From Candidatus Aegiribacteria sp. (GTDB taxonomy: Bacteria; Fermentibacterota; Fermentibacteria; Fermentibacterales; JCC-6), in contig JAGLOY010000035.1 of NCBI GenBank assembly GCA_023138735.1, positions 1-38,276 on the forward strand: a stretch of 38,276 nucleotides of DNA, in the 5' to 3' direction. Positions 1 to 38,276 of this stretch are shown here, in pieces. The notes beneath the pieces were generated by a model. It searched no databases and was not told the origin of the DNA. It saw only the letters and a list, made by a program, of their open reading frames with translations. Position 1 is the first letter of the stretch, and each line of letters begins with the position of its first letter. The position numbers and the translations under genes were made by a program.

Positions 1-405
1 CTGCCTCTTCTCCCGGACAACCTGGGAACCCTCCTCCTTGAATCGGATGACGAATCATGGGAGAAGATCAGTTTCGCCTGCGTGAACTGCAGGATCTGCA
101 CCTATGTATGTCCAACGTGCCACTGCTTCACCATCTCCGACGAGATCTTTCGAAGCAGGGGTGCACGCGGGGCTGTATGGGATTCCTGCCAGAGCAGGAC
201 TTTCACCAAGGAGGCCTCAGGGCACAATCCCAGGGAGTCTAGAACCGCAAGAGCGAGGCAGAGGATACTCCACAAGTTTGCATACTATCCGGCATTGAAC
301 GATGGAGCATTGATGTGCAGCGGCTGCGGCAGGTGCAGCACATCCTGCCCAACCGGGAGAAACCTTCTCGAGGATCTCCTGACACTCACAGGGGAGGTGC
401 AATAA
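1..405 (+). CDS. 4Fe-4S dicluster subunit, sulfhydrogenase beta / AsrA-like (5' truncated)
   Basis: This is the C-terminal part of an iron-sulfur electron-transfer subunit; the reading frame is open through base 1, so the start lies outside the window. Two ferredoxin-type cysteine sets are visible: C-x2-C-x2-C-x3-C within CVNCRICTYVCP, and a second in CSGCGRCSTSCPTG about 80 residues later. This widely spaced pair of [4Fe-4S] sites near the C terminus is the arrangement of the beta subunits of group 3 NiFe hydrogenases (HydB) and of AsrA of anaerobic sulfite reductase. The TAA stop shares one base with the ATG of the next gene (TAATG), so the two are translationally coupled. Which enzyme the pair serves cannot be told because the upstream genes are missing, and no hydrogenase small or large subunit follows downstream as it does in many hydBGDA operons. 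Confidence 0.8.
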   Translation: MPLLPDNLGTLLLESDDESWEKISFACVNCRICTYVCPTCHCFTISDEIFRSRGARGAVWDSCQSRTFTKEASGHNPRESRTARARQRILHKFAYYPALNDGALMCSGCGRCSTSCPTGRNLLEDLLTLTGEVQ

Positions 406-1199
406 TGCATGATCTTATGAATGTCACTAACGCGAAGATCATGGAAGTGATCGATGAGGCTCCCGCACTGAAGACCTTCATTCTGAAACCGTCTGAGCCT
501 ATTACTTTCCTGCCGGGCCAGTTCGTCCTGGTGTCGAGGCTTGGCATCGGGGAGTCAGCCTTTGCGATCTCCTCCGATCCTTTGAATACGGACACGATCT
601 CTATCAGTGTGCAGGCCGTGGGGAAGCACACCGACTCTCTCCATGAGCTTGATCCGGGTGACATCGTATCCATTCGTGGACCCTACGGTAACGCCTTCCC
701 GATAGACGAGTGGAGGGGGAAGGATATTCTTATTGCTGGCGGCGGTATCGGGATCGCTCCGCTCCGCCCGGTCATTTACTCCATGCTGAGCAACCATTCG
801 GACTACGCCTCGGTAACAGTTGTGTGCGGAGCACGATCGCCTGAGCTCATCCCCTACAAGAGGGAACTGAAAGAATGGGAAAGCAAAATGAGCGTCTTCA
901 TCACAGTGGACAATATGGATGAGAACTGGACCGGCAAGGTGGGAGTAGTACCTCTGATCATAGAGGAAATCAGGATTTCTCCAGAGAATGCGATAGCCGT
1001 GATCTGCGGTCCCCCGATTATGATCAAGTTCGGAAGAGAGGCTCTTGCAGGGCTGGGGTTCGCTTGCGATCAGATCTACACTACACTGGAGATGAAGATG
1101 AAGTGCGGTGTGGGCATCTGCGGCAGATGCAACATTGACCACAGGTACATCTGCAGGGATGGCCCCGTTTTCAGAATGGACACCATCGGGAACTACTGA
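405..1199 (+). CDS. FAD/NAD(P)-binding oxidoreductase subunit, sulfhydrogenase gamma / AsrB / PyrK-like
   Basis: The 264-residue protein belongs to the ferredoxin-NADP reductase superfamily and would pass electrons between NAD(P)H and the Fe-S subunit encoded just upstream. An FAD-binding barrel fills roughly residues 5-100. A nucleotide-binding loop, IAGGGIGIAPL, lies at residues 110-120. At the C terminus C234-x4-C239-x2-C242-x7-C250 forms the [2Fe-2S] site typical of PyrK/HydG-type subunits. I chose the ATG at 405 because it overlaps the upstream stop and has a GGGGAGGTG ribosome site at 391-399; the frame is open further upstream, but that part only shadows the upstream gene. It is a confident family call; the partner enzyme (hydrogenase, sulfite reductase or an Hdr/bifurcating complex) is open. 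Confidence 0.88.
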   Translation: MHDLMNVTNAKIMEVIDEAPALKTFILKPSEPITFLPGQFVLVSRLGIGESAFAISSDPLNTDTISISVQAVGKHTDSLHELDPGDIVSIRGPYGNAFPIDEWRGKDILIAGGGIGIAPLRPVIYSMLSNHSDYASVTVVCGARSPELIPYKRELKEWESKMSVFITVDNMDENWTGKVGVVPLIIEEIRISPENAIAVICGPPIMIKFGREALAGLGFACDQIYTTLEMKMKCGVGICGRCNIDHRYICRDGPVFRMDTIGNY

Positions 1200-1237
1200 C
1201 TGGACGACTTTTTCTAGCACTATGGAAATGGACAATT

Positions 1238-1556
1238 ATGAAACCTGATTTATCACTTGCACGGATATTCATTGCGTTGCTTATCGGATTAGTCATTTCT
1301 CCATCGCTGGCAACAAATGGAATGAATATGACGGCGGGAATATCTCTTCTTATGCCCGCTCTGATTGTATCAAACACAAACGAGAGAGCTGAACCTGGAT
1401 GGCGGAGACCTGACGCTGAACTTCGGATCGATGGGCGGCAAGGTAGTATACGAAGCTGCTACGGAGAACTTCACATGGCCCCAGGAAGCCGAACTCGGTT
1501 TCAGGTTTACTCAGGCCTCATTGAAAGATATCTTTGCAATAGCATTACTGTATTAA
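1238..1556 (+). pseudogene. frameshifted small secreted protein
   Basis: From the ATG at 1238 one frame gives a convincing signal peptide (a hydrophobic run around residues 9-25 ending SPSLA, then TNGMN). After about residue 48 the same frame becomes arginine-rich and unconvincing. A different frame, from about 1380 to the TAA at 1554-1556, reads as an ordinary beta-rich exported segment (LNLDGGDLTLNFGSMGG, then ENFTWPQEAELGFRFTQ). A single indel near 1375-1390 would join the two into one exported protein of about 105 residues. It ends 23 bases before the next gene. It could be a real decayed gene or an assembly error; the family is not recognised. Confidence 0.45.
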
Positions 1557-1579
1557 AGTCTATTGCAGAAAGGTAAATA

Positions 1580-3775
1580 ATGAGATACATCGCGCTGATT
1601 TTGATTTGCTCCATTGCTTTTGCCGAGGATGATCTTCGCGGGATGACAGGTGATCTGGGAGATCCTGTTGAGGTTGTTGGCAGTTCTGTTCATCTTGTTA
1701 CATCAATTCCCTCATGGCTCACATGGCAGCTCGAAACTCCTGAATCTGTGCCCGTTTTTGACCCTCCGGCAGAGTACGAAATAGTTGAGACACTTGCTTG
1801 CAGATTCATCGTACCCGATATGGATGGCGTCTGTCCTGCTGTAGTTTCTCTCTCTTCAGAAACCATTGAGGTCAACGCTGAGATAGTCCTTACTTCGCTG
1901 GCACAGCAGTCAGTTGATCTGGCACCGGAGTGGCTGCAGAGTCACCTTATCTGGAAATACTCCATACTTTCAGAGTCCAACCAGGACAGGTATGGTGCTC
2001 TGCTTCTGGCTCATCAGGGACAGCAGTACTATGACGAGCTTGCTTTTACAGTCGCCTATCTTTCATGGACAATCCTTGTAAATACATATTTTGACGAGAC
2101 TCTGCTCGTGGACAATGCTCAGGGTGTTTATGACACAGATCCCTTTCTCAGTTATGTGAACGTGAAGGATTATGGGGGCACGGATTACTACAGCACCACT
2201 GAGTACAACACCGTTGTCGGCACAGACACAATCTGGGTTGAGATACCAAAGGACATTTACTATCACTTCGTGGTAATGCCGAAAGTGTCTGATGAACGCC
2301 CTCTGAACGATGCAACTGTTTACGATGAGTTCTGGAGACAGTACCTCTGGGACATGGACGACCCTGGTTTTCCGGTTCTCAACGAGGTACTTAACGAGAA
2401 TGTGCTGGTCTTCTGGGACGAGCAGATGAGGAGTTGGGGATGGTCTACAACTCCGGTTTTCACCGACAGTCTGCAGGCTGTTGAGATTATCAGCAAGTGG
2501 ACACGGGCCACAATACCGGACGGAGCCACAGGCAACAGACCCATACAGCCCAATGTTATAGCTCATGAACACAATGGGAACTGTGGTGAGACCCAGGATC
2601 TGCTCTGCGCCTCTGCCAGAGTTGCTCTTATTCCCGCTGCATGCACTATGGACATTAACGAGGATCATGTCTGGTGTGAAATCTGGTGGGATGGGCAATG
2701 GCGCGGGTGGTACGTTGATACGATAAACAACCCGAACTGCGCTTATGATAAGGATCACGGAGGCTCAAAGGACTGCAGCTGTATCTGGACCTGGAGAAAT
2801 GACGGCTTCACCTGGGATGATGCAGCGTTTTACTCTCAGACCTGCACTTTCACCGTTACCGTAACGGATTCCCTCGGAGTTCCTGTTGACAACGCCATTG
2901 TACTGATAGCAAGTGAGGGCTGGCAGACCACCACCCTTTACCTTGGAACCTTTGGCGAGACTGATCGCAACGGACAGATCACTTTCGATCTGGGAGACAA
3001 TCAGAATTATTACCTGAGAATTATTACAGAACTTGGCATCTTCGGAAGCAGTGGATACGAAGAGGTTATCGTCAACAGTATTCCCGGTCAGAGCTACTAT
3101 TTCGACTGGAGTCCTCCCGATCCCATGCCGGAGCTTGAACTGACCGAGATCCCTGAGGGATCCTGGACGAAGTACCTTATTCAGGTGAATTATGATCTTC
3201 CGGCGGACCTTATGAATGGAAGAGACAACTATGCCGCCCCCAGTTCTTACTATGCTGAACCTCTTGAAGACGGAACCGCTGACTTTTTCATCGTTGATTC
3301 CGCCAACTGGGATCTTTACCAGGCGGGGGATGCTTTTGACTGTTATGAACTGATCCAGGGACAGAGTGCAGGAGAGGTATGGTTCTATGCCCCGCACACC
3401 GATGACTGGTATTTAGTTTTCAGTGGTGACAGACATCAGGGTCTTCAGACTTATGCTGACGCTGAATTCACTCTGTGGGAGCATGACGGAACAGGTATCG
3501 GCGGGAGTGTTGTACCTGATCTTCGGGCAGCAATTTGCCCTAACCCCTGTATGAACCAGACTTCGCTGAGTTTTATCACTTCTGCACCGGGAATCACAGA
3601 AGTTGTTCTTTACGACATCCATGGAAGAGTTGTTGAAACGCTGTGTGATGAGCTTCTGGAAGCTGGCAGCCACAACCTGAACCTGGAAACCACAACACTG
3701 TCTGCCGGTCTCTATTTCGTGAAGTTCAACGGAGAGGGCCTGAACTCGATCAGGAGCCTGACCGTCCTCAGGTAG
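1580..3775 (+). CDS. secreted transglutaminase-like protein with type IX sorting domain
   Basis: The 731-residue exported protein starts with a short signal peptide (MRYIALILICSIAFA). A transglutaminase-like (papain-fold) core contains the expected triad in order: Cys335 in GNCGETQDLLC, His363 in NEDHVWCEIWW and Asp380 in WYVDTINN. In such domains the fold serves as a peptidase or crosslinking enzyme, or as a non-catalytic module; which applies here is not known. A beta-sandwich/carboxypeptidase-regulatory-like segment follows (about 430-500). The last ~85 residues look like a Por/type IX secretion sorting domain: a PNPC start, a VVLYDIHGRVVETL strand pair, and AGLYFVKF then LTVLR at the end. 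ATG at 1580 follows AGAAAGG. The gene is intact although the ORFs on both sides are damaged. Confidence 0.85.
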   Translation: MRYIALILICSIAFAEDDLRGMTGDLGDPVEVVGSSVHLVTSIPSWLTWQLETPESVPVFDPPAEYEIVETLACRFIVPDMDGVCPAVVSLSSETIEVNAEIVLTSLAQQSVDLAPEWLQSHLIWKYSILSESNQDRYGALLLAHQGQQYYDELAFTVAYLSWTILVNTYFDETLLVDNAQGVYDTDPFLSYVNVKDYGGTDYYSTTEYNTVVGTDTIWVEIPKDIYYHFVVMPKVSDERPLNDATVYDEFWRQYLWDMDDPGFPVLNEVLNENVLVFWDEQMRSWGWSTTPVFTDSLQAVEIISKWTRATIPDGATGNRPIQPNVIAHEHNGNCGETQDLLCASARVALIPAACTMDINEDHVWCEIWWDGQWRGWYVDTINNPNCAYDKDHGGSKDCSCIWTWRNDGFTWDDAAFYSQTCTFTVTVTDSLGVPVDNAIVLIASEGWQTTTLYLGTFGETDRNGQITFDLGDNQNYYLRIITELGIFGSSGYEEVIVNSIPGQSYYFDWSPPDPMPELELTEIPEGSWTKYLIQVNYDLPADLMNGRDNYAAPSSYYAEPLEDGTADFFIVDSANWDLYQAGDAFDCYELIQGQSAGEVWFYAPHTDDWYLVFSGDRHQGLQTYADAEFTLWEHDGTGIGGSVVPDLRAAICPNPCMNQTSLSFITSAPGITEVVLYDIHGRVVETLCDELLEAGSHNLNLETTTLSAGLYFVKFNGEGLNSIRSLTVLR

Positions 3776-3827
3776 TTTCAGGACGTTCGATGAAGTATCA
3801 GGCTGGGTCAAACGATAGGAGATAAAA

Positions 3828-3939
3828 ATGGCAATCTTACGTTTCAAGTGTCAGGAAACACCCGGACTCTGCGGATCTTGCAGAAGCTAATGAATTCGCA
3901 CGGAACATGCTCATAGAGTACGGAGGTCATCGAGGATGA
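3828..3939 (+). pseudogene. short remnant or 20-residue Cys-containing ORF
   Basis: An AGGAG site at 3817-3821 is followed six bases later by an ATG (3828) that opens a 20-codon frame containing a C-x6-C-x2-C pattern and ending at TAA 3888-3890. Another frame across the same bases, ending with the TGA at 3937-3939, reads like the end of a normal soluble protein (HPDSADLAEANEFARNML then IEYGGHRG) but has no start codon. A frameshift near 3850 would connect the ribosome site to this tail. I read it as a decayed gene fragment; a real microprotein is the alternative. Confidence 0.25.
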
Positions 3940-3946
3940 GAATATC

Positions 3947-4561
3947 ATGAATGTCCTGGCGCTGTCAGCCGCATTGATCTCGCTCTCGTTTGCTTCGGGT
4001 ATTGAGATAGGTTTCCCTGAAGACGGATCGACTTCTTACCCTTTCGGCTGTTGAGGCAATCCGATACACTGCCAGGTGGTGGTGCTTGAGCGGGAGCTGG
4101 GGCAGGCGATTCTTATCGAGAGTTTATCCTTTATGGTCGAAGATTATTACTCTTCCTGGAAGGACAGCGTCTCCATCTACCTGGCACTTACAGACCTGAA
4201 TGAACTATCAGATACGTTCGAGTTGAATTATTCGATTGGAACCAGGCAGCTGGTTCTCGAGGTTGACACCCTCTTTTACGGAACGGTCCCGGAAGAGTGG
4301 TTCACAATTGAGCTGCAGACACCCTTCTGGTACCCCGGAGAGAGGAATCTGCTCCTTGAGCTTGTAAGCCCGGGAGCTGACGGAGGGTATACAGACATTT
4401 ACAACTGGAACAGCAATTCCGCACGTGCCCTAATCTCAAACGACTGCAGCCAGTCTACTGGCAGTCTCGACTCCTGGGTACCATACATGATTCTGACCGG
4501 TTCTCTCGGTCTCGACCAGCGGACATTCGCTTCGATAAAGGTCATAGCAGGCAGCCACTAA
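3947..4561 (+). pseudogene. secreted protein interrupted by an in-frame TGA
   Basis: From the ATG at 3947 the frame gives a signal peptide (MNVLALSAALISLSFASG) and 35 codons, then a TGA at 4052-4054, and continues in the same frame for 169 codons to the TAA at 4559-4561. The downstream part is a coherent beta-rich domain (ERELGQAILIESLSFMV, later WFTIELQTPFWYPGERNLLL) with no other break. The residue before the stop is Cys and the next are GNPIHCQ. TGG (Trp) to TGA by one base change is the simplest explanation. TGA is used as a normal stop by several other genes here (for example at 9108 and 25472), so a global recoding is unlikely, and no clear selenocysteine-insertion hairpin follows. The family is unrecognised. 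Confidence 0.6.
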
Positions 4562-4614
4562 TCAGATCATGCTTCGACATGACAGGGCATTATCAATATT
4601 GAGAGGTAGATAGG

Positions 4615-5688
4615 ATGGAATCCAGATACTACATCGATCTTGCGGAGCACCTTGACAGGCTTCCCGGAGGGTTCCCCCCCTCCGAGACAGGAGCGGAAAT
4701 ACGTCTGCTCGAACGGCTCTTCACACCGGAGGAGGCTGCACTGGCCATCCACCTTACACTGGAAAGAGAAGGTATCGAAGTCATAGCCGGGAAGGCAGGA
4801 TTGTCTGCGGACGATGCAGGGCTGAGGCTGGCCGGTATGGCTCACAAGGGTCTCATTTTCTCTGCTCTCGCAGAAGATGGATCAATCCGCTACCAGGCTG
4901 TTCCATTCGTGGTGGGCATATGGGAATTCCAGGTCAACCGCCTGACCAAGGGACTGGTCCGTGATGTGAACGACTACTGGAACACGATGAAGCGGACAAA
5001 GCCGGTCAGGACTATTCCGCAGATGCGGACTATACCCATTGGTGAGAGTATCGAGCCGCACCTTGAGGCGTACCCTCACGAGCATGTTGTACGATTGTTG
5101 GAAGGTCAGGACCGCTTCGCTGTGGCTCCCTGTATCTGCCGTCTGGAAGCGAAGATGGAGGGCGAGGGGTGTAACGCCCTGGAGGAAGCCTGCCTGATGT
5201 TCGGTGACTGGGCCGACTACTACGTAAGGGAGGGAAAAGGCCGCTCCATCGATCGCTCCGAGGTTCTGGAAATCCTCGCGAAGGCTGATGCTGACAACCT
5301 TGTGCTGCAACCCTCAAACTCGAGGGATGTTGTGGCGATATGCTGCTGCTGCAGCTGCTGCTGCGGAGTACTTGGAAGGCTGATACGGCATCCGAAACCG
5401 GCTAATGCAGTTTTCAGCCCGTTTGCAGTCGAGTTCGACCATGATCAATGCGTAGGTTGCGGGGTATGTGTCGAACGATGCCGAATGGATGCTTTCACTG
5501 GTACGGTAGACAAAGTGGAGTTTGACCCGATCAGGTGCATCGGCTGCGGTCTCTGCGTGACAACCTGCCCCGCGGGTGCCCTGACGCTGTTTCGCAAACC
5601 TGACACCGGAAGAATCAGGATACCGGATACCATCGACGACACCTGGCGGGAGATTGCACAGGCCCGGAAAGAAGCCAGGGATGATTGA
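4615..5688 (+). CDS. 4Fe-4S ferredoxin-type protein with CCCCSCCC motif
   Basis: The 357-residue protein is cytoplasmic by sequence (no signal peptide or membrane segment). Its first ~150 residues are helical and winged-helix-like. Its middle contains APCICRLE and a nearby EGCNALEEAC. Residues 243-250 read CCCCSCCC. The C terminus carries two standard [4Fe-4S] ferredoxin sites, CVGCGVCVERC and CIGCGLCVTTCP. I know this architecture from anaerobes' 4Fe-4S proteins of unassigned function, which have a cysteine-rich loop before a 2[4Fe-4S] ferredoxin; a redox or electron-transfer role is inference. ATG 4615 is preceded by GAGAGG. It appears monocistronic, converging on the kinase gene across 62 bases. 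No partner oxidoreductase is adjacent, although an electron-transfer pair lies 3.4 kb upstream. Confidence 0.8.
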   Translation: MESRYYIDLAEHLDRLPGGFPPSETGAEIRLLERLFTPEEAALAIHLTLEREGIEVIAGKAGLSADDAGLRLAGMAHKGLIFSALAEDGSIRYQAVPFVVGIWEFQVNRLTKGLVRDVNDYWNTMKRTKPVRTIPQMRTIPIGESIEPHLEAYPHEHVVRLLEGQDRFAVAPCICRLEAKMEGEGCNALEEACLMFGDWADYYVREGKGRSIDRSEVLEILAKADADNLVLQPSNSRDVVAICCCCSCCCGVLGRLIRHPKPANAVFSPFAVEFDHDQCVGCGVCVERCRMDAFTGTVDKVEFDPIRCIGCGLCVTTCPAGALTLFRKPDTGRIRIPDTIDDTWREIAQARKEARDD

Positions 5689-5750
5689 AATCCCGTTATC
5701 CGTCTCCAGGACATCCGTATTCTGAAAGACATCTACTCAGCCTGGATATT

Positions 5751-8474
5751 TCAACCCAGCACCACCTCCAGCATGTTCCGCAATTCATCCATGGTATAAG
5801 GTTTCTTCAGGAATCCCCTGAAGCATGGATTTGTGGTGGATTCTTCTATCGTCTCCTCAGAAAATCCACTTGAAAGTACAACATTCAGGTCTGGATAGAG
5901 GGTTGCTATGGCCCTTAATACCTCATGCCCGCTCATTTCCGGCATGGTTGTGTCAAGCAGAACGCAGGCAATGTCATTAACTCTTCCCTGCAGCAGCTTC
6001 AGGGCGCTGATTCCTCCGGAACAGGAAAGTACAGCGTAACCAAGTGTATTAAGCATGGATTCAACTGTTTCTCTTACGGATTCCTCATCATCGATTACCA
6101 GAATGAAATCGCCGGCAGACGTTTTCCGGGTTCCCGTCTGAGGGTGCATTGCCTCGGATGAACTCTCCGGTGAGCAGGGAAAGTGCAGCTTAATCATCCC
6201 TATCGAGTTTCCCTTCAGTCCGCAGGTCATGAATCCTCCATGTGATTTCAGGATACCATGAACAGCGGGTATTCTAAGATCTCTCTTCAGAGCGTCTGCG
6301 CCGGTGAAAGGATCGAACATCCGGCAGACTTCATCCTTGGAAAATCCGTCTGAGAAAGCACTGACCTCCATGAAAAGGTAATCTCCTTCCGGCAAGTCTG
6401 AATTGTGCATCGCTTGCTTCAGGTACTCGGAATTGACAGATGCTCTGCCGGTTACGATGTCAACATTCTCCCCCTCAGTTACCTTCTCTTCCAGAACGGC
6501 CAGCAGGTTCTTCAGCGCGAGACGCAGCTGGGGGGGTGATATGCTGATCAGCGGCAGCCCTTCCGGCAGGACGGTGCTGAACCTGAAATGCACTTCCGGA
6601 TCGAACGTAAGGGATTTGAGGATGAACCCGACCTCTGCGGAAAGGTCAAGCTGTTTCGCGATGAAATCGCCTCCTCCGGAAAAAGCCATCAGCTGGTTAC
6701 ATAGTGACGCTGCGCGTCTAGCACTCTCCGAGGCTTTTTCCAGATTATTCCTGGACTGGGCATCACCTGTTCGACCGATCACCAGTTCAACATTACCCAT
6801 TATCCCCACTAGAAGATTGTTAAAGTCGTGGGCTATACTACCTGCGAGGTACCCAAGGCTTTCAAGTCTTTTTGCCTTGCCGGCGAAATCTGAAAGCTCC
6901 TTTCTGTTCTGCTCTGTTCTTTTCTCTTCCGTAATATCAACTGCGAACACAACCAATCCATCGAGTGCGCTCTCTACACCTTTGAACGGAACACGGTGAC
7001 AGAGATATACATGATCCCCATCCTTCAGGGGAACCGTTTCTTCACTGTTCAGCTGGGGCTCTGAAGTTCTTCCAGAGGAGCTCTCAAAAGTTCTTCCAAG
7101 TGACCCGAAAAACTCTTCCGCCGCACCTCCAACAAGCTCCATGGGTTCTTTTCCGACAAGCCCGGCCGCATACCTGTTCAGTCTGATCACGATTCCTTTA
7201 TTATTTATGAATACTATCACCGCTGGAACGTAATCAAGGATAAGCTGGAGCTGTTCCTTCTGAGATGACAGCATATCTGAGAGATCCTCAAGCTTGCGGT
7301 TCTTGCTTCTGAGAAGTTTCGCTTCCCTGACCCGGTGCTCGGTCTCAAGTATTTCTTTTGATTCCATCAGTCTCTTATCCAGAAGATCACGGTAGAGTTT
7401 TCTCGATGTCTCCAGAGCCTGAACGGACAGATCGTATGCCTTTTCGCTGTCTCCCTGTGCGTTTCTGACCTCTGACAGCATCCGGATGGTATCCATCATC
7501 ATTTCGTCCGGTCTGTTGTTCTGCTGGTAGCTAAGACTTTTCTCAAGACATGATGCGGATTTGTGAAGTTTTCCCTCTTTTTTCCACGCTTCACCAAGGT
7601 TCAGGAGGGATGATGCCATACCGCTTCTACTTGAAATATCTTCGCGGATTGCAAGAGCTTCTTTGTGGTATTTAATTGCATTATCTGTATTGCCCATGGA
7701 TAGACAGAGGTTTCCCATGTTGTTAAGGATGTTAGCTGTTCTGGCCAGACCTCCTGCCTTTTTTCTTGCTTCCAGGGCTTCGATGTAGTACTCCAGGGCA
7801 TCATCCTGCCTGCCCATTCTTCTAAGTGTCATACCTATGCTGTTCAGTGTGTCAGGTAGACCCCACGAGTCATCGCTGCCTCGATGAATATTCAGAGCCT
7901 GGCCGAAACACTCCATGGCCCTCGGATAGATTTCCATGTGGTAGTACGCAAGGCCAAGACTGTTGAGGGAACTGGCTTCATCCTGTTCATTTCCAAGTTC
8001 CCTGCTTAGTTCAATTGCCTTCTTATGATGATCTACAGCAAGGGAAAAGTCTCCCTGATCCTTGCAGATAATGCCGAGCCAGTTCGTTGCATCGGCTACT
8101 ATCTTCAGGTCTCCGCTTTCCTCTGCAACTTTCAAGGCGTCATGCATTACTCTGTATGATTCAGACATCCTGTTAAGTCCGTGGTAGCTCGCTCCCAGAC
8201 CAAGTGTATTCTTTGCTTCTCCCGGCTTGTCCCCGTCCTGCCGGCAGCTCCGGATCGCTGCCTTGAATGCTCTGGCAGCTTTCTGAAAAACACCGGCCTT
8301 CCAGTAGGATACAGCTGCTTTGCGGAAAAGTCTGCTCTGCTCTGAAGGATGGTTCTCGGCGGCTTTGTGGAATAATTCCGCTGCCTTCTCGTAGCTGCTT
8401 TTCTGAAGAAGTCTCTCTCCCTTAATCTCCTCAGGTATTTTTCCCTCTTCATGTCCACTGCCGGACGCATCCAT
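5751..8474 (-). CDS. TPR-PAS hybrid histidine kinase with degenerate ATPase domain and C-terminal receiver
   Basis: The 907-residue protein has no membrane segment, so it is a cytoplasmic sensor. About eight tetratricopeptide repeats fill residues ~20-345 (motifs such as LNSLGLAYYHM and LNNMGNLCLSMGN), followed by a coiled coil (~350-405), a PAS domain (~405-525), a HisKA helix with an intact phosphoacceptor box around His549 (SIAHDFNNLL), an HATPase-like region (~600-770) and a receiver (~795-907) with VIDDEE, phospho-acceptor Asp841 (LLDTTMPEMSG) and LKKP. The ATPase region lacks its signatures: the N box reads NLLAVLEEK, with Val660 where the Mg-binding Asn should be. The DxGxG and GxGLGL loops are also not recognisable. 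It may therefore be a pseudokinase or phosphotransfer/phosphatase scaffold. It is divergent from the PH-like gene; no cognate regulator is adjacent. Confidence 0.85.
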   Translation of the reverse strand: MDASGSGHEEGKIPEEIKGERLLQKSSYEKAAELFHKAAENHPSEQSRLFRKAAVSYWKAGVFQKAARAFKAAIRSCRQDGDKPGEAKNTLGLGASYHGLNRMSESYRVMHDALKVAEESGDLKIVADATNWLGIICKDQGDFSLAVDHHKKAIELSRELGNEQDEASSLNSLGLAYYHMEIYPRAMECFGQALNIHRGSDDSWGLPDTLNSIGMTLRRMGRQDDALEYYIEALEARKKAGGLARTANILNNMGNLCLSMGNTDNAIKYHKEALAIREDISSRSGMASSLLNLGEAWKKEGKLHKSASCLEKSLSYQQNNRPDEMMMDTIRMLSEVRNAQGDSEKAYDLSVQALETSRKLYRDLLDKRLMESKEILETEHRVREAKLLRSKNRKLEDLSDMLSSQKEQLQLILDYVPAVIVFINNKGIVIRLNRYAAGLVGKEPMELVGGAAEEFFGSLGRTFESSSGRTSEPQLNSEETVPLKDGDHVYLCHRVPFKGVESALDGLVVFAVDITEEKRTEQNRKELSDFAGKAKRLESLGYLAGSIAHDFNNLLVGIMGNVELVIGRTGDAQSRNNLEKASESARRAASLCNQLMAFSGGGDFIAKQLDLSAEVGFILKSLTFDPEVHFRFSTVLPEGLPLISISPPQLRLALKNLLAVLEEKVTEGENVDIVTGRASVNSEYLKQAMHNSDLPEGDYLFMEVSAFSDGFSKDEVCRMFDPFTGADALKRDLRIPAVHGILKSHGGFMTCGLKGNSIGMIKLHFPCSPESSSEAMHPQTGTRKTSAGDFILVIDDEESVRETVESMLNTLGYAVLSCSGGISALKLLQGRVNDIACVLLDTTMPEMSGHEVLRAIATLYPDLNVVLSSGFSEETIEESTTNPCFRGFLKKPYTMDELRNMLEVVLG

Positions 8475-8605
8475 GCAGACTCCCTTCGCCGATGATAAGA
8501 GAATTTACATTCGGGTGGTCAACGTCAACTCCTGAAATTTCTCAGTACTGAAGATATCTAACTATGCCCACGCGTTGAGGGCAGGAATTTGTACCTGCAA
8601 ACCCT

Positions 8606-8611
8606 TATAAT
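8606..8611 (+). promoter_or_regulatory. possible -10 element (TATAAT) for the PH-like gene
   Basis: A perfect TATAAT lies 31 bases before the ATG at 8643, in the 168-base gap between divergent genes. No good -35 is found at 16-18 bases upstream. A short inverted repeat, GCAGG-N8-CCTGC at 8581-8598, occupies that place instead, which could mean activator dependence. Only the hexamer itself is clear. Confidence 0.3.
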
Positions 8612-8642
8612 CAGGTTAAGCTGCCCTGAACGGAGGAGATCA

Positions 8643-9122
8643 ATGATTGAGGCTGCAAGGTACTTCAACGCTCCCTGGGGAACTCTTTTGAAAGTGATCA
8701 GTATTCTTGGTTCACTCATACTGATAGGAGTATTCGGCAGTATGATCCTTTCAGGACGAGCTTCTACGCTTACTGCCGTGATCCTGTTCATCAGTCTGCT
8801 GTTCACTGTAAGGGGCTACAGTATTTCGGAAAACATATTTCGTGTCAGGAGGCTGCTGTGGTATACAGATATTGATATCAGCATGCTGCAATCGGTTGAA
8901 TACGATCCTAAGGCTATGACAGGGTCTTTGCGAACCTTCGGCAACGGAGGACTCTTCAGTTTTTCAGGAAGTTACAAAAGCGGGAAGCTCGGATCTTTCA
9001 GGGCGTACGTGACCGACTTCAGGAAATGCGTAGTTATAACAGCTGCGCGGCAGACAGTTGTAGTATCGCCTGGAAACCCCGAACTTTTTGTGGAAGTACT
9101 GCGGAATCTAAAGTTCCAATAG
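8643..9122 (+). CDS. small membrane protein with PH-like domain
   Basis: The 159-residue protein has two closely spaced hydrophobic helices (about residues 15-37 and 42-58) followed by a beta-rich cytoplasmic-type domain (GYSISENIFRVRRLLWYTDI ... VVITAARQTVVVSPGNPELF). A helical membrane anchor followed by a strand-rich domain whose last strands read like an I-T-x-x-x-x-x-VVVSP segment is typical of bacterial PH-like domain proteins. Their functions are mostly unknown. I chose ATG 8643 for its GGAGGAG site at 8633-8639; the frame is open upstream to 8589 without a ribosome site. Its 3' end overlaps the larE 3' end on the other strand by 15 bases. The link to lar is positional only. Confidence 0.65.
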   Translation: MIEAARYFNAPWGTLLKVISILGSLILIGVFGSMILSGRASTLTAVILFISLLFTVRGYSISENIFRVRRLLWYTDIDISMLQSVEYDPKAMTGSLRTFGNGGLFSFSGSYKSGKLGSFRAYVTDFRKCVVITAARQTVVVSPGNPELFVEVLRNLKFQ

Positions 9123-9863
9123 ATGCAGTTCTATTTCATACCCTGATTTCTCCGCAATCCGCTTCAGCTCACCCAGACTGTTCTTGACCAGCAACTCATC
9201 CACCACTGAATAATCAATATGAAGACTGCCGATTCCCGCGATTACACGGAATCTGCCCTTAACAGAGGGACGAAGGGGGGCTTCCATGCTTTCAATAATG
9301 GAAAGCAACTCGGTCGTTATCATTTCCCCATGAGGAATTCTGGTTGCCAGGCAGGAATCGGAGGGATATTCCCTGACACCGAACAAAACTCCAAGCTGTG
9401 CAATTTCACTCTTTCCCATACCGGCTTCAAGGAATGGATGGACTATTCCAGTCTCGGCTGCGGCCGCTAACCCCGGTCTATACTCGTTCAGATCATCAGT
9501 ATTGGTTCCATCCATTACAGTAATGCAGCCCCGGGCAAGCGCTTCCGCCTTCAGACTGCTGCAAATTCCCTTCTTACATATATAGCAGCGCTTGTTAGTA
9601 TTCTGTGTAAATTCACTGCTGGACAGCGGGTTAAGGGTGACAAACAATGGTTCAATACAAAGTTCTTCTGCTACACTGCGAATATGCCTTCTGTAAAAGT
9701 CCGCCAGCAGCCCTGTATCCGCGGTAAGCGACACAACGTTTGAAGTTCCAAGAACCCTGACAGCAGATCTGAGCAGAACCTCGCTGTCAAGCCCACCTGA
9801 AAACAGGATACCGCAGCATCCCTTATCGAGCAGGCTCTCTTTCAGCATCTGGGGTATAGACAA
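9108..9863 (-). CDS. larE: LarE-type ATP-dependent sulfur transferase (nickel-pincer cofactor)
   Basis: LarE adenylates and then sulfurates the pyridinium dicarboxylate precursor of the nickel-pincer nucleotide used by lactate racemase-family enzymes. The 251-residue protein has the PP-loop ATP motif SGGLDS at residues 22-27 and the LarE-type DGTNTDD at 118-124. Three cysteines are placed like those of the [4Fe-4S]-type LarE: Cys93 and Cys96 in NKRCYICKKG and Cys171 in SDSCLATRIPHG. In the classic lactobacillus enzyme a single cysteine (the equivalent of 171) is sacrificed. Three ligands suggest instead a cluster-bound sulfide donor that can turn over; this is inference from known LarE subtypes. 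It diverges from larC with 113 bases between starts, and its start has an AGGAGGAACC site. Confidence 0.9.
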   Translation of the reverse strand: MSIPQMLKESLLDKGCCGILFSGGLDSEVLLRSAVRVLGTSNVVSLTADTGLLADFYRRHIRSVAEELCIEPLFVTLNPLSSSEFTQNTNKRCYICKKGICSSLKAEALARGCITVMDGTNTDDLNEYRPGLAAAAETGIVHPFLEAGMGKSEIAQLGVLFGVREYPSDSCLATRIPHGEMITTELLSIIESMEAPLRPSVKGRFRVIAGIGSLHIDYSVVDELLVKNSLGELKRIAEKSGYEIELHLLEL

Positions 9864-9976
9864 TGGTTCCTCCTATGCAGCTCGTTATATTATGTAGTGA
9901 ATGATACCCTTAAGGAACGCTGGCAGACCCAGCTGACCTGTTCAGACACCGTACTCGAATATACTGAAGGATTACG

Positions 9977-11161
9977 ATGAAGATAGCTGTTTTTGATCCT
10001 TTCTGCGGAATTTCAGGAAACATGATTCTTGGAGCCCTGGTAGATTGCGGTCTTGATATTGTACAGCTTGAGAAGATGCTTCGCTCGCTTGACCTGAAGG
10101 GATGGGAACTGTCAGCGGAAAAAGTTCTGAGGGGCAGCCTGCAGGGAACCTTCGTATCAGTGGTTATTCCCGAGGAAATATCTTCTCGACATCTTCCTGA
10201 TATTCTGCGGATCATCTCCGAATCCGATCTGCCTGAATATGTCAGAGTAAATAGCTGCAATGCCTTTCAAAAGCTTGCGGAGGCGGAATCTCAAGCTCAT
10301 GGTATTTCAATAGATGAAGTTCATTTTCACGAAACGGGCGCTATGGATGCCATAATAGACATTGTTGGATCGTTTAGCGGCTTCTATCTTCTCGGGGTTG
10401 AAAGACTTTTCTCTACAGCCGTCGCGACAGGTACAGGATCTTTAACATGTTCTCATGGCATCCTGCCGGTACCTGCCCCGGCCACTATGCATATTCTGAA
10501 TGGTGTCCCCACAGCACCAACGGGTATAGACAGTGAACTAACTACTCCGACCGGGGCGGTTATACTGGTTACAGCGGTTGAATCCTGGCTGAACCCTCCT
10601 CCGAACATGAAACCACTGACCGCTGGAATGGGCGCAGGATCGAAAAACCTTCAGCGCCCGAATCTTCTGCGCCTCACAATCGGCGAAACCACAGATGAAA
10701 ATTTATGGGACAGCGACCACTGCATAGAAATCAAAACTATCATAGATGATATGGATGCGAGAATCTGGCCGGATGCGGCCGGTAAAATCCTTGAATCGGG
10801 AGCAATAGACTGCTATGCCGCCATGTGTGTCGGTAGAAAGGGAAGGCCTGCAATGGAGGTCACGGTACTGTGCCCTGTATCCGTATTGAGTGGTGTCATC
10901 GAGTGTATATTCAGGAATACTTCGACCATCGGAATGCGGTTCAGTACTGTTGAGCGAGCGATACTGGGCAGAGAAGAACGAACGGTCGATACCAGATTCG
11001 GTCCTATTAGAGTGAAGCGGGTTTTTCTGGACGGCAAACCTCTTCGGGCGGAACCGGAATACGAGGACTGTGCAGCAGCTTCCAGAAAGCATAATGTACC
11101 GGTGCAGGAAATTATTACAGAAACAAGATTTGCGGCATTAGTAAACGAAAGAAGCGGGTGA
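9977..11161 (+). CDS. larC: LarC, nickel insertion enzyme of nickel-pincer cofactor synthesis
   Basis: LarC is the CTP-dependent cyclometallase that inserts Ni into the dithio-dicarboxylate mononucleotide. The 394-residue protein begins with FDPFCGISGNMILGALVDCG (family form GISGDM; the Asp is Asn here), carries the hallmark VHFHETGAMDAIIDIVG near residues 113-129, and contains the C-terminal half with IDDMDARIWP, GRKGRPAMEVTVLCP, TSTIGMRF and PEYEDC. In lactobacilli LarC1 and LarC2 are joined by programmed frameshifting; here both halves are one uninterrupted frame. An AAGGA site precedes the ATG. Its stop overlaps the next start (GTGA), so the operon larC-TRX-larB is translationally coupled at its first junction. 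Confidence 0.93.
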   Translation: MKIAVFDPFCGISGNMILGALVDCGLDIVQLEKMLRSLDLKGWELSAEKVLRGSLQGTFVSVVIPEEISSRHLPDILRIISESDLPEYVRVNSCNAFQKLAEAESQAHGISIDEVHFHETGAMDAIIDIVGSFSGFYLLGVERLFSTAVATGTGSLTCSHGILPVPAPATMHILNGVPTAPTGIDSELTTPTGAVILVTAVESWLNPPPNMKPLTAGMGAGSKNLQRPNLLRLTIGETTDENLWDSDHCIEIKTIIDDMDARIWPDAAGKILESGAIDCYAAMCVGRKGRPAMEVTVLCPVSVLSGVIECIFRNTSTIGMRFSTVERAILGREERTVDTRFGPIRVKRVFLDGKPLRAEPEYEDCAAASRKHNVPVQEIITETRFAALVNERSG

Positions 11162-11832
11162 TTCTTCTGGAAGAATATTCACACGAGCTCCCAAGATCCG
11201 AACTGAGTCGCAAAAGGATACGATCCGGTATTGTATTTATTGCAGCAATGATCGTCTCCGCATTCTTCCTGGGCTTTCTCTTTGATCTGGGACCGGAACC
11301 ACGGGTAGAGAATATGCTTTCCGATGTCGGGGATTTCCCGGTTGATCATATCTGGATCAACTCAAGCGTGCCTCTTAGTCTCTACGATCAGTTAAGCAGG
11401 CACGTTGTTGTTGTGTTTTTCTGCCAGCTTTCAACTCTTAACGACCTTCAGTATTTCTCCCGACTCGAGGCAATCCACGAAGAGTTCATAGAAGAACCTT
11501 TTGCGGTAATCGCTGCAATCCAGACGGATGAAACCTCGATAGACGAACTGCACAGCATTGTAGAAGACTGGGGGATTGAATTCCCGGTGATTATTGACAA
11601 CGCGGGAACAGTATCCAGCCGTTTTAACGTCAGTACTTTCCCTTCGGTTCTTGTGCTCGATTCAAGGGCACGTATATCAGCGAGGTTTTACGTCGGATGG
11701 GAGAAAGCTGACTTGAGGGGCATAGTCGATGATCTGCTCTCACAACTGCGGGCAATGCGCTACTCCCAGATCGTTGTGTATCATCCTGACGGCGGTGCCT
11801 TCATTCCCAACTCGATACACCAGCAAAACTGA
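11158..11832 (+). CDS. membrane-anchored thioredoxin-fold protein lacking the CxxC
   Basis: The 224-residue protein starts with GTG inside the larC stop codon (GTGA overlap). An N-terminal cytoplasmic stretch is followed by one membrane helix (about residues 24-43), then an extracytoplasmic domain. That domain aligns by eye with the thioredoxin-like module of NHL-repeat/TlpA proteins: VVVVFFCQL, a helix EAIHEEFIEE, FAVIAAIQTDE, FPVIIDNAGTVSSRFNV, then STFPSVLVLDSRARI with the cis-proline. The active-site C-x-x-C is absent; only one nearby Cys remains (FFCQLSTL). A disulfide reductase activity is therefore unlikely, and a binding or scaffolding role is possible. It sits between larC and larB, 29 bases before larB, suggesting co-expression with the nickel-cofactor genes. 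It is not a known lar component. Confidence 0.75.
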   Translation: MILLEEYSHELPRSELSRKRIRSGIVFIAAMIVSAFFLGFLFDLGPEPRVENMLSDVGDFPVDHIWINSSVPLSLYDQLSRHVVVVFFCQLSTLNDLQYFSRLEAIHEEFIEEPFAVIAAIQTDETSIDELHSIVEDWGIEFPVIIDNAGTVSSRFNVSTFPSVLVLDSRARISARFYVGWEKADLRGIVDDLLSQLRAMRYSQIVVYHPDGGAFIPNSIHQQN

Positions 11833-11861
11833 TCGCATGCAGGTCCAGCGGGAGGAGAGTT

Positions 11862-12620
11862 ATGAAAAAAAGCAGTATTGATGATCTGCTTGCAGTTCTC
11901 AGTAAAGGTGATATTTCCGCTGTCGACGCTCTGGGACTGCTTAATTCTCATCTCACCTCTGATCTGGGATTTGCCAGAGTGGACACTGGAAGAGGGGTAA
12001 CCGCTGTACTGCCGGAAGTAATTCTCGCAGAGGGCAAGAGCCCTGATGAGGTAGTGAAGATCACGGAGAACCTTTTCAGCAGAACAGGTCTTGCCATTGT
12101 TTCAAGAGCGGGTGAAGAGCTCGGCAGGATACTTCTTGATGCATTCCCTGAAGGACGGTATTCGCAGCGGGGAAGAATATTCGTAGCGGGGGAATACATG
12201 AGATCTTCTGACTCTGCCGAAGGATCGGTGGCAGTAATTTCTGCGGGTACATCGGATCTTCATGCCCTTGAAGAAGCTTTTACTGTTCTTGAAGCGATGA
12301 AAGTTGATACCCGCCGCTTCTGCGATATCGGTGTAGCGGGAGTACACAGACTTGCTGAAGTTCTTCCCTCCTTAAGGGAGTGCTCTGTATGCATTGTCTT
12401 TGCGGGAATGGATGCCGCTCTGCCCACAGTGATCGGAGGGCTCTACAGAGGGCCGGTGGTTGCTGTACCAACTTCTACGGGCTATGGTACTGCTTTTGGA
12501 GGGGTTACCGCGCTGCTTTCCATGCTCAACTCATGCAGCCCGGGGATATGTGTCCTTAACATAGATAACGGCCTAGGAGCCGCTGCGGCGGCACTGAGAA
12601 TCATGAGGGGAACTGAATAG
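11862..12620 (+). CDS. larB: LarB, nicotinic acid adenine dinucleotide carboxylase/hydrolase
   Basis: LarB performs the first step of nickel-pincer cofactor synthesis, carboxylating C5 of the pyridinium ring of NaAD and cleaving the phosphoanhydride. The 252-residue protein has a helical N-terminal domain and a PurE-like C-terminal domain with the family motifs AVISAGTSDL, CDIGVAGVHRL, VFAGMDAALPTVIGGL, VAVPTSTGYG and NIDNGLGAAAAAL. The length is as expected. ATG 11862 has a strong GGAGGAGAG site. The stop TAG is directly followed by the ATG of the epimerase gene. Together with larC and larE it completes the LarBCE set; the Ni-dependent racemase or epimerase that would use the cofactor is not within the window. 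Confidence 0.93.
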   Translation: MKKSSIDDLLAVLSKGDISAVDALGLLNSHLTSDLGFARVDTGRGVTAVLPEVILAEGKSPDEVVKITENLFSRTGLAIVSRAGEELGRILLDAFPEGRYSQRGRIFVAGEYMRSSDSAEGSVAVISAGTSDLHALEEAFTVLEAMKVDTRRFCDIGVAGVHRLAEVLPSLRECSVCIVFAGMDAALPTVIGGLYRGPVVAVPTSTGYGTAFGGVTALLSMLNSCSPGICVLNIDNGLGAAAAALRIMRGTE

Positions 12621-13556
12621 ATGTATCTTGTAACTGGAGGCGCCGGTTTCATCGGCAGCAATATTGCCAGAGAAGCTCTAGAAAAAGGAACCGGAGTCAG
12701 AATTCTGGATAACTTCTCTACAGGGCACTGGGCAAATCTAACTGATATCAGAGATGATATTGAAATCGTCGAAGGTGATATCAGAAGTTATCATATTGTC
12801 AGAAGCGCCATGGAGGGTGTAGAAGTTGTCTTCCACCAGGGGGCTCTTCCAAGTGTTCCCCGTTCAATCGCAGACCCCATCACGACCAATGAAGTGAACG
12901 TACAGGGAACGCTGAATGTCCTTCATGCCGCATTGGATGCAGGCTGCAGGAGGGTTCTCTTCGCCTCTTCATCCTCAATATACGGAGATGCCCCTGAACA
13001 GATTAAGACTGAGGACCTTCATGTAAGACCCCTCTCTCCTTATGCGGTAAGCAAGCTTGCCGGTGAAAAATATATGCAGGTATTCCACCATATCTACGGG
13101 CTGGAAACCGTGGCTCTGAGATATTTCAACGTATTCGGCCCGTATCAGGATCCCGGCAGCCCGTACTCAGCTGTTATCCCACTTTTTATCAACGCCTGCC
13201 TGGAAGGCCGCAGACCACTGATAAACGGTGATGGTCAGCAGTCAAGGGATTTTACATACATAGCAAACGTTGTACATGCAAATCTTCTTGCAGCGGATGC
13301 TCCTGCTGCTCCGGGAATGATGATGAACATCGCCTGTGGTGACAGTATTACCGTTAATCATCTTGCTTCCGCGATCGGAAGTCTTACAGACAGAATGGAT
13401 TTAGAGCCCTCCCACAACCCGGAGCGACCGGGAGACGTAAAACACAGCCGGGCTGACATTACCCTTGCGCAAAAACTACTTGGGTATGAACCGGTGACTC
13501 CATTTGAAGAGGGGCTTAAAAATACAGTATCTTTTATGCGGGAGCGTCGGATTTAA
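12621..13556 (+). CDS. NAD-dependent nucleotide-sugar epimerase (extended SDR, GalE/WbpP-like)
   Basis: The 311-residue extended short-chain dehydrogenase has the Rossmann glycine loop TGGAGFIG at residues 5-12, NFSTG at 31-35, the SSSSIYGD segment (117-123, catalytic Ser/Thr position) and catalytic Tyr141-x3-Lys145 (YAVSK). RYFNVFGPYQDP and SRDFTYIANVV are the substrate-domain motifs seen in UDP-hexose and UDP-GlcNAc/GalNAc C4-epimerases such as WbpP. The exact sugar cannot be read. The start codon directly follows the larB stop with no gap, so it is the last gene of the larC-larB transcript; that it is functionally linked to the cofactor genes is not implied by the sequence. Confidence 0.88.
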   Translation: MYLVTGGAGFIGSNIAREALEKGTGVRILDNFSTGHWANLTDIRDDIEIVEGDIRSYHIVRSAMEGVEVVFHQGALPSVPRSIADPITTNEVNVQGTLNVLHAALDAGCRRVLFASSSSIYGDAPEQIKTEDLHVRPLSPYAVSKLAGEKYMQVFHHIYGLETVALRYFNVFGPYQDPGSPYSAVIPLFINACLEGRRPLINGDGQQSRDFTYIANVVHANLLAADAPAAPGMMMNIACGDSITVNHLASAIGSLTDRMDLEPSHNPERPGDVKHSRADITLAQKLLGYEPVTPFEEGLKNTVSFMRERRI

Positions 13557-13617
13557 TAACCCGGCGCTGCCTCACTGAAACCCTGCCGAATTCATCAGTT
13601 GCACAGCAGGAGGTAAC

Positions 13618-15408
13618 ATGGATCTCCTGAAGGACGGAAAAATTCTTCTGGCTGATGGTGCTATCGGTGAATACCTGTTTTCACTTGGATATCCGGGCAA
13701 CTATCTCGCATGCGAAGTAGTTATCAGATCTCCTGAGATACTGGCAAGCATACACCGCGAATACTCTGCATCCGGTGCGGAGATACTCACAGCAAATACA
13801 TTCGACGCCAATATAATTAAGCTCGACAGGAGAGGTCTGGCAGACAGATGCGAAGAGATCAACTGCCGGGCGGTTAAGCTTGCAGCGCGAAGCAGACCTT
13901 CCGCAGTAATGGGCTCTATCGGCCCTCCTGGAGCCGGCCGATCATTCTGCGCTGAACCGAGAGACACCGATGTCCTGCAGGAAGCGTACGGTCCACAGAT
14001 CCAGGGTTTGCTTAATGGAGGTGTTGATCTCATACTGCTTGAGACCCAGATCGACCCGGTACAGGCCCGGCTCATCTACGATATCGTCAGGTCGTACTCA
14101 AGTGATATTCCCGTAGCCGTCAGTTTCACATACGGTCACGACCTCCTGACTCCTTCAGGTTATTCCATTAAGGATTCGATAAGTGAATTTGAGAATACAG
14201 ACATAGTGATGCTCGGTTCCAATCATGGAATCGGTCCTCTTCAGTTCCTCGATATCCACAGGAGATTTGCATCGTCATCACCTTTCCCAGTGATGCTTCA
14301 GCCAAATGCGGGAACGGGGAAATACCTTGACGGCCGTTTCGTTTTCCCCGAAAACCCCGATCATTTCTGCAGATGCATGCTATCCTGCGCAGGCAGGAGA
14401 ACTGCTCTGCTGGGTGGATGCTGCGGAACCACTCCGGTTTTCATCTCCAATCTCTCGCGGAAACTATCCGAGGGAGCGGAGATAAAAGTATTCTCATCCT
14501 GGAGTGCAGATGAGGCTGAGGAGATTAATAATTCCGAAATGTCCTGCGATCCTCCGTCCCTCTCGGTACAGCTCGCAGGCGGAAACGCCCTTATTCTGGA
14601 GCTTCTGCCTCCCCGGGGCGGCGACCTATCGCTGTTCTCCTCAAGGGCCGAAAAACTCGGGCGGTTTGCTCCGGTAACCATAAGTATCCCTGATTCACCA
14701 ATGGGTAAGGTACGGATGTCCCCATGTATCTCGGGGCTTTACCTCCGGGAAAAACTCGGCATCGAACCCCTGGTGCATTTTGCCCTGCGCGACAGAAGCC
14801 TGACGCGGATTCACTCGGACCTCCTGGCCCTCTCCGGAAGCGGCCTGCAGGGGATCTTTCTTATTTCAGGGGACCCTCCCTCTCTGGGCGATTATCCGGA
14901 GTCAACCGCGGTATACGACCTTACAACCGAACAGACCCTGAAACTGCTCCAGCATCTTGCCAGCGGAAAGGATCTGAACGGCAGAAAAATAGGAAGGGGC
15001 GCAGGATTCTTCCCGGGAAGTGCTGTATCTCTCGGAGAGCAGGATTCGGTAGAAAAAGTTAGAAGACGGTGGGATGCGGGTTGCAGGTTCTTTATTACAC
15101 AACCCGTCTTTTCCATGGAAGCATTGGAGAGATCGGCTGAACTGCTCGATGAATATCCTGTTCTACCTGCCTTGATGCCCTTCAGGAACAAGTATTCCGC
15201 CGAATACCTTGCCTCTGAGGTTCCCGGCATATCGATTCCCGATCATATACTTGCAAAGGTCCATGAACTCGATGACAGTGATGTTCTCTCCTTCTCTTTA
15301 GATTATCTTTCCAGGCTGATGGACAATATGAGAAAAATGGTCTCAGGTGTTTACATTGCCGGATCAAGGAAAGGTATGATGAGGCTTGCAGAAGAATGGC
15401 GGGACTAA
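13618..15408 (+). CDS. homocysteine S-methyltransferase / methylenetetrahydrofolate reductase fusion
   Basis: The 596-residue protein has two enzymes in one chain. Residues 1-~290 are a homocysteine/betaine methyltransferase barrel (LADGAIGEYL, TANTFDAN, LETQ, LLGGCCGTTP). Residues ~315-596 are a MetF-like FAD barrel (LILELLPPRGGD, ISGDPPS, GAGFFPG, FFITQPVF). Such fusions are known from Firmicutes (YitJ type). In the first half the three zinc ligands should be Cys, Cys, Cys. Cys268 and Cys269 are present, but the upstream one is His203 (GSNHGIGP) where the neighbouring MetH has Cys207 (GANCGTGP). The methyltransferase half may thus have altered metal binding. AGGAGGT at 13607-13613 sets the start. 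It is followed 4 bases later by metH, implying that MTHFR feeds methyl-THF to MetH. Confidence 0.92.
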   Translation: MDLLKDGKILLADGAIGEYLFSLGYPGNYLACEVVIRSPEILASIHREYSASGAEILTANTFDANIIKLDRRGLADRCEEINCRAVKLAARSRPSAVMGSIGPPGAGRSFCAEPRDTDVLQEAYGPQIQGLLNGGVDLILLETQIDPVQARLIYDIVRSYSSDIPVAVSFTYGHDLLTPSGYSIKDSISEFENTDIVMLGSNHGIGPLQFLDIHRRFASSSPFPVMLQPNAGTGKYLDGRFVFPENPDHFCRCMLSCAGRRTALLGGCCGTTPVFISNLSRKLSEGAEIKVFSSWSADEAEEINNSEMSCDPPSLSVQLAGGNALILELLPPRGGDLSLFSSRAEKLGRFAPVTISIPDSPMGKVRMSPCISGLYLREKLGIEPLVHFALRDRSLTRIHSDLLALSGSGLQGIFLISGDPPSLGDYPESTAVYDLTTEQTLKLLQHLASGKDLNGRKIGRGAGFFPGSAVSLGEQDSVEKVRRRWDAGCRFFITQPVFSMEALERSAELLDEYPVLPALMPFRNKYSAEYLASEVPGISIPDHILAKVHELDDSDVLSFSLDYLSRLMDNMRKMVSGVYIAGSRKGMMRLAEEWRD

Positions 15409-15412
15409 TTCC

Positions 15413-17761
15413 ATGACACATGCACAGAATTTACTGGATCTCCTTCAGAAAAGACTGGTGTTTCTCGACGGGGGAACGGGAACCGAACTTATAAAAAGGG
15501 GCATGCCTTCAGGTGTTGCAACTGCAGAATGGGCGGCAGCAAATACTGAAATCCTCAGAGCTGTACATTCCGACTTTGCCGATGCTGGAGCGGATTTAGT
15601 TCTTACTTGCACTTTCGGTGGTACGGGAGCGTATCTCAAAACTACTGATAGCGTTAGAGATACTAATCGAATTCTTGCGGACACAGCAATTGCTGCCGTT
15701 GGAGATAAAGCCATAGTCGCGGCGAGCATCGGTCCTACCGGCAGGCTGATACATCCCTCGGGAACAATGACGTGGAAAGAAGCCTATCACCTTTTCAGTG
15801 TACAGGCAGAAGCTCTTGCTGATTCGGGGATAGATATATTCTTCCTCGAAACATTCTCAGATCCAAGGGAACTTAAGGCTGCGGTCCTGGCCGTAAGGGA
15901 CAATGTTCCCGATGCTTTCATCTCGGCCCAGATGACTTTCAGCGACAGTTCCCTGTCACTGTCCGGCACATCTCCTACAGCACTTGCGGTTCTAACGAAT
16001 CAGCTTCCAGTTGATGCGGTTGGTGCCAACTGCGGAACGGGACCCGAAGAACTACTCCCGATAATCCAGGAAATGGTGCGATTTTCCGGCAGATGGGTAA
16101 CGGTTGAACCCAATGCTGGCCTTCCGGCAAACGGACTCTACGACATGACTCCTGATAGATTTGCGAGGTGGCTTGAAGATTTCGCAAGAAGCGGAGCCGC
16201 TATCATCGGCGGCTGCTGCGGCAGCAGCCCTGCGCATGTGAGGGAGTACGTCTCTCTTCTTGGAGATCGTTCTGTGGTTGAATCGCACTGCGAGCCACTT
16301 CAACTTTTTACATCTGTGGACAGAATGGTCTCCATCGGGGACAGGATGCTCACAGTTGGGGAATCCATCAACCCTACCGGCAAAAAAAGCTTGCAGAATT
16401 CCATTGCAAATGGAGATTTCTTCTCCATTATTTCGCTGGCCAGGGCTCAGGGAAGGGCCGACCTTATTGATGTGAACCTTGGTCTGGAAAGGTTACTTCC
16501 CGATGGTTTTGTCCATGAGATATTCAGCCGGCTTTCAATCGGCATGCCCATTTCCGTCGACCTTTCAGACCCGGGCAATATAGAAGCCGCCTTCTCCGAA
16601 ATGGGAGGGATCGGCATTCTTAACTCCCTGATTGCAACGGAGCAGTATATCGGCAAAAGAGTGAGTACACTCCTTCGCCATGGCGGCTATACTGTCCTTC
16701 TTCCTATCGATGAGGATGGTCCGGGAAACACTGCTGAGGAAAGGTTGATCAAATTGGAAAAGGGGATAGCTATTCTGGAAAGCCACGGATTTCCAGAGAG
16801 TAGAATTATCGCTGATCCAATAGTGAAACCTATTGGTACAGGTGCTGAGGGCCATTTGATCCTGGACACTCTGAGATTGTTCAGTCAGAGAGGGTTACTG
16901 ACCATAGCGGGTATATCGAACATCTCCTACGGTCTTCCTGATAGAAGCAGCCTAAATGCGGCCCTTCTGGCTTCGCTTGGATCCTCGGGGCTGGATATGG
17001 CCATCCTTGACGTACTTGACAGCAAAGTACTTGAAATGCACAGAAATACGCAGATCCTCCTGGGAAATATAGAACCGGTCGAGAGAAGGCTTCCGGAGCT
17101 CGACCCTCAGGGAATATCTCCTGATTACATGGGAATTCTGATCAAGAGCATAATTATTGGAGACCGTCGACAGACCGAAGCAACCGCTCGGGAATTGCTT
17201 GAAAGCGGTCGAAGTGCAAGAGAGATACTGGAAAAGGGGCTTTCTCCTGCAATGGAGAAAGTCGGAGACCTGTATAATCGGAAAAAGCTTTTCCTGCCTC
17301 ATCTAATATCTTCAGCTGGAGCGTCTGCAGTACTGACTAAACTACTCAAGCCTTACCTGGAAAAAGAGAAAGTGCTTTCATGCAGGGGCAGGATAGTTCT
17401 TGCATCGGTGAGAGGCGATATTCATGACATCGGCAAGAATCTTGTTGCCCTCTTCCTCCGAAATGCCGGATTTGAAGTTCACGATCTCGGTAAGGATGTA
17501 CATGCCGATGAAATCGTATCGAAGGCAGTGGAAACCAGCGCAGATATTATTGCTCTTTCAGCGCTTATGAGTACCACTGCACCAGAAATGGAAAAAGTCA
17601 TTGTTCTTGCGAAATCCAGGGGGCTCTCCACCCGGATTATGGTTGGAGGAGCTGTGCTTACCGAGGACTATGCAGATTCAATAGGAGCAGACGGGTACGC
17701 CAGTAATGCGTACGGAGCGGTACAGACAGCATCCGATCTTATGAGAAACAGCGATAGTTGA
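15413..17761 (+). CDS. metH: cobalamin-dependent methionine synthase, short form without activation domain
   Basis: The 782-residue enzyme transfers methyl from methyl-THF to homocysteine through B12. Domains in order: the homocysteine-binding barrel (1-~290; zinc ligands Cys207, Cys268, Cys269 in GGCCGSSP), the pterin-binding barrel (~305-560; GESINPTGKKS, DVNLGLERLLPDG), the cobalamin cap (~575-660) and the Rossmann B12 domain (~660-782) with RGDIHDIGKN, in which His671 is the cobalt ligand. Full MetH is ~1200 residues; here the SAM-dependent reactivation domain is absent, as in some thermophile and anaerobe enzymes. I chose ATG 15413 over the in-frame TTG at 15386 because the latter lies inside the upstream gene. 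No separate reactivase gene is seen nearby. Confidence 0.93.
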   Translation: MTHAQNLLDLLQKRLVFLDGGTGTELIKRGMPSGVATAEWAAANTEILRAVHSDFADAGADLVLTCTFGGTGAYLKTTDSVRDTNRILADTAIAAVGDKAIVAASIGPTGRLIHPSGTMTWKEAYHLFSVQAEALADSGIDIFFLETFSDPRELKAAVLAVRDNVPDAFISAQMTFSDSSLSLSGTSPTALAVLTNQLPVDAVGANCGTGPEELLPIIQEMVRFSGRWVTVEPNAGLPANGLYDMTPDRFARWLEDFARSGAAIIGGCCGSSPAHVREYVSLLGDRSVVESHCEPLQLFTSVDRMVSIGDRMLTVGESINPTGKKSLQNSIANGDFFSIISLARAQGRADLIDVNLGLERLLPDGFVHEIFSRLSIGMPISVDLSDPGNIEAAFSEMGGIGILNSLIATEQYIGKRVSTLLRHGGYTVLLPIDEDGPGNTAEERLIKLEKGIAILESHGFPESRIIADPIVKPIGTGAEGHLILDTLRLFSQRGLLTIAGISNISYGLPDRSSLNAALLASLGSSGLDMAILDVLDSKVLEMHRNTQILLGNIEPVERRLPELDPQGISPDYMGILIKSIIIGDRRQTEATARELLESGRSAREILEKGLSPAMEKVGDLYNRKKLFLPHLISSAGASAVLTKLLKPYLEKEKVLSCRGRIVLASVRGDIHDIGKNLVALFLRNAGFEVHDLGKDVHADEIVSKAVETSADIIALSALMSTTAPEMEKVIVLAKSRGLSTRIMVGGAVLTEDYADSIGADGYASNAYGAVQTASDLMRNSDS

Positions 17762-17792
17762 TGTCAGATCGTAAATTCAGGGTGTTTCCGCG

Positions 17793-18920
17793 CTACTGAA
17801 CCGCTTCCAGTATATAGACTTTCTGGTAACCGTCGGCGGGGTCCTCAGCGTATGCGAGGATTCCGTTGCCGTCAATGTAGAATCTCCATGAATTGCCGTC
17901 CGGATGATCTCCTGCTACCTCGGCGTAGTACATCAATTCCCCGGAGCTGCTGTACACGCTGAAGGTCGGCACGTTTGGTCCACCGTGCTGAACCCAGATA
18001 TTTCCCTCTCCATCAACTTCAAGACCTCTGATCAGAGGCTTGTACGGGTCAGGCTCAACTGGAGTCATCGGATCCATATCCATAGCCGCCATTTTAGCTC
18101 TCAGGATCAGCCTTTCCATCTCTAGTTCTTCATCCGTCCTCAATACAGGTTCAAGATCAAGCTCGATCCGCCCGGTTTCCTCTCCGTTGGATCCGTAGAT
18201 GATAACCACTGCTTCCTCGGTTGACCTGGGCGCGATGAAGGTATTACCGGAATAATCAGCAGCAATATCGTAACCGTACCAAACCAGTGCGATCATTGAA
18301 GTCATATCAGCGGGGTTAAATAGTGCTGTTTCTTCAAGATATGTTACTACTGGTTCCGCATTACCACAAGTGTATTTTGCAACACTTATCAGTAATTGCG
18401 GTTCTCCGGAGGAGACATCAAAATTGATGTCCTTCCTGACGTAGAGGCTGTCTTCGGCACCTTCAATACAGGTGGGAGGGGTTCCCAGCGAAGGCAATGA
18501 ACCGAGCCATTCACCTGTGTAATAATCGTACTGATGCACTCCGAGTATCTCACTGCCATCACCGGTCAAATAAACATGACCGTCTTCAGATATTCCCAGG
18601 AACGCGATGCTCTGAAGCTCTCCCGGTCCGTTGCCCCTTCTTCCTATCTGCCTCTGGTATTCACCCTCCGGAGAATAGATTCGAACACAGGCCAGGGCGC
18701 AGTCAAGCAGTGCAATATTGCCGTCGGGACCGTACGCAAGCCCTTCTATTGCTCCCATGACGTATGTGGAATCCCCGATATCAATACCTATGGAATCCAC
18801 AGATACGAGGTAGACTGTGGGGACTTCGGAAGTAGTCCCATCCGGAGCTTCACCGATCGTCTCTTCTCCGCCGCAGCTTATGAAAAGAGCTATGACTGCG
18901 GCTGCTGTTAAAATTCTCAT
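17793..18920 (-). CDS. 6-bladed beta-propeller lipoprotein
   Basis: The 375-residue exported protein has a signal peptide ending in a probable lipobox (ALFISC, Cys16), then a Glu/Thr-rich linker. Repeated NHL-type propeller blades follow: IEGLAYGPDGNIALLD, IRGLEVDGEGNIWVQ, and IGRRGNGPGELQSIAFLGIS, the last a classic signature of the 6-bladed propeller family. Blade repeats continue to the C terminus. Function is not known; related proteins are abundant secreted propellers in FCB-group bacteria. GGGGAGGAAACG precedes the ATG and a good sigma-70-type promoter lies at 18974-19001. It converges with metH, leaving 31 bases. Confidence 0.82.
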   Translation of the reverse strand: MRILTAAAVIALFISCGGEETIGEAPDGTTSEVPTVYLVSVDSIGIDIGDSTYVMGAIEGLAYGPDGNIALLDCALACVRIYSPEGEYQRQIGRRGNGPGELQSIAFLGISEDGHVYLTGDGSEILGVHQYDYYTGEWLGSLPSLGTPPTCIEGAEDSLYVRKDINFDVSSGEPQLLISVAKYTCGNAEPVVTYLEETALFNPADMTSMIALVWYGYDIAADYSGNTFIAPRSTEEAVVIIYGSNGEETGRIELDLEPVLRTDEELEMERLILRAKMAAMDMDPMTPVEPDPYKPLIRGLEVDGEGNIWVQHGGPNVPTFSVYSSSGELMYYAEVAGDHPDGNSWRFYIDGNGILAYAEDPADGYQKVYILEAVQ

Positions 18921-18973
18921 CGTTTCCTCCCCGACTGGAATGTGGCTCTTTCTCGTTGATGAATACTCTCGTG

Positions 18974-19001
18974 TAAATATTCAGATAAACGGATTTGTCA
19001 A
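18974..19001 (-). promoter_or_regulatory. sigma-70-type promoter of the propeller lipoprotein gene
   Basis: On the minus strand TTGACA (18996-19001) is followed after 16 bases by TATTTA (18974-18979). Transcription would start near 18967, about 47 bases before the ATG. The surrounding 19000-19090 is strongly AT-rich, with short imperfect inverted repeats (for example CAGATA-N9-TATCTG at 19011-19031). Nothing coding is seen in 18921-19106. Confidence 0.6.
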
Positions 19002-19106
19002 GAGTATATACAGATATATCTAAATTATCTGCAATAAACCTATCATCTATTCTATATTATTATTGTATATAGTATTCTGTAAGTGTCACAAGTGAGTTCG
19101 GCCCCG

Positions 19107-19451
19107 CTAAATTCGGATTTCGACTATGTGGATTCGGGCCAGGGACGAAGAGTCGTTCTGGAAATGGTGTCTCTCGTAAGGACGTACGATAATGACATCT
19201 CCTTCGCCAACCATGTGCATCGCTCCGTCACCGTCCATCAAAAGAAGCTCTCCCTGAAGGATTGTTACTACTCGCTGGAAATCGAACTCCGTCCGCGGCA
19301 GCCTTCCTTCAGGTTTGATTGTGAGTAATCTGACTGTAAGGCCGCCGCTGCCCTGGGCCGGTCCTGCCAGAATTCTGGAAATCACGTTCCTGTAGCCCTG
19401 CCTGGTTTCACGCTCGGTCCTGATGGAACCGGCTTTTCTGATAAGTGCCAG
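19107..19451 (-). CDS. small cupin protein, probable CTG start
   Basis: This is a single-domain cupin of about 114 residues: a GYRNVISRILAGP lead-in, VRLLTIKPEGRLP, VVTILQGELLLMDGDG, GEGDVIIVRPYERHHFQN. The second cupin motif keeps its shape, but the first (normally G-x5-HxH-x3,4-E) reads RLPRTEFDFQRV with no histidines, so normal metal binding is doubtful. Start choice: the only ATG/GTG/TTG start in the region is GTG at 19385. However, a GGGGAGG site at 19458-19464 stands six bases before an in-frame CTG (19449-19451), and the extra residues match the usual N terminus of the family (TRQGYRNV). The site is built into the stop region of the patatin gene, so the two are coupled. The shorter reading would be 19107-19385. 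Confidence 0.65.
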   Translation of the reverse strand: MALIRKAGSIRTERETRQGYRNVISRILAGPAQGSGGLTVRLLTIKPEGRLPRTEFDFQRVVTILQGELLLMDGDGAMHMVGEGDVIIVRPYERHHFQNDSSSLARIHIVEIRI

Positions 19452-19454
19452 TTT

Positions 19455-21578
19455 CTACCTCCCCGGTCCGTACGTTGATGAAGACCCCACCGAGACAGTC
19501 CATCTGCTTCCGAAGGCAGAAGACCACCCCCAGCTGACCGATGCCGGACCCATGGGTGTGTCGAGTCCTGCCGCCAGCCCGGTTCCCCATGTCCATTCGC
19601 TGTCTTTAATTTCAAATGGTGATTCCCAGTCGCATACAGCACCGGCTTCAATTGAAAGAAAGAAAGGCCCGTTCAGATCCCTGCGAAAGCGTGCAAGTCC
19701 CGCTATCCTCTGCCTTGACGGAAGAGAGTAATAAGGCATCCCCGGGATGTTCCTTGCAGCCGAGAGCCGGCATTCCTGCCAGTCCCAGGTGGTTCCAGCA
19801 AGCAGCTGCCCCCAGACGTTCAGAAGCATCGTCCCCTTCCTGAGGAAAGGAACCGCACCCTCGAAATCATATTCCAGGCTCAGATGTTTATGTGTCATAA
19901 GAGGAGCCCACGAGACCCTTGTTTCAAATCTTACACCTGTACTAGGATGTACCGGATTATCCATGGTTTCGGTAAGGTGACTGAAAAATACCGAAGCAAA
20001 TCCCTCAAATTCACCGGACCCGTATCTGTGAGCAGTGCCCGAAATACCGATTTCGTTAAGCCCTGACCAACCTGCGGAGAATCCGCGCGATATGTCCCCG
20101 CTGCCTTCTGTCACCACCCTGTAGGACGAACTCCCATCTCTTTCGAAGGCCTTAACCTGCATCTGATAAGCAGAAAGCGAGTAATCAGCAAACCATTTTC
20201 TTCTTCCGGATGACAGGTCGAGAATACGAAACTCCGCAAACAGATAGTTGTCTCCTCCCCCGGCATTCAGTATCAGATGATCACCTGCGTTCAGGATATT
20301 CAGGTGCCTGTAGGTTATCCTGCCGTCCAGACCGAACTGGTTGTTGTAGGTCATTCCAATTCCTATGGATGAGGGCTCCCGTTCAGTAAAAGTGTAAATG
20401 ATGTCAACAAATCCGGAATCGGATGCAGGTTCCAAGAAGTAATCTACTCTGTCAAACAAACCTGAAGCGTAGAGTTTTTCGGCGGCGTCCCGAAGGTTTA
20501 CCGCAGTGGCTCTGTCTCCGGTTGAGAGTATCATCCAGTCAAGAACAGCATCTTCCGACACTTCCGTCAACCCTGTGAATTCTATTCCGCCGATCAGGAA
20601 GGCCCGTGCTACATCTTCTCCGGGTGATGAATCATGCCTTTCGTCCCTGGGGATCTCGGGATGTTCCCGCAGGTACTGAAGCATTTGCGCGAAAGCCAGT
20701 TCTATCAGGCTGTCGGCAGCTTCGGTTGTGAAATTGTAACTTTTCGCGCCATGCAGATCGGGCCTGAAATAGAAATCCGGCTCAGCGCTGTAGATATTGT
20801 TAACCCTTGCTGACAGCGCGCTGTAGGTCAGGCTGCCGACCTGAATCATGGTCGGTATTTCGGGAATGTCCGGCGATCCCGAGGAAATGTCAACGGCGAG
20901 TACCGGATAATCCCATGTCTCCCGGGCAACATCAACAGGTAAGTTATCTCCCACACCGCCGTCAACCAGCAGCAATTCTCCCATCCTTACCGCGGGGAAT
21001 ACCGCCGGAACCGCCATTGAGCTCAGCTGGCACCGTGAGAGGTTTCCCGAGGAATGAACTATTCTTTCATGACTTACAAGATCAAACGCCACGAGCCTCA
21101 GCGGAACAGGCAGGGAATCGAAATGCATCCCGGTCTCTACCTGAACCGGACAGGTAAGTGATGACAGAAGGGACCCCACTCTCTGAGTTGAAACGGCGCT
21201 GCGGGGAAGAAGGGGAGAAAATCCCTTCACCTGCAGCCTGAGAATGTCATGGGAATTCGACAATCGAAGGGGAAGCATCGAAAGCCTGCTGTCAGGTCTG
21301 GAAGAGAACAGCAGACTCCAGTCGGTATTTCTGACCATTGAATCGATGTAAGCGGGGGAATAACCGCAAGCGTAGAGTCCTCCTATCAGCGAGCCCATGC
21401 TTGCCCCGGTTACACTTCGAATACATACATTCTCCTCCTCAAGGGCAAGCAATACTCCAACATGTGCAAACCCTCGAGCACCTCCGCCGGACAGAACCAA
21501 TGATATTCCATTATGGCTGCCATCGGACTGGGCGGATAATAATGTGAGAACAAGCAATAAAAGCATTTGAAAAAGCAT
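19455..21578 (-). CDS. patatin-like phospholipase with POTRA and outer-membrane barrel (PlpD type)
   Basis: The 707-residue protein has a signal peptide (MLFQMLLLLVLTLLSAQS), then a patatin lipase domain with oxyanion loop SGGGARGFAHVG (30-41), nucleophile Ser60 in GASMG, and the catalytic Asp206 in LLVDGGVGDNLPV. A POTRA-like segment follows (EFTGLTEVSEDAVLDWM ... LYASGLFDRVDYF, around 335-390), then a long beta-barrel of Omp85/BamA type (alternating strands, ending SWGWSSAFGSRWTVSVG). This order defines type Vd autotransporters such as PlpD, in which the barrel exports or displays the phospholipase. It is encoded upstream of, and coupled to, the cupin gene. ATG 21578 lacks a strong ribosome site; the next in-frame ATG is 4 codons later. 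Confidence 0.9.
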   Translation of the reverse strand: MLFQMLLLLVLTLLSAQSDGSHNGISLVLSGGGARGFAHVGVLLALEEENVCIRSVTGASMGSLIGGLYACGYSPAYIDSMVRNTDWSLLFSSRPDSRLSMLPLRLSNSHDILRLQVKGFSPLLPRSAVSTQRVGSLLSSLTCPVQVETGMHFDSLPVPLRLVAFDLVSHERIVHSSGNLSRCQLSSMAVPAVFPAVRMGELLLVDGGVGDNLPVDVARETWDYPVLAVDISSGSPDIPEIPTMIQVGSLTYSALSARVNNIYSAEPDFYFRPDLHGAKSYNFTTEAADSLIELAFAQMLQYLREHPEIPRDERHDSSPGEDVARAFLIGGIEFTGLTEVSEDAVLDWMILSTGDRATAVNLRDAAEKLYASGLFDRVDYFLEPASDSGFVDIIYTFTEREPSSIGIGMTYNNQFGLDGRITYRHLNILNAGDHLILNAGGGDNYLFAEFRILDLSSGRRKWFADYSLSAYQMQVKAFERDGSSSYRVVTEGSGDISRGFSAGWSGLNEIGISGTAHRYGSGEFEGFASVFFSHLTETMDNPVHPSTGVRFETRVSWAPLMTHKHLSLEYDFEGAVPFLRKGTMLLNVWGQLLAGTTWDWQECRLSAARNIPGMPYYSLPSRQRIAGLARFRRDLNGPFFLSIEAGAVCDWESPFEIKDSEWTWGTGLAAGLDTPMGPASVSWGWSSAFGSRWTVSVGSSSTYGPGR

Positions 21579-21695
21579 GACACCGAACCCTTTACGATGG
21601 GAACCTGATTTTGTATTCTATTGTTTCATAAATGCAACATTATCCAAGAGAACTACATTTCTAATATTATACACTCCTTAACGAAAGGAAAATGC

Positions 21696-23633
21696 ATGAA
21701 AACCCTCTTCTGCATAATACTTCTTGTTTCCGGTGCTGCCCTTGCCTCGGGGCTTACAACTCTGGAATCATCGGCAGACGGCATTGTTTTTGAGCTTTCG
21801 GTTCCACAGCCTGTCTTCAGAACCCTGGCTATCAGGGGAGAGAACTACTCCGCTGCTGTGATTGAAGGTTCCGAAAATGTCAACGATTTCTCATATCCCA
21901 GGATGCCGGTATACCGCGCCTGGCTGGAGATCCCTGTTGGTGCTACTGTTGAAGTCTCGATTACAGATGAAACCGTTCAGAATTTCAGCGGTCCGCAGTG
22001 GCCCATTAATCCGGGTATACTGTCCGCTGTAAAAAGCGGTCCTCGCGAAAACTTTGTCATGGAACTCAACGATGAAGTTTACAACTCCTCCGCGGCTTAC
22101 CCCGACGAATGGGTAAGGGTTATATACGCAGGCCAGATGCGCGGCCGTAACCTGGCCCTCGTTGAAGTTCTTCCACTGCGCTGGAACCCTTCGGGCAATA
22201 CCTGTGATCTTCTCAGTGAAGCTACTATCTCCCTCTCATTCGAAGGCGGCGACCTTAGCGCAACATACGAAAACGCAAGCAGATTATATGCTCCCCAATT
22301 TGAAGAGCTGCTTTCCTCCCTGACAGTCAACTACGGCACATTCGAAGGCGGCTGCGACACTCCTCCGGCTCCTTACCTCATTGTCGGGCATTCCGACTTC
22401 GTTGCGACCGGTATGGACGCTTTCGTTACCTGGAAGGAAAGCCTTGGCTTTGACGTAACCATGGTCGACCTGAGCGTAACCGGAAGTTCAGCAGCAGAGA
22501 TCCAGACCTACATTCACACTGCCATCAACAGCGGAACCGTCTACGTACTGCTCGTTGGTGATAACGAATACCTTCCGGGCGGCACGGCAACTGAATACGG
22601 CGGCGTGACCGACCTTTACTACTCAGCCCTTGATGACGGCGGCTTCATACCTGATGCCTTCCTGGGCAGGTTCTCCGTGACAACTGTGGGCCAGACGGTA
22701 TTGATGGCCGACAGGGTCATCGATTACGAGCAGAATGTCAGCGGCGCTACACCATGGGTGCAGCATACCTGCTGGATAGCAAGTAGCGATAACTCAAGCG
22801 TTTCTGAAGGAACGCACAACTTCTGCATATCAACGTATCTTGATCCCCTCGGATACACTTACGACAAGATATATCCTGCATCCGGCGGTACAGCCGCCCA
22901 GGCCGTGACCTCAATAAACAGCGGCGTATCCATGCTCACGTTCTCCGGGCACGGCAGTGCTACAAGCTGGGCGGATATGTCTTTCGGACTGAGCAGTTTC
23001 AACACTCTTACCAATGGCAGCATGCTCCCTGGCGTTCTTTCACACGCCTGTAATACAGGAGATTATGGTACTTCTACTGCCTGGTGCGAAACCTGGACAA
23101 GAACACCCGGCAGAGGCGGGCTCTGGTTCTGGGGATGTGTGCCATCATCCTACTGGGATGAGGATGATTACCAGGAAAGGGGAGAGTACGACTACTTCCT
23201 CGGACAAAGCATTAACTGGTCCATGGGCTTCCTTAACGGCGGGTTAATGACCGTATTCGTGCAGTACAGCGGCGGCGGCAGAACGAAGTATTACTATGAA
23301 GGTTACAACCTCATGGGAGACCCCTCTGTCCAGATGGCCATATGGGGAAGTACCGGAATGGAAGAGCAGCACGGTGGTGCTCTGCAGAACACAGGCATTC
23401 TGGTCAATAATCCTGTAAGGTCTGCGGCAGTTGTTACCCTCAATGGCAACGGCCCTGCTGAGCTCAACGTCTTCGACCTTACCGGTCGACTCGTTGCAAC
23501 TCCTTACCTGGGAGAACTCAACGGCTCTCAAATGCTGAACTGGAACGCCAGCGACCTCACTCCTGGAATGTACTTCCTCCGCCTTGATCAGGGCGGCGAA
23601 GTATCAATTGCAAGGGTTATGGTCATCAGGTAA
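21696..23633 (+). CDS. gingipain-like C25 cysteine peptidase with type IX sorting domain
   Basis: The 645-residue secreted peptidase has a signal peptide (MKTLFCIILLVSGAALASG), a propeptide-like region with the RAWLEIPVGATVEV strand motif (~20-220), then a caspase-like C25 domain (~225-555). Catalytic His419 lies in LTFSGHGSATSW and Cys452 in LSHACNTGDYG, the usual spacing in the family. The C-terminal ~85 residues form a Por/type IX sorting domain (NNPVRSAAVV, ELNVFDLTGRLV, LTPGMYFLRL, ARVMVIR). I chose ATG 21696 for its GAAAGGA site and signal peptide; the longer frame from 21621 adds an unlikely N terminus. It stands alone, with a strong terminator after it. T9SS dependence is inferred from the tail; no T9SS gene is in the window. 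Confidence 0.92.
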   Translation: MKTLFCIILLVSGAALASGLTTLESSADGIVFELSVPQPVFRTLAIRGENYSAAVIEGSENVNDFSYPRMPVYRAWLEIPVGATVEVSITDETVQNFSGPQWPINPGILSAVKSGPRENFVMELNDEVYNSSAAYPDEWVRVIYAGQMRGRNLALVEVLPLRWNPSGNTCDLLSEATISLSFEGGDLSATYENASRLYAPQFEELLSSLTVNYGTFEGGCDTPPAPYLIVGHSDFVATGMDAFVTWKESLGFDVTMVDLSVTGSSAAEIQTYIHTAINSGTVYVLLVGDNEYLPGGTATEYGGVTDLYYSALDDGGFIPDAFLGRFSVTTVGQTVLMADRVIDYEQNVSGATPWVQHTCWIASSDNSSVSEGTHNFCISTYLDPLGYTYDKIYPASGGTAAQAVTSINSGVSMLTFSGHGSATSWADMSFGLSSFNTLTNGSMLPGVLSHACNTGDYGTSTAWCETWTRTPGRGGLWFWGCVPSSYWDEDDYQERGEYDYFLGQSINWSMGFLNGGLMTVFVQYSGGGRTKYYYEGYNLMGDPSVQMAIWGSTGMEEQHGGALQNTGILVNNPVRSAAVVTLNGNGPAELNVFDLTGRLVATPYLGELNGSQMLNWNASDLTPGMYFLRLDQGGEVSIARVMVIR

Positions 23634-23658
23634 GACTGCATCGTTAACATTGACAATT

Positions 23659-23687
23659 GCGGGAGGGCTAGGCCCTCCCGCTTTTTT
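23659..23687 (+). terminator. rho-independent terminator of the C25 peptidase gene
   Basis: A perfect 10-bp stem GCGGGAGGGC / GCCCTCCCGC with the 3-base loop TAG is followed by six T residues (23682-23687). It begins 26 bases after the stop codon. It is the clearest terminator in the window and isolates the peptidase from the next gene. Confidence 0.92.
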
Positions 23688-23782
23688 CATGGTGATTGAC
23701 TTCTACAGCTGTCTTCTTCATTTTAATTTGAGACTACAGGCGCGTATGGCATTGTTTTTGCAGTATTACGAAGGAGGGGTTT

Positions 23783-24670
23783 ATGGCTTATGCTTTTGTT
23801 CTGATGATCACAAGGATACTTGGTATCCCTGCGGCTCTTGTTCTGATCCTCCTGACGGTCACCTGCTCAGGGAGTGACGCAACCGGTCCCGGAGGCGGCG
23901 GTTCGGGCGGAACCGGCTTTGCCGGGCAGATAGACCACTCCTGCGCCGATCTCAATGATATTCCGGATTCGTGGATAGACAGTGTTCAGGTGAATATCCG
24001 AATGCATTATGCGCACACATCTCATGGTGGGCAGCTCACGACAGGCCTTGATCTGATAGAATCTGATGACTCCGCATACGATGTGGAAATAGGAAGCTCC
24101 TGGCTGCCGGACGTTACGGGCGCCCTATGCATCTTTGATGGGCAGGAGGGTGAGACATATATCTCTCCGGATCTTTTCTGGGAAACCTCAGATGGAATGA
24201 ACATGACCAGGGATGTACTCACGAACAATCCAACGATTATTGTCTGCATGTGGTGCTGGTGCGGTCAGATGGATTACTACACTGAAGATCAGGTGCAGGC
24301 TTACATAGACTCCATGTCCGTTCTTGAAAATGAATATTCCGGCGTTACTTTTGTATACATGACAGGCAACGCGCAAAGTACGGGCAGTGAGGGTTACAAC
24401 AGATATCTTCGAAACCAGCAGGTAAGAGATTTCTGTGAAAACAACAGTAAGATACTCTTTGACTTTGCCGATTTTGATGCCTGGTGGTACAATACTTCAA
24501 CTTCCCAGTGGGAACAGAACACGTACTCGTATTCAGGGAGCGAAATCCCGCTGGAGCATGAGGAATTCAACGGGGACGAGGCCGGACATACAACGTTCGA
24601 AAGCTGCAGGCAGAAAGGCCGGGCAGTCTGGTGGATGCTGGCCATGATCGCTGGCTGGGAAGGTATTTAG
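23783..24670 (+). CDS. secreted lipoprotein of unknown family with HTSHG motif
   Basis: The 295-residue exported protein has a hydrophobic signal ending at VTC-SGSDA (Cys32 as likely lipidation site, with an atypical lipobox), then a Gly-rich linker (GPGGGGSGGTG). The globular part has IRMHYAHTSHGGQLTTGL, TIIVCMWCWCGQ, VTFVYMTGNAQSTG and a C-terminal GHTTFESCRQKGRAVWWM followed by LAMIAGWEG. The ordered Ser/His/Asp-rich blocks and the parallel-fold look resemble an SGNH-like esterase, but I do not recognise the family and no GDS motif is present. ATG 23783 has an AGGAGG site. The gene is followed 56 bases later by the repeat protein, possibly on the same transcript. Cysteine is unusually frequent for an exported protein. 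Confidence 0.7.
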   Translation: MAYAFVLMITRILGIPAALVLILLTVTCSGSDATGPGGGGSGGTGFAGQIDHSCADLNDIPDSWIDSVQVNIRMHYAHTSHGGQLTTGLDLIESDDSAYDVEIGSSWLPDVTGALCIFDGQEGETYISPDLFWETSDGMNMTRDVLTNNPTIIVCMWCWCGQMDYYTEDQVQAYIDSMSVLENEYSGVTFVYMTGNAQSTGSEGYNRYLRNQQVRDFCENNSKILFDFADFDAWWYNTSTSQWEQNTYSYSGSEIPLEHEEFNGDEAGHTTFESCRQKGRAVWWMLAMIAGWEGI

Positions 24671-24726
24671 AAGATTGCTGCTCTTATTCAATAGTAATGA
24701 TCACACACTTCGAGAGAGGAGATCGA

Positions 24727-25470
24727 ATGAGAATACTAATCCTTACAGTTACGTTGCTGCTTGCAGCAGCCGGTACCGCCGGCACCGGGTGGCTTTACGC
24801 TGTAGATGGAGATGTTCTGTACAGCGTAGATCCCTATGACGGGGATTGGGAGTCACTCTCGTCGTCCTGGACTGGCACAGAACTGCTGACTTCGTGCCAG
24901 GGTTACCTTTACGCTATCCAGGGTGACGTTCTGTATATAACAGACCCGGACGATGGAGATTGGGAATTACTTTCTTCAACATGGGAGGGTGCACATGCCC
25001 TTACTGCCAGCTCGGGCGCACTCTACGGCTGCCAGGGAGGCTTCATTTACGAAGTGGACCCCTCAAATGGTGACTGGGCAAGTATTCCCGGTGACTATGA
25101 AGGAACTCAGTTCCTCGCCTGGGCTGGCGGAGCTCTTATGATTATTCAGAACGACGTTCTCTACAGGACAGATCCGAACACGGGAGACTTCACCGAACTT
25201 TCATCATCCTATGCCGGCACCTCAGCGGTAGCTGGAAGCTCCAGCGCCCTTTTCGTTATCCAGGGAGATAATCTCTACAATGTGGACCCGTACACGGGAG
25301 ATTACACCGACCTTGGCGGCGGATACGAAGGGGTTCGGGAAATGGCTGTTGCCGATGGCCTTGTATACACAATCTGGGAGGGAGTCCTCTGGGTGACGGA
25401 CCCGGATACAGGTACGTATGAAATGCTTACTGAAGGCTGGATAAGCACTACCGCTTTCTGCTCACTCTAA
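24727..25470 (+). CDS. secreted protein of six 38-residue repeats, probable six-bladed propeller
   Basis: The 247-residue protein has a signal peptide (~residues 1-21) and then nothing but repeats: five of exactly 38 residues and a final one of 36. Each has the plan LYxIxGDVLYxxDPxxGD(W/F/Y) followed by xxLSSSWxGTxxL. No insertion or deletion separates the copies. Each unit has four likely strands, so a six-bladed propeller of minimal size is the natural fold. A binding role is plausible; the ligand is unknown. ATG 24727 has a GAGAGGAG site and the signal peptide; the frame is open to 24631 but the extension has neither. It converges on addA with one base between the stops. Confidence 0.82.
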   Translation: MRILILTVTLLLAAAGTAGTGWLYAVDGDVLYSVDPYDGDWESLSSSWTGTELLTSCQGYLYAIQGDVLYITDPDDGDWELLSSTWEGAHALTASSGALYGCQGGFIYEVDPSNGDWASIPGDYEGTQFLAWAGGALMIIQNDVLYRTDPNTGDFTELSSSYAGTSAVAGSSSALFVIQGDNLYNVDPYTGDYTDLGGGYEGVREMAVADGLVYTIWEGVLWVTDPDTGTYEMLTEGWISTTAFCSL

Positions 25471-25471
25471 G

Positions 25472-28400
25472 TCATTTTTCAGGGCGGGATTCGTAATGTA
25501 CTCCCGCCCTCAGAAATACAAGATATCCACAGACCTGTGCTCCGAAGATCTCTGAAATGTCCCGAATGTAATACTGCTGCTTCTTTATGTAATCCTGGGC
25601 AACCTGCTCCAGAGAAGATCCGCTGAAACTGTCCGTCTTGTAATCAACAACCACGAGTTTTCCATTTTCTCTCAGAAGAAGATCGACGTATCGTTTCCTG
25701 ATTCCTCCGGATGTTACTACGGTATAGGAGTATTCCCTTCCAAGTATTTCAATTTTCTCGAGATCGAATGGCAGTTTCATCCGGAAAAAATTGAGTGACA
25801 GCTCTCTTATCTCTTCAAAATCGTCCCCATATATCCTGCGGAGGAAAACATCGTTATCCAGGAACCATTTTTCCGGGGACTTGAAATTAATCTTCTCCAT
25901 AACCGCATGAACATATTCACCGATCGCAGCTCCCCCCGGCTGCCAGTCTTCAGGCTTCGGATCGATCTCAAACAGGACTCTATCGTCGTTTTCAATGTAG
26001 TCATCACATATCTCCACAGGAGGCCGCAGGGTTGAAGCATGGCTCGATACATCTGTCGGGAGGATTTCCAGACTCATGCACCCGGGGTCGGATTGGGCTG
26101 CCGACTGGAGATTGTCCCAGAGGATCTTGCCCGGTGAATTATTCTTAACGGGGGGTGATTGCACAAAAACAACAAGGGAATCCCTTGGCCTCGTTACCGC
26201 TACATAGAGGAGCCTTCGGAATTCCGCTTTCTCTCTGGCATTGACTGTCTCTACGATCTCCGGCCAGTAGAGTGATTTCATCCTGTACTTACCCGCATCT
26301 CCAAGGGGTATGCCAAGATCGAAGGCTGCCTTCTTAACATGATCGTAAGAAATTACCCTCTCATCCCTCCCCTTACTCGAACTGGCGGAGGGTGCTGCCA
26401 GGGCTACGTTCTTCCACGCCAGCCCCTTGGCTCTGTGTATGGTGGTAACGGTAACAGCTCCTCCTTCTGCCGGAACGGTCGAAGGCTCCTCCTGTCTTGA
26501 GGGTGCCAGTTTCTTATCAAGAACCGTAAGAAGCTCGACCGGAGTTTTTATCTCTCCCGCAAAGACCCGCTCGAGAAGGAATTGCAGGTTTCCCAACCTT
26601 CTTGATTCCTGGTAGCCGGCAGCTGCAACTACGCGTATCATCTCCATCCCGAAGAAGAGCTCGAAGAGAAAATCTTCAAGAGGTATCGTCAGTATGGACT
26701 GCCTGAGTTTGCATAGCTGCCGGTTGACTTCCCTTACTTCCGGAGGGCACTCATCAGCCTGTTCTGTGAAGCCTGTGGTTCCCGTTACGATTGCTCTGTT
26801 AATCACATTATCCGAAATCCCGAAGAAGAGGGACCGGAGAGTATGTACCCATGCCATTCTGTCCATGGGGTACAGGATACATCTTACGATTTCACGGAGA
26901 TCGGCTATTTCAGGACGGTTGAAAAAATCTCTTGATGAGTTTACATAATACGGAATTCCTTCCCTTTCGAAGGCATCGATGAAATGATGAACATGTGTTC
27001 CTGACCTGAAAAGCAGAGCGTAGTCTCCGGGCTCTTTCCCATCCCTGAAACCGCTTTTCAGGTAATCCACATACCACTGAGCCGAAAGGAGCGCCGCGTA
27101 TGCGCCTGCGCTGTATCCTGCCTTGAACTCTTCCGGCATGACCGGAAGCACTATCACCCGTGCAGGCTCCCCCTCCGGAGCTCCGGGGCGGGGTTCTATT
27201 GCGGAGTACGTGCAGCCGAAGGGCTGTTCTTCCGGAGTCTGATCCTCGAACAGTTGAGATCCAAAAGCGTTCACGAACCTGATTATCGCTCTGCTGCTCC
27301 TGAAGTTAGTATTAATGGTTTCGGAGAGGGCTCCGCCCTCTTCAAGACGGTTTCTGAAGCTGCGATAAGTCTCTATGTCCGCGCTTCTCCAGCCGTAGAT
27401 GGACTGCTTGTCATCAGCCACAATGGTAACGCATCCATGAGGAAGGCTCCCCGCATGTTCCAAGAATGCTGTGAAGAGCCTGACCTGGTCCGAGCTCGTA
27501 TCCTGAAATTCATCTATAAGAATATGGTCGAACTTCCCGGACAGGGATTCTGCAAGCATACCGTTGCCGGCTATGGCTTTCCATGTGATATACAATAGGT
27601 CATTATAAGATAACCGGCTTCTGTCTCCATCCCATTTCCTGCGCAGTTCTCCTGCAAATCCGTTGGCAAAACTCCAGGTCAGTTCTGTCATGTTACCGGA
27701 CTTGATAACCGGCAGGATCTTCCCGAACCGCAAGATGGCAGCTTTGAGGATCTCTTTGGCATGATTAAGATCCTCCCAGTTCTTCCTGCTTCCACCGCGG
27801 AGGTTCAGTGAAGGATGGGATCTCATAAGCTCTTCGTAACTGATATCAGGCAATCTCCGGCGAAGCTCATCCAGTTCTACGAGGAACTGCTTTGTCTTTT
27901 TGAACAATGTATCTGATGAGTTGTTGCATTCATCAAGTGCTTTCTCAACGGCAGCCCCATGTATTGCAATGAATTCATCAAGTACGGATAACTCAGCTGC
28001 CGTTCCGCCGATACTACTAAGCGTTTCAAGCCATCTTCGTTTCTCTATCCCAAGGGCTATTTCCCTCTGCAGGCGGGTTCCGGTCATCTCCAGGATTTCC
28101 CTGTGAGTAAGGTCCTCAAGACCCAGAAGCCACCTGTCCCATTCCCGGTTGATCTCGAGAGGATCAAAATGACCTTCCGTTGTAGAGAATGCGGGATCCA
28201 CTCCGGTCAGGTTGAAATATTCCCTGAGAATTCTGGAGGCGAACCTGTGTATAGTTGATATCCAGGAAACCGAGACGGTCTTAAGGGCATCAAGACAACT
28301 CTTGTTATCCTTCTCCTCGGCAAGCCTGTTCCTTACCCGCATGCGTAGTTCTGCGGCAGCAGGCCTGGTGAAGGTGACTACGGCAATTCTTTCAAGCGGG

Positions 28401-28549
28401 ATTCCCTTTTTCACCAGTTCAACAACCCTGTCCACCATAAGGGTTGTCTTCCCCGTTCCAGCGCTGGCCTGGACGAATACATTTCTGTCCGTCTCCCTGA
28501 GAATAGCGTCTCTTGAATTCTGATCGCCCGGTACGGTTAATTTCTTCAT
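25472..28549 (-). CDS. addA: AddA-like ATP-dependent helicase/nuclease subunit
   Basis: The 1025-residue UvrD/Rep-family protein works with AddB in processing double-strand breaks for recombination. Helicase motifs seen: Walker A ASAGTGKTT (28-36), motif Ia VVTFTRPAAAELRMRV, DEFQDTSSDQ (motif II), VADDKQSIYGWR (motif III), TINTNFRSS (IV), VTVTTIHRAKGLAWKNV (V) and YVAVTRPRDSL (VI). The C terminus is a RecB-type PD-(D/E)xK nuclease with Asp955 in YVDLLL and Asp969-Tyr-Lys971 in VVVDYKTD. Its start (ATGA) overlaps the addB stop by four bases, so the subunits are coupled. It is slightly shorter than the ~1230-residue Bacillus AddA. Confidence 0.92.
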   Translation of the reverse strand: MKKLTVPGDQNSRDAILRETDRNVFVQASAGTGKTTLMVDRVVELVKKGIPLERIAVVTFTRPAAAELRMRVRNRLAEEKDNKSCLDALKTVSVSWISTIHRFASRILREYFNLTGVDPAFSTTEGHFDPLEINREWDRWLLGLEDLTHREILEMTGTRLQREIALGIEKRRWLETLSSIGGTAAELSVLDEFIAIHGAAVEKALDECNNSSDTLFKKTKQFLVELDELRRRLPDISYEELMRSHPSLNLRGGSRKNWEDLNHAKEILKAAILRFGKILPVIKSGNMTELTWSFANGFAGELRRKWDGDRSRLSYNDLLYITWKAIAGNGMLAESLSGKFDHILIDEFQDTSSDQVRLFTAFLEHAGSLPHGCVTIVADDKQSIYGWRSADIETYRSFRNRLEEGGALSETINTNFRSSRAIIRFVNAFGSQLFEDQTPEEQPFGCTYSAIEPRPGAPEGEPARVIVLPVMPEEFKAGYSAGAYAALLSAQWYVDYLKSGFRDGKEPGDYALLFRSGTHVHHFIDAFEREGIPYYVNSSRDFFNRPEIADLREIVRCILYPMDRMAWVHTLRSLFFGISDNVINRAIVTGTTGFTEQADECPPEVREVNRQLCKLRQSILTIPLEDFLFELFFGMEMIRVVAAAGYQESRRLGNLQFLLERVFAGEIKTPVELLTVLDKKLAPSRQEEPSTVPAEGGAVTVTTIHRAKGLAWKNVALAAPSASSSKGRDERVISYDHVKKAAFDLGIPLGDAGKYRMKSLYWPEIVETVNAREKAEFRRLLYVAVTRPRDSLVVFVQSPPVKNNSPGKILWDNLQSAAQSDPGCMSLEILPTDVSSHASTLRPPVEICDDYIENDDRVLFEIDPKPEDWQPGGAAIGEYVHAVMEKINFKSPEKWFLDNDVFLRRIYGDDFEEIRELSLNFFRMKLPFDLEKIEILGREYSYTVVTSGGIRKRYVDLLLRENGKLVVVDYKTDSFSGSSLEQVAQDYIKKQQYYIRDISEIFGAQVCGYLVFLRAGVHYESRPEK
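25481..25510. terminator. long GC-rich hairpin at the convergent junction
   Basis: AGGGCGGGA (25481-25489) and TCCCGCCCT (25502-25510) form a perfect 9-bp stem with a 12-base loop. It overlaps the last codons of addA and lies just past the stop of the repeat protein. Neither strand has a T-tract after the hairpin (the run of T at 25475-25479 is on the wrong side for the + transcript), so it is not a standard intrinsic terminator. It could block or stabilise both convergent 3' ends. Confidence 0.4.
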
Positions 28550-31467
28550 TTCTTCAGCACCATTCCCATGAACATTTCCATCCTTTTATCCGATTTTACT
28601 TTTGCTTTAATTCTGGTGAATGGACTTCTTCTGCATATCCCGCTGCAGGCACAGTAATCACAGCTTACAGTGGGAATTGGAGGGAACAATCCCTCGCGGA
28701 TCATCGATACTGTTCGAAGGGCATTGACAGAGACGGACTTCATTAAATTTTCCATTTCATCTCCGGTGAAACTCACCAGTTTCCCCGGGTTTATTTCTGA
28801 AACAGACACATACGCCGCTTCAGCAACGTTCTTATCCGGATAATTCTGTGTAGCCAGCTGATAATAGAAAGGCAGCTGGAAATGCCTGCCTTCAGTGGTG
28901 CCCTTCTTTTTGGGCAGTGATCCCGTTTTCAGATCAAGCAGAATGAGGCTCGATGCGCCATCCTCCATGATAAGGTCTATTCTTCCGCCTATGGGCATAT
29001 CACCCAGGTTGCCCTCCAGGTAGACTTCGCTGCCTATATACTTCCAGCCCTTCGCTGCAAGCTGAGAAAGGCTGGACAGTATTATCTTCTTCTGCTTCTC
29101 GATGAAAATGTCTGCAAAGAGTTTTGACCCCAGCCTTCCCTCGAGAGAATGTTCGGAAGCCTGTTCTCTGAGAATGTCATCAACCCGCTTTTCAGTTGGA
29201 GTAAATCCCTGTTCCTGCACTATTTCCTCAATAGCTGCATGGATTACCTTACCCTTTACCATCGGGTTCGGGGAAGTGCCTATCTCCGTTAACTCCGTCC
29301 TTCTTATCTTCCACCCCTTTGATGACATCAGCAGGGCAAAGGGGCATCGAATGTAGTTCTCAAGTAATGTGGGACTGATCCTTGTCAACGTTACCGGAGA
29401 GGAAGCGATTATGCCGTCGTAACAGTCAAAACCCTCGAAATTCATTCTTTGCCGTTCCGCAGTATATGCTCGTGAAAACATAGGATCAACCGGGTAATCC
29501 CCGTTGCCTGCGGCCAGAACTCTTTTCTGACCGGGGTGAGAGCCCCCTGCCATCTGCGAAAGAGGAGAAGAGGAGCCTGTTACGAACCAGGCGGCCTTCC
29601 CAGGTCGGTCATCCGGATGAACAAGGTTCGATATGAAAGGGGATGGTGATATTTCTGCCCCTTCATTATCGGTCTGCCTGAATATAATATCCAGGGTTTT
29701 CCCGGCGGCTTCACCGGCCTGCCGCAAAAGGAATCCATCCTCTGTTTCCCTTTCGGTCTTCAGAGGCATCTGAAGTTTAACGCGAAGTTCTTCGCTCAAT
29801 CTTGGATCCTCATCGGGGGACCCCGGATAGATCCCCTCCTCCATATCCATAAGCAGAACACTGTCAAAGAGGCTGCCTCGCACCTTCTCTATGGTGTGAA
29901 CCCGAAATCCTTCGGGATCTGCTGCCCGGAGCACAATATCCCGGGCTTGGTAATCAAGCCTCAGGGCATCGCTGAACTGAGGCAGTGATACTTCCATGGA
30001 GAATGTGAATTCGCGCGGATCGAAAAGAGAATCCCTGATAGAGCGGGGTATTGATCCACAAACGGTTTCTTCGAAGAAATTCCTCAGTTGTTCAAGATAC
30101 TCCCATGCAAATGCTTTCTGCGGTAAACCGCTGAAGAAAATATCAAGTTTTCTGAGAAATGAACCCAATCTGTTCTTTCCGGGGACAGAAGAGTACCAGT
30201 CCCTCCATCTGTGCAGACCCATCCTTATACCATTGTTCTCCGCAACATCGATTATTTCAAGAGGATCAGCGGCAAGTTCATCTATGAAAATCCCTGATGC
30301 GAGGAGATTCTGAATATGGACATAGTAGAAATCCGTACCGATTGCTTTTAAAAGGTTCAGAACTAGTGATCCTGCAGGAAGACAGGAAAGCTTAGTTTTC
30401 AGCGGCGCATTAACCGGAACACCTTCATGGTGAGCGAGGCGGACAAGGCTTTCTCCTTCGGGCTTCCTTCTCACAACAGCTATTTGATTTAGTTCAGTGC
30501 CTTCGTCTTCATACATTCTGGTGATGCGCTTAAGAGCTGCTCTGCAGGCACCTATTTCCCCCGAAACTGCAGTTACTCGAAAACCTTCCGCGGGAACGGC
30601 CGGTATGGATTGCTTTGCAAGTGCCTCGAAGAAAGAGGCAAAGCAGTTCAACTGTTTTCTGTTTCCAGACCTGACAAGGGAACCGATCCCAAGATCCACA
30701 AGCAGCCTCCTTGTACGAAGGTAAACACTGCTCCATTGCGAATTTTCTGAAACAGGGCTGAACCAGAAAACCTCATCTGCAGATCTACAGAATCTTTTCA
30801 GGAATCGCCTCTGGGATGGATTGAGGTCGTAAAAACCGTAGAAGATATACGTTCCATGAACTCTGTCCGGAATATCCCGCTCCAGTATCATATCCCCGCA
30901 GGCCAGGTATCCCTTCCGCCGCTCTATATCGTAACTGCCAAGTATCCTGCCCACCGTTTTTTCTGTAATGGACTGCCCTCCGGAAAGGGAGATGGACGTG
31001 ATATCGTACAATTCGGGAGTAATACCGTGTTCGAAAAGGCTTTCGAAAAATGTTCCCATAGAATGGGCAGTTTCGGAATTCTCCCGAAGGTCGAATATAG
31101 GTTCGCCCTCTTTTACTTCCTTCATGGCATGAAGAGTAAACAACGTTCTATCGGAGTGACTCACCTTTTCCACCGGGAGTGGAACAGGGCTTATTTTCTG
31201 GGCCAGATGCCTTATGCCGGGAAGGAACTCTACTCCGCCGATGATCCCATTATCGGAATCGCTCAGCAGAAGCTGCCTCAGCCTGCCCAGCTGGCCGGTT
31301 CCTGCCGAGATAACAGCAAGCGGCTTGCCTTCTCTCTGCAAGCGGCAGGTGAGTTCAAGAAAATCTTCCTCAAGTACCCTGTAATGGCCCTCGTAAAGGG
31401 TATTTATCAGCATATTTCCCGTTTTCAAGGAGTGCAGCATGTCATAACTGGAAAATGAATATTGCAC
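28546..31467 (-). CDS. addB: AddB-like helicase-nuclease subunit with Fe-S staple
   Basis: This is the 973-residue partner of AddA. Its N-terminal helicase-like region is degenerate: where Walker A should be, it has ISAGTGQLGRL with no GK(T/S), so it probably does not hydrolyse ATP, as in RecC and many AddB proteins. The C-terminal PD-(D/E)xK nuclease has GGRIDLIM ... LILLDLKTGS and QLPFYYQLA. It is clamped by the AddB-type four-cysteine Fe-S site: Cys708 (YIRCPFALL) plus Cys936-x2-Cys939-x5-Cys945 (CDYCACSGIC). GTG 31467 has an AGGA site 7 bases upstream; ATG 31413 (MLINTLYEGHY) is an alternative closer to the family's usual N terminus. addB is the first gene of the pair. Confidence 0.88.
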   Translation of the reverse strand: MQYSFSSYDMLHSLKTGNMLINTLYEGHYRVLEEDFLELTCRLQREGKPLAVISAGTGQLGRLRQLLLSDSDNGIIGGVEFLPGIRHLAQKISPVPLPVEKVSHSDRTLFTLHAMKEVKEGEPIFDLRENSETAHSMGTFFESLFEHGITPELYDITSISLSGGQSITEKTVGRILGSYDIERRKGYLACGDMILERDIPDRVHGTYIFYGFYDLNPSQRRFLKRFCRSADEVFWFSPVSENSQWSSVYLRTRRLLVDLGIGSLVRSGNRKQLNCFASFFEALAKQSIPAVPAEGFRVTAVSGEIGACRAALKRITRMYEDEGTELNQIAVVRRKPEGESLVRLAHHEGVPVNAPLKTKLSCLPAGSLVLNLLKAIGTDFYYVHIQNLLASGIFIDELAADPLEIIDVAENNGIRMGLHRWRDWYSSVPGKNRLGSFLRKLDIFFSGLPQKAFAWEYLEQLRNFFEETVCGSIPRSIRDSLFDPREFTFSMEVSLPQFSDALRLDYQARDIVLRAADPEGFRVHTIEKVRGSLFDSVLLMDMEEGIYPGSPDEDPRLSEELRVKLQMPLKTERETEDGFLLRQAGEAAGKTLDIIFRQTDNEGAEISPSPFISNLVHPDDRPGKAAWFVTGSSSPLSQMAGGSHPGQKRVLAAGNGDYPVDPMFSRAYTAERQRMNFEGFDCYDGIIASSPVTLTRISPTLLENYIRCPFALLMSSKGWKIRRTELTEIGTSPNPMVKGKVIHAAIEEIVQEQGFTPTEKRVDDILREQASEHSLEGRLGSKLFADIFIEKQKKIILSSLSQLAAKGWKYIGSEVYLEGNLGDMPIGGRIDLIMEDGASSLILLDLKTGSLPKKKGTTEGRHFQLPFYYQLATQNYPDKNVAEAAYVSVSEINPGKLVSFTGDEMENLMKSVSVNALRTVSMIREGLFPPIPTVSCDYCACSGICRRSPFTRIKAKVKSDKRMEMFMGMVLKK

Positions 31468-31530
31468 ATAATATCCTGCAGAACAACGCCGCTGCGGGCA
31501 GAACCTGTATTTCGGTGCAGAGTACTCCCG

Positions 31531-32673
31531 CTATTGGGCTCTGACCAGCGAAAGGGTGAACCTGGCAGTGATCGTCTCTCCCTCACCACTTAGGCTTCCG
31601 GTAACGGTACCTTTTGCCAGGGCATCGATGATATCAGTGGCCAGGTGACCGCAGGGGCCGAAGGGAAGCGATTCGAAACTGAAGTAGATGGGGTCCGGGC
31701 GTGAATCGCGCATATCGAATCCTATCGAAGGTCTTGCACTGTATTCACTCAGGAACTGACATGTAATATCCAGTAAGCCCCCGGCCCCTGTTAGATGCAG
31801 ATAACCGTTTTCATCAGGAGTAAAATACGGATTCTCCGCCAGATCCAGTTCTCCGTACTCGGCTCCTGACAGCTCTATAGCGATAACCGGCGATTCAGGT
31901 ACAAGTTGCCGCTCCAGGAAGGCTGCCATTGATTCGGAGTCCAGAATGACCGGTCCCGTGGGGTAGACTATACATTGGTAAATACCATCTTCGAATGAGC
32001 TGACTCTGCCCCCAAGAGTAAGTGTCATGTCTTCTCCAGCATCTAATTGTAACGTCACATATGGTTCGAAGGGGAAATTATCCATGCCGCCAAGTGTTAT
32101 ATCCCAGAGGTCAAGCTCAAGGCCATTGAGGGGTGGAAACCTGGAATCGGAAAGCCATCCGGTATCTGTTTCCTTGAAAACAGCATCGATAAATTCGCTG
32201 CCGCCGGCAAATCGTACTTCCATTGTAACGGTTCTTGCAGGCAGCGTATCACCCGAGCAGAGAAGGATAAGCTCCTCCCTGTCAAGTACACCCGGCTGAA
32301 CGAAGAAAGCGTTGAACTCGAAATATCCCCTCAGAAGCCAGTACCCCCTGCCGGGAGCTCCGATTAATTGAAGGCTCCCGGTTGTATCCGGCAGAAGGAG
32401 AAATCCTTCACCTTCGGTAAGTGTCTCACCCATCCATGAGCCCAGCTCCCAGAAGGGAATTTCAAGTGTATCCCCCGGGAGAGCGCCGCCAAGGAAGGTT
32501 TCCGTCACCACTGCAGTGATTGCTGAATCGTCGACAGTAATGATATTTCCGCTGCAGACCCAGGGAAGATCATGCATTGACGCTTCCAGATCCACGAACC
32601 AGGGGCCGGCAAAGGCTGCTGCGCAAAGCAGGCATGGAACGAGAATTGTAGGGATATGCAAAGATAATTTCAT
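31531..32673 (-). CDS. secreted protein of unknown family
   Basis: The 380-residue exported protein has a signal peptide (MKLSLHIPTILVPCLLCAAAFAG). The mature part is acidic and beta-rich. An N-terminal OB-like stretch reads SGNIITVDDSAITAVVTETFLGGALPGDTLEIP, and further on come LLRGYFEFNAFFVQPGV and two more sandwich-like sections. The phrase about a value being set, carried and returned (VTETFLGG, GEGFLLLPD) resembles the small domain in proteins that begin ...LADLVVVGTV..., but I do not recognise the family. I chose ATG 32673 for its GGAGAGGAG site 7 bases upstream and the signal peptide; an in-frame ATG at 32697 would add eight residues that encode the ribosome site itself. It diverges from the flavin-barrel gene across a palindrome. 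Confidence 0.7.
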   Translation of the reverse strand: MKLSLHIPTILVPCLLCAAAFAGPWFVDLEASMHDLPWVCSGNIITVDDSAITAVVTETFLGGALPGDTLEIPFWELGSWMGETLTEGEGFLLLPDTTGSLQLIGAPGRGYWLLRGYFEFNAFFVQPGVLDREELILLCSGDTLPARTVTMEVRFAGGSEFIDAVFKETDTGWLSDSRFPPLNGLELDLWDITLGGMDNFPFEPYVTLQLDAGEDMTLTLGGRVSSFEDGIYQCIVYPTGPVILDSESMAAFLERQLVPESPVIAIELSGAEYGELDLAENPYFTPDENGYLHLTGAGGLLDITCQFLSEYSARPSIGFDMRDSRPDPIYFSFESLPFGPCGHLATDIIDALAKGTVTGSLSGEGETITARFTLSLVRAQ

Positions 32674-32716
32674 GGCATCACTCCTCTCCATGTTCATGAT
32701 ACCCTACTATTATTCG

Positions 32717-32735
32717 TATATTCCATTGGAATATA
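32717..32735. promoter_or_regulatory. perfect 19-bp palindrome between divergent genes
   Basis: TATATTCCA-T-TGGAATATA is a perfect 9-1-9 inverted repeat in the 88-base gap between the secreted-protein gene (starting 32673, minus) and the FMN-barrel gene (starting 32762, plus). Its size and place fit an operator for a dimeric repressor acting on one or both genes. No regulator is encoded next to it. Confidence 0.55.
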
Positions 32736-32761
32736 GATGAACTCATGAAAGGAGAATGATC

Positions 32762-33184
32762 ATGAAGCGTGAGGAAATCCTTGAATTCGTCAGGCGCAAC
32801 ACTACTTCGTTCATGGCTACAGTAGATGAAGGTGAGCCCTGCGTTCGAGCAATGACCGCACCGCATATTGATAACGAGGGAATTACATTCTGCACCGGCA
32901 CCGGTAAGGATGTCTGCCGCCAGCTGCTTGCCAATCCCTCTGTAGAGCTCTGCTTCTGGAGCCAGGATGAAAGGCTTCAGCTTAGAATTCGGGGAAAACT
33001 GGAGAAGCTCGATGATGAAGATCTCAAGAAGCAGATAGTTGAAACAAGATTTACCTTTCTCAAACCTGTTGTGGAACAGTTCGGCTGGGATACGCTGACA
33101 CTGTTCAGAATTTCAGAAGGTCATGCAAGAACATGGTCAGCTGAGAATCCTGCCGAGAGAAACCCGGTGGTGTACGATTTCTGA
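32762..33184 (+). CDS. pyridoxamine 5'-phosphate oxidase-like FMN/F420 split-barrel protein
   Basis: The 140-residue protein has the flavin-binding split-barrel fold: EILEFVRRNTTSFMATVDEGEPCVRAMTA (strands 1-2), ITFCTGTGKDVCRQLLANPSVELCFW and LQLRIRGKLEKLDD. This subgroup binds FMN or related cofactors and includes many nitroreductase- or heme-utilisation-like proteins of unknown substrate; the specific activity cannot be read. It is full length for the family. I chose ATG 32762 because GGAG at 32751-32754 is 7 bases away; the ATG at 32756 would be one base from that site. It is a single gene, converging on the radical SAM gene with an 11-base gap. Confidence 0.85.
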   Translation: MKREEILEFVRRNTTSFMATVDEGEPCVRAMTAPHIDNEGITFCTGTGKDVCRQLLANPSVELCFWSQDERLQLRIRGKLEKLDDEDLKKQIVETRFTFLKPVVEQFGWDTLTLFRISEGHARTWSAENPAERNPVVYDF

Positions 33185-33195
33185 ACGCGGATGAG

Positions 33196-35316
33196 TCAGA
33201 ACATCCAGAAATCAATATCCTTTTCCATTGCCCGCCTGCGGATTTCTTCGATATCTGAATCCGCCAGTTCCCGTACGGCCGGCCATAACAGGATTTCGTT
33301 TCCTGCTATTTCATCAGGCAGGTGATCGATAATGTACTCGTCAGTACTATACGGTTCTGAAAGCATGCGAAATATAATTTCATGTATCATTTCACTATGC
33401 TGATGATAAGCTTCCCTGATAAGCTCAATATATGAGTACTTTCTTCCTCCAGTAATTGAGACTTCTATCCTGCCGGATTCAACAATCTCAAAGAGAAGAA
33501 CAGTATCATCAGTGCTTTGCATAATATCGAATACACCAAAGGTACACCTTCCGAAGCTGTCAATGCTCAGGGTTTCATAACCGCTGCCGGAATACAATCT
33601 GATTTCACTGGAACCCGAAGGTTGGAATACAAGATTCATCTGCTCGGCATATGGATGCTCAAGAAGATATTCAGCAGTTAATCCCGGAGGGTCATTTGCA
33701 TCTCCCCACCGCTCGATGTTCAGGTCTGCTGTCAGATAATACCTCTCCGCGTCTCCTGGCCGGGAACCGGCCTTGCTGTACATGAAGAATGGAGGGTCGG
33801 TGATTCTTCCGTTCCTGATATAGGGATCGAGACGGTTTTCGAATATTACATGTCTCCACAGGATTGTTTTCCGATGAAGAGCCTCAATAGTTGAGTACAC
33901 GACTTCCATTTCGTTCTCTGTACACTCCTCAGTCTCAAAAAGCGGTTCGTTAACCACTCTCCACAGCAGGGCTGCAAGGGACAACGAGGGATGTACGGTA
34001 TTGAGAGCATTCAATACAAGGTCACAACGGCCGGTGATGCTGCTTGGCAGGTTTCCCTGCTGAAAACCGTTAAGAATAACCCAGGCAGGATCTTCTGAAT
34101 CAAATTGATCATTCGATAGACCCGTTCCCGGCAGGCAACCGATTGACAGATCCACATAGTAACCCATGATTATTCCATCAGCAGGAGCCGGATAGAAAAT
34201 TTCCGGCTGACCATCTGAAGATATCACTGTCTGAACTTCCGTCCCGCTGCTCTGACCTGCGGCCAGGGCACCGAGACAGACAGTAAGTCCTGCAGCGGTT
34301 TTTAACGAATCCGGGACGTGCCATACTTCCCTGAAGCACTCTTTCCCGCTTTTCCTCTGAAGCCAGCAACCCGATTTACAGGCGGGATAGTATATGCATT
34401 TCCTGCACTCTCCTTCAGGTTCGTGTTCCCGAAGTTTACCGAAACCCTCTTTCCATATCTCACTCAGCGGTTTTTCGTGGATATTTCCTGCACTGAACGA
34501 CCTGTCCAGTGTTGTACAGGGAACAACTTCCCCGTCCGGAAGAATTACGCATTGTGATCTTCCCGCTCCGCAGGTAAGGGGAAAATCTCTTACAAGAGGT
34601 TCAAAACCTCCCAGGTAGCCAATCTCATCGGCCATTTCAACATTGAAGTATTGCCTCTTTCTGGCAACGAATTTTATCAGCCGCTTAAGCTCCCTTTTTG
34701 ACAGAAACAGTTCTTTGCGGTACGCTGCTCTCCCCTCTGGAACCAGCAGGTGAATTCCCCACTGATGAGCGCCGCTTGCAGCAACTTGATGGAAGGTTTC
34801 CTCAAGGTACGGATAGTTGGCTCTTGTCACTGTAGTGCCGGCGCAAACCCTGACTCCAGGCAGGGATCTGAAGAAACGAATAGCCTCTATTGCCTCTTCC
34901 CACGCACCTTTCCGTCCCCTTACTGAATCATGAATCTCTCTCGGTCCATCAAGGCTCACCGCTACAAAACCGGGGCTGTTCTCTCTGAGTGCCGTCATCT
35001 GACATTCTGAAGGCATTACAGCAGTATTCAGAGTCCAGTTCTGCTTCCTGAATCCAAGATAATCGATAACTTCAGTTAGATCATTCCTTGCCAGCGGTTC
35101 ACCACCTGTGACAAGAAACTCCTCCACTCCCATTTCGGCGACCTCATTGATGAGTTCTTTGACAGTGTGCAGAGGCATATCGGAGAAGCCATTTTCCAGG
35201 CTGACTGAAAGGCAGTGCCTGCAGCTGAGATTGCATTGCAGCGTAGCCATCCATTGTACAAGGACGGGAACTGCCGAGTAACTATTCCGTGATAAGCTTC
35301 TGCTGAAAGAACCCAT
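33196..35316 (-). CDS. radical SAM/SPASM protein fused to a large unknown C-terminal domain
   Basis: This is a 706-residue protein. Residues ~20-240 are a radical SAM barrel with C28-x3-C32-x2-C35 (CNLSCRHC) and GGEP at 71-74. Residues ~249-327 are a SPASM domain with Cys249, 256, 267, then C304-x2-C307-x5-C313-x3-C317 and Cys327, the spacing for two auxiliary [4Fe-4S] clusters. Known relatives modify ribosomal peptides, enzymes or quinone precursors. A short hydrophobic segment follows (~340-354, AAGLTVCLGALAAG), then ~350 residues with no domain I recognise (for example FYPAPADGIIMGYYVDL, SGRIEVSITGG, a helical end). AGGGGAG sets the ATG. It lies 24 bases after the HEWG gene, in one operon. 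The C-terminal half may bind the substrate or be displayed; that is speculation. Confidence 0.85.
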   Translation of the reverse strand: MGSFSRSLSRNSYSAVPVLVQWMATLQCNLSCRHCLSVSLENGFSDMPLHTVKELINEVAEMGVEEFLVTGGEPLARNDLTEVIDYLGFRKQNWTLNTAVMPSECQMTALRENSPGFVAVSLDGPREIHDSVRGRKGAWEEAIEAIRFFRSLPGVRVCAGTTVTRANYPYLEETFHQVAASGAHQWGIHLLVPEGRAAYRKELFLSKRELKRLIKFVARKRQYFNVEMADEIGYLGGFEPLVRDFPLTCGAGRSQCVILPDGEVVPCTTLDRSFSAGNIHEKPLSEIWKEGFGKLREHEPEGECRKCIYYPACKSGCWLQRKSGKECFREVWHVPDSLKTAAGLTVCLGALAAGQSSGTEVQTVISSDGQPEIFYPAPADGIIMGYYVDLSIGCLPGTGLSNDQFDSEDPAWVILNGFQQGNLPSSITGRCDLVLNALNTVHPSLSLAALLWRVVNEPLFETEECTENEMEVVYSTIEALHRKTILWRHVIFENRLDPYIRNGRITDPPFFMYSKAGSRPGDAERYYLTADLNIERWGDANDPPGLTAEYLLEHPYAEQMNLVFQPSGSSEIRLYSGSGYETLSIDSFGRCTFGVFDIMQSTDDTVLLFEIVESGRIEVSITGGRKYSYIELIREAYHQHSEMIHEIIFRMLSEPYSTDEYIIDHLPDEIAGNEILLWPAVRELADSDIEEIRRRAMEKDIDFWMF

Positions 35317-35340
35317 ACTGCACTCCCCTCAATGCAAACC

Positions 35341-36264
35341 TTATACACTCCCCAAGGCCAGAAACAGCCGGGAGTACTCCACAGAATAACCCTGGTCAGT
35401 CTGAAGGTCGAGCGAGCTGATGGATTCAACCTGTTCATCAGTGAGGGGGAACAGGACTACCGCCTCTCCGTATTGAACACATCTGGTCAGAATACTTGGT
35501 TTCCACGTTTTCCAGAGGGCTTCGATCTCTTCGACCAGGAATTCATCACCTCCCCAGTCTTGCAGAACCTCCAGTATCCCTTCATCTGAAACGGCTAATT
35601 CAATCCTGATTCTGTTACCCGGTGCGAGCACCAGATCGGCCTTAAGTTCACCATTCTCTTCATGAAACACAAGAGAGTGTTGCTGGTAAATCTCGGAGGG
35701 ATCCTGCTCATCAAACAAGTTTGATGCAGAGCATTCGTAATAAATAAAGCGATCAGTGTAAGATACAGCCCCGTATGTAACAGTCAGTGCAGGGACTTCC
35801 CGCCAGAACGGCATCGCCCACAGGAAACCCTCCTCGATGCTGTAATCTGCAATACCCCGTCTGTCATAGGGTCTGTCGCTGCTACTGGATACATCATCTG
35901 TGAAAGTTAAATCCTTCCAGACAGCTGTGTAATTGTCACCTTCCTGAAAGACGGGAATAGACTCATCATCGATGGACTCAGATACCGGCAATGGAATTAG
36001 AAGGGAAAAATAGCCGTTTTGTACTTCTACCGTAAGAGTGCCGGTGAATTCGGGGCCATGGAACCATATCACTGGCGCGTCAACGGCCATCGAGTAATAA
36101 GGCTGCAGCATTCCGTTCTCTTCCAGATAACCCCGTTCAGCCCCACTGACTGTAGGGATAACCTCATCTATCAGTACTACACCCCATTCATGCACGAATA
36201 CAGTTTGATCTGATGTCTCGGTCACGGGAGAACAGACCAGCGTTAACAGAATCATATATACCAT
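35341..36264 (-). CDS. exported protein with VHEWG motif, partner of the radical SAM gene
   Basis: The 307-residue protein starts with a short hydrophobic signal (MVYMILLTLVCSPVTET), then QTVFVHEWGVVLID. A VHEWG start is shared with a group of exported beta-rich proteins of planctomycetes and related bacteria (my recollection; function not known). The rest is strand-rich, acidic and Trp/Tyr-rich (APVIWFHGPEFTGTLTVEV, YGAVSYTDRFIYYECSA), with a helical region near 255-280. It contains very few cysteines. AAGGAGGTT eight bases before the ATG is a strong ribosome site. It is the promoter-proximal gene of a two-gene operon with the radical SAM protein, and so could be a substrate, carrier or partner of it. 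No classic leader peptide or protease/transporter gene is present. Confidence 0.65.
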   Translation of the reverse strand: MVYMILLTLVCSPVTETSDQTVFVHEWGVVLIDEVIPTVSGAERGYLEENGMLQPYYSMAVDAPVIWFHGPEFTGTLTVEVQNGYFSLLIPLPVSESIDDESIPVFQEGDNYTAVWKDLTFTDDVSSSSDRPYDRRGIADYSIEEGFLWAMPFWREVPALTVTYGAVSYTDRFIYYECSASNLFDEQDPSEIYQQHSLVFHEENGELKADLVLAPGNRIRIELAVSDEGILEVLQDWGGDEFLVEEIEALWKTWKPSILTRCVQYGEAVVLFPLTDEQVESISSLDLQTDQGYSVEYSRLFLALGSV

Positions 36265-36281
36265 TCAGTGAACCTCCTTCA

Positions 36282-36302
36282 ATCTGTATCAATTATACAG
36301 AT
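36282..36302 (-). promoter_or_regulatory. inverted repeat overlapping a -10 element of the HEWG/radical SAM operon
   Basis: ATCTGTAT-N5-ATACAGAT is a perfect 8-bp inverted repeat. On the minus strand it contains TATAAT (within CTGTATAATTG), which lies about 25 bases before the ATG of the HEWG gene, a good place for a -10. No convincing -35 is seen at 16-18 bases. A repressor site over the -10 is the simplest reading. Confidence 0.45.
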
Positions 36303-36334
36303 ATATGAAGATAAGATTCCATCCTTCTGATAAC

Positions 36335-36658
36335 CTATACCTGACAATCACATTTTATCTCTCCGCTGATGATTTTCTTCCAGTCCCCGATCACATCATG
36401 TGTCCAGCAGTCATCCGCGCCTGCTGCCTCCCGCATAACGAGGGCGAGAATGTACGAAAGCTCCTTAACGGTAGCCCCGGTTTCAAGCGCCCCCTTGAAG
36501 TGTTTTAGCACACAGGGTTTCGATCGCGCCCTGATTGACAGAGCAAAGCAAATGAATTGATAAGTCTTCTCATCAATACTTCTTTTCTCCATGTAGAGGT
36601 CATCCATGCTTTCGAGGAGTTCCGTGAACTCCGGAAAAAATTCTCTGAGCATTCTCAT
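36335..36658 (-). CDS. AhpD/carboxymuconolactone decarboxylase-like protein
   Basis: The 107-residue all-helical protein has the family core SIRARSKPCVLKHFKGALETGATVKEL then ILALVMREAAG. AhpD-type enzymes use a C-x2-C-x3-H peroxidatic site. Here the first Cys is a Ser (SKPCVLKH), so only one redox Cys and the His remain; it could be a non-redox member of the family. The end adds a C-x-C (IKCDCQV), which could bind a metal. GGGAGAG precedes the ATG. It diverges from the arsR-like gene, and its promoter abuts the putative ArsR operator, so it may belong to that regulon. Confidence 0.75.
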   Translation of the reverse strand: MRMLREFFPEFTELLESMDDLYMEKRSIDEKTYQFICFALSIRARSKPCVLKHFKGALETGATVKELSYILALVMREAAGADDCWTHDVIGDWKKIISGEIKCDCQV

Positions 36659-36691
36659 CGTACTCTCCCTTCGTGTTAGAGCGAATCCTGA

Positions 36692-36721
36692 ATTTTAGAT
36701 AACTCTTTCAGCTTGACTCAA
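36692..36721 (-). promoter_or_regulatory. promoter of the AhpD-like gene
   Basis: On the minus strand TTGAGT (36716-36721) and TAAAAT (36692-36697) are separated by 18 bases. Transcription would start near 36685, 27 bases before the ATG. Its -35 overlaps the -35 of the opposing arsR promoter. Confidence 0.5.
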
Positions 36722-36741
36722 TATAGTATTTGTAATATTGT
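36713..36741 (+). promoter_or_regulatory. promoter of the arsR-like gene
   Basis: TTGACT (36713-36718) and TATTGT (36736-36741) are 17 bases apart. The operator-like inverted repeat at 36726-36749 covers the second half of the spacer and the whole -10. Confidence 0.5.
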
Positions 36742-36749
36742 ACAAATAC
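36726..36749. promoter_or_regulatory. probable ArsR-type operator
   Basis: GTATTTGTA-N6-TACAAATAC is a perfect 9-bp inverted repeat, 22 bases before the arsR-like ATG. It covers the -10 of that gene and ends four bases from the -35 of the divergent AhpD-like gene. This matches how ArsR/SmtB repressors bind imperfect 12-2-12-like AT-rich dyads, so autoregulation and joint control of the divergent gene are likely. Confidence 0.7.
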
Positions 36750-36771
36750 GCAAAGAAAGAAAGAGATCATC

Positions 36772-37110
36772 ATGACAGTGGATATGGCACGGTTCGAAAA
36801 AAGGGCTGAAATCATCAAAGCAATGGGTAATGCTGCCCGTCTTGTGATAGTCGAGGATCTGCAAAATAATGAAAAGACAGTTGGAGCGCTGACAGAGCTT
36901 GTCGATCTCGATATTTCCACTGTATCCCGGCATCTTCTGATCCTTCGTCATGCGGGAATTGTGTCATGTAGAAAGAACGGCAACAGGGTGCTGTACCGGC
37001 TGCGAACTCCGTGCGTTCTGAACTTCTTCGACTGTGTCGAGAGGATATTGAACAGCGACGATGACTTGAAGGATACGTGTTCTGATGATTCATGCACCAA
37101 TTGCATTTAG
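36772..37110 (+). CDS. ArsR/SmtB-family metal-responsive repressor
   Basis: The 112-residue winged-helix protein reads AEIIKAMGNAARLVIVEDLQ (helix 1-2), VGALTELVDLDISTVSRHLLILRHAGIV (recognition helix) and CRKNGNRVLYRL (wing). There is no CxC in the recognition helix as in ArsR of plasmids. Cysteines are at RTPCVLNFFDC and in the tail CSDDSCTNC, a Cys-rich C-terminal site that could sense a thiophilic metal or metalloid. A GAAAGAGA site precedes the ATG. It is followed 39 bases later by the permease gene, forming a regulator-effector operon. Which metal it senses is not known. Confidence 0.88.
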   Translation: MTVDMARFEKRAEIIKAMGNAARLVIVEDLQNNEKTVGALTELVDLDISTVSRHLLILRHAGIVSCRKNGNRVLYRLRTPCVLNFFDCVERILNSDDDLKDTCSDDSCTNCI

Positions 37111-37149
37111 AAATTTCATTTCAGAATATCGAGTTAAAGAGGAGTATTG

Positions 37150-38276
37150 ATGGACTGGAAGAAGGATAGAAATCCACTTGGTTACATGCTGGGTTTCTTC
37201 CTGATCGCCTATTTTCTGCCTGTAGGATGGAATCGCTTTGACAATGCCGTGTTCGAAGCGCTGTTCCTTCTTAAGGAGTATGCAAGAGAACATGTTCTTA
37301 CCTGTCTTCTTCCAGCATTTTTCATTGCAGGCGCGATATCAGTTTTCCTGAGTCAGGCTTCCGTAATGAAGTACCTTGGCGCACAGGCGAAGAAAGTTAT
37401 CGCTTACGGAGTTGCTTCGGTGTCCGGCAGCATACTTGCTGTCTGCTCCTGTACTGTGCTTCCCCTGTTCGCCGGTATTTACAGGATGGGGGCCGGGATC
37501 GGGCCTGCCACCGCTTTCCTCTATTCCGGCCCTGCCATCAATGTTCTCGCGATAATTCTTACAGCGAGAATTCTGGGAATTCAGCTGGGCGTGGCCCGGG
37601 CAGTGGGAGCTGTCGTGTTCAGCATAGTGATCGGTCTCCTGATGCACATGATCTACGGAAAAAAAGAGAATGAAAGAACACTTGCCGCACAAACATCGAT
37701 AAATAATGATGATACTTCCCGCCCCCTGTGGCAGACAACTCTGTATTTCGCGAGCATGGTCGGCATCCTCATCTTCGCCAACTGGGGAAAACCCGACATG
37801 AGTTCCGGTCTCTGGAATCTGATCTACTCGTGGAAATGGATCATTACGGGAGGCTTCTCTGTCCTTCTCGGGCTGATGCTGACAGCCTGGTTCGATGTGA
37901 AACTATGGAAACTGCTGATCGTAGGAGTCGCCATAACCGCTTCAGCAGTAACCCTTCCGGATCATCCTGAAATTGCCTTTGCAGCCGGTCTTATCGGATT
38001 CTCAGTTGTTCTGACAACCGGCAACCGCGAAACGAAATCCTGGTTTGACTCAACATTCGGGTTTGCGAAGCAGATATTTCCTCTGCTCTTTGCAGGAGTG
38101 CTGATCGCGGGGGCTCTCCTCGGACGACCGGGCAATGAGGGCCTGATCCCTTCCGAATGGGTCAGTTCTGCGGTTGGGGGGAATTCCATAATCGCGAATC
38201 TCTTTGCCTCGATCGCGGGGGCTTTCATGTATTTCGCGACTCTGACGGAAGTACCAATCCTTCAGGGGCTCCTTGG
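37150..38276 (+). CDS. permease of the DUF318/ArsP-like family (3' truncated)
   Basis: The frame from ATG 37150 (with a GAGGAG site) is open through the window's last base, 375 codons. About nine or ten hydrophobic helices are visible. The conserved core is SGSILAVCSCTVLPLFAGIY followed by GPATAFLYSGPAINV, with a charged loop (KKENERTLAAQ) between the two halves. The family includes ArsP, which exports trivalent organoarsenicals, and SO_0444-type metal efflux permeases; the CSC pair is the metal-binding feature. Its place after an ArsR-type regulator supports metal or metalloid efflux. The C terminus and the exact substrate are outside what can be seen. Confidence 0.85.
   Translation, partial: MDWKKDRNPLGYMLGFFLIAYFLPVGWNRFDNAVFEALFLLKEYAREHVLTCLLPAFFIAGAISVFLSQASVMKYLGAQAKKVIAYGVASVSGSILAVCSCTVLPLFAGIYRMGAGIGPATAFLYSGPAINVLAIILTARILGIQLGVARAVGAVVFSIVIGLLMHMIYGKKENERTLAAQTSINNDDTSRPLWQTTLYFASMVGILIFANWGKPDMSSGLWNLIYSWKWIITGGFSVLLGLMLTAWFDVKLWKLLIVGVAITASAVTLPDHPEIAFAAGLIGFSVVLTTGNRETKSWFDSTFGFAKQIFPLLFAGVLIAGALLGRPGNEGLIPSEWVSSAVGGNSIIANLFASIAGAFMYFATLTEVPILQGLL

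Follow-up and report, generated by a model that had tools for sequence, protein, structure and literature searches.

A radical SAM/SPASM enzyme family fused to a signal-like segment and a possibly exported domain with a conserved aromatic tail

What does a radical SAM/SPASM enzyme act on when its own chain continues into a large domain of no recognizable family? As a rule, radical SAM/SPASM maturases have as their target a short peptide or a protein that is separate from the enzyme. The gene considered here lies on the minus strand (33196-35316, 706 aa) of a 38,276-nucleotide window, by which we mean the whole stretch of DNA analysed, from a genome akin to Candidatus Aegiribacteria (Fermentibacterota). 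A spacer of 24 bp separates it from the upstream gene of a HEWG protein (35341-36264, minus strand, 307 aa), which has a short signal-like N-terminus followed by VFVHEWG and belongs to a family of unknown function, and 11 bp separate it from a convergent flavoprotein gene on its other side. Both the radical SAM and the HEWG gene are considered real because open-frame homologues are present in many genomes. A first, sequence-only reading had taken HEWG to be the sole operon partner, which does not hold, as an AhpD/CMD-like gene (36335-36658, minus strand; PF02627, E 1e-5) is also co-directional and lies 70 bp upstream of HEWG. Among the flank rows compared, this gene adjoins HEWG in genomes G003 and G016 only; it is not constant across relatives and is probably an incidental neighbour. 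The same reading had seen no leader-type peptide, and inspection by eye of the 20-59 aa open reading frames on both strands between 32600 and 37200 likewise revealed no leader-core-like candidate. No gene for a short precursor, an exporter or a partner, moreover, accompanies the fusion consistently across the loci compared.

The catalytic part (residues 1-331; 34324-35316, minus strand) is a complete SPASM enzyme, as first proposed. Specifically, residues 26-165 match PF04055 (E 2e-15, 57.7 bits against a cut-off of 29.5) and residues 249-307 match the SPASM family PF13186 (E 1e-12, 48.2 bits against 21.5), which places the protein in both families; a CxxxCxxC motif at residues 28-35 supplies the three radical SAM cysteines (28, 32 and 35), and eight SPASM cysteines stand at positions 249, 256, 267, 304, 307, 313, 317 and 327. 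The best NCBIfam profile is TIGR04133, rSAM_w_lipo (residues 20-317, 1e-50), whose score of 172.3 bits (174.5 in the genome search) stays below the curated cut-off of 425. The mycofactocin maturase MftC (TIGR03962) is second best (E 5e-40), its 137.6 bits falling short of the cut-off, 265, and the profile of the anaerobic sulfatase-maturating enzymes, anSME (TIGR03942), reaches 51.7 bits against a curated cut-off of 349.45, leaving the core outside each of these families. Its solved relatives are SkfB, 5wgg, anSME and PqqE. Among the profiles closest to the core are enzymes whose substrates are ribosomal peptides or proteins, which counts for a maturase; heme-synthesis radical SAM/SPASM enzymes, which have a small-molecule substrate, score nearly equally (NirJ/AhbD, 1e-38 to 1e-37), which counts against it.

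The C-terminal domain (residues 361-706; 33199-34236, minus strand), built from helices, a beta-rich part and further helices, had been described as unassignable, and profile, PDB and fold searches bear this out. A Pfam search of the full protein listed nothing past residue 307, and neither Pfam, NCBIfam nor the PDB contained a significant match to residues 332-706. Searched alone, the domain had no hit in Pfam (E<=1) or in NCBIfam (E<=10), and its profile found no PDB sequence at E<=10. Several faint similarities were set aside: residues 602-695 resemble the ubiquitin hydrolase UCHL5 at chance level in a single-sequence search (E 0.34-0.8), PF25201 and PF05475 each touch one domain member (E 0.15 and 0.19), and homologue L173 touches DUF4630 (E 0.084). 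The AlphaFold2 model of the domain (mean pLDDT 68, pTM 0.68) returned 165 PDB fold matches at E<=10, none at or below 0.001, the best having E 0.15 and TM 0.16. Conservation was measured as column information in 16 of 21 collected sequences, those longer than 690 aa, with homologue L158 added separately. An SKAGxRxG block at residues 514-521 (33754-33777, minus strand) has its S, K, A, G, R and G invariant in the 16-row alignment, is less conserved in a wider one and falls in a low-confidence part of the model (model residues 163-226); block 441-450 is also conserved (3.2 bits). By eye, the domain contains no obvious core-peptide-like stretch.

Of the 42 genomes of the order, 18 have the domain, which also occurs in scattered Planctomycetota; one further genome, G018, has a probable tail fragment of it, along with another radical SAM ORF of 198 aa that is separate from the fusion family. 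Wherever the 5' side of a locus can be read, in either phylum, the same radical SAM/SPASM core almost always precedes the domain on one chain, with G033 as an exception. Judged by sequence, the conserved unit is thus the fusion of the two.

Enzyme and domain are connected by residues 332-360 (WHVPDSLKTAAGLTVCLGALAAG...; 34237-34323, minus strand), a segment that resembles an export signal and carries a conserved Cys-Leu-Gly. The short hydrophobic stretch initially noticed behind the SPASM part is indeed present, at about residues 338-354, and in each of the 19 full-length fused members tested no other 12-mer of the chain is as hydrophobic as the one in this segment. On a Hessa-type scale, these 12-mers score from -0.03 to 0.07, inside the range covered by 43 N-terminal stretches from HEWG proteins, whose median is -0.05 and whose quartiles are -0.17 and 0.10. 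AxA-like ends were seen by eye in L127, L129, L156 and L172, and L173 carries, again by eye, a lipobox of textbook form, LSAC followed by TGDEK, in a segment that three lipoprotein models touch weakly (E 0.17-1.7). Several planctomycete members, furthermore, have Pro/Thr/Ala-rich linkers after the segment. Its hydrophobicity is moderate, about 0.0 compared with -0.17 for the signal of the unfused homologue described below, and its sequence, LKTAAGxxVCLG, is conserved more than is usual for signal peptides; the segment could therefore be a structural helix.

A free-standing version of the domain is found in a planctomycete (G696/L174), where it lies behind a canonical N-terminal signal peptide, TVRVILAATVLGLLCGGAAAAAEP, placed where fused members carry the post-SPASM segment. 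This is one gene in one assembly; the search found no radical SAM partner for it, the best candidate having 31% identity, plus a fragment with 37% at a contig end. Together with the segment, this homologue makes export of the C-terminal domain fairly well supported as a prediction.

The fused protein ends in Asp-Phe-Trp-Met-Phe (residues 702-706; 33199-33213, minus strand) directly before the stop codon, with 3.0-4.3 bits of column information, and conservation over these five residues exceeds that of the roughly 120 that precede them. A polar-x-aromatic-M/L-F/L ending stands on all 26 complete C-termini examined. Among 501 ORFs examined, the ending [WY][ML][FL] occurs in 25, all of them family members, and in 0 of the 476 others; L174 is outside this count, as a longer overlapping ORF displaced it, and its ending, SLWLF, which was read separately, is of the same type. 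In L174 a HEAT-like stretch stands ahead of the tail, which is therefore a separable motif; the HEAT similarity itself (E 0.0023) is under the HEAT cut-off and was set aside as weak. The tail might serve in docking, in sorting or in recognition by a protease.

Our preferred explanation, to which we give an even chance, is that one chain combines a radical SAM/SPASM maturase, an internal export signal (of Sec or lipoprotein type) and an exported domain serving as the enzyme's own substrate. The N-terminal enzyme would fold and load its Fe-S clusters in the cytoplasm and would modify the C-terminal domain before that domain leaves the cytoplasm, the aromatic tail (D-x-W-M-F-stop) or its vicinity being the likeliest site. 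Passage through the membrane, directed by the internal signal, would follow, with the domain either freed by signal peptidase or kept as a membrane-tethered outer domain. That the domain serves as the substrate is what we infer; actual export, the tail as the site, the chemistry and any cleavage are likewise put forward as suppositions. The fullest form of this proposal, a one-protein system in which the enzyme modifies its own aromatic tail and then exports the domain via an internal Sec/lipoprotein signal that may be cleaved, yielding enzyme and modified exported product in a 1:1 ratio from a single chain, is offered tentatively.

The first reading had left open whether HEWG or the fused domain is the target. 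With HEWG as the substrate, modified before export, the fused domain would be a scaffold or recruiter. Such an arrangement would fit the HEWG genes that precede the fusion, 7 immediately and 2 one or two ORFs away, in 9 of the 23 loci whose 5' flank is visible, with differing outer flanks, as well as the close HEWG subfamily (67% or more identity), all ten genes of which lie in fusion genomes, G018 counting only by its probable tail fragment. The other 14 loci, however, lack an upstream HEWG, including the whole set of 8 from planctomycetes and, within the same genus, G011 and G017; 41 of the order's 42 genomes have HEWG paralogues, and motif-bearing ones are also present in genomes without a detected fusion; and a single-sequence search of two Phycisphaerae genomes carrying the fusion found no HEWG match at E<=10. 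HEWG itself matches no Pfam or NCBIfam family at E<=10, and its AlphaFold2 model has a pLDDT of 35. The expected co-occurrence of the two genes thus holds only in part. The flank counts lead us to reject HEWG as an obligate partner; it stands outside the core, its role being at most that of an accessory in one lineage, and a lineage-specific link to the fusion is possible. HEWG as the substrate appears quite unlikely to us, having lost support by its presence in 41 as against 18 of 42 genomes and at 9 of 23 loci, while the fused domain has gained it from the fusion, the signal-like segment, the unfused homologue with its signal and the family-specific tail.

The domain might instead be a cytoplasmic recognition, oligomerization or redox-partner part of an enzyme with a peptide or small-molecule substrate, with the segment an ordinary helix and the tail docked in the enzyme. 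The weak hydrophobicity and unusual conservation of the segment and the heme-synthesis enzymes among the nearest profiles agree with such a role, and the low confidence of the SKAG block in a model lacking the radical SAM part would fit packing on that part; the signal peptide of L174, which keeps the tail, the lipobox of L173 and the planctomycete linkers argue against it, and we regard it as possible if rather unlikely. A membrane-anchored bifunctional protein, whose exported domain is no substrate and performs an outer binding or sensing job coupled to an unrelated cytoplasmic radical reaction, would account for export signs without a demonstrated modification and for the missing core-peptide-like stretch. 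It sits poorly with the several nearest SPASM profiles that are maturases of ribosomal peptides or proteins, and an outer sensor would have little evident need for a tail at the extreme C-terminus, save as a sorting or protease signal; this explanation seems unlikely.

Known systems offer partial parallels to the preferred reading of a maturase and its exported substrate on one chain. The short name of TIGR04133, rSAM_w_lipo, presumably points to a lipoprotein, that is, exported, partner; the best profile of the core would thus share an exported partner with our proposal, the partner being a separate gene there and fused here. Sulfatases are often exported, and no sulfatase gene was seen among the ORFs read around the radical SAM gene. 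The tyrosine and valine modified by MftC are the C-terminal residues of MftA. The anSMEs are described as radical SAM/SPASM enzymes that turn a Ser or Cys of a whole protein into formylglycine, and MftC as decarboxylating a tyrosine and linking it to the adjacent valine (PMC8326336). The former is a precedent for whole-protein modification, although anSME is not fused to the sulfatase and has low similarity to the core; the latter offers an analogous aromatic C-terminus, but its precursor is short and separate, whereas here the W-M-F tail ends a large domain. In the literature searched, no fusion of this kind was seen.

Taken together, the findings raise the directly testable question of how a single chain accommodates both a cytoplasmic Fe-S enzyme and an exported domain, an arrangement whose description as topologically odd was a fair remark. 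The conserved aromatic tail offers a specific, testable candidate site. If the proposal is true, a fusion family spanning two phyla would constitute a ready-made enzyme-substrate pair, for which a hunt for the substrate would be unneeded.

The 706-aa protein encoded on the minus strand at 33196-35316, on contig C122 of a 3.2-Mb genome, combines a radical SAM domain (PF04055, residues 26-165; Cys 28/32/35) with a SPASM domain (PF13186, residues 249-307; eight cysteines within 249-327). Its nearest curated family is TIGR04133 'rSAM_w_lipo' (172 bits against a cut-off of 425), followed by the mycofactocin maturase model (138 bits, cut-off 265) and then by heme-synthesis NirJ2 and AhbD, and it falls far under the cut-off of every one of them. 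Solved relatives are SkfB, 5wgg (which we take to be CteB), anSME and PqqE, and close homologues in named records come from Candidatus Aegiribacteria, Fermentibacteria and Sabulitectum. The sequence-only reading could not assign the C-terminal domain, and the databases bear this out: residues 332-706 have no Pfam match at E≤1 and no NCBIfam match at E≤10, and a profile built from the domain retrieves no PDB sequence at E≤10. The 307-aa VFVHEWG-motif protein (HEWG; 35341-36264, minus strand) 24 bp upstream likewise finds no family in Pfam or NCBIfam searches. Nearby, a 388-aa exported-looking protein (31531-32697, minus strand; unmatched in both Pfam and NCBIfam at E≤1) adjoins long ORFs that by eye resemble AddAB-type helicase-nuclease genes.

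The fusion of radical SAM core and domain is a conserved unit. The domain occurs in 18 of 385 genomes, all of them among the 42 of the window's order, and in five of 298 genomes of the planctomycete class (five of 392 of the phylum, seed genome G100 included in both counts); a domain-alignment scan of named genomes yields 15 loci, 13 in Fermentibacterota and two in Phycisphaerae. The same radical SAM/SPASM core precedes the domain wherever the 5' side is readable, with three exceptions: genome G696; G033, where the domain's C-terminal half and tail stand alone behind unrelated sequence inside a 7-kb contig (C275; locus L104, 4386-5159, minus strand), either a truncated gene or an assembly chimera; and G241, which holds a second copy close to the end of a contig, where the domain is in a different frame from the core and from the signal-like segment (loci L157, 5880-6923, and L156, 1089-3422, both of this genome). 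Contig-end pieces of the fusion gene are found in G002, G008, G013, G018 and G029. Contig breaks interrupt the radical SAM gene at G002:C66/C67, G013:C69/C82, G018:C123, G029:C26/C36, G036:C312, G008:C272 and G025:C17, seemingly more often than one would expect for a gene of this length, and may reflect strain variation or DNA common to co-occurring strains.

In a midpoint-rooted tree of 20 core sequences, the two named Phycisphaerae sit next to the main Aegiribacteria/Sabulitectum clade (moderate support, 91/86), nested in a 13-row group that is otherwise Fermentibacterota (100/98), with other Planctomycetota outside; transfer between phyla, in either direction, is therefore likely. Downstream of the fusion, on the opposite strand, both carry a by-eye similar exported protein of about 600 aa (L125, 3109-5040; L126, 9631-11460), which may reflect either gene order shared between near relatives or a partner encoded at the locus.

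Conservation within the domain extends to its very end. An alignment of eight diverse members gives the five final columns (Asp-Phe-Trp-Met-Phe in the window, residues 702-706) 3.0-4.3 bits, while ten-residue blocks over the preceding 120 residues average 0.2-3.0 bits, mostly 2.0-2.8; residues 441-450 (3.2 bits) and 511-520 (3.0 bits) are also conserved. Mechanical calling in the loci surveyed gave 501 distinct ORFs of at least 100 aa with a stop; 25 of these end in [WY][ML][FL], all fusion-family members, as against none of the other 476. Of the 26 family C-termini, including that of the unfused homologue L174, 24 end in W-[ML]-F, whereas L158 has W-M-L and L172 Y-L-F; shorter contig-end fragments in G008 and G013 also carry the tail. 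The DNA pattern for D-x-D-x-W-M-F-stop is present once each in 16 of 99 genomes: in 15 of them it closes the fusion gene, and in G018, a genome additional to the 18 with the domain, it lies 15 bases short of the end of a contig and is a presumptive fragment of that gene.

The unfused domain is known from a single assembly, G696 (L174, 5372-6658 or 5372-6706 on the minus strand; profile E 2e-36). Its N-terminus is an ordinary signal peptide, RTVRVILAATVLGLLCGGAAAAAEP, and its tail, ending ASLWLF, follows a HEAT-like stretch (PF13646 at E 0.002, below the cut-off). No radical SAM partner is apparent in G696, whose best cores share 24-37% identity with the Phycisphaerae core, compared with 55% between the cores of the fused members G100 and G407.

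In the window's protein, the segment after the last SPASM cysteine (residues 332-360) reads WHVPDSLKTAAGLTVCLGALAAG and resembles an export signal. In 19 of 19 full-length members tested, the protein's most hydrophobic 12-mer falls within it, averaging -0.03 to 0.07 on a Hessa-type scale; the same scale gives 43 N-terminal stretches of HEWG proteins a median of -0.05 (quartiles -0.17 and 0.10) and the L174 signal -0.17. By eye, several members show AxA-like ends and Pro/Thr/Ala-rich linkers around it, and L173 a textbook lipobox, LSAC|TGDEK. Against an export signal count its only moderate hydrophobicity and its strongly conserved sequence, and it is possible, if doubtful, that the domain instead stays in the cytoplasm as a module of an enzyme that acts on something else. 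An AlphaFold2 model of the domain alone (16 sequences, radical SAM part omitted; mean pLDDT 68, pTM 0.68) runs from helices through a beta-rich part (230-297) to helices nearly to the end. Its SKAGxRxG block (model residues 183-190) lies within a low-confidence stretch (163-226), perhaps, at a guess, owing to the omitted part. A Foldseek search of the model against the PDB gives a best E of 0.15; HEWG yielded no usable model. That the domain is exported yet unrelated to the radical reaction seems improbable.

HEWG, which the sequence-only reading had put forward as the operon partner and possible target, is not a constant partner of the fusion. A single-sequence query matches 41 of 99 genomes, all among the 42 of the window's order, and none of the 57 outside it; a search of limited reach found no match at E≤10 in the two named Phycisphaerae genomes with the fusion. 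The family is large and paralogous: a genome can hold up to nine match pieces, and several of the genes stand in tandem (e.g. G032:C73, G024:C73, G028:C206). In the 23 fusion loci whose 5' flank is at least partly visible (15 Fermentibacterota and eight Planctomycetota, counting L125 and L158 with under 700 bases visible; L175 was left out because it shows 136), HEWG is upstream in nine: directly in the window, G002, G006, G010, G013, G014 and G016, and one or two ORFs away in G015 and G003. No HEWG gene lies upstream of the fusion in G001, G007, G011, G017, G029, G036 and all eight Planctomycetota, which speaks against it as the target. In G011 and G017, the radical SAM gene directly adjoins the gene that is HEWG's neighbour in G006, which suggests loss of HEWG there. 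What survives of the proposed partnership is that all ten HEWG genes of at least 67% identity lie in fusion genomes (G018 counted by its fragment) and that the pair is kept while outer flanks vary, so a link within one lineage is possible; as the enzyme's target, HEWG is quite unlikely. In the window, HEWG is preceded on its own strand by an AhpD/CMD-like gene with a Cys-x-x-x-His stretch (36335-36658); of the relatives' flanks compared, only those of G003 and G016 show such a gene next to HEWG.

The simplest reading is that a maturase and its exported substrate domain have become fused, with the signal turned internal. The radical SAM/SPASM maturase would act upon the exported domain joined to it, whose former N-terminal signal would now lie inside the protein. 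Such a fusion was not found in the part of the literature that the searches covered. There are precedents (PMC8326336): anSME, the anaerobic sulfatase-maturating enzyme, for a radical SAM/SPASM enzyme acting on a whole protein, and mycofactocin for chemistry that involves an aromatic residue and the one beside it. We infer that the conserved aromatic C-terminus may be what the fused enzyme modifies.
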